Part shown: positions 1 through 35,149 of the stretch, one piece after another | How positions within the stretch are numbered: position 1 is the first letter of the stretch | Layout: the number at the start of each line of letters is the position of its first letter | Assembly (NCBI GenBank): GCA_003216255.1 | Contig: QCJD01000013.1 | Coordinates: 1-35,149 of the forward strand | Origin: Pelagibacteraceae bacterium AG-404-N13 | GTDB lineage: Bacteria > Pseudomonadota > Alphaproteobacteria > Pelagibacterales > Pelagibacteraceae | Reading direction: 5' to 3' | Length of the DNA: 35,149 nucleotides | The notes under the pieces: model-generated | What the model was told of the DNA's origin: nothing | Databases searched by the model: none | What the model saw: only the letters and a program-made list of their open reading frames with translations | Made by a program: the position numbers and the translations under genes

Positions 1-539
1 CTTAATCTTTTATTTAAATCATTTATACTTTCAAATGGTACTAACTCATCTTTTTTTCCACTAATTATGATTCCTGATGTTGGACAAGGAGTAAGAAATG
101 AAAAATCATAAACATTTGGCTGAGGTGATATTGCAACAAATCTATTTATTTCAGGTCTTCTCATTAAAAGCTGCATTGCTATTAAAGAGCCAAAAGAAAA
201 TCCAGAGATCCAACATTGCGAATTATCAAAATTTTCTTTTTCTAACCAATCAAGAGCAGCCGCAGCATCAGCCAATTCACCTTGACCATTATCAAACTCA
301 CCGTCACTTTTTCCAACTCCTCTGAAGTTAACTCTACAAACAGAAAAATTATTATTCATAAAAGTTTGAAATGTATCGACTACAACTTTATTATTCATTG
401 TACCTCCGTATTGAGGATGAGGATGTAATACCAAACAAATAGGTGAAGTATTTTTTTTACTTCTATAATATTTTGCCTCAAGTCTTCCTGCGGGCCCAGG
501 AATAAATACTTCTGCAATTTTATTATCTTTAGATGTCAT
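1..539 (-). CDS. Alpha/beta hydrolase (COG2945-like), 3' end outside window
   Basis: The reverse strand reads open from an ATG at 539 to the window edge, giving 179 residues with no stop, so the C-terminus is missing. The visible part has an alpha/beta-hydrolase pattern: an early HPHPQYGGTMNNKV segment (residues 39-52, likely oxyanion region), NFRGVGKSDG (71-80), the nucleophile elbow GFSFGS (113-118, Ser115) and GKKDELVP (161-168), where Asp164 is the likely acid of the triad. The His should lie beyond the edge. Small cytosolic hydrolases of this family have unknown natural substrates, and nothing here narrows that. It is divergent from iscR, separated by about 130 nt. Confidence 0.82.
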   Translation of the reverse strand, partial: MTSKDNKIAEVFIPGPAGRLEAKYYRSKKNTSPICLVLHPHPQYGGTMNNKVVVDTFQTFMNNNFSVCRVNFRGVGKSDGEFDNGQGELADAAAALDWLEKENFDNSQCWISGFSFGSLIAMQLLMRRPEINRFVAISPQPNVYDFSFLTPCPTSGIIISGKKDELVPFESINDLNKRL

Positions 540-616
540 TGATTATTAATCTCAAAAAAAAATTACATTTTTCTATCAAAATTGAGCGACAAAAAGCAAG
601 TCCTTAAAACATGTTT

Positions 617-641
617 AAACTTGACTAATTTAGTCGGGTAT
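617..641 (+). promoter_or_regulatory. IscR type 1 operator
   Basis: The 25 nt contain the dyad CTTGACT-AATTT-AGTCGGG flanked by AAA and TAT. Compared by eye with the remembered E. coli type 1 IscR consensus (ATASYYGACT-RWWWY-AGTCRRSTAT), 24 of 25 positions agree; only position 2 differs. It lies about 30 nt upstream of a gene encoding IscR itself and overlaps the -35 element. This fits autorepression of iscR-suf by [2Fe-2S]-IscR, with derepression when Fe-S clusters or iron are short. Confidence 0.85.
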
Positions 642-650
642 ATATATAAA
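621..650 (+). promoter_or_regulatory. Predicted sigma-70 promoter of the iscR-suf operon
   Basis: TTGACT at 621-626 is a near-perfect -35 hexamer. An AT-rich -10 follows: TATATA at 643-648 (16 nt spacer) or TATAAA at 645-650 (18 nt spacer). The -35 sits inside the IscR dyad, so binding would block RNA polymerase. The leader to the iscR ATG at 671 would be only about 15 nt. Confidence 0.7.
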
Positions 651-670
651 GCCCTGAAATTGCGGAAAAT

Positions 671-1090
671 ATGAAATTATCAAGTAAAAGTAGATATGCT
701 GTAATGGCACTCACTGATCTAGCAAAATTTAACACGAAAGATCCAGTGACGCTCAGAGATATATCGTTAAGACAAGGAATATCGTTAGTTTATTTAGAGC
801 AACTATTTTTAAAATTAAAAAAAAACAAAATCGTAAAAAGTATAAGGGGAAAAAAAGGTGGATACATTTTAAATAGAAAGGCATCAGAAGTAAAAATTTC
901 TGATATTTTAATTGCAGTAGACGAAAGAATAAAAACAATTGGATGTAGCAAACAATCAAAACAAGGTTGCAATGGAAGATCATCAAAATGTATAACGCAC
1001 GATTTTTGGGAAGAGCTGGAAGATCATATACATAATTTTTTTAAAAAAAAAAAATTAGAAGATTTAATCAATCAAACAAGATTCAATTAG
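671..1090 (+). CDS. iscR: IscR, Rrf2-family Fe-S cluster regulator
   Basis: This 139-residue protein has an N-terminal winged helix (MKLSSKSRYAVMALTDLA opening, recognition region around residues 28-63 with RGKKGGY) and the cluster-ligand region C92, C100, C107, H110. The C-X7-C-X6-C-X2-H pattern is slightly wider than the C-X5-C-X5-C-X2-H of E. coli IscR but has the same ligand order. It should bind a [2Fe-2S] cluster and repress its own operon through the dyad at 617-641. The gene is first in the suf operon; its stop codon is directly followed by the sufB ATG. NsrR and RirA are other three-Cys Rrf2 proteins, but the operator type and the His ligand favour IscR. Confidence 0.92.
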   Translation: MKLSSKSRYAVMALTDLAKFNTKDPVTLRDISLRQGISLVYLEQLFLKLKKNKIVKSIRGKKGGYILNRKASEVKISDILIAVDERIKTIGCSKQSKQGCNGRSSKCITHDFWEELEDHIHNFFKKKKLEDLINQTRFN

Positions 1091-2527
1091 ATGAGAGAAA
1101 AAGAAATAGAAAAATTAAAAGATTATAAATACGGTTTTTCAACTGATATAGAAAATATTAAAGCTCCTAAAGGATTAAATGAAGATGTTATTAAATTTAT
1201 ATCAAATATAAAAAAAGAACCTGAGTGGATGCTCAATTTTAGATTAAAAGCATTCGAAAGGTTCAAACAATTAAAAGAACCTAATTGGCAAAAACCTAAA
1301 TATCCAAAAATTGACTATCAAGATTTATATTATTATTCAGCACCAAAAAGTATGGATGATAAACCAAAAAGTTTAGATGAGTTAGATCCAAAACTTTTAG
1401 AAACTTATAAAAAACTTGGTATACCACTTCAAGAACAAAAAAGATTGAATGGAATTGCAGTTGATGCAGTATTTGACTCAGTCTCTGTCGCCACTACATT
1501 TAGAGAAGAATTAACCAAGCATGGAATTATTTTTTGTCCTATATCTGAAGCAATTCAAAATCATCCTGAATTGGTTAAAAAATATTTAGGATCTGTAATT
1601 CCAACAACCGATCATTTTTTTGCTACTCTTAATTCAGCTGTCTTTACCGATGGTTCATTTGCATACATTCCAGAGGGCGTTAGATGCCCGATGGAATTAT
1701 CAACCTATTTTAGAATAAATGCTTCTAATACTGGTCAGTTTGAAAGAACTCTAATTATCGCAGATAAAGGAAGTTATGTAAGTTATTTAGAAGGTTGCAC
1801 AGCGCCAATGAGAGACGAAAATCAATTACATGCTGCAAATGTTGAATTGATTGCACTTGATGACGCAGAAATAAAATATTCTACAGTACAAAATTGGTAT
1901 CCAGGAGATAAAGACGGGAAGGGTGGAATATATAATTTTGTAACAAAGCGTGGTTTGTGTAAAGGCAAAAATTCAAAAATCTCTTGGACACAAGTAGAAA
2001 CAGGTTCGGCTATTACCTGGAAATATCCAAGTTGTATTTTAAGAGGTGATAATTCAGTTGGAGAATTTTACTCAATTGCAATTACAAACAATCATCAAAA
2101 AGCAGATACTGGTACTAAAATGATACATCTAGGTAAAAATACTAAAAGTAAAATTATATCAAAAGGAATTAGTGCAGGATTTTCAGACATGACATACAGA
2201 GGTCTTGTAGACATTTCATCAAAAGCTAATAATTCTAATAATTATACTCAATGTGACTCATTATTAATGAGTAATAAATGTGGTGCACATACTGTACCAT
2301 ACATTAAAAATAAAAATTCAGAATCAAACATTGCTCATGAAGCCACTACTTCAAAAATAAGCGAAGAGCAATTGCATTATTGTCAACAAAGAGGTTTAAG
2401 CGCAGAAGAAGCTGTAGGGTTAATAGTAAACGGATTTTGCAAAGAGGTTTTGCAACAGCTACCAATGGAATTTGCAGTAGAAGCCCAAAAACTTGTTGGA
2501 ATCAGTCTAGAAGGAAGTGTGGGTTAA
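1091..2527 (+). CDS. sufB: Fe-S cluster assembly scaffold SufB
   Basis: The 478-residue protein belongs to the SufB/SufD beta-helix family and is close in length to E. coli SufB (about 495). Conserved stretches include [44 protein letters not shown] and [20 protein letters not shown] near the C-terminus. With SufC and SufD it forms the SufBC2D scaffold where new clusters are built in the cytosol. The ATG abuts the iscR stop codon, and the last base of its TAA is the first base of the sufC ATG, so the genes are translationally coupled. Confidence 0.96.
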
Positions 2528-3261
2528 TGTTAAAAATTAACAAATTAAACGCGAAGATAGACAGCAAAGAAATTTTAAAAGGATTTTCTCTTAACATTAA
2601 TCCTGGAGAAGTTCATGCTATAATGGGTCCAAACGGATCTGGTAAAAGCACTTTATCAAATATTTTATCAGGTAAAAAAGGATATGAGATCTCAGGAGAA
2701 GTTCTTTTTGAGGAGAAAGATTTATTTGAACTTGAAACAGAAGAAAGAGCCCATAAAGGTATTTTTTTAGCTTTCCAATATCCTCTAGAAATACCAGGTG
2801 TTAATACAAATATATTTTTAAAAACCTCATTAAATGCAGTGAGAAAAGCAAGAGGTGAAAAAGAACTTGATGCTATAGAATTTCTTAAATTAGTTAAAGA
2901 AAAATCAAAAGAACTTAAATTTGATGAAGAAAAGTTAAATAGACAATTAAACGTAGGTTTTTCTGGAGGGGAAAAAAAGAAAAACGAAATTTTACAAATG
3001 TCAATGTTATCTCCAAAGTTGTCTATTTTAGATGAAACAGACTCAGGCCTAGATATAGATGCTTTGAAAATTGTTGCTAATGGAGTTAATTCATTAAGAA
3101 ATAATAAAAATTCATTTTTAATTATTACACATTACCAAAGATTGCTTGAGTATATTAAACCTGATTTTGTTCATGTCTTAATGAATGGAAAAATTGTTAA
3201 ATCTGGAGGCCCAGATCTTGCTATAGAATTAGAAAAAAAGGGGTACGAAAATTTTAATTAG
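2527..3261 (+). CDS. sufC: Fe-S assembly ATPase SufC
   Basis: The protein is a 244-residue ABC-type ATPase without membrane segments. Walker A is GPNGSGKST at residues 34-42, the signature is GFSGGEKKKNE, and Walker B is LSILDETDSGLD. The sequence GFSGGEKK followed by ETDSGLD is characteristic of SufC rather than transport ATPases. The start at 2527 (TAATG overlap with sufB) is chosen because it gives the family N-terminus [11 protein letters not shown]; the reading frame is open further upstream inside sufB, but that extension has no similarity to the family. Confidence 0.96.
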   Translation: MLKINKLNAKIDSKEILKGFSLNINPGEVHAIMGPNGSGKSTLSNILSGKKGYEISGEVLFEEKDLFELETEERAHKGIFLAFQYPLEIPGVNTNIFLKTSLNAVRKARGEKELDAIEFLKLVKEKSKELKFDEEKLNRQLNVGFSGGEKKKNEILQMSMLSPKLSILDETDSGLDIDALKIVANGVNSLRNNKNSFLIITHYQRLLEYIKPDFVHVLMNGKIVKSGGPDLAIELEKKGYENFN

Positions 3262-4509
3262 ATGAAAGAACAACTACAAAAAGATTTTGATAATACTATT
3301 AAAAATTTAAGTTTATCTCAAAAAGATATTGAGATAAAAAAATTTTATTTAGATAGTTTTGTTAATAGAGGTTTTCCAAATAGAAAAGAAGAAGATTGGA
3401 AGTTTTCAGATCTTAGTCAAATAATAAAAAAAAATATTGGGGAACTGAGTTTTTATACTGATTATACATCTACAAACAAAATTGACACTTCAGTATATGT
3501 AGATGGACTAGAGCATAATAAAATAGTCTTTATAAATGGCAGGATTGAAAAAATTGATTTTGATTATGAAAAAAAAAATCAAATAGAAATTATTGATCAG
3601 TCTGAAACTATTGATCAATTTAATAATAATAATTCTTTATCTGATTTAAACAATGCATTTACTAACAAATCCTTTAAAGTATTGATTAAAAAGGGATACC
3701 AATTAAAAAAACCACTTATTATTTATCATACAACAAACTCTAATATTTGGTCTAAAAATATAAATTTAAGATTAAATTTTGAACTTGATAATGATAGTTC
3801 TTTAAGACTAATTGACTTATTTAACGATACTTCTGAAAAAAATTTTTTAAATATATTTTATAACTTCGATTTAAAAGAAAATGCAATTTTAAAAAATTAT
3901 AAAATAGACAGATTCGAGAGCAAAAATATTAAATACTCCTATAATAATATTGAACAAGCTAAAAATAGTAATTCTGAGACATTTATTTTATCTTCAGGAT
4001 CAAATTTCTTTAAAAATGAAATAAATACTAATTTAAAAGGAAAATATTCATCAGCTTTTGTGAATGGTATCTTCTCGCTTAATAAAGATAAACATCACGA
4101 AATTAGAACTACAATAAATCATTTAACTGAGAACACCAAAAGTTATCAGTTAATTAAAAGTGTTTTAGAAGATGGCTCTAAAGCGGCGTACCAAGGCAAA
4201 ATATTTGTTAATTCAGAAGCACAGAAAACTGATGGATATCAACTGAGCAAAGCCATTCTTCTTGATAAAACAACAGAGTTTAACGCAAAACCAGAGTTAG
4301 AAATTTATGCAGATGATGTAAAATGCTCTCACGGCTCAGCATCAGGAAGCTTAAATGAAAACTCGATATTTTATTTAATGACTAGAGGTCTCAATTATAA
4401 AGAAGCAAAAGAACTTTTGATAAATGGATTTTTATTAGACGTTATTGAAAAGATTACTGATCGAGAGATTAAAAATTTAATTAAGAATATGATTGGTGTT
4501 AAAGAATGA
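3262..4509 (+). CDS. sufD: Fe-S assembly protein SufD
   Basis: The protein has 415 residues, and its N-terminal half is divergent and very rich in Asn, Lys and Ile, as is usual in this lineage. The C-terminal beta-helix carries the recognisable SufD block DDVKCSHGSASGSLNENSIF followed by YLMTRGLNYKEAKELLI. The His of CSHG is the residue implicated in cluster formation at the SufB-SufD interface. It partners SufB and SufC. The ATG follows the sufC stop without a gap, and the 3' end overlaps sufS by 4 nt (ATGA). Confidence 0.94.
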   Translation: MKEQLQKDFDNTIKNLSLSQKDIEIKKFYLDSFVNRGFPNRKEEDWKFSDLSQIIKKNIGELSFYTDYTSTNKIDTSVYVDGLEHNKIVFINGRIEKIDFDYEKKNQIEIIDQSETIDQFNNNNSLSDLNNAFTNKSFKVLIKKGYQLKKPLIIYHTTNSNIWSKNINLRLNFELDNDSSLRLIDLFNDTSEKNFLNIFYNFDLKENAILKNYKIDRFESKNIKYSYNNIEQAKNSNSETFILSSGSNFFKNEINTNLKGKYSSAFVNGIFSLNKDKHHEIRTTINHLTENTKSYQLIKSVLEDGSKAAYQGKIFVNSEAQKTDGYQLSKAILLDKTTEFNAKPELEIYADDVKCSHGSASGSLNENSIFYLMTRGLNYKEAKELLINGFLLDVIEKITDREIKNLIKNMIGVKE

Positions 4510-5726
4510 ATATAGAAAATATAAAAAAAGAATTTCCAATTTTTGATGATAAAATTCAAAATAACGATTTAGTTTATTTAGATAGTGCTAATTCAGCTCA
4601 AAAACCAAAGATGGTTGTTGATCGAATATACGACTTTTATACAAAAGAATTTTCTAACGTTGGAAGAAGTGTTCATTACTTAGCTGTAGCTGCAACTAAT
4701 TTATATGAAAATACAAGATCATCAGTTCAAAAGTATATTAATGCCAAAGATAGAAATGAGATAGTTTTTACCAAAGGAGCAACAGAAGCAATAAATTTAG
4801 TAGCAAACACTTTTGGTCAAAAATATTTAAAAGAGGGAGATGAGGTTTTAATCACAGAACTTGAACATCATTCGAATTACGTACCGTGGCATTTTTTAAG
4901 AAAATCAAAAAAAATAAATATAGAATTTGCCGAAGTAAATGATGATGGTGAAGTTACTTTAGAGAGTATTGAAAAAAAAATAACTAATAAAACAAAAATT
5001 ATTGGAATAACACATTTATCAAATGTAACTGGTGCAATTTTACCAGTTAAAGAAATAGTTTCTCTTGCTCATTCAAAAGGAATACCCGTTATGGTTGATG
5101 GCTGTCAAGGCGCACCACATTTAAAATTAGATATGCAAGATTTAGATTGTGATTTTTATGCAATTTCTGGGCATAAAATGTATGGACCTACAGGCATAGG
5201 AATTCTTTATGCTAAAAAGCAATGGTTAGAAGAATTACCTCCTTACCAAGGTGGCGGAGGAATGATTGGCGAAGTAAAAAAAAAAGGAATTTCATATGGT
5301 AACTTACCAAATAAATATGAAGCTGGAACAATGGCAACAGCACAAGTAATTGCGTTTAATGAGTCTATTAAATTTTTAGAAAAAATTGGAATTGAAAATA
5401 TTGAGAAACATGAAAAAGACTTATTAAATTATGCAATTCAAGTTTTAAAAAAAAATAATTCAATTAATATTATCGGAAATCCTAAAAAAAAGGGTGGAGT
5501 AATATCTTTTACAGTTGAAGGAATTCATCCGCATGATTTAGCAACAATTTTAGATGAGGATGGCGTAGCAATAAGAGCCGGACATCATTGCTGCCAAATA
5601 CTTCATGATAAGTTAGGTTTGTCTGCAACCGCAAGAGCTTCTTTTGGCGTTTATAATAGTAAAGATGATATTGATCAGTTAAACGAATCTTTAAATAAAT
5701 GTAAGAAAATTTTTAATTTAAAATGA
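4506..5726 (+). CDS. sufS: Cysteine desulfurase SufS
   Basis: The 406 residues form a fold-type I PLP enzyme of the group II NifS/SufS class, supplying sulfur from L-cysteine as a persulfide. The PLP lysine is K224 in SGHKMYGPTGIG, the PLP-binding Asp/His region is MVDGCQGAPH (196-205), and the active-site cysteine is C362 in RAGHHCCQ. The second Cys in HHCC is a small departure from the more common HHCA. The sulfur acceptor is expected to be SufU, encoded next with a 4-nt overlap. Confidence 0.96.
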   Translation: MNIENIKKEFPIFDDKIQNNDLVYLDSANSAQKPKMVVDRIYDFYTKEFSNVGRSVHYLAVAATNLYENTRSSVQKYINAKDRNEIVFTKGATEAINLVANTFGQKYLKEGDEVLITELEHHSNYVPWHFLRKSKKINIEFAEVNDDGEVTLESIEKKITNKTKIIGITHLSNVTGAILPVKEIVSLAHSKGIPVMVDGCQGAPHLKLDMQDLDCDFYAISGHKMYGPTGIGILYAKKQWLEELPPYQGGGGMIGEVKKKGISYGNLPNKYEAGTMATAQVIAFNESIKFLEKIGIENIEKHEKDLLNYAIQVLKKNNSINIIGNPKKKGGVISFTVEGIHPHDLATILDEDGVAIRAGHHCCQILHDKLGLSATARASFGVYNSKDDIDQLNESLNKCKKIFNLK

Positions 5727-6190
5727 ACTTAAAAGAATTATATCAGGAAATTATTTTAGATCATGGTAAGAATCCAAGAAATTTAAGAAGAACTGAAAAC
5801 TTTAATAAGGATGCAAAAGGACACAACCCATTATGTGGAGATAAAGTTCATGTTTATTTAAAGCTTAACGAAAATAAAAAAGTAGAAGATATTTCTTTTG
5901 AAGGTCAAGGCTGTGCGATTTCAATGGCATCTGCTTCTATCATGACTGATTTAGTTAAAGGAAAAGAAGAATTTGAAGTAAAAGAAATTGTAAATGATTT
6001 TTTAGATATGATTAAAGAAAAAGATCAACTAAATAGTAATATTTTGAATGAAGATGATAAGACAAAATTAATGTGTCTATCAGGAGTAAAGCAATATCCA
6101 ATGAGAGTTAAATGTGCAACTTTATCTTGGCATACATTAACAACTGCTATAGAAAAATCACAAGAAGAAATTAATACTGAGAGTGTATAG
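5723..6190 (+). CDS. sufU: SufU-type sulfur-transfer protein
   Basis: This 155-residue protein resembles IscU but has the extra segment between the second and third ligand cysteines that marks SufU. Expected zinc ligands are C38 and D40 (NPLCGD), C64 (GQGCAIS) and C132 (RVKCATL). SufU accepts persulfide from SufS by zinc-ligand swapping; a scaffold role cannot be excluded from sequence. No SufE gene is present in the operon, so SufU is the likely SufS partner. The 5' end overlaps sufS by 4 nt. Confidence 0.9.
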   Translation: MNLKELYQEIILDHGKNPRNLRRTENFNKDAKGHNPLCGDKVHVYLKLNENKKVEDISFEGQGCAISMASASIMTDLVKGKEEFEVKEIVNDFLDMIKEKDQLNSNILNEDDKTKLMCLSGVKQYPMRVKCATLSWHTLTTAIEKSQEEINTESV

Positions 6191-6191
6191 A

Positions 6192-6488
6192 ATGGATTTA
6201 AAGGATAAAGTAATAGCCGAAATAAAAAAAATTTATGATCCTGAGATTCCAGTAAATATTTACGAACTAGGTCTAATTTACGATGTTTCGATCAATGAAA
6301 AAAATGTGAAAGTAAAAATGACTTTAACAACTCCTAATTGCCCTGTAGCAGAAAGTTTGCCTAAAGAGGTTAAAGAAAGTATAATGGAAATAGACGAAGT
6401 AGACAATGTTGATCTAGATTTAGTCTGGGAACCACCATGGGATAAATCTATGATGTCAGAGGCTGCAAAATTGGAATTAAATCTATGA
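6192..6488 (+). CDS. sufT: SufT-like MIP18/DUF59 Fe-S maturation protein
   Basis: This is a 98-residue single-domain MIP18 (DUF59) protein with the hallmark DPEIPVNIYELGLIYDV (residues 16-32), the reactive cysteine C50 in TTPNCPVAESLP, and WEPPWDKSMMSE near the end. Relatives act in Fe-S cluster maturation or delivery (SufT, PaaD, human MIP18). A GTG at 6183 in frame would add three residues and overlap sufU; the ATG at 6192 gives the usual N-terminus and is preferred. The position between sufU and sufA supports a role in the SUF pathway. Confidence 0.86.
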   Translation: MDLKDKVIAEIKKIYDPEIPVNIYELGLIYDVSINEKNVKVKMTLTTPNCPVAESLPKEVKESIMEIDEVDNVDLDLVWEPPWDKSMMSEAAKLELNL

Positions 6489-6820
6489 CAAAGCAAATAA
6501 TATCACTAAGTGAAAATGCTGCAGAAAGAATTAAGGAAATTATGTCTGAAGCAGGAGATAAATTTTTAGGTGTCAGAGTAGGTGTCAAATCAGGTGGATG
6601 TGCAGGCATGTCATATGTCATGGAATATGCTAAAGAAATTAACCCAAACGATGAAGTTATTGATGAAAAAGGAGTTAAAGTTTTTATAGACCCCGCTGCT
6701 GTAATTTATCTTTTAGGCACAGAAATGGATTATAAAAAAGATAATTTTTCAACTTCATTTACCTTTAATAATCCCAACGAAACGGAGCGTTGTGGATGTG
6801 GAGAATCCTTTAAAATATAG
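6485..6820 (+). CDS. sufA: A-type Fe-S carrier (SufA/IscA/HesB family)
   Basis: This 111-residue protein has the three invariant cysteines of A-type carriers: C39 in SGGCAGM and C103 and C105 in the C-terminal CGCGESF. It should receive clusters from the SufBCD scaffold and pass them to target proteins. The start overlaps the sufT stop by 4 nt. It could equally be named IscA or ErpA; the operon context favours SufA. Confidence 0.92.
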   Translation: MTKQIISLSENAAERIKEIMSEAGDKFLGVRVGVKSGGCAGMSYVMEYAKEINPNDEVIDEKGVKVFIDPAAVIYLLGTEMDYKKDNFSTSFTFNNPNETERCGCGESFKI

Positions 6821-6853
6821 TCTGTAATTGTATGCATATCTGGTTTGCATAGA

Positions 6854-7069
6854 ATGCATAACTATGGTAATTATAGATTCGTGAGAGACATTAAACATTT
6901 AAAATCAAATTCTGAAAAGTTAGCACAGACTAATAAGGAAAAAATTCTTTTTAGATCTCAAAGAAAAGCTGTCAACGCTGGAGCTAATGGAACTCTAGAA
7001 TACACTATTAAAGAAGGTGTCAATAAGCAAAAAATTGCAGACACTCAACTAATAAAAAATAAGAAATAA
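6854..7069 (+). CDS. Small basic protein of unknown function
   Basis: This is a 71-residue Lys- and Asn-rich protein, probably soluble, with no membrane segment, cysteines or recognisable domain. An in-frame TTG at 6845 is possible, but the ATG at 6854 is the simpler start. It follows sufA by 33 nt in the same direction and may be the last gene of the suf transcript. It converges on glnA with only 16 nt between stop codons. The three TGCATA copies at 6833-6860 lie across its start. Confidence 0.55.
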   Translation: MHNYGNYRFVRDIKHLKSNSEKLAQTNKEKILFRSQRKAVNAGANGTLEYTIKEGVNKQKIADTQLIKNKK

Positions 7070-7085
7070 GTTTCCTAAAATTTAA

Positions 7086-8492
7086 TTAACTACTGTAGTA
7101 CATATCAAACTCAATTGGATGAGGAGTATGCTCAAGATTATATATTTCTTCAAACTTTAATGCGATATAAGCATCAATTTGATCATCAGTAAATACATTT
7201 CCTTCTTTCAAAAAATTTCGATCAGTATCTAAACTTTCCATAGCCTCACGTAATGAGCCACAAACCGTAGGAATATTTTTAATTTCATTTTCAGATAAAG
7301 TGTATAAATCTTTATCAAAAGACTCCCCTGGGTCTATTTTATTTTTTATACCATCTAAACCAGCCATTAACATAGCAGAAAAAGTTAGATATGGATTTCC
7401 TGCAGCATCTGGAAATCTTATCTCACATCTTGCACCTTTTTTATTCAAAGTTATTGGAATTCTACATGATGCCGATCTGTTTCTTGCAGAATATGCTAAA
7501 AGAACTGGAGCTTCAAAACCAGGAATTAATCTTTTATAACTATTTGTAGTAGCATTTGAAAAAGCATTTATAGCTTTAGCGTGTTTTAAAATTCCTCCAA
7601 TGTAGTGAATAGCAGTATCTGATAAACCAGAATATCTATGTCCTGAAAATAAGGGAGTGCTACCCTGCCACAAAGATTGGTGAATATGCATACCAGATCC
7701 ATTATCGCCTTTTACAGGTTTAGGCATAAATGTTGCAGTTTTACCGAAAGAGTGAGAAACCATCTGAACAACATACTTATAAAGTTGAACATTATCCGCT
7801 TGATCAACTAGTGTACTAAATTTCATACCTAGTTCATGTTGACTAGGAGCAACTTCATGATGGTGTTTTTCAACAGTAATTCCTACGTCACGAAGACCTT
7901 TAAGATATTCTCCTCTCATATCTTGAGCGCTATCAACTGGTGGTACAGGAAAATATCCACCTTTAATTCCAGGCCTATGACCCATGTTGCCATTTTCATA
8001 TTTTTTTCCTGAGTTGTAAGGACCTTCGGAACTATCAATTACAAATCCAGTTTCATTCATATCATTTTTAATTCTTACATCATCAAAAACAAAAAACTCT
8101 GGCTCAGGTCCAAAAAATGCTTTATCTCCGATTCCGGTCTTTTTTAAATATTCTTCAGCTTTTTTCGCTATTCCTCTTGGATCTCTTTCGTAAGGAACTT
8201 TTTTAACAGCATCTAAAATGTCACAAAATAATATTAATGTGTTATGGGATGTAAAAGGATCAATTACTTTTCTGGAAAGATCTGGCTTTAATATCATGTC
8301 AGATTCATTAATTGCCTTCCAACCAGCTATCGATGATCCATCAAAAAATACTCCTTCATTTAACATTTCTTCATCGACTGCAGTTGAGTCCATAGTTAAA
8401 TGTTGTAATTTTCCCCTAGGGTCAGTAAATCTTAAATCGATATATTCTACATCTTTATCTTTCATTAATTTTAAAATGTCATTTGAGCTCAT
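7086..8492 (-). CDS. glnA: Glutamine synthetase type I
   Basis: The enzyme makes glutamine from glutamate, ammonia and ATP in the cytosol. The type I pattern is clear: DLRFTDPRGKLQH near the N-terminus, FFGPEPEFFVFD metal-binding region, NGSGMHIHQS, NRSASCRIP and the C-terminal TPHPIEFDMYYSS. I use the internal ATG at 8492, giving 468 residues; another ATG at 8504 would add MGKN. With the chosen start the tyrosine of DLYTLSE is residue 397, the same number as the adenylylated Tyr of enteric GlnA, and the N-terminus matches relatives. The upstream 150 nt is shared with the divergent ybaK-like gene; I see no clear leader RNA fold in it. Confidence 0.96.
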   Translation of the reverse strand: MSSNDILKLMKDKDVEYIDLRFTDPRGKLQHLTMDSTAVDEEMLNEGVFFDGSSIAGWKAINESDMILKPDLSRKVIDPFTSHNTLILFCDILDAVKKVPYERDPRGIAKKAEEYLKKTGIGDKAFFGPEPEFFVFDDVRIKNDMNETGFVIDSSEGPYNSGKKYENGNMGHRPGIKGGYFPVPPVDSAQDMRGEYLKGLRDVGITVEKHHHEVAPSQHELGMKFSTLVDQADNVQLYKYVVQMVSHSFGKTATFMPKPVKGDNGSGMHIHQSLWQGSTPLFSGHRYSGLSDTAIHYIGGILKHAKAINAFSNATTNSYKRLIPGFEAPVLLAYSARNRSASCRIPITLNKKGARCEIRFPDAAGNPYLTFSAMLMAGLDGIKNKIDPGESFDKDLYTLSENEIKNIPTVCGSLREAMESLDTDRNFLKEGNVFTDDQIDAYIALKFEEIYNLEHTPHPIEFDMYYSS

Positions 8493-8642
8493 ATTTTTTC
8501 CCATAATTTCTGTTAATGTAATATCAAAAAAATTTAAATTAATATTGTTAATTATTGATATATCACCTATGCATTTCTTACATATATAAATGAGAATTAA
8601 TGAATAATTATCAATTCACAATTTATTACAATTATTAGTTGA

Positions 8643-9122
8643 ATGGAAAATATATTAGAAAAAGAATCGGTTAAGAGAGTTATCAATGTCTTAAATGAAT
8701 TTGATCAGAACCTAGAAGTACAAATATTAAAAAGCTCAGCCAAAACCGCTGATGAAGCTGCTTTTTCTTTAAATTGTAAAGTGGGAGCAATAGTAAAAAG
8801 TTTGTTATTAAGAACTGAAAATGGTTTTATTTTATGTTTAGTTTCAGGAGATAAGCGATGTTCGCTTAATAAGATAAAAAAAATTATAAATATAAAAGAT
8901 GTTTCTATGGCAAATGCTGATGAGGTTAAAAGTCAAACTGGTTTTTCTATTGGAGGTGTTTCGCCTATAGCTCATATAAAAAAGACTCCAATATTAATAG
9001 ATTTATCTTTATCAAGGTTTGAAAATGTTTATGCTGCAGCAGGTCATCCATATTCAATTTTCAAGATTACTTATGAACAATTGATAAAAATCACAAATGG
9101 AAAAGAAGAGGATATAGTTTAA
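8643..9122 (+). CDS. YbaK/ProX-type aminoacyl-tRNA deacylase
   Basis: The 159 residues form a YbaK/EbsC-type editing domain with the conserved lysine K52 (GAIVKSLLL), FSIGGVSPIAH (about 101-111) and AAAGHPYS near the C-terminus. Family members hydrolyse mischarged tRNA, such as Cys-tRNAPro or Ala-tRNAPro. Which substrate applies here cannot be told from sequence. The stop codon directly precedes the ATG of the EamA transporter, so the two are probably co-transcribed. Confidence 0.85.
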   Translation: MENILEKESVKRVINVLNEFDQNLEVQILKSSAKTADEAAFSLNCKVGAIVKSLLLRTENGFILCLVSGDKRCSLNKIKKIINIKDVSMANADEVKSQTGFSIGGVSPIAHIKKTPILIDLSLSRFENVYAAAGHPYSIFKITYEQLIKITNGKEEDIV

Positions 9123-10013
9123 ATGAGGGAGCCAAAATTGATAGATTATTTGCTTTTAACTATTTTGGCTTTGATATGGGCTTCTGCATTTTTTAACATA
9201 AAAATTGCAACATACTCTTATGGTCCAGTTACGATCGCTTTTTTAAGAATTTTCTTTGGTGCTATACCAGTAGTAGCATTATGCTTATTTAAGAGAATAA
9301 AAATTGAAGCATTTTCTAAAGATTGGTACTGGTTTGCTTCAATTGGTTTAATTAATTTGGTAATTCCCTTTTTTTTAATAGCCTATGGCGTTCAAAAAGT
9401 ACAAAGTAATCTTGCAGCTATTTTAATGGCTAGTACACCATTGAGCGCAACATTGCTCGCTCATATTTTTACAGATAACGAAAAAATAAATTTCATCAAA
9501 GTATTAGGAGTTCTGGTTGGATTTTCAGGAATTGTTTTTTTATTTTCAGACAATGTTTTGATTAATGAAAGTAATTTTTTTTCGGCATTCTTAATACTAG
9601 TTGGATCAACCTTTTATGTTATTGGAGGATTACTCACAATTAAAATAAGTAACAAAAAAAATGAAAATGTTACAGCTTCAATATTAATATGGGCAACCAT
9701 TTTTTTGATTCCGGTTACAGCTTATACTGAACAACCTTGGAATTTAAACCCAAGTATGGAGTCAACTATATCTTTAATTTATCTTGGAGTTGTTGCTACA
9801 GGATTTGCATGGCTACTTAGATTTAGAATTTTAATAAACAATGGATTAGTTTTTCAGGCTCAAGTAGCATATCTCATCCCAATTTTTGGAGTAATTTTAG
9901 GATATATATTTTTAAATGAATTAATTACACCAAAAGTATTAATCGCATTAATCGCAGTCATAATTGGAATTTATTTAGTAAAAAAATCAAACAAAAATGA
10001 TATTTTAGGTTAA
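9123..10013 (+). CDS. EamA/DMT-superfamily transporter
   Basis: This 296-residue integral membrane protein shows about ten hydrophobic segments in two similar halves (EamA repeats), beginning LIDYLLLTILALIWASAFFN. The family includes exporters of amino acids and metabolites in the inner membrane. The substrate is not predictable. Coupling with the upstream tRNA-editing gene looks positional only. Confidence 0.85.
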   Translation: MREPKLIDYLLLTILALIWASAFFNIKIATYSYGPVTIAFLRIFFGAIPVVALCLFKRIKIEAFSKDWYWFASIGLINLVIPFFLIAYGVQKVQSNLAAILMASTPLSATLLAHIFTDNEKINFIKVLGVLVGFSGIVFLFSDNVLINESNFFSAFLILVGSTFYVIGGLLTIKISNKKNENVTASILIWATIFLIPVTAYTEQPWNLNPSMESTISLIYLGVVATGFAWLLRFRILINNGLVFQAQVAYLIPIFGVILGYIFLNELITPKVLIALIAVIIGIYLVKKSNKNDILG

Positions 10014-10024
10014 TTTATATTGTT

Positions 10025-10861
10025 ATGAGTAAACTTGTTTCACAATTGGAAATAGAAAAATTTAATAAAGATGGTGCTGTTTTTTTAAAAAATAAATTTG
10101 ATCTCAAATGGATAGAAAAATTAAAAAAAGGTATTGAAAAAGATATTAAAAATCCGAGCCCTAGATTTAAATCACATACAACAAAATCAAATGTCCCAGC
10201 TTATTTAGAAGATTATTGGACTTGGGATTTAGTACCTGAGTTTAAAGAGTTTATTTATAATTCTCCTTATGCAAAAATTGCTTCTGAATTAATGTCTGCG
10301 AAAAAAATAAATCTTGTTATGGATAATTGGTTTTTAAGAGAAGCAGGCTCAAAATCCTCAACCCCCTTTCATCACGATATTAGTTATTTTGATATTGAAG
10401 GAACTATGTGTGTACTTTGGTTGCCATTACAATCAACAGGAAAAGATGAAGGTGTAGCATGGGTTAAAGGATCACATTTATGGGGAAAACTTTTTTTAAG
10501 AGTTCTTTTCAAAGATGGACATAATGTTGAAGGAAAAGAATGCATCATAAATGGAAAAAAGTATGAATTGCCACCCGATATTTTAGGCAATAAAGAAAAG
10601 TATGAGTTCTTGAAATGGGATTGTGAACCTGGTGACTGCGTTATTTTTGACATGAGAACTCTTCATGGAGTTTTAAGTCCTTCAATTCCAAAAAAGACAT
10701 TAAGCAGATATACATTAAGAGTCGCAAAAGAAGATGCAAAAATAAGTTATATTGGTGATTGGACAAGTTACAATTATAGAAAAGCTATGCAGGATGGTGG
10801 CTATAAAGATGGTGATAAACTAGGAGGCAAAATGTTCCCAACTTTATTTGAAGTCAACTAA
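10025..10861 (+). CDS. Phytanoyl-CoA dioxygenase (PhyH) family Fe(II)/2-oxoglutarate oxygenase
   Basis: The 278-residue protein has the iron facial triad H116-x-D118 (in TPFHHDISYFD) and H214 (in MRTLHGVLSPS), with R228 as the likely 2-oxoglutarate-binding arginine. The central GVAWVKGSHLWGK block is typical of PhyH proteins, which hydroxylate varied small molecules using O2 and 2-oxoglutarate. PhnY, the 2-aminoethylphosphonate hydroxylase, is to my memory a PhyH-type enzyme, so that is one possibility, but nothing local proves it. The neighbour at 10964 is an aldehyde dehydrogenase in the same direction. Confidence 0.86.
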   Translation: MSKLVSQLEIEKFNKDGAVFLKNKFDLKWIEKLKKGIEKDIKNPSPRFKSHTTKSNVPAYLEDYWTWDLVPEFKEFIYNSPYAKIASELMSAKKINLVMDNWFLREAGSKSSTPFHHDISYFDIEGTMCVLWLPLQSTGKDEGVAWVKGSHLWGKLFLRVLFKDGHNVEGKECIINGKKYELPPDILGNKEKYEFLKWDCEPGDCVIFDMRTLHGVLSPSIPKKTLSRYTLRVAKEDAKISYIGDWTSYNYRKAMQDGGYKDGDKLGGKMFPTLFEVN

Positions 10862-10963
10862 TTATATTAAAAAAAAAATATAATCTTTAAAAATTTTTAT
10901 TAATTTGAAACATCAAAATATTTTTGTTAAATTTTAAAATTAAAAAAAATAATATTTAAAATT

Positions 10964-12406
10964 ATGTACGAAAAATTTGGTCAGTTTATAGATGGAAAAT
11001 GGCAACCATCTGAAAAAAATGAAACATATGAGGTTATTAATCCTGCTACAGAAGAAGTTTTAGGACACGCATCAAAAGCTACACCAATTGATGTTGATAA
11101 AGCATTAAAATCTGCAGAAAAAGGTTTAGAAATTTGGAAGCAAACCCCTCCATGGCAAAGATCTTATATCATCAGAAGAATTGCTGACAAAATGAGAGAG
11201 AAACAGGATGTTCTCGCAAAATGGATGACTTTAGAAGTTGGAAAACCATTTGCTGAAGCTAAAGGAGAGGTAGGAGGAGCAGCAGATATTTTTGAATGGA
11301 ATGCAGAAGAAACAAAAAGAATTTATGGACAAACAGTTGAGAGTAGATTTGCTGACACTAGAGTACATGTTTACTATCAACCTGTAGGAGTAGTAGCAGC
11401 ATTAACACCTTGGAACTTTCCTCTTGTTTTATCTTCGAGAAAAATCTCTACAGCTTTAGCAGCGGGGTGTTCTGTTATAGTTAAACCAGACGTAATTACG
11501 CCTGGAACTGTAATGGAGCTAGTTGATATATGTAGAGAATGTGGAGTTCCTCCAGGAGTGGTTAATTTACTTTCTGGTGATCCACCAAGCATCAGTCAAC
11601 AATTGATTTCATCAGATATAATAAAAAAAATTTCAGTAACAGGATCAACAAGGGTAGGGAAATTAATTCTTAAACAAGCTGCGGATAAAGTGCAAAGAGT
11701 AACTATGGAATTAAGTGGACATTCTCCATTTATTGTTTTTGACGATGCTGATCTTAACAAAGCAACAGATATGGCTATTTCTTCTAAATTTAGAAATAAT
11801 GGGCAAGTTTGCATATCTCCCAATAGATTTTACATACAAGAAAATAAAAAAAATGATTTTATAAATTTGTTTATTGAAAAAACTAAAAAATTAAAAATTG
11901 GTAATGGAATGGATACCGATACTCAATTAGGACCACTAACAACGCAAAAAAGATTAAATGAAGTAGAAGAATTGGTTGAAAAAACAAAGCAAGAAGGTGC
12001 AAAAGTTTTACTAGGCGGTAAAAGACCAGCTGGTTTTAATAAGGGTTTTTATTATGAGCCAACTGTTTTTGATGATGTAAAAGATAGTTTTACAATTATG
12101 AAACAAGAACCGTTTGCACCTTTAGTTCCAATACTGTCTTTTAAATCTTTTGACGAAGTTATTGAAAGAGCAAATGATAATGACTTAGGTTTATGCAGTT
12201 ATATTTGTACAAACTCTATGGAAAAAGCCCACAGAGCATCTGAGTTAATGGAAACAGGAACTGTTGCAGTTAATACTGGATTTGTCGCAATAGCAGAAGC
12301 ACCTTTTGGTGGAATTAAACAAACTGGATATGGAAGAGAAGGTGGATCCATGGCAATAAAAGATTATTTAAATGTCAAATACACACACCTTGGAATTAAA
12401 GGTTAG
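10964..12406 (+). CDS. NAD(P)-dependent aldehyde dehydrogenase
   Basis: The 480-residue protein is full length for the ALDH superfamily. Landmarks are N151 in TPWNFP, K174 in VIVKPD, the general base E249 in MELSGHSP, and the catalytic C283 in GQVCISP. The best-fitting subgroup by eye is the succinate-semialdehyde/betaine-aldehyde/glycolaldehyde type, which oxidises an aldehyde to the acid. The substrate is unresolved. The 102-nt AT-only gap upstream may hold its own promoter. An aldehyde from the PhyH enzyme upstream, or from the choline-dehydrogenase-like enzyme at 29032-30612, would be a logical substrate, but that is inference. Confidence 0.93.
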   Translation: MYEKFGQFIDGKWQPSEKNETYEVINPATEEVLGHASKATPIDVDKALKSAEKGLEIWKQTPPWQRSYIIRRIADKMREKQDVLAKWMTLEVGKPFAEAKGEVGGAADIFEWNAEETKRIYGQTVESRFADTRVHVYYQPVGVVAALTPWNFPLVLSSRKISTALAAGCSVIVKPDVITPGTVMELVDICRECGVPPGVVNLLSGDPPSISQQLISSDIIKKISVTGSTRVGKLILKQAADKVQRVTMELSGHSPFIVFDDADLNKATDMAISSKFRNNGQVCISPNRFYIQENKKNDFINLFIEKTKKLKIGNGMDTDTQLGPLTTQKRLNEVEELVEKTKQEGAKVLLGGKRPAGFNKGFYYEPTVFDDVKDSFTIMKQEPFAPLVPILSFKSFDEVIERANDNDLGLCSYICTNSMEKAHRASELMETGTVAVNTGFVAIAEAPFGGIKQTGYGREGGSMAIKDYLNVKYTHLGIKG

Positions 12407-12477
12407 TTTTATGTTGAAAATAAAAATAGGTTCAGAAAAAAATTTTATAAATTTTAAATTTATTAATAAAATAATAA

Positions 12478-13446
12478 GTGACAGATAAAAAAAAAATATT
12501 AATAATTCAACCAATTCACAAAGCTGGACTACAATTATTAGAAAATAATAGCAATTTTGATTTTGAAGTAATCGAAAATATTGAGATAGAAAATCTTAAA
12601 TTAAAAATTAAAAATTGTGATGGAATATCAATTAGAACGAAAAAAATTCCTTCAGAAGTAATTCAGCTTGCTCAAAAGTTAAAAATAATATCAAGACATG
12701 GGGTTGGTTATGACAATATCGATCTTAAATTATGCAAAGAAAAAAACATAACAATTGCTATAACTGCTAACGCAAATGCTGCTGCAGTATCTGAACATGT
12801 AATGTTTATGCTTTTAAGTATAGCTAAGGGAAAAAATATGTATGACAACACTGTTAAATCAAATAATTTTAAAGATAGAAGTAATCTTCCAAAAGCCTTA
12901 GAAATATGGAACAAAAATATTTTAATAGCAGGTTTCGGAAGAATTGGACAAGCTTTAATTAAAAGATGTTTAGGATTTGAAATGAATGTATTTGTTTATG
13001 ATCCTTTTATCAGCTCAAATAAAATCCAATCATTAGGTGGAACAAAAATTGAAAATCTTAAAAAAGAGGTTTCAAATATGGATGTAATCTCACTTCATAT
13101 GCCACTAAATGAAAACTCAAAAAATTTAATTAATTATGACTTATTAAAATCAATGAAAAAAAATTGTATTATAATAAATGCATCAAGAGGCGGTATAGTT
13201 AATGAAAAAGATCTGAATAAAGCTCTAGATGAAAATTTAATTTTTGGCGCTGGCTTAGATGTGTTTGAAAAAGAGCCACCAGATTCTGACAATCAACTTT
13301 TAAATAATGATAAAGTATTTTTAAGCCCACACACAGCATCCTTTACAGAGGAATGTATGAAACGAATGGGGATAGAAACAGCTGAAAATATTATTGATTT
13401 TTTTGATGGTAATTTAAAAGATTCAAAAATTATAGATATAAAATAA
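12478..13446 (+). CDS. D-isomer-specific 2-hydroxyacid dehydrogenase (SerA-like)
   Basis: The 322-residue protein has the NAD-binding GFGRIGQ (152-158) and the catalytic set R237 (NASRGG), E266 (DVFEKEPP) and H285 (SPHTASFTEE). It lacks the C-terminal regulatory ACT domain of many 3-phosphoglycerate dehydrogenases. Its position in front of sugar-acid genes suggests glyoxylate/hydroxypyruvate reductase or a related role rather than serine synthesis. The start is a GTG at 12478; no upstream ATG fits the family N-terminus. Confidence 0.88.
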   Translation: MTDKKKILIIQPIHKAGLQLLENNSNFDFEVIENIEIENLKLKIKNCDGISIRTKKIPSEVIQLAQKLKIISRHGVGYDNIDLKLCKEKNITIAITANANAAAVSEHVMFMLLSIAKGKNMYDNTVKSNNFKDRSNLPKALEIWNKNILIAGFGRIGQALIKRCLGFEMNVFVYDPFISSNKIQSLGGTKIENLKKEVSNMDVISLHMPLNENSKNLINYDLLKSMKKNCIIINASRGGIVNEKDLNKALDENLIFGAGLDVFEKEPPDSDNQLLNNDKVFLSPHTASFTEECMKRMGIETAENIIDFFDGNLKDSKIIDIK

Positions 13447-13562
13447 TGGAAAAAATTTTAAAAATTTATTATTAAATGAAATTTTTCCCTAGAAATTTTG
13501 TAGGATGGAAATTTAGAATCATAAAAATCTTAGGTTTTGATGAAAAATAATGCTGAATTGTA

Positions 13563-13679
13563 ATGAATCTTTATAATCTTAAAAATAGAACAGCAGTAGT
13601 AACTGGCGGTGCCCAAGGATTTGGTTATGATATACTAAAACAATTTACTGTAAAAGAAATTAAAAAAATATTTAAATAA
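13563..13679 (+). pseudogene. Truncated short-chain dehydrogenase remnant
   Basis: A 38-codon frame begins with a perfect SDR N-terminus, MNLYNLKNRTAVVTGG, followed by AQGFG, which is the TGGxxGxG dinucleotide-binding motif. About ten residues later the similarity ends and the frame runs into VKEIKKIFK and a stop. Normal SDR enzymes are about 250 residues, so most of the gene, including the catalytic YxxxK, is missing. It lies in a sugar-acid cluster where an SDR sugar dehydrogenase would be expected, which points to an internal deletion rather than chance. Confidence 0.72.
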
Positions 13680-13682
13680 ACT

Positions 13683-14552
13683 ATGCAAATAGGAATAGAT
13701 TTAGGGGCAACAAAAATTGAAAGTGTAATTCTTAAAAACAATGGACAAGAGTTGGGTAGATTCCGAATACCATGTTCAAAAAATTACAAAAACATTATTA
13801 AAGATATAAAAGAAATAGTAGTTAACTTAGATAAAAAATATAATAAAAAATTTCGAGTTGGCGTTTGTCATCCAGGTTCAATAGATTTGAAAACTGGTTT
13901 TTTAAAAAATTCGATTAATGCTAAACAATTAAACAATAAAAAACTAGATGTTGATTTATCAAAAGCTTTAAAAAGAAAAGTAATATGTGAGAATGATGCA
14001 AATTGTTTTGCTTTATCAGAAGCCATTGATGGTGCCGCAAAGAATTACAATGTTGTATTTGGAATAATAATGGGATCCGGTACAGGAGGAGGAATTGTAA
14101 TTAGTAAAAAAATTATTAAAGGAGCAAATTATCTCTCTGGGGAATGGGGCCATCTACCTTTACCAATATTTGGAAAATTAAATGATAAAAAGTTTGTAAA
14201 AAATAAAATTTCAATGATGCAAATCCAAAAATTTACATCAGGCAAAGGCCTTGAAAAACTTTACAACAAAAAAATTACTGCTAGAGAAATATTTGATAAA
14301 TCTGACAAATTCACAAAATCAATTTTTATAAAACACTTTAAAATAAGATTATCTCGGGCTTTAGTTAATCTAATATACACTATTGATCCAGATGCCATCG
14401 TTTTTGGAGGCGGACTTTCCAATGAAATAAAGTCTCTAAATGAAATTAAAAATATGGTTATTAAGAATATGGAAATTAAAAATTTAAATACAAAATTTTT
14501 AAAAGCAAGATATGGAGATGCAAGTGGTGTCCGAGGAGCTGCAAGATTATGA
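13683..14552 (+). CDS. ROK-family sugar kinase-like protein without the zinc motif
   Basis: This 289-residue ROK protein opens with the phosphate-binding IGIDLGATKIE (3-13), has the catalytic D105 in CENDANCFA, the glycine loop IMGSGTGGGIV (129-139) and GEWGH at 153-157. Fructokinase-, glucokinase- and NagK-like ROK enzymes phosphorylate hexoses in the cytosol. The segment that normally carries CxCGxxGCxE (about residues 168-186) reads without any cysteine, so the structural zinc is probably lost. The gene starts four nucleotides after the SDR remnant. No DNA-binding domain is present, so it is not a ROK repressor. Confidence 0.85.
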   Translation: MQIGIDLGATKIESVILKNNGQELGRFRIPCSKNYKNIIKDIKEIVVNLDKKYNKKFRVGVCHPGSIDLKTGFLKNSINAKQLNNKKLDVDLSKALKRKVICENDANCFALSEAIDGAAKNYNVVFGIIMGSGTGGGIVISKKIIKGANYLSGEWGHLPLPIFGKLNDKKFVKNKISMMQIQKFTSGKGLEKLYNKKITAREIFDKSDKFTKSIFIKHFKIRLSRALVNLIYTIDPDAIVFGGGLSNEIKSLNEIKNMVIKNMEIKNLNTKFLKARYGDASGVRGAARL

Positions 14553-14585
14553 AGAAAAATAAATTATTAATGATATAATTAAAAT

Positions 14586-15098
14586 ATGAAATTATTGAGA
14601 ATTGGAAGCCAAGGAAAAGAAAAACCTGCAGTTATAGATAAAGAGGGAAAAATAAGAGATATAAGTTCTTACATTAAAGATTTTGAACCCGAAACATTAA
14701 ATTTTGAACAAATCAATAAATTAAAAGAAATAAACCTAGATACTTTGCCTGAATTTTCTAATTCAGAAAGAGTTGGATCATGCATTAGCAATCCACGAAA
14801 GTTTATTGCTATTGGTTTAAATTACATAGATCATGCAAAAGAAACAGGCGCAAAACCACCTTCTGAACCTATTGTTTTCATGAAGGCAACAAGTTCAATT
14901 AGTGGCCCATTTGATAATATAGAAATACATAAAGATTCAAAAAAGTTAGATTGGGAAGTAGAACTTGGAATTATAATTGGAAAAGAAGCAAAATATATTT
15001 CAGAAAATCAATCACAAGATCATATTTTAGGATATTGTTTAGTAAATGATGTCAGCGAAAGAGAGTGGCAAATAGAAAAAAATGGGGCAATGGGTTAA
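14586..15098 (+). CDS. FAH-family hydrolase, N-terminal part before a frameshift
   Basis: This encodes 170 residues of a fumarylacetoacetate-hydrolase-family enzyme: SNPRKFIAIGLNYIDHAKE (around 80-98), the metal ligands of KLDWEVELGIIIGKEA (ExE), and VNDVSEREWQIEK, after which the frame meets a stop within five codons. The rest of the protein continues in the +1 frame at 15082. Removing one A from the A7 run at 15076-15082 would join the two into a protein of about 280 residues, the normal family length. Relatives act on acylpyruvates or on 2,4-diketo-3-deoxy sugar acids. Confidence 0.85.
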   Translation: MKLLRIGSQGKEKPAVIDKEGKIRDISSYIKDFEPETLNFEQINKLKEINLDTLPEFSNSERVGSCISNPRKFIAIGLNYIDHAKETGAKPPSEPIVFMKATSSISGPFDNIEIHKDSKKLDWEVELGIIIGKEAKYISENQSQDHILGYCLVNDVSEREWQIEKNGAMG

Positions 15099-15429
15099 AG
15101 GTAAATCTCATGATACATTTGGCCCAGTTGGACCTTACTTAGTAACTAAAGACGAAATAAAAAATATTAACAATTTAAATATGAGCTTAGATGTAAATGG
15201 AAAAAGGATGCAAACAGGAAATACAAACATGATGATTTTTAATGTTGACATAATTGTCTCTTATTTAAGTAAATTTATGACATTGCAAACCGGAGATCTA
15301 ATAACAACTGGAACACCCACAGGAGTTGGGATGGGTATGAAGCCTCAACAATTCTTAAAAGATGGAGATGAGATAGAATTAACAATTGAAAATTTAGGAA
15401 AGCAAAAATCAAAAGTAGCTCTTTTATAA
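15082..15429 (+). CDS. FAH-family hydrolase, C-terminal part after a frameshift
   Basis: The 115 residues carry the C-terminal half of the FAH fold: MGQWVKGKSHDTFGPVGPYL, the NGKRMQTGNTNMMIFN block, and LITTGTPTGVGMGMKPQQFL, a hallmark of FAH proteins. It lacks an independent ribosome site, and alone it would have no complete active site. It is best read as the second half of the gene starting at 14586, split by one extra A. An assembly or homopolymer error is possible; a real mutation or A-tract slippage are alternatives. Confidence 0.8.
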   Translation: MGQWVKGKSHDTFGPVGPYLVTKDEIKNINNLNMSLDVNGKRMQTGNTNMMIFNVDIIVSYLSKFMTLQTGDLITTGTPTGVGMGMKPQQFLKDGDEIELTIENLGKQKSKVALL

Positions 15430-15435
15430 TCAATT

Positions 15436-16326
15436 GTGAAAATAGTTTCTTCAGAACCAAAAGTAATATGGAATACAAAATGCATTCTTGGAGAAGGAAC
15501 GCTTTGGGTTAAAGAGCACAATTCAATTTATTTTACCGATATTAAAAAAAAAAAAATTTTTGTATTAAATACAAAAAATAACAAAAAAAAAATTATCAAA
15601 GTTGATAAAGAAATCGGTTTTATAGCACACATAAATAAAAATAATTTTATACTTGGACTAAAAGGAGAGTTAAGAATAGTAAACTTAAAAAACAAAAAAA
15701 AAATTAAATCAATTAAAATTGAAAAAGAAATTAAATCAAACAGAATTAATGACGGTAAAACGGATCCAAGTGGAAAGCTTTGGTTTGGAACCATGGATTA
15801 TTTAGAGAGAAATATTAAAACAGGATCTTTGTATTGTTTGGATAAAAATTTTAATCTAAAAAAAGTTGATAAAAATTATTTAGTTACAAACGGACCAGCA
15901 TTTTTAAGTAATAAAATATTTTATCATACAGATAGCAGATTAAAGAGAATATATAAGATATCAGTAGATAAAAATCTCAAAATATTAAAGAAAAAGATTT
16001 TTAAGAAATTTAATAAAAATCTAGGATCCCCAGATGGAATGACTATCGATATAAATAAAAATTTATGGGTTTGTCATTTTAGAGGTGCTCAAATTTCTGT
16101 TTTTAATACTAAAGGAAAAAAAATTCATATAATTAATTTTCCAGCAAAAAATATTACAAATTGTACGTTTGGAGGAAAAAATAATTCTGAAATTTTTGTC
16201 ACATCAGCAATTAAATCAATGAATAAAAGTGATAAAAAAAAATATAGACATTCTGGAGCCTTATTTAAAGTAAAAACAAATGTTAGAGGAAAATTGCAAA
16301 AAAAGTATAATATAAAGTTATGTTAA
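15436..16326 (+). CDS. SMP-30/gluconolactonase-family lactonase
   Basis: The 296-residue protein is a six-bladed propeller of the SMP-30/LRE family. The expected divalent-metal ligands are E20 (LGEGTLW), the Asn in TNGPAFLS and the Asp in SPDGMTID; RINDGKTDPSGKLWFGTMD is the conserved central stretch. Such enzymes open sugar lactones to acids. With the FAH hydrolase, the ROK kinase and the SDR remnant it fits an oxidative sugar pathway (dehydrogenase, lactonase, dehydratase, hydrolase). The start is a GTG at 15436, and the 3' end overlaps ppc by 7 nt. The protein is unusually Lys-rich. Confidence 0.88.
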   Translation: MKIVSSEPKVIWNTKCILGEGTLWVKEHNSIYFTDIKKKKIFVLNTKNNKKKIIKVDKEIGFIAHINKNNFILGLKGELRIVNLKNKKKIKSIKIEKEIKSNRINDGKTDPSGKLWFGTMDYLERNIKTGSLYCLDKNFNLKKVDKNYLVTNGPAFLSNKIFYHTDSRLKRIYKISVDKNLKILKKKIFKKFNKNLGSPDGMTIDINKNLWVCHFRGAQISVFNTKGKKIHIINFPAKNITNCTFGGKNNSEIFVTSAIKSMNKSDKKKYRHSGALFKVKTNVRGKLQKKYNIKLC

Positions 16327-19010
16327 AGCGAGATTTATACTATGAGAGAATTCCAACAAAATCTCTTAGAGAAGATGTTAGATATTTGGGTAATGTCTTA
16401 GGAAAAGTTATTAAACAACAAGAAGGAGTAAATTTTTTTAAATTAGTTGAAGAAGTTAGACGTTTGTCAAAAGCAAATATTGCAAACACTAATAAAAAAA
16501 AATCTTTTAAAAAACTTTCAAGTAAAATTAAAAATTTAAACCCGAGCAATTTGTTTAAACTTACAAGGGCATTTACTCATTTCATGAATTTTATAAATAT
16601 TGCTGAATCTATTGATGCAGCACGAAAACTTGATGAGTATGAAAATAAAAATCAAATAAACGCTAATAAAAATATTTTTATTGAAGAAATATTCGAAGGT
16701 TTTTTTAAAAATAGAAAAATTTCAACTAATAAAATTTATGAGATTGCAAAAAATTTAAATATAGGCATTGTTTTAACAGCTCACCCAACAGAAGTAAAAA
16801 GAAGAACCTTGATACTTAAGTACCATAAAATTACAGAAATATTGGAACAGAGAGATTTGTTAAAAAAATTTCCATCTAAATTAAAAATATTGGATAAAAA
16901 GTTGTATGATGAATTCACAGTAATTTGGAACACTGATGAATTAAAAAGAACAAGACCTACGCCATCAGATGAAGCTAGATGGGGGTTAGCAATAATAGAA
17001 GATAGTTTATGGGAAACTATTCCAAAAGTTTATAGAAGACTAAATGATATTTTTGTAAAAAATATAGGAAAAGGATTACCAAAAAACTTTAATCCAATTG
17101 AGTTTGGATCTTGGATGGGAGGTGATAGAGATGGAAATCCAAATGTCACAGCTAAAGTAACTAAGGAGGTGATTTTATTATCAAGATGGGAGGCTGCTAA
17201 GTTATATGAAAAAGAATTAACTAAATTGATACAAACTTTATCAATTGATAAATGTTCAAGAAAAATACTTTCTAAAACTGGTAAAACTTTTGAACCATAT
17301 AGAGTTTATTTAAGACCATTAAGAAACAAAATGCGTCTTACTCATAAATTAATAGAACAGCATTTAGTTGAAAAAGTTCCATTAGACCAAAAAAAACTTT
17401 TATCAAACAGAGAAGAAATTTTAAAACCTTTGAGGGTAGTAAGGGAATCTCTTGAAGAAAATAATAGTGAAAATATTGCAAGTGGAGATTTATTAGATTT
17501 AATGAGAAGAGCGAAATGCTTTGGAATTAATTTAGCAAGATTAGATATTAGACAAGAATCATCAAGGCATTCGCAACTTATTTCTGAATTTTTAAAGAGA
17601 AAATATAAAGTTAATTATGTCAACTGGAATGAAGATAAAAAAATTAAATTTTTATCATCAAAAATAAAATCAAAAAAAAAGTTTATTAATAATTTTTCAT
17701 TTAAAAATAAAGAAAACAAAGAAGTCTGGTCAACTTTCAAAATTCTATCCTCTGAGCCAAAAGAATGTTTGGGCGCGTATGTTATTTCTATGACTTCATC
17801 TGCATCAGATATTTTATCTGTAAATTATCTTCAAAAAGAAGCAGGTATTAAAGATACTCTGAGAGTTGTTCCGCTATTTGAAACTTTAGAAGACTTAATA
17901 AATGCAAAACCTATCATGCAAAAATTATTTTCTCTTAATTGGTATCGTAAATCAATTAAAAATAAGCAAGAAATTATGATTGGCTATTCTGACTCCAGTA
18001 AAGATGCTGGAAAATTATCTGCAAGTTGGCACCAATATAAGTTGCAAGAAGAAATTATAAAATTAGCAAAAAAATATAAAATTGATATTACTTTTTTTCA
18101 TGGAAGGGGAGGTTCAGCAGGAAGAGGAGGAGGTCCAATTCAAGCTACATTAAGATCTCAACCGCCTAATTCTGTAAACGGTAAAATTAGAATTACCGAT
18201 CAAGGAGAAGTAATACAACAAAAATATGGATATGAACCTTTGGCAAAATACAATCTTTGCAGTTATATAGGAGCTGTTATGCAAGCTACTTTATCTCCGC
18301 CCCCAATTCCAAAAAAAGAATGGAGAGATTTAATTGAAAAAATGTCAGAAATTTCAACAAAATCTTATAGAAAAAATATAAACGAAAGTTCAGATTTTAT
18401 AAGATATTTTAAAACTGTAACTCCTCATGTTTCTTTAGGAAAACTTTCTATAGGATCCAGGCCATCAAAAAGAAAAAATGTAGATAACATTCAAAGTTTG
18501 AGAGCAATTCCTTGGGTATTTGCATGGACCCAAATTAGATTAATGTTACCAGCATGGCTTGGAAGTGCAGAAGCGCTAAAATATTCTTCCTCAGATAAGT
18601 TAAAGAAAATTTTGGTTGAAATGGAAAAAGATTGGCCATTCTTTAACTCAAATATGGATATATTAGATATGGTTATTTCAAAAGCAGATCCTGAAATTTC
18701 AAAAATTTATGAGGAAAATTTAGCTGATAATAAATTGAAAAATGTTGGGAGAAATTTACGATTTCAGTTTCATAAAATTAAAAAATTAAATAAACAAATT
18801 ACACCAAAAGAAATTATTAAGGCTAGAAAAGAATTTAGAACATCAGTAATCGTAAGAAATATATACTCAGAAGTACTGAATATTATTCAAGCGGCTACAA
18901 TGAATAAACTTTCCCAAAAAAAGTATAATAAAGAAGGAAAAAAATATCTAAATGATGCATTAATGACCTCTATAGCTGGAATTTCAGCTGCAATGAAAAA
19001 TACAGGTTAG
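16320..19010 (+). CDS. ppc: Phosphoenolpyruvate carboxylase
   Basis: The 896-residue enzyme fixes bicarbonate onto PEP to give oxaloacetate (anaplerosis). Signature blocks are LTAHPTEVKRRT with the essential H155, GSWMGGDRDGNPNVTAKVT, GYSDSSKDAGKLSASW, FHGRGGSAGRGGGP and RAIPWVFAWTQIRLMLPAWLG. The C-terminus ends MKNTG, as the family requires. The length matches E. coli Ppc (883). The ATG lies inside the end of the lactonase gene, and the stop is directly followed by the ccdA-like ATG. Confidence 0.97.
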   Translation: MLKRDLYYERIPTKSLREDVRYLGNVLGKVIKQQEGVNFFKLVEEVRRLSKANIANTNKKKSFKKLSSKIKNLNPSNLFKLTRAFTHFMNFINIAESIDAARKLDEYENKNQINANKNIFIEEIFEGFFKNRKISTNKIYEIAKNLNIGIVLTAHPTEVKRRTLILKYHKITEILEQRDLLKKFPSKLKILDKKLYDEFTVIWNTDELKRTRPTPSDEARWGLAIIEDSLWETIPKVYRRLNDIFVKNIGKGLPKNFNPIEFGSWMGGDRDGNPNVTAKVTKEVILLSRWEAAKLYEKELTKLIQTLSIDKCSRKILSKTGKTFEPYRVYLRPLRNKMRLTHKLIEQHLVEKVPLDQKKLLSNREEILKPLRVVRESLEENNSENIASGDLLDLMRRAKCFGINLARLDIRQESSRHSQLISEFLKRKYKVNYVNWNEDKKIKFLSSKIKSKKKFINNFSFKNKENKEVWSTFKILSSEPKECLGAYVISMTSSASDILSVNYLQKEAGIKDTLRVVPLFETLEDLINAKPIMQKLFSLNWYRKSIKNKQEIMIGYSDSSKDAGKLSASWHQYKLQEEIIKLAKKYKIDITFFHGRGGSAGRGGGPIQATLRSQPPNSVNGKIRITDQGEVIQQKYGYEPLAKYNLCSYIGAVMQATLSPPPIPKKEWRDLIEKMSEISTKSYRKNINESSDFIRYFKTVTPHVSLGKLSIGSRPSKRKNVDNIQSLRAIPWVFAWTQIRLMLPAWLGSAEALKYSSSDKLKKILVEMEKDWPFFNSNMDILDMVISKADPEISKIYEENLADNKLKNVGRNLRFQFHKIKKLNKQITPKEIIKARKEFRTSVIVRNIYSEVLNIIQAATMNKLSQKKYNKEGKKYLNDALMTSIAGISAAMKNTG

Positions 19011-19718
19011 ATGATAGAATTATTTATTGCATTTGGTGCTGGATTAATAAGTTTTCTATCGCCTTGTGTTTTACCACTTATACCGGGATATATATCTTAT
19101 ATTTCAGGCAGTTCGTTAAATGAACTTTTAGAAAAAAAAACTATTAATATTTTTCCAATAATATTATTTGCAATTGGATTTTCAATTGTATTCATATCTT
19201 TTGGAGCAACTGCATCATTTTTAGGATCTATTATTTTAGAAAATTCTTATGAGCTAAGAATAGCATCAGGAATTGTAATAATTATTTTTTCATTACAAAT
19301 TTTAGGCATAATTAATTTAAATTTTTTAAATTATGAAAAAAGAATTTATACTGAAAAAAAATCAGGAATTTTAAGCTCATTAGTAATTGGAATGGCATTT
19401 GGTTTTGGATGGACACCTTGTATTGGGCCAATTCTTGGTTCTATTTTGGCTCTTGCATCAACAGAACAAAGTTTAAATAGAGGAATACTTTTATTAGTTT
19501 TTTATTCTTTAGGTTTAGCAATTCCTTTTATTTTATCTGGATATTTGATTCAAAAATTTCTAGTTTTTTCAAAAAATATAAAATCAAAAATGAATATTAT
19601 AATGAAAACTGGTGGCGCATTTCTGTTAATAACAGGAGTACTTATAATTACAAATCAATTACAAGCATTAGGATTTTATCTATTAAAATATATTCCGATA
19701 TTACAAAATTTAGGATAA
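19011..19718 (+). CDS. CcdA/DsbD-type thiol-electron transport membrane protein
   Basis: This 235-residue protein has about six transmembrane helices and the paired membrane cysteines of the CcdA family, C19 in SFLSPCVLPLIPGYIS and C137 in GFGWTPCIGPILG. CcdA carries reducing equivalents from cytosolic thioredoxin across the inner membrane, for cytochrome c maturation or periplasmic disulfide reduction. It abuts ppc with no gap, which appears to be packing rather than function. Confidence 0.9.
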   Translation: MIELFIAFGAGLISFLSPCVLPLIPGYISYISGSSLNELLEKKTINIFPIILFAIGFSIVFISFGATASFLGSIILENSYELRIASGIVIIIFSLQILGIINLNFLNYEKRIYTEKKSGILSSLVIGMAFGFGWTPCIGPILGSILALASTEQSLNRGILLLVFYSLGLAIPFILSGYLIQKFLVFSKNIKSKMNIIMKTGGAFLLITGVLIITNQLQALGFYLLKYIPILQNLG

Positions 19719-19721
19719 TTT

Positions 19722-20303
19722 ATGAAAATTTATCAAATCGATTGTAGTGCAAGAAAAGAAGGATCAACATCAAGATCGCTAGCAAAAAAGTTACTAAATA
19801 AAATTAAAAAACCTGAGGATGAATTAATATATAGAGATTTAGATAAAGAAATGTTGTTTATATCAGGCTTAACAGAGTCGGGCATGAAAATTCCAGAGGA
19901 ACAACAAACAGACCAACATAAGAAAATGTTTGAACTTTCTGACAGGCTTGTAATGGAATTAAAAGAAAGCGATGTGATAATTATTTCTGTTCCAATTTAT
20001 AATTTTGGTCCTCCGGCAACATTAAAAGCTTGGGCCGACTTAGCAGCAAGAGTTAAAATGACATTTAAATATAATGAAGATGGACGAAGAATTGGTTTAC
20101 TAGAGGATAAGCAAGTTTATTTGGTAATAACGTCAGGAGGTACAAAAATACAAGGCAATGACGATTTTTTGACTCCATGGTTAATTCATATGCTAAATTT
20201 TTTTGGAATAAAGAAAATAGAAATAATTGCAGCTGATCAAATGGCAATTGATTATGAAAAATCAATTAAAGAAGCTGAAGCAAAGATAGATAGTTTATTT
20301 TAG
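19722..20303 (+). CDS. FMN-dependent NAD(P)H oxidoreductase (AzoR/AcpD-like)
   Basis: The 193-residue flavodoxin-fold protein begins with the FMN-phosphate loop CSARKEGSTSRSLAKKL and has VPIYNFGPPATLKAWADLAA around the flavin ring, both typical of AzoR (AcpD). The TSGGT segment near residue 140 is another FMN contact. It likely reduces quinones or azo compounds with NADH. The stop overlaps the convergent minus-strand gene by 4 nt. Confidence 0.88.
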   Translation: MKIYQIDCSARKEGSTSRSLAKKLLNKIKKPEDELIYRDLDKEMLFISGLTESGMKIPEEQQTDQHKKMFELSDRLVMELKESDVIIISVPIYNFGPPATLKAWADLAARVKMTFKYNEDGRRIGLLEDKQVYLVITSGGTKIQGNDDFLTPWLIHMLNFFGIKKIEIIAADQMAIDYEKSIKEAEAKIDSLF

Positions 20304-21421
20304 ATATTAAATTTTCTTTTTAAGTGTAATAACTTTCCTTCGGTACTATCAAAATCTAAATAACAACCTTGAAGAAATCTTTTACCTTCATTAGGATCGT
20401 ATGATGTTCTTCCGTGAAGAAGTCTGTGATTATCCATCATCATCAAGTCTCCTTGTGAAAGTTTAAATTCAATTCTATAATTATCAGAATTATATAAATC
20501 AGATAAAAATTTTCTTGCAGAATAAAACTTTTCTATTTTTTCTCTATTCAATGAAGGTACATAGTCCAATCTTGGACTAAACCTGACACTTTTAAAATTT
20601 TTACTTTCATCTAAATTAATTAATTCTGACCAACTTTCCAGAATGGTATCTTTATCTACAAATCTAAATCTAACTTTTACCTCAGTTAAAATATCATAGT
20701 AATCTTTATTTATTTTTTTTAAGTCTTCACTTACCGTATAACCATCAACTAAAGTTGATAGGCCACCTTTTACTTCGTTTTCAATACAATGTAGGATTTG
20801 AATACATGGAGGGAATGGATTTCTATAAGGATTATCAGTATGCGGTGACAAATGAAGAGCAGTATATGCTAAATCATTTGGATTTGGTTTTGACTTTACA
20901 TTAAAATATTCTCCAAAGTTTGTTTTTTTTACACTACCAATCATATTTCCAAATTTTACTAAGAAATTATCATTGGTTGGAACATTTTTGATTATAACAA
21001 AACCATACTTATAAAATGAAATCAAAAGGTCCAACATTTCTTTGCTATCAAAAAAGTTTTCAGAAAAATTATAATTTTTTATTTCCTTTAAATCAGATTT
21101 CCATTTAGTTTTTTTAATATCGACTATGTTCTCCTGATTTAAAGACAATTCATTTGTGATTTTTTTTATTTCAAATTTTGATTTAACACCATCATTAAAT
21201 ACAATATTCAAATAATCTCCATTAATAGTTACTTCTTCTACATCAACAATATGATTCATTAATGATGGATCAAATAATCTTTGCTGAGTTCCTTGGTCTA
21301 AATATTCTTCTTCACTTACCCTTTCTCTTAGCCAAAAAGGATGAATTTCATGTTTAATATTTCCGTTATTAACAAATATTTTTTTAGAATCGAGTTCAAT
21401 TTTCATAGAGATTTTAAACAT
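20300..21421 (-). CDS. Gamma-butyrobetaine-hydroxylase-like Fe(II)/2-oxoglutarate oxygenase
   Basis: The 373 residues divide into an N-terminal DUF971-like domain (about 8-90, with HPFWLRERV and GTQQRLFDPS) and a TauD-type catalytic domain. The iron triad is H194-x-D196 in LSPHTDNPYRNPFPP and H337 in LLHGRTSYDP. This two-domain layout is that of gamma-butyrobetaine hydroxylase (last step of carnitine synthesis) and of TmpA, which hydroxylates trimethylaminoethylphosphonate. The cysteines that bind zinc in the N-terminal domain of the animal enzyme are not present. Two starts are possible, 21421 and 21406; an AGGAG lies only one base before the first. A trimethylammonium substrate is likely, the exact one unknown. 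Confidence 0.85.
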   Translation of the reverse strand: MFKISMKIELDSKKIFVNNGNIKHEIHPFWLRERVSEEEYLDQGTQQRLFDPSLMNHIVDVEEVTINGDYLNIVFNDGVKSKFEIKKITNELSLNQENIVDIKKTKWKSDLKEIKNYNFSENFFDSKEMLDLLISFYKYGFVIIKNVPTNDNFLVKFGNMIGSVKKTNFGEYFNVKSKPNPNDLAYTALHLSPHTDNPYRNPFPPCIQILHCIENEVKGGLSTLVDGYTVSEDLKKINKDYYDILTEVKVRFRFVDKDTILESWSELINLDESKNFKSVRFSPRLDYVPSLNREKIEKFYSARKFLSDLYNSDNYRIEFKLSQGDLMMMDNHRLLHGRTSYDPNEGKRFLQGCYLDFDSTEGKLLHLKRKFNI

Positions 21422-21493
21422 TCTCCTAAAAATTTTTTTTTTTCAAGATATAAAATTGATGTAAAATATTCATTTATTTGTTACAGACACTTA

Positions 21494-22297
21494 ATGATCT
21501 TAAAAAAATTCACAGAATACAACAAATATTCTTATTTTTTAAATTCTTTAGCTAAAGATCTAACTAAATTCTACTATTCAAAGCTTGATAAGAAGTTTGT
21601 AATTACCAATAAACTAAAGAGTAAAGGTTATGATCCTGTGACTACTTCAGATAAAGCATTTGAAAAATTTATAAGATTAAAAATTTCAAAAAAATTTCCA
21701 ACACACCAAATAATTGGTGAAGAATATGGTCACAAAAATACTGATAGTAAATACTCTTGGGTTATTGATCCCATTGATGGAACTAGATCTTATGTTGTAG
21801 GTAATCTAAGTTGGAGCAATTTAATCTCATTAAATTATGATGGAGAACCAGTTTTGGGATTAGCTAATTTTCCAAAAATGAAAAAATACTATTTAAATGT
21901 AAACCAAAATTCAGCATATGTTTTTGAAAAAAATAAAAAAAAAAAATTAAAAATTAACAATAAAGTAAATTTTAAAAATGCAAAATTAGCAGCAGCTTTT
22001 CATAATGAGCTTTCATTGAAGAAGCAATTAAAAATTAAAAAATTTATTTCGCGAATGCAGTTTCCTTGTTTCGACGCTTTAACTTATTGCCAGCTGGCAG
22101 AAGGAAGAATTGAAATAGTTGCACAATGTGCGAATAAAATTTGGGATATTCACCCAATTATTCCAATAGTTAGAGCAGCTGGCGCGATAATTACTACTTG
22201 GGATAATAAAAATCCAATTATAGGTGGAAACATAGTTGTTTCAAATAACAAAAGAAATCATAAAGAAGTTTTGAAATTGTTAAAACCAGCTACATGA
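21494..22297 (+). CDS. Inositol-monophosphatase family phosphatase (histidinol-phosphatase-like)
   Basis: The 267 residues show the IMPase metal sites: GEEYGH (E76, E77), DPIDGT (92-97) and IWDIHP near the C-terminus. The spacing and the LAEGRIEIVAQ...IWDIHPIIPIV region resemble the HisN-type histidinol-phosphatases of actinobacteria and alphaproteobacteria more than true inositol phosphatases. The frame is open upstream to 21341, but that part overlaps the divergent gene; the ATG at 21494 gives the normal length. It overlaps the next gene by 4 nt. Confidence 0.85.
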   Translation: MILKKFTEYNKYSYFLNSLAKDLTKFYYSKLDKKFVITNKLKSKGYDPVTTSDKAFEKFIRLKISKKFPTHQIIGEEYGHKNTDSKYSWVIDPIDGTRSYVVGNLSWSNLISLNYDGEPVLGLANFPKMKKYYLNVNQNSAYVFEKNKKKKLKINNKVNFKNAKLAAAFHNELSLKKQLKIKKFISRMQFPCFDALTYCQLAEGRIEIVAQCANKIWDIHPIIPIVRAAGAIITTWDNKNPIIGGNIVVSNNKRNHKEVLKLLKPAT

Positions 22298-23025
22298 ATA
22301 ATTTAATTGTACTTCAGCATATTAAAATTGAAGATCCTGGTTACATTAAAGACTTAATGATTAAAGATAATGTAAATCTTACAACTATTGAATTAGATGA
22401 AGGAGATAAAATTCCTGAAGATTTGTCTAATTATGATGCTATGTTTTGTATGGGAGGTCCTATGGATACTTGGATGGAAAAAGATTATCCATGGCTTATT
22501 GAAGAAAAAAAAAGAATTAAAGAATTTGTTGTAGATTTAAAAAAACCATATTTAGGTTTTTGTTTAGGATGTCAATTACTAGGAGAAGTAGCAGGTGGTT
22601 TAGTCACTAAATCAAAAAATCCAGAAATTGGAATGTTGGACATTAATTTTTCAGGTAATAAAAAATCAGATTTATTATTCAGTCAATTTCCAGATCAGAT
22701 AAAATCTCTTCAATGGCATTCATATGAAGTTCAAGAACTAGAGAAAAATAAAGATATAACACTACTAGCTTCATCACCTGAAACAAAATATCAAATATTT
22801 AAATATCAAAACCACGCTTATGGAATTCAATTTCATATAGAAATCAAAGATACTACTGTCAGTGAATGGGGATGTGTTCCAGAATATAAAACTGCTTTAG
22901 AAAAGCAGCTTGGTCCTGGAGCACTAGAGAAATTTGAAATAGACGCCAAAAATAACATGTTAAATTTGAATAATTATTCAAAAATTCTTTACGAAAATTT
23001 TAAAAAATTACTTAAAACGCTTTAG
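22294..23025 (+). CDS. Class I glutamine amidotransferase-like protein
   Basis: The 243-residue protein has the complete triad of class I amidotransferases: C90 in GFCLGCQLLGE, and H181 and E183 in GIQFHIEIKD. MGGPMDTW (53-60) forms the oxyanion part. It stands alone without a synthase domain, as in the GuaA-like stand-alone family that includes gamma-glutamyl hydrolases acting on polyamine or amine conjugates. The target is unknown. It is translationally coupled to the phosphatase upstream. Confidence 0.85.
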   Translation: MNNLIVLQHIKIEDPGYIKDLMIKDNVNLTTIELDEGDKIPEDLSNYDAMFCMGGPMDTWMEKDYPWLIEEKKRIKEFVVDLKKPYLGFCLGCQLLGEVAGGLVTKSKNPEIGMLDINFSGNKKSDLLFSQFPDQIKSLQWHSYEVQELEKNKDITLLASSPETKYQIFKYQNHAYGIQFHIEIKDTTVSEWGCVPEYKTALEKQLGPGALEKFEIDAKNNMLNLNNYSKILYENFKKLLKTL

Positions 23026-23065
23026 TTTATCTAATTAATAGGCTAGATTTTCGAATTAATTAATT

Positions 23066-23073
23066 AGGAGGGG
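23066..23073 (+). promoter_or_regulatory. Strong ribosome binding site of the ABC binding-protein gene
   Basis: AGGAGGGG lies 3 nt before the ATG at 23077 (5 nt from the AGGAGG core). Most genes in this window have weak or no Shine-Dalgarno sequence, so this suggests high translation of the periplasmic binding protein. Confidence 0.7.
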
Positions 23074-23076
23074 AAA

Positions 23077-24639
23077 ATGAAACCTAAAAATTTGCTGAGA
23101 ATTTTATTAGCATTTTTATTTGTTTTTGTATCAACACAAACTTATGCAAAAACTATTAAATGGTCTATGCAAGGAGATAGTTTAACACTAGATCCTCATG
23201 CGCAGAACGAAGGTCCTACAACTCAAGTATCAAGACAAATTTATGAAGCTTTGGTTACTAGAGGGTTGGATATGTCTATTGGGCCTCAACTTGCAACAAA
23301 ATGGGCAACTGTTGACGAAAACACTTGGTATTTTTATTTAAGAGAAGATGTAAAGTTTTCTAATGGACAAAAAATGACATCAGAGGATGTTGTATTTAGT
23401 ATATTAAGAGCAAAGCAACCTACATCAGATTTTAAAGAATATATCAGTACAATTTCAGGTGTTAAAGCAATTGATGATTACACAGTGCAAATCAAAACAA
23501 GTAAACCAAATCCAATTCTTTTAAACCAATTGTCAAATATTTTCATAATGTCTAAACAATGGTGTAACGAAAATTTTGCAATAGTTCCGCAAAATTGGGA
23601 TGCTTCACAAGAAACTTTTTCTGCTACGAATGCTATGGGAACAGGACCTTTTAAAATTACTTTAAGAGAGCCTAATACTAAAACAGTTTTCAAAAGAAAT
23701 AGTAAATGGTGGGGATCAATGAAAGATAACAAAGTAACTCAAATTGAATTACTTCCTATCAAAAATGCTGCAACTAGAGTAGCAGCTTTATTATCTGGAG
23801 AAATAGATTTAGTTACAGATGCTCCTGTACAAGACTTAGCACGTATAACTTCTTCAGCTGGTCACAAAGTTGAAAGCACGCCTCAGATGCGTACAATATT
23901 TTTAGGTATGGATCAAGCTGCTGACAAATTAAGAACTGGTAATACAGGTGATAATCCATTTAAGAAAAAAGCAGTAAGACAAGCTCTTTATCAAGCAATA
24001 GATATAGAAGCCATTAAGAAAAAAGTTATGAGAGGTTTAAGTGAGCCAGCAGGAATTATAACTTTTCCAGGAGTTAATGGATATACAAAGGAACTTGATA
24101 AAAGATTGCCTTATGATGTTGATGCAGCAAAAAAACTATTAGCTGATGCAGGATATCCTAATGGCTTTGAAGTTGAACTAAGATGTCCAAATGACAGATA
24201 TGTTAATGATGAAGCAATTTGTACAGCTGTTGTTGGAATGTTAGGAAAAATTGGTGTCAAAGTAAATTTATTTGCTCAAACCAAAAGTAAACACTTTAAG
24301 GAACTTAAAGATAACCAAGGTGATTTTTATATGTTAGGCTGGGGAGTACCTACTTTAGATAGTCACTATGTATTCCATTATTTATACGAGTCTGGCGCAA
24401 GCTGGAACAAAGTTAACTTTAGCGACTCAGAAGTTGATGCAGCGATTAGAGTTATGGAAGGTGAAGTTGATCTTGAAAAGAGAAATGCAGCTATTGCGAA
24501 AGCTTGGAAAATTGTGAGAGATGATATTTCTTATCTTCCTTTACATCACCAAGTAATTTCTTGGGCATCTAAGAGCGATGTTAATGTTCCAATAAGACCG
24601 AATAACGAACCGTTATTCCGTTTTGCTAGCTTTAACTAA
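23077..24639 (+). CDS. Periplasmic substrate-binding protein, ABC family 5 (peptide/nickel type)
   Basis: This 520-residue protein starts with a Sec signal peptide: basic MKPKNLLR, a hydrophobic core, and cleavage after TYA at residue 24. The mature part matches SBP family 5 (DppA/OppA), with SLTLDPHAQ, a ratio of aromatic and charged residues typical of these lobes, and YLREDVKFSNGQKMTSEDVV. The ligand may be peptides, but members also bind opines, glutathione or sugars, so specificity is open. A lipobox is absent. Genes for the rest of the importer follow after a 30-nt palindrome. Confidence 0.93.
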   Translation: MKPKNLLRILLAFLFVFVSTQTYAKTIKWSMQGDSLTLDPHAQNEGPTTQVSRQIYEALVTRGLDMSIGPQLATKWATVDENTWYFYLREDVKFSNGQKMTSEDVVFSILRAKQPTSDFKEYISTISGVKAIDDYTVQIKTSKPNPILLNQLSNIFIMSKQWCNENFAIVPQNWDASQETFSATNAMGTGPFKITLREPNTKTVFKRNSKWWGSMKDNKVTQIELLPIKNAATRVAALLSGEIDLVTDAPVQDLARITSSAGHKVESTPQMRTIFLGMDQAADKLRTGNTGDNPFKKKAVRQALYQAIDIEAIKKKVMRGLSEPAGIITFPGVNGYTKELDKRLPYDVDAAKKLLADAGYPNGFEVELRCPNDRYVNDEAICTAVVGMLGKIGVKVNLFAQTKSKHFKELKDNQGDFYMLGWGVPTLDSHYVFHYLYESGASWNKVNFSDSEVDAAIRVMEGEVDLEKRNAAIAKAWKIVRDDISYLPLHHQVISWASKSDVNVPIRPNNEPLFRFASFN

Positions 24640-24650
24640 AAGTAATTATT

Positions 24651-24680
24651 ACAAGCCCTTTATTTAAATAAAGGGCTTGT
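24651..24680 (+). terminator. Perfect 30-nt palindrome: leaky terminator or mRNA-stabilising hairpin
   Basis: The left half ACAAGCCCTTTATTT is followed directly by its exact reverse complement. Folded as RNA it gives a stem of about 13 base pairs with a 4-base TTAA loop. It begins 11 nt after the binding-protein stop. A T5 run starts only at 24692, 11 nt after the stem, so it is not a canonical intrinsic terminator. Stem-loops between a binding-protein gene and its permeases commonly stabilise the upstream message or stop part of the transcripts, giving more binding protein than permease. Confidence 0.65.
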
Positions 24681-24702
24681 AAACAAACAAGTTTTTCTAA
24701 AA

Positions 24703-25686
24703 TTGATAAAATATTTTTTTAAACGACTGTTTCAATCTGCAATAGTAATGTTGGTTGTTGCTTTCGTATCTTTTTCACTTTTCAATTTTGTAGGTGACCC
24801 AATAAATAATATGGTTGGAGAAGAGACTTCAGATGAAGAAAGAGCTGAACTTAGAGAAACATTAGGTTTAACAGACCCTATATATATTCAATTTTCAAGG
24901 TTTGTAGTTAATGCATCAAAAGGAGAATTTGGAATATCTTACCAGTTAAGAAGGCCGGTTTCAGAATTAATATCTGAAAGACTGCCAGCTACAATCGAGC
25001 TTGTTTTAGTTTCAGCCTTAATTGCCTTAGTATCTGGAACTTTATTAGGTGTTTACACAGGAATAAATCGAAAGGGTTTTTTGAGCGATGCTATATTAGC
25101 CATTTCTTTACTTGGTGTCTCGTTACCCACATTTGTAATTGGTATATTATTTATCTATCTATTTGCAGTAATTTTAGGAATATTACCTTCTTTTGGCAGA
25201 GGAGAAGTTGTAAGTCTTGGTTATTGGACCACAGGTTTTTTAACTTTATCTGGACTAAAAGCAATTATTCTTCCTTCTGTAACTCTTAGTCTTTTTCAAA
25301 TGACATATATTATAAGACTTGTTCGAGCAGAAATGATGGAAATATTACAAACCGATTATATTAAATTTGCAAGAGCAAGAGGGATAAATGAAAAAAGCAT
25401 TCATTATAAACATGCATTAAAAAATGGTTTGATACCTGTAATTACAATTGCAGGAATAAACATTGGTACTTTAATTGCATTTTCAATAATTACAGAAACT
25501 GTCTTTCAATGGCCCGGTATGGGATTTTTATTTATACAGGCTGTTCAATTCGTAGATATACCAATTATGTCTGCATATTTAGTTTTTATCGCATTCGTTT
25601 TTGTAATGATAAATTTTATAGTAGATATTTTATACTACTTTATTGACCCAAGAATTAGAGTTAAAGCGGAGGCAGTAAGTGGATAA
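24703..25686 (+). CDS. ABC transporter permease, DppB/OppB type
   Basis: This 327-residue inner-membrane protein has about six helices. The first starts at residue 13, and the binding-protein-dependent (EAA) loop is around MMEILQTDYIKFARARG, where the ATPase docks. DDE/peptide-family features include the long periplasmic loop after helix 1 (FNFVGDPINNMVG). The start is taken as TTG at 24703 because the next ATG would remove the first helix; no convincing ribosome site precedes it. The end overlaps the next gene by 8 nt. Confidence 0.92.
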   Translation: MIKYFFKRLFQSAIVMLVVAFVSFSLFNFVGDPINNMVGEETSDEERAELRETLGLTDPIYIQFSRFVVNASKGEFGISYQLRRPVSELISERLPATIELVLVSALIALVSGTLLGVYTGINRKGFLSDAILAISLLGVSLPTFVIGILFIYLFAVILGILPSFGRGEVVSLGYWTTGFLTLSGLKAIILPSVTLSLFQMTYIIRLVRAEMMEILQTDYIKFARARGINEKSIHYKHALKNGLIPVITIAGINIGTLIAFSIITETVFQWPGMGFLFIQAVQFVDIPIMSAYLVFIAFVFVMINFIVDILYYFIDPRIRVKAEAVSG

Positions 25687-26605
25687 TAAGAAAATAACAT
25701 TATTAACTAGAATTAAAGATAGTGATATTTACTTCAGTTTTATAAAATCTCCTACAGCAATAATCTCTACTTTAATTTTAATTATAATTTTCTTCTGCTC
25801 TTTTTTTGTAGAATTAGTTACCCCATACAATCCATTTGATCCATCATCATTATCTTTAATGGATGCATTTACCCCACCATCATGGACTGATGAAGGAATT
25901 GCTAAATTTATTTTAGGAACGGACGGTCAAGGCAGAGATATGTTGGCGACAATTCTTTATGGATCAAGAATTTCTTTAATTGTAGGTTTTTCTGCAGTTA
26001 TATTTGCATTAGTTTTAGGAGTGGGATTAGGATTAAGTGCAGGATATTTTGGTGGAAAATATGAAATGTTTGTAATGAGATTTACAGATGTACAGTTAAC
26101 TGTGCCAAGTATTTTAATGGCTCTTTTAGTTGATGGAATAGCACGTGGTATAATTTCAAGAGAATTGCATGATGAAATGGCAATATATGTTTTAATATTT
26201 GCAATTGGAATTTCCGAGTGGCCACAGTTTGCCAGAGTATCAAGAGCTGCAACCTTGGTTGAAAAAAATAAAGATTATGTTTCTGCTTCAACTATTATTG
26301 GCGTTTCAAATATAATTATTATGTTTAAACATATTTTACCAAACATAATGAGGCCAGTTTTGGTAATTGGAACAATAGGACTTGCTCTTGCAATAATTGC
26401 AGAAGCAACTTTAAGTTTTCTAGGCGTTGGCGTACCTCCTACAACACCTTCATTAGGTACGTTAATTAGATTAGGGAATGATTTTTTATTTTCTGGAGAA
26501 TGGTGGATTACATTTTTTCCAGCAATATTTTTAGTAATATTAGCATTTTCAATTAACCTTTTAGGAGATTGGATGAGAGATACTCTTAATCCAAAACTTA
26601 ATTAA
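25679..26605 (+). CDS. ABC transporter permease, DppC/OppC type
   Basis: The 308-residue partner permease has the N-terminal helix, the long periplasmic segment LVTPYNPFDPSSLSLMDAF and FILGTDGQGRDMLATILYGS typical of DppC/OppC. The EAA loop is ASTIIGVSNIIIMFKHILPN. The start is GTG at 25679, supported by GGAGG at 25668-25672 six bases upstream. It pairs with the preceding permease to form the channel. Confidence 0.93.
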   Translation: MDNKKITLLTRIKDSDIYFSFIKSPTAIISTLILIIIFFCSFFVELVTPYNPFDPSSLSLMDAFTPPSWTDEGIAKFILGTDGQGRDMLATILYGSRISLIVGFSAVIFALVLGVGLGLSAGYFGGKYEMFVMRFTDVQLTVPSILMALLVDGIARGIISRELHDEMAIYVLIFAIGISEWPQFARVSRAATLVEKNKDYVSASTIIGVSNIIIMFKHILPNIMRPVLVIGTIGLALAIIAEATLSFLGVGVPPTTPSLGTLIRLGNDFLFSGEWWITFFPAIFLVILAFSINLLGDWMRDTLNPKLN

Positions 26606-28287
26606 TGACATTTTTAAAAATAAGTAATTTAAGTGTTAATTATGAAATGCGAAGAGAAACAGTTTATGCAGCAAAAAAAGTAAATATTAATGTCGAAAAG
26701 GGTGAAATTCTTGGCCTAGTTGGTGAATCTGGATCTGGGAAAAGCACAGTTGGAAATGCAATAATTAACCTTATAGATGAGCCCGGTAAAGTGTCCGGAG
26801 GAACAATAATTCTTGATGGAACTGATATTTATGAAAATCCTGAGAATATTCTTAAATTAAGAGGAAAAAAAATTGGACTTATTTTTCAAGATCCTCAAAC
26901 ATCTTTAAATCCTATACTTACAATAGGAGAACAGTTAATAGAAACAATTCAAACTCATTTAAAATTAAATGCAGAAGAAGCTAAAAACAAAGCTATTAAT
27001 TTACTAAAAGAAGTAGGGATAAAAGATGCTGAGTCTAGATTTAATAACTATCCACATCAATTTTCTGGTGGAATGAGACAAAGAGTTGTTATTTCATTAG
27101 CTCTTTGTTGTGAACCAGAACTTCTTATAGCAGATGAACCCACAACAGCACTAGATGTTTCAATTCAATCTCAAATTTTAGATTTAATTAAAAAATTAAC
27201 CAAAGAAAGAAATTTAGCTGTTATATTAATTACTCATGATATGGGTGTCATTTCCGAGACTACAAGTAGAGTAGCGGTCATGAAAAACGGAGATCTTGTA
27301 GAAATTGGTCCTACTAAAGAAATATTAACAAATCCTAAAGAAATATATACAAAAGCACTTGTAAGTTCAGTTCCTCCTACAAATAAAAAAATTAATAGAT
27401 TTAAAATTATTGAAAAGGAAAATAAATCAGAAAACGAAACTAATATTAAAATTTTAAACAGATGGACGAAAAAAGAAATTATTGATCAGGAATTGGTAAA
27501 AGTTAAAAATTTGAGCAAAACTTTTGACGATAATTTTTTTACAGAAAATTCTAAAAATTCTGTAATGGCTGTTGACAATGTTTCATTTGATATAAGAGAA
27601 GGAGAGTCCTTTGGATTAGTTGGTGAAAGTGGAAGTGGCAAGTCAACAATAGCAAAAATGATTGTAAATTTGTATAACCCAAGTGCAGGAGATATAAATT
27701 TTGATAATGTTTGTATTACAAAAATTAAAAGTAATAAAGAAATGATGAAGTTTAGAAAACAAATTCAAATGATATTTCAAGATCCTTACTCATCTTTAAA
27801 TGGAAGGTTAAAAGTTAAAGATATAGTTTCAGAACCCATAAAACTTCACAATCCAACAATTAGTTCTAAAGATTTAGAAAGTTATATTTATGATTTATTA
27901 GAGTCTGTTGAATTAACCCAACAATCTGCAGAACGATATCCACATGAGTTTTCTGGAGGACAAAGACAAAGAATATCAATCGCAAGAGCTCTTGCAACTC
28001 AACCTAGATTACTTGTTTGTGATGAACCTACATCCGCTTTAGATGTAAGTATACAAGCGCAAATACTAAATTTATTGAAGGATTTACAAGATCAATTAAA
28101 TCTGACAATCTTATTTATAAGTCATGATTTACCAGTGGTAAGACAAATGTGTGATCGAATAGCAGTATTAAAAAATGGAAAAATTTGTGAAATTTCAAAA
28201 ACTGAAGAATTATTTAAAAATCCTTCACACAATTACACAAAAGAATTATTAAAATTAATGCCGAAAATAGAATCAATTTATAACTAA
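26605..28287 (+). CDS. Fused double ABC ATPase, DppD-DppF type
   Basis: The 560 residues contain two complete ATPase domains. The first (1 to about 250) has GESGSGKST at 40-48, FSGGMRQR and LLIADEPTTALD. The second (from about 290) has another GESGSGKST, FSGGQRQR and LVCDEPTSALD. A charged linker of about 35 residues (around 258-292) joins them. In many bacteria these are two genes (dppD, dppF); fusions exist elsewhere too, as in YejF and GsiA. It powers the importer formed with the two permeases. The ATG overlaps the preceding stop by one base. Confidence 0.94.
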   Translation: MTFLKISNLSVNYEMRRETVYAAKKVNINVEKGEILGLVGESGSGKSTVGNAIINLIDEPGKVSGGTIILDGTDIYENPENILKLRGKKIGLIFQDPQTSLNPILTIGEQLIETIQTHLKLNAEEAKNKAINLLKEVGIKDAESRFNNYPHQFSGGMRQRVVISLALCCEPELLIADEPTTALDVSIQSQILDLIKKLTKERNLAVILITHDMGVISETTSRVAVMKNGDLVEIGPTKEILTNPKEIYTKALVSSVPPTNKKINRFKIIEKENKSENETNIKILNRWTKKEIIDQELVKVKNLSKTFDDNFFTENSKNSVMAVDNVSFDIREGESFGLVGESGSGKSTIAKMIVNLYNPSAGDINFDNVCITKIKSNKEMMKFRKQIQMIFQDPYSSLNGRLKVKDIVSEPIKLHNPTISSKDLESYIYDLLESVELTQQSAERYPHEFSGGQRQRISIARALATQPRLLVCDEPTSALDVSIQAQILNLLKDLQDQLNLTILFISHDLPVVRQMCDRIAVLKNGKICEISKTEELFKNPSHNYTKELLKLMPKIESIYN

Positions 28288-28295
28288 GGAGGAAG

Positions 28296-28688
28296 ATGCC
28301 AATATTTAAATTAATTGAAGAAAATGAAGCTGAAGGTAAAGTAAAGGAAATATACGATGAAATTAAAAAAGTAAGACAAATCGATAAAATTCCAAACTTT
28401 TGGAAAAGTCTAGCAAATAGTCCTGAAACTTTAGAGAGAACGTGGACTTCTTTGCAACAAGTTATGAAAAAAGGAGCTCTAGATCCAGTTACAAAAGAAC
28501 TAATCTATGTTGCAGTTTCTGTTACTAACGGATGCGAATATTGCGTTAAATCTCATAGTTTGGCTGCCAAAAAAAAAGGTGCAACAAACGATATGATTAA
28601 TGAAATGATAGCAGTTGTTGGCATGGCAAATGAGACAAATAGATTAGTCGAAGGTTATCAGGTTGAAGTAGATGAAATCTACAAATAA
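28296..28688 (+). CDS. Carboxymuconolactone decarboxylase/AhpD-like protein
   Basis: This 130-residue all-helical protein has the redox motif C80-E-Y-C83 with H87 (NGCEYCVKSHS) and E68 in TKELIYVAVS, the pattern of AhpD-type disulfide reductases and peroxidases. AAGGAGG stands 3 nt before the ATG. It follows the importer ATPase by 8 nt and may be transcribed with it. The physiological substrate is not evident. Confidence 0.87.
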   Translation: MPIFKLIEENEAEGKVKEIYDEIKKVRQIDKIPNFWKSLANSPETLERTWTSLQQVMKKGALDPVTKELIYVAVSVTNGCEYCVKSHSLAAKKKGATNDMINEMIAVVGMANETNRLVEGYQVEVDEIYK

Positions 28689-29035
28689 TGGATTTTAAAT
28701 ATGTTTATAAAATTTGCACAAAAGAAGAGTGGAAAATAGCAAAAAAAATTGGAAAATTTGAAGGATCTAAAAAAGATAAAGAAGATGGTTTCATTCACTT
28801 TTCTGATAAAGATCAACTAAAAGAAACTTTCAAAAAATTTTTTTTCAATCAGAATAATTTAATTTTGTTAAAAATAGATGCTTTAAAATTGAAGAATCTC
28901 ATTTACGAACAAATTTCAGACGGCAACATGTTTCCTCACCTTTACGAACCTTTCGAAGTCAAGAACGTCGTTGCTGAACATGAAATAACCTTAAATGAAA
29001 AAGGTACCCACAACATACCAGTCGAAATACTTTAA
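28688..29035 (+). CDS. DUF952 family protein
   Basis: This 115-residue protein matches the DUF952 pattern: YVYKICTKEEWKIAKK at the start, GSKKDKEDGFIHFSDKDQL (glutathione-transferase-like fold proposed for the family), a central LLKIDALKLKNLIYE and FPHLYEPF. Function is unknown for the family. The ATG shares a base with the stop of the AhpD-like gene, and its own stop overlaps the convergent GMC gene by 4 nt. Confidence 0.83.
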   Translation: MDFKYVYKICTKEEWKIAKKIGKFEGSKKDKEDGFIHFSDKDQLKETFKKFFFNQNNLILLKIDALKLKNLIYEQISDGNMFPHLYEPFEVKNVVAEHEITLNEKGTHNIPVEIL

Positions 29036-30612
29036 TTTAAAATACAATCTGCTGCTTTTTCAGCAATCATAAGTGTTGGCGCGTTTAGATTGGCACTTGG
29101 AATTTCTGGAATTACTGATGCGTCAACAACCCTAAGATTTTGAATACCTTTAACTTTTAAATTTTCATCTACTACCGACATTTCATCAACTCCCATTTTA
29201 CAAGTTCCACAAGGATGGTAAGCTGTATCTGCTTTTGATCTAATATATTCATTTATTTCATCATCTGATTGAGCATCAATTCCTGGTCCAACTTCTTTAC
29301 CTGCATGTTCAGCGAGAGCAGGTTGTGATAAAATATTTCTTGCAACATAAATACATTCTCTTGTTTGTTTTAGATCTTCTTCATCTTGAAGATAATTAAA
29401 TAATATCTTTGGATATTCATATGGATCAGATGAATTCAGAGTAATGTGACCTCTGCTTTTTGGATGATTTGGACTTGCATGTAATTGAAAACCATGAGTA
29501 CTAGGTTGTTCTAATCCATGATTAATTACAAAAGATGGAAAGAAATGAAATTGAATATTTGGAATTTTTCTTTCCGAAGATGATTTTGCAAAACCCCCGG
29601 CTTCTAAAAAAGATTTCGAGCATGGTCCTGATTTAAACATAAACCATTGAATTCCAGCTAAAACTTTTGGAATAAGCTTTGTATAAGTATACAAAGTGTT
29701 TGGAGTTTTGCATTCTTGTTGAATATAAGTTTCGAGGTGATCTTGCAGATTTTTTCCAACACCTTTAATATCATTAACAATCTCTATTCCTTTACCTTTT
29801 AAATTATCTGCGTCTCCTATTCCTGATAACATTAATAATTGCGGTGAGTTTATTGAACCACCACTTAGGATTACTTCTTTATTTGCATAAATTTTTTCAA
29901 CTTTATCTTTGATTTTAACTTGAAGACCTACTGCCTTTTTTCCATCAAATAATATTTTTTCTACAAAAGAATTTTTTAATACATCTAAGTTTTTTCTATT
30001 TTTAACCGGATTTAAATAATATTTGGCAACTCCAGCTCTTTCTCCTTGGTGCATTGTAGTATCAAACATTCCAAAACCCTCTTGATCTTCACCATTCATA
30101 TCTATATTTGTTTTATGACCAGCTTGACCTGCAGCCTCAATAAAGGCTTTAAATAAAGGATTAGAATTTTTTGAAAGGTTTATTGGAAGCGGACCTAAAG
30201 AACCTCTGAATTGATTTTCTCCTTCAGACCAAGTCTCGATTTTTTTAAAATAAGGAAGTACCTTTTCATAAGACCAATTTTTAAGCCCAAAATTTTCCCA
30301 TCTTGTGTAGTCATCTCTATTTCCTCTTACAAAAACCATTCCATTATGAGAAGAACATCCGCCAATCATTTTTCCTCTTGGGCAAAATATTCTTCTGTTA
30401 TTTAAGTATGGTTCAGGTTCAGAATAATATTTCCAATTATATTTTGGATCATGCATAGTGTAGAGTAGAGCAAGTGGCATTTTAACCTTCCAAATATCAC
30501 TTGTTCCCCCTGCTTCAAAAATCGCAACTTTATGATCTTTGTTCTCAGACAATCTATTTGCAAGAACACATCCTGCTGATCCTGCGCCAACAATTAAATA
30601 ATCGTAGTTCAT
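29032..30612 (-). CDS. GMC-family flavoprotein, choline-dehydrogenase-like
   Basis: The 526 residues show the FAD dinucleotide motif YLIVGAGSAGCVLANRLS (5-22) with E33 for the ribose, GGCSSHNGMVFVRGN near residue 85, the second GMC signature GGSINSPQLLMLSGIG, and the active-site H466 in AYHPCGTCKMG. Choline dehydrogenases and related alcohol dehydrogenases share all of these. It would oxidise an alcohol such as choline to the aldehyde. It overlaps the HD-oxygenase gene upstream by 4 nt and ends the minus-strand operon. The betaine role is plausible but not proven, since GMC substrates vary widely. Confidence 0.9.
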   Translation of the reverse strand: MNYDYLIVGAGSAGCVLANRLSENKDHKVAIFEAGGTSDIWKVKMPLALLYTMHDPKYNWKYYSEPEPYLNNRRIFCPRGKMIGGCSSHNGMVFVRGNRDDYTRWENFGLKNWSYEKVLPYFKKIETWSEGENQFRGSLGPLPINLSKNSNPLFKAFIEAAGQAGHKTNIDMNGEDQEGFGMFDTTMHQGERAGVAKYYLNPVKNRKNLDVLKNSFVEKILFDGKKAVGLQVKIKDKVEKIYANKEVILSGGSINSPQLLMLSGIGDADNLKGKGIEIVNDIKGVGKNLQDHLETYIQQECKTPNTLYTYTKLIPKVLAGIQWFMFKSGPCSKSFLEAGGFAKSSSERKIPNIQFHFFPSFVINHGLEQPSTHGFQLHASPNHPKSRGHITLNSSDPYEYPKILFNYLQDEEDLKQTRECIYVARNILSQPALAEHAGKEVGPGIDAQSDDEINEYIRSKADTAYHPCGTCKMGVDEMSVVDENLKVKGIQNLRVVDASVIPEIPSANLNAPTLMIAEKAADCILN

Positions 30613-31145
30613 TTAAGAGAAGCTTTTAATAAATCTTTGTAGTCAATGATATCTTTAATTTTAATACCCACTTTTTTTGCTGCTTCATCAAACTTTCTGA
30701 GTTTAATAGAATCTTTAAAAAATTTATCTTTTTCAAATAATTTAGCGTCTTTATTATTTAGAACTCCTCCTTGGAGTTTAAGACTTAATATTGATGCTTT
30801 AGATAATTTATTAAAATATTTTTTATCTCTGGCAAGATATCTTTTTGCTAGAACATGATTTTTGATAGGTTCTACCACTTCTTTTTTAAAAAATTTTTTT
30901 AAATACTCATATCCAATACCTTCGTGTTCTCCATCTTTATTTTTTTTTACTAATTCAACAGGGTCATCTAAAATAAAATGACCATAGTCATGCAGTAAAC
31001 AAGAACAAACTATATTATTTTTGGTTTTTGACTTTTCAGCAATCATTGCTGATTGAATCATATGTTCAGCTATTGTTACTTTTTCTCCGATATAGAGTGA
31101 ATTGTTGTTTTTAAAATTGCTTATAATTTTTTCAATTATATCCAT
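30609..31145 (-). CDS. HD-domain diiron oxygenase of PhnZ/TmpB type
   Basis: The 178-residue protein carries Y18, E21, H28, H52, D53, H56, H74, H97 and D153. Subtracting from the remembered PhnZ positions (Y24, E27, H34, H58, D59, H62, H80, H104, D161) gives offsets of 6, 6, 6, 6, 6, 6, 6, 7 and 8, so every diiron ligand and the substrate-binding residues are in place. PhnZ and TmpB use a mixed-valent diiron site and O2 to split the C-P bond of an alpha-hydroxyphosphonate. A plain HD phosphohydrolase would not need Y18/E21. It sits 4 nt from a TauD-type hydroxylase, the usual partner class. The substrate is inferred, not known. Confidence 0.8.
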   Translation of the reverse strand: MDIIEKIISNFKNNNSLYIGEKVTIAEHMIQSAMIAEKSKTKNNIVCSCLLHDYGHFILDDPVELVKKNKDGEHEGIGYEYLKKFFKKEVVEPIKNHVLAKRYLARDKKYFNKLSKASILSLKLQGGVLNNKDAKLFEKDKFFKDSIKLRKFDEAAKKVGIKIKDIIDYKDLLKASLK

Positions 31146-31149
31146 TAAC

Positions 31150-31983
31150 CTATTGGGGGTGATCTCCTTCTATAGCAATTCTATCCATAATTCTCTCATG
31201 ACCAAGCCCTCTTCCTGGAAAGAAATCTGTTAGACCTTGATGTTGAGTACTTCTATTATCCCAAATTGCAACTGCGTTTTCTGTCCATTTAAATCTACAA
31301 GTAAAATCTAATCTTTCCTGATGTTCAAATATTTTTTTTAAAATTTCATCACTTTCTTCTTTATCCATATCAATAATTTTTTTTGTATACATTGAGTTAA
31401 CATAGAGAATTTTTTTTTTTGTTTCCGGGTGAGTTCTAACTATTGGATGAACGTTAGAATATTCATCTAAATTTCCATTTCCTTCCATTTCAGTATATTT
31501 ATCTACGAAGGCTGCTGCACCGAGAGAGCTATGAATTGCTTTTTTACCTTCAATTTTTTTTTTAATTTCTTCATCAAGTGTTTCATATGCAATTTCCATA
31601 TTAGAAAACATTGTATCCCCACCTACAGGTGGAATTTTTCTAGATCTTAAAATAATCACTTTTGTTGGTTTGGGGTTATAACTTACATCTGTATGCCACG
31701 TTTCTCCCCATTGATGTTTTTCATCTGCTCCTTTAATTATTCTTATAATTTCTGGATGACCTTTTAGGCCTTTAACATAAACATGTTTCTCTAATGGGCC
31801 AAATTTTTTAGCTAAATTAATTTGTTCTTCGCTCGAAATATTTTGATCTCTAAAAAAAATAACCTTGTGTTCTAGCAATAAATCATTGATTTTTTGAAAA
31901 TTTTCATCAGAAATATCGGTAAGGTCTATCCCTTTTATTTCTGCTCCAAGAGCTCCAGATAATAATTTTGTTTCAATTTGCAT
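31150..31983 (-). CDS. TauD/TfdA-family Fe(II)/2-oxoglutarate dioxygenase
   Basis: The 277-residue protein opens with the family N-terminus (SGALGAEIKGIDLTDISDE), has the iron ligands H-x-D in ETWHTDVSYNPKP and the distal His in STQHQGLTDF, followed by the 2-oxoglutarate-binding Arg in GHERIMDRIAI. Length equals typical TauD (about 280). TauD oxidises taurine, but relatives act on phosphonates, sulfonates and herbicides. The next gene is the PhnZ/TmpB-type oxygenase, so hydroxylation of a phosphonate is a reasonable guess. No taurine transport genes are adjacent. Confidence 0.92.
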   Translation of the reverse strand: MQIETKLLSGALGAEIKGIDLTDISDENFQKINDLLLEHKVIFFRDQNISSEEQINLAKKFGPLEKHVYVKGLKGHPEIIRIIKGADEKHQWGETWHTDVSYNPKPTKVIILRSRKIPPVGGDTMFSNMEIAYETLDEEIKKKIEGKKAIHSSLGAAAFVDKYTEMEGNGNLDEYSNVHPIVRTHPETKKKILYVNSMYTKKIIDMDKEESDEILKKIFEHQERLDFTCRFKWTENAVAIWDNRSTQHQGLTDFFPGRGLGHERIMDRIAIEGDHPQ

Positions 31984-31993
31984 ATAATTATAC

Positions 31994-32461
31994 TTATTTT
32001 TTAAGTTTATTTAAAAATTGCAAGTTTTCAAATTTAAAATTGGATTTATTATCTTTAATAAATTGATCCATAATTGTAACCTTTTCGTTTTCAAACTCTG
32101 ATACTTTTCTTGTATTTAGGTTTATATATAAAGAAAGAACTTCTGTAGTCGCTGAAAGTATATTTTTACTTTTTTCGAACATTTCTAGCTTATAATGTAA
32201 TCTTTTTTTATCATGGTCAAAAAAAGATAGTTTAATTTCAACTTCTTCACCCTCTTTTACTTCATTATTATAAGTGGTATGAGTTTCAACAACCATTGTA
32301 CTCATTTTCGTCGTTTTTGCTGAATGTTCACCCATATTGAATTTAGTTAACATTTGCTCTGCACCCATATCAAATAATAAAATATAGTACGACAAATTCA
32401 TATGGTTATTATAATCGGTCCATTCATTAATGATTTTTTTTGTTGTCAAATGGTAAGACAT
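31994..32461 (-). CDS. Hotdog-fold acyl-CoA thioesterase (betainyl-CoA thioesterase-like)
   Basis: This 155-residue hotdog protein has NEWTDYNNHMNLSYYILLFD at residues 12-31 (the DYNxHMN active-site region), the beta-strand VVETHTTYNNEVKEGEEVEI and a late SLYINLNTRKVSEF. The pattern resembles, from memory, the thioesterase of the carnitine degradation cluster that releases glycine betaine from betainyl-CoA. That specificity is only a resemblance; 4-hydroxybenzoyl-CoA-type thioesterases look similar. It is one base from the ParA gene and 10 nt from the TauD gene in the same operon. Confidence 0.78.
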   Translation of the reverse strand: MSYHLTTKKIINEWTDYNNHMNLSYYILLFDMGAEQMLTKFNMGEHSAKTTKMSTMVVETHTTYNNEVKEGEEVEIKLSFFDHDKKRLHYKLEMFEKSKNILSATTEVLSLYINLNTRKVSEFENEKVTIMDQFIKDNKSNFKFENLQFLNKLKK

Positions 32462-32462
32462 A

Positions 32463-33101
32463 TTAGTTTAATTCCGAAAGTATTTGTTCTGAGAGTTTTT
32501 TAATTTCTTCAGTTGCGGCGCCTTTTCTTTGCTTTTCAATTGCCGTTTTTCCTTCCCCCATTGATGAAGCGTATATTTGTCTATTACCAATTATTGTACT
32601 TACAGAGGGAACATTTAAACTTTTTATATATTCATTTGTTTTAATTATTAGTTTTGATCTTTGATTAGCTCTATTTATCTGTATCATAATTTTTTTATTT
32701 GCTTTTTTTGCAATATCTATAATGGCTTCTGTTGCCCAAAAATCAACGTGCGATGGTGTCATTGGGATCAAAACTAAATCAGAGGCTTCAATAGCAGGAC
32801 GTGCATCAGACTCAATTTTAGGAGGTGTATCGATAATTACTATGTCATGATCTTTTTTTAAAGTTTTAGACTCGTATTGAGCACCCCATAAACTTGCTGT
32901 CTTAAATGTTAAATTATCACTTGGTATTTTTTTTTCTGATCTTATCATAAACCATTTTCCTAGACTTCCTTGTGGGTCAGTATCAATAACTGCTACTTTA
33001 AAATTATGATACTTAACAAAACCCATTGCCAAATGAACAGCCAAAGTTGTTTTTCCAGTTCCACCTTTTTGTTGAGAAATAGTTATTACTTTTGAAAGCA
33101 T
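32463..33101 (-). CDS. ParA/MinD-family ATPase without a ParB partner
   Basis: The 212-residue protein starts at the ATG at 33101, giving KVITISQQKGGTGKTTLAVH with the deviant Walker A (KGGTGKT). A further ATG at 33128 would add nine residues unlike the family. The VAVIDTDPQGSLGKW and IIDTPPKIESDARPA motifs are Walker A' and B. Such ATPases position DNA or protein complexes using ATP-driven dimerisation. No parB is beside it, so it is probably not the chromosomal segregation pair. It leads the minus-strand operon and is divergent from the rhodopsin gene, with 236 nt between starts. Confidence 0.88.
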   Translation of the reverse strand: MLSKVITISQQKGGTGKTTLAVHLAMGFVKYHNFKVAVIDTDPQGSLGKWFMIRSEKKIPSDNLTFKTASLWGAQYESKTLKKDHDIVIIDTPPKIESDARPAIEASDLVLIPMTPSHVDFWATEAIIDIAKKANKKIMIQINRANQRSKLIIKTNEYIKSLNVPSVSTIIGNRQIYASSMGEGKTAIEKQRKGAATEEIKKLSEQILSELN

Positions 33102-33337
33102 TTCACATAATATATTTATTAAATGCATCTAGAAATAAAATTATAAATTCTAGTTCTACGCTAAAATATATTTCTAGTTAAAATTGTATTTTGTAATTGG
33201 ATAAATTTTTTTGGCACTATCAATCAGTTATTAACTTATAAAATATATATATAAAAAAAATATTATTTTTTGATTTTAAATAATGAGAAGCTGTTGAATT
33301 AATTAGGTTATTTTAAAAAATAAGGAAAAGCGGAAAT

Positions 33338-34039
33338 ATGAATAAGCTATTATTACCACAAGATATCGTTGGGGGATCTTTTTGGTTGATATCTGTTGGA
33401 ATGATAGGTGCAGCTATATTCTTTTTTCTAGAGAGAAGGCGTTTATCAGAAAGATGGGGGACAGTGATGACGCTAGTAGGTGTTATCGCTCTAATGTCTT
33501 CTATTCATTATTTTTATGCAAAGAACTTATGGGTACTAAATGGACAAGCTCCAACTCAATTAAGATATATTGATTGGTTGCTAACTTTCCCTCTCACAAT
33601 CTTAACTTTCTATGTGATGTTAAGATCAGTATCGGAAGTGAAAAGAGGAATGTTTTGGAGATTATTGGTTGGTACTTTGGTGTGGGTTATAGCTCAACTT
33701 TTGGGAGCTTACGGCTACATGAGTGTCACTCTAGGATTCTTAGTAGGAATAGTTGGATGGCTTTATATCATTGGTGAACTTTACATGGGTGATGCAGGTC
33801 GAGCTAACTCTTCTTGTAATAATGAAAGTGTTCAAATGGCATTTTTTGCAAATAGACTAATTATAACAATAGGTTTTTCAATTTATCATATTGGTTATTT
33901 TATAGAACATTTGGCCGGAGGAGCTAACATTAATAGTCTTAACGTAATTTATAATTTAGCTGATTTTTTAAATAAAATAATTTTTGGAATGATAATTTAT
34001 AGTGCAGCAATACAAGATACTAAGAAAGGAGCTCAATAG
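33338..34039 (+). CDS. Proteorhodopsin paralog, flotillin-associated type (DTT motif)
   Basis: The 233 residues form seven helices (about 12-31, 41-61, 73-95, 106-125, 129-149, 165-190, 200-224) with no signal peptide, unlike typical proteorhodopsin. Offset by 18 from green proteorhodopsin: H57 (H75), R76 (R94), counterion D79 (D97), T83 (T101), tuning site T87 (105), T90 in place of donor E108, D209 (D227) and Schiff-base lysine K213 (K231). In helix F, W197 is F180 and P201 is H184, and R174 lies within the helix. The loss of donor and pocket residues argues against an efficient proton pump. A flotillin gene follows by 14 nt. AAGGA at 33322-33326 precedes the ATG. Confidence 0.93.
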   Translation: MNKLLLPQDIVGGSFWLISVGMIGAAIFFFLERRRLSERWGTVMTLVGVIALMSSIHYFYAKNLWVLNGQAPTQLRYIDWLLTFPLTILTFYVMLRSVSEVKRGMFWRLLVGTLVWVIAQLLGAYGYMSVTLGFLVGIVGWLYIIGELYMGDAGRANSSCNNESVQMAFFANRLIITIGFSIYHIGYFIEHLAGGANINSLNVIYNLADFLNKIIFGMIIYSAAIQDTKKGAQ

Positions 34040-34040
34040 G

Positions 34041-34046
34041 GGAGGT
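34041..34046 (+). promoter_or_regulatory. Strong ribosome binding site of the flotillin gene
   Basis: GGAGGT lies 7 nt before the ATG at 34054, directly after the rhodopsin stop. A near-ideal Shine-Dalgarno is uncommon in this window and implies that the flotillin is made from the shared rhodopsin transcript at good levels. Confidence 0.7.
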
Positions 34047-34053
34047 ATAATTT

Positions 34054-35149
34054 ATGACTAAAGGAGCAGATATAATAGCAGCAATAATTTTATTAGCGCT
34101 TGCAATAGCAATAATAGTTTATTTATTGCATTGGCTATACAGAAGATCTTCAAAAGAAGTTTCATTTGTAAGAACAGGAATGCTTGGAGAAAAAGTTGTT
34201 ATATCAGGAGGAGCATTTGTTTTACCTATAATTCACAACATTACTCAAGTTGGAATGAGAACATTGAGTATCACTATAAAAAGAGGTGGAGAAAAATCTT
34301 TGATTACTAAAGATAGAATGAGAGCAGAACTTGTAACAGAATTTTTTACAAAAGTTCCACCAGACCCAAGAGCAGTTTCTACAGCCGCTCAAACTTTAGG
34401 AAATAGAACCTTAGACCCAGAACATTTAAGGGAAGTAGTTCAAGGAAGATTTGCAGATGCTCTAGGAGAGGTTGCTGCCAAAATGACCTTAGATGAAATA
34501 CAAGAGAACAGAGGAGCATTTGTTAAACAAGTTGGAACGATAGCCAATGAATCAATAGGTCACACAGGATTAGCTTTAGAAACTGTTTCAATTATTTCTT
34601 TAGATCAGACACCAATTGAACAATTTAATCCTGCTAACACATTTGACTCACAAGGTTTAACCCAATTAACTGAACAGATAGAAAATAGAAAGAAAAAGAG
34701 AAATGATATTACCCAAGATACTAAAATCTCTATTGAAAATAAAAACTTAGAAACTGTTCAAAAAGAATTAGAGATTAAAAAAAATGAGGAATTCTCTAGG
34801 TACCAACAAGAAAGAGAAATTGCGATTCAAAAAGCAAATGAAAGAACAGAAACAATAAGACAAAAGGCCGAAAAAGAAAGACAAGCTGAAGAGGCTGAAA
34901 TTCAAAGTCAAGAAGCTATTGAGGTTGCAAAAATTTCCCAAAACCAAGTAATTGAAGTTGAAAGAAAACTTACAGAAACAAGATTAATAGAAGAAATAGA
35001 AAAAAGAAGAAAAGAACAAAATGCTCTTGAGCAAGACGCTGCACTAGATATTAGACAAAAAAATTTAGAAACAGAAATAAAAATTCTTAATTTAGATAAA
35101 GAAAGTGAGTATGCAAGACTAGAGAAGCAAAGATTAGTTGATACAAAAA
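34054..35149 (+). CDS. Flotillin/SPFH-family membrane scaffold, 3' end outside window
   Basis: The frame is open from the ATG at 34054 to the edge (365 codons). Residues 1-6 are short and polar, 7-28 form one transmembrane helix (IIAAIILLALAIAIIVYLL), then a basic stretch. The SPFH domain follows (about 36-205: VSFVRTGMLGEKVVISGGAF, FVLPIIHNITQV, EFFTKVPPDPRAVSTAAQTL). From about 215 on the sequence is a long Glu/Lys/Ala/Gln-rich coiled coil typical of flotillins (YqiK-like). Flotillins oligomerise under the inner membrane and organise microdomains. The pairing with the rhodopsin is the key context. The C-terminus is unseen. Confidence 0.9.
   Translation, partial: MTKGADIIAAIILLALAIAIIVYLLHWLYRRSSKEVSFVRTGMLGEKVVISGGAFVLPIIHNITQVGMRTLSITIKRGGEKSLITKDRMRAELVTEFFTKVPPDPRAVSTAAQTLGNRTLDPEHLREVVQGRFADALGEVAAKMTLDEIQENRGAFVKQVGTIANESIGHTGLALETVSIISLDQTPIEQFNPANTFDSQGLTQLTEQIENRKKKRNDITQDTKISIENKNLETVQKELEIKKNEEFSRYQQEREIAIQKANERTETIRQKAEKERQAEEAEIQSQEAIEVAKISQNQVIEVERKLTETRLIEEIEKRRKEQNALEQDAALDIRQKNLETEIKILNLDKESEYARLEKQRLVDTK

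Follow-up and report, generated by a model that had tools for sequence, protein, structure and literature searches.

The gene at positions 33338–34039 (+ strand) of the window, i.e., the whole 35,149-nucleotide stretch of Pelagibacteraceae bacterium AG-404-N13 analysed here, encodes a rhodopsin that, with reasonable probability, is not a light device but a chromophore-free, seven-transmembrane partner of flotillin, which would act in an operon for solute uptake and breakdown. It is near certain that the gene is a genuine Pelagibacterales FArhodopsin (FAR) of the DTT-T type already known from the literature (ISME J 2018; mSystems 2023). This type was described by Olson et al. (2018; PMC5864233) and received the name FArhodopsin from Haro-Moreno et al. 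(2023; PMC10308929), who assigned no function and had no cultured host. Our results go beyond the published accounts of FARs consulted here in the genomes where FAR is the only rhodopsin, in plasmid-borne relatives that lack the lysine and the aspartate, and in the catabolic operon context of these relatives.

The open reading frame starts with ATG and encodes 233 amino acids with a DTT-T motif and a Pfam Bac_rhodopsin match (E = 1.8e-28); the opposite strand contains many stops. Aligned with the proteorhodopsins (PRs) of SAR11, the protein has a shorter N-terminus and no leader. A maximum-likelihood tree separated 18 FARs, including PsFAR, from 25 PRs with a support of 100/99, and this split was found in 100% of the bootstrap trees. 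The window protein fell in the FAR clade with AG-390-L03 (L094) and PsFAR, outside the PR cluster, in agreement with the FArhodopsin identity proposed in an earlier note on this DNA. Its residue at donor position 108 is threonine (T90) and not the carboxylate of a DTE motif. The predicted model (mean pLDDT of 81) had its best solved-fold matches in PsFAR (PDB 9r21, Z 33.5) and the PsFAR mutant 9r23 (Z 33.4), at 56% identity. Among the changes relative to PR that extend across the FARs, E is replaced by A124, Y by G146, F by Y149 and G by E190.

Within the order, 8 of the 397 genomes carried this FAR type, the window genome included, with identities of 91–100%; below this group there was a gap, followed by ordinary PRs at ≤50% identity. 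The named relatives are single-cell genomes of Pelagibacteraceae (AG-430-A09, 98%; AG-390-L03, 92%; SCGC AAA288-N07, 91%). A phylum-wide sample added no further FAR at a strict cut-off, and the search of viral contigs and phage records found none. With the tree rooted at its midpoint, the deepest FAR branches were those of three alphaproteobacterial genomes of about 4 Mb (G750, G580, G673). One metagenome-assembled genome (MAG), casp150-mb.165, held both a SAR11-type and a HIMB59-type FAR (L105, L116), which suggests a chimeric bin.

In the window, FAR is followed on the same strand, after a gap of 14 nt, by the first 365 codons of a flotillin gene (SPFH/Band_7; 34054–35148, +) cut by the contig end. 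The window part contains the SPFH domain and shares 98% identity with a sister-genome flotillin of 659 aa; the full-length orthologue also has the Flot domain. A search of the window's own assembly for the rest of the flotillin and the cluster returned only these 365 amino acids at the contig end. Upstream, a spacer of 209 bp (33129–33337), presumably the promoter region, separates FAR from a divergent gene for a ParA-family ATPase (32463–33128, −). The spacer is AT-rich and its alignment showed conservation in short blocks only. The ParA-family gene flanks FAR in the sampled SAR11 loci of the main branch, but not in the sister branch (L112, L113). Scanning the window for Rfam families and tRNAs gave no matches. 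Elsewhere in the window, at 14586–15429 (+), a fumarylacetoacetate-hydrolase-like gene is split into overlapping reading frames of 170 and 115 aa with a frame change near 15090, which could be a sequencing error, decay or a frameshift.

The window contig ends inside flotillin, and the cluster beyond it is read from sister genomes. At 92 loci, wherever the sequence runs on, FAR is followed in unbroken order by flotillin, P129 (a 129-aa protein) and an alpha/beta hydrolase. The hydrolase was 84–93% identical across hosts, compared to only 50–71% for the FARs of hosts outside SAR11. In loci that do not belong to the main SAR11 branch, FAR is directly preceded by two ABC permeases. A sodium:solute symporter, a 139-aa protein, an N,N-dimethylformamidase-like protein and an MBL-fold hydrolase recur in the cluster, as does an Fe-alcohol dehydrogenase (Fe-ADH) in SAR11. 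The MBL protein of the SAR11 cluster, taken from a sister genome (L039) and not located on the window contig, narrowly passed the NCBIfam AttM model NF045700 (396 versus a cut-off of 390 bits); the MBL proteins of the 4-Mb and MAG loci were only about 30% identical. As to a dedicated 4-hydroxybutyrate dehydrogenase and SSADH of the blcABC/attKLM kind, the Fe-ADH scored below every equivalog cut-off, and only in Martelella did the SSADH adjoining the cluster exceed the cut-off of the SSADH subfamily. P129 and the hydrolase do not require FAR, for the pair stands alone in other alphaproteobacteria (adjacent, with FAR and flotillin absent, at L219 of G591 and L220 of G453). Therefore, FAR and flotillin seem to have been added to a catabolic unit.

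Could FAR have a purely structural role, as a ligand-free, chromophore-free seven-transmembrane scaffold for anchoring or shaping the flotillin microdomain? Such a scaffold would be consistent with the position of flotillin, directly 3' of FAR in every related locus where the contig continues, and with its N-terminal transmembrane segment YLLHWLYRRS, which is nearly invariant from SAR11 to rhizobia. However, it would leave unexplained why an ABC transporter, a symporter, a hydrolase and a lactonase recur in the gene cluster, and we regard this explanation as unlikely.

The same gene order occurs on plasmids of cultured rhizobia. A search of plasmid records revealed FAR relatives between an ABC permease and flotillin, annotated as 'bacteriorhodopsin' in Pararhizobium gei, Hoeflea and Martelella and unannotated in Shinella (L224, NZ_CP119410; L225, NZ_CP011481; L226, NZ_CP066788; L223, NZ_CP069303). 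These replicons, with rhodopsin homologues devoid of both the lysine and the counterion, belong to cultured Hyphomicrobiales. In P. gei, Hoeflea and Martelella the operon runs from an IclR regulator through P129, hydrolase, AttM lactonase, SBP, ABC ATPase and permeases to rhodopsin, flotillin, a hypothetical protein, an SSF symporter and FeADH, with an additional SSADH in Martelella. The ABC transporter is of the sugar type, and the lactonase of P. gei scored 416 bits against NF045700. Identities to the marine genes were 78–80% for the hydrolase, 64–65% for P129, 59–64% for MBL, 55–57% for Fe-ADH and 55–58% for the permeases, and as judged from these sequences the rhizobial genes are clear orthologues of the marine FAR-cluster genes. 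The rhizobial rhodopsins are only 32–37% identical to FAR; their membership rests on gene order and on the tree, where they grouped with the FARs with a support of 100/95, although their branches are long. Their lysine is replaced by Arg (Leu in Shinella), the counterion Asp85 by Gly, G122 by Arg and, in P. gei, Hoeflea and Martelella, Arg82 by His. With the lysine and counterion lost and an Arg at bR 122, they cannot be ordinary retinal proteins. The Dysgonomonadaceae record CP070278 (246,192 bp) is probably a co-culture contaminant: it is nearly equal in size to the Martelella plasmid NZ_CP066788 (246,197 bp), and both are from a cold seep.

Loss of the chromophore is also suggested by the retinal pocket of the window protein. 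Residues were numbered by alignment to bacteriorhodopsin (bR), with the key bR residue numbers checked by script. This check bore out the residues that the earlier note had listed: K213, the Schiff-base lysine (bR K216; codon at 33974–33976, + strand, as for all codons here), the counterion D79 (bR D85; 33572–33574), T83 (bR T89; 33584–33586), T87 (bR L93, the PR spectral-tuning position 105; 33596–33598), T90 (bR D96, PR E108; 33605–33607), where the proton donor is lost, F180 (bR W182; 33875–33877) and H184 (bR P186; 33887–33889). R76 (bR R82) and D209 (bR D212) were found as well. In two SAR11 FARs (L099, L111), Glu replaces Asp at the counterion (D79E). The note's 'R174' does not exist: according to the alignment, the arginine is R173 and is common to nearly all ordinary PRs, and hence not a special feature. 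Its tryptophan-to-phenylalanine and proline-to-histidine changes are both present, as F180 and H184, but they are restricted to the Pelagibacterales branch and do not define FARs, since HIMB59-type FARs, PsFAR and the 4-Mb genomes retain W and P. Absent from the note were the FAR-wide change of E to A124 and the three residues most important to the pocket: F84 (bR T90, V in PR; 33587–33589) and Q120 (bR G122; 33695–33697), which plug the pocket and match H84 and E120 of PsFAR, and the bulky W116 (bR M118; 33683–33685).

At bR positions 90, 118, 122, 182 and 186, the PRs (n = 47) have V/M/G/W/P and the SAR11 FARs (n = 50) F/W/Q/F/H; at the first three positions F/W/Q was found in 50/50 SAR11 FARs versus V/M/G in 47/47 PRs. 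HIMB59-type FARs combine F/F with W at bR 141 (n = 31) or with E at bR 122 (n = 5), and PsFAR and two MAG FARs plug the pocket with H and E. Compared to the PR mean (standard deviation 14 Å3), the summed side-chain volume of the pocket, a crude sum over 19 residues and not a cavity measurement, was higher by 146 to 200 Å3 in SAR11 FARs and by 238 Å3 in the main HIMB59 type. According to its PDB title, 9r23 is PsFAR H84V/E120G. Its makers thus reverted exactly the positions equal to F84 and Q120 of the window protein; what ligands the entries 9r21–9r23 contain is judged from their titles. The position-by-position comparison and the titles of PsFAR and its mutant thus agree with the reduced retinal pocket proposed in the earlier note. 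In line with a filled pocket, SAR11 DTT-T proteins expressed in E. coli showed neither retinal colour nor light-driven pH change (PMC5864233). We infer that the window FAR probably works without retinal; of the roles offered earlier (light sensing, a retinal-less function, a structural function), the evidence favours the retinal-less one.

Some observations point the other way. The window protein, like nearly all marine FARs, retains K213, D79, R76 and D209, so that retinal might be bound conditionally in vivo, and the SAR11 and HIMB59 genomes with FAR make retinal (BCD present). A photosensor or weak pump, with retinal on K213 in the native membrane, perhaps only together with flotillin, and used for light sensing in dim water, would account for these residues, including the conserved T83, for the presence of BCD and PR in the host genome and for the peak in SAR11 FAR abundance in the lower photic zone (PMC10308929). 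Yet, F84, W116, Q120 and H184 fill the pocket that such a sensor would need, no retinal was bound by DTT-T proteins produced in E. coli (PMC5864233), relatives without Lys or Asp occur in a like gene order, and no transducer gene was seen beside FAR at the loci examined. This makes a light-dependent role quite unlikely.

A proposal that assigns FAR to light indirectly is that FAR and PR form hetero-oligomers in flotillin rafts that tune the pump (mSystems 2023; PMC10308929). According to the same paper, each FAR single-cell genome contained a PR, across three marine host taxa. Our results partly agree: the source genome, of 1.17 Mb and 83% complete, encodes FAR and also the second, DTE-type PR that the earlier note proposed to look for (DTE-Q; C12:45445-46089), two rhodopsins in all, and an ordinary PR is present in most marine FAR genomes checked. 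However, FAR with flotillin was the only rhodopsin in G750, G580 and G673 (4.0–4.5 Mb, 96–97% complete), and also in two large MAGs, labelled Hyphomicrobiales and Chromatiales, and the 1.5-Mb single-cell genome AG-464-G03. Three further genomes of the G750/G580/G673 genus likewise gave a single rhodopsin match. The FAR-only hosts include two MAGs, and absence from drafts is weaker than absence from closed genomes. FAR without PR argues against the published pump-helper idea; FAR is not an obligatory partner of PR, and a helper role, already weakened, is very unlikely.

A search for BCD (Blh) in all six FAR-only genomes named above gave no match, and neither did a search for phytoene synthase and the RPE65 family in the two MAGs and AG-464-G03; hence, no route to retinal was found in the latter three. 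In contrast to this retinal-free picture, G750, G580 and G673 carry RPE65-family oxygenases, and the pocket of their FARs (L070, L071, L072) is unplugged (V/M/A), with W replaced by G at bR 145 and T, V or I at the donor position. Therefore, the FARs of these 4-Mb genomes may still bind retinal.

Comparison with sister genomes gave a dN/dS of about 0.01–0.07 (pairs with unsaturated dS). The window FAR is under strongly purifying selection and therefore works at something. A decaying, functionless paralogue might have been suspected from the lost proton donor and pocket residues, but is next to impossible in view of this selection, the intact gene in dozens of streamlined genomes and the published transcription of FAR (PMC10308929).

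We favour a chromophore-free partner of flotillin in a solute-uptake operon, along the following lines. FAR would have arisen by duplication of a proteorhodopsin, with loss of the proton donor (E to T90) and filling of the pocket by F84, W116, Q120 and H184; its seven helices therefore most likely fold with no chromophore. It is probably a pentamer, because the PDB entry of PsFAR has five chains. FAR would be made together with flotillin, within a widespread operon by which a small organic solute may be taken up and degraded in a first step; judging from the neighbour genes, this is plausibly a lactone, hydroxy acid or amide. As a partner or receptor in the membrane, FAR would then collect the transporter at a flotillin microdomain or gate the passage of the solute. 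We infer a physical interaction with flotillin or the transporter, where FAR may scaffold, sense or gate.

More tentatively, and at somewhat less than even chances, the whole FAR clade may have abandoned light. FARs would then be chromophore-free receptors or coupling proteins of a flotillin-organised operon for uptake and lactone or amide breakdown, spread from ocean to soil and root, with Lys and counterion finally lost on the rhizobial plasmids. If true, this would clearly illustrate how the fold of a light-driven pump can be put to a use independent of light, and in cells that are among the most abundant of the sea. The function of FAR is experimentally accessible through the cultured rhizobia, which offer complete plasmids with the FAR gene order, a destroyed chromophore site and a catabolic operon. 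The main text of the 2023 paper (PMC10308929) makes no mention of lactone or rhizobia, and none of the papers searched combines flotillin, bacteriorhodopsin and lactonase.

Compared to known systems, the window FAR is closest to the Pelagibacterales FARs of AG-390-L03 (L094) and AAA288-N07 (L119), which share the DTT-T motif, the lysine, the short spacer to flotillin and the gene order, and differ by ordinary amino-acid differences and in that the window cluster is cut by the contig end. The HIMB59-type FArhodopsin (DNI) is 70% identical to the window FAR and likewise has F84 and an adjoining flotillin, but it has N83, I90 and F116, has its pocket filled by W137 or, in place of Q120, by E120, and retains W180 and P184. 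PsFAR (9r21; 56% identity) shares clade, fold and the plugged positions 84 and 120; however, it has H84/E120 rather than F84/Q120, retains M116, W180 and P184, and has DTM instead of DTT. The proton-pumping proteorhodopsin of the same genome (DTE-Q) belongs to the same family at 46% identity, but has V84, M116, G120, E at the donor position and at A124, and no flotillin neighbour. The plasmid 'bacteriorhodopsin' of P. gei, Hoeflea and Martelella (34–37% identity) agrees with FAR in its position between ABC permease and flotillin and in orthologous P129, hydrolase, AttM, Fe-ADH and SSF genes, and differs from the window FAR by Lys to Arg, Asp85 to Gly, Arg82 to His and G122 to Arg. As to the operon, the blcABC (attKLM) system of Agrobacterium, in which AttM/BlcC opens gamma-butyrolactone (PMC5924552), has an AttM-family lactonase and an alcohol dehydrogenase in common with the FAR cluster. 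An IclR-family regulator is a further feature shared with the FAR operons of rhizobia, as is SSADH in the case of Martelella. Unlike the FAR operon, blcABC as described contains neither rhodopsin nor flotillin.
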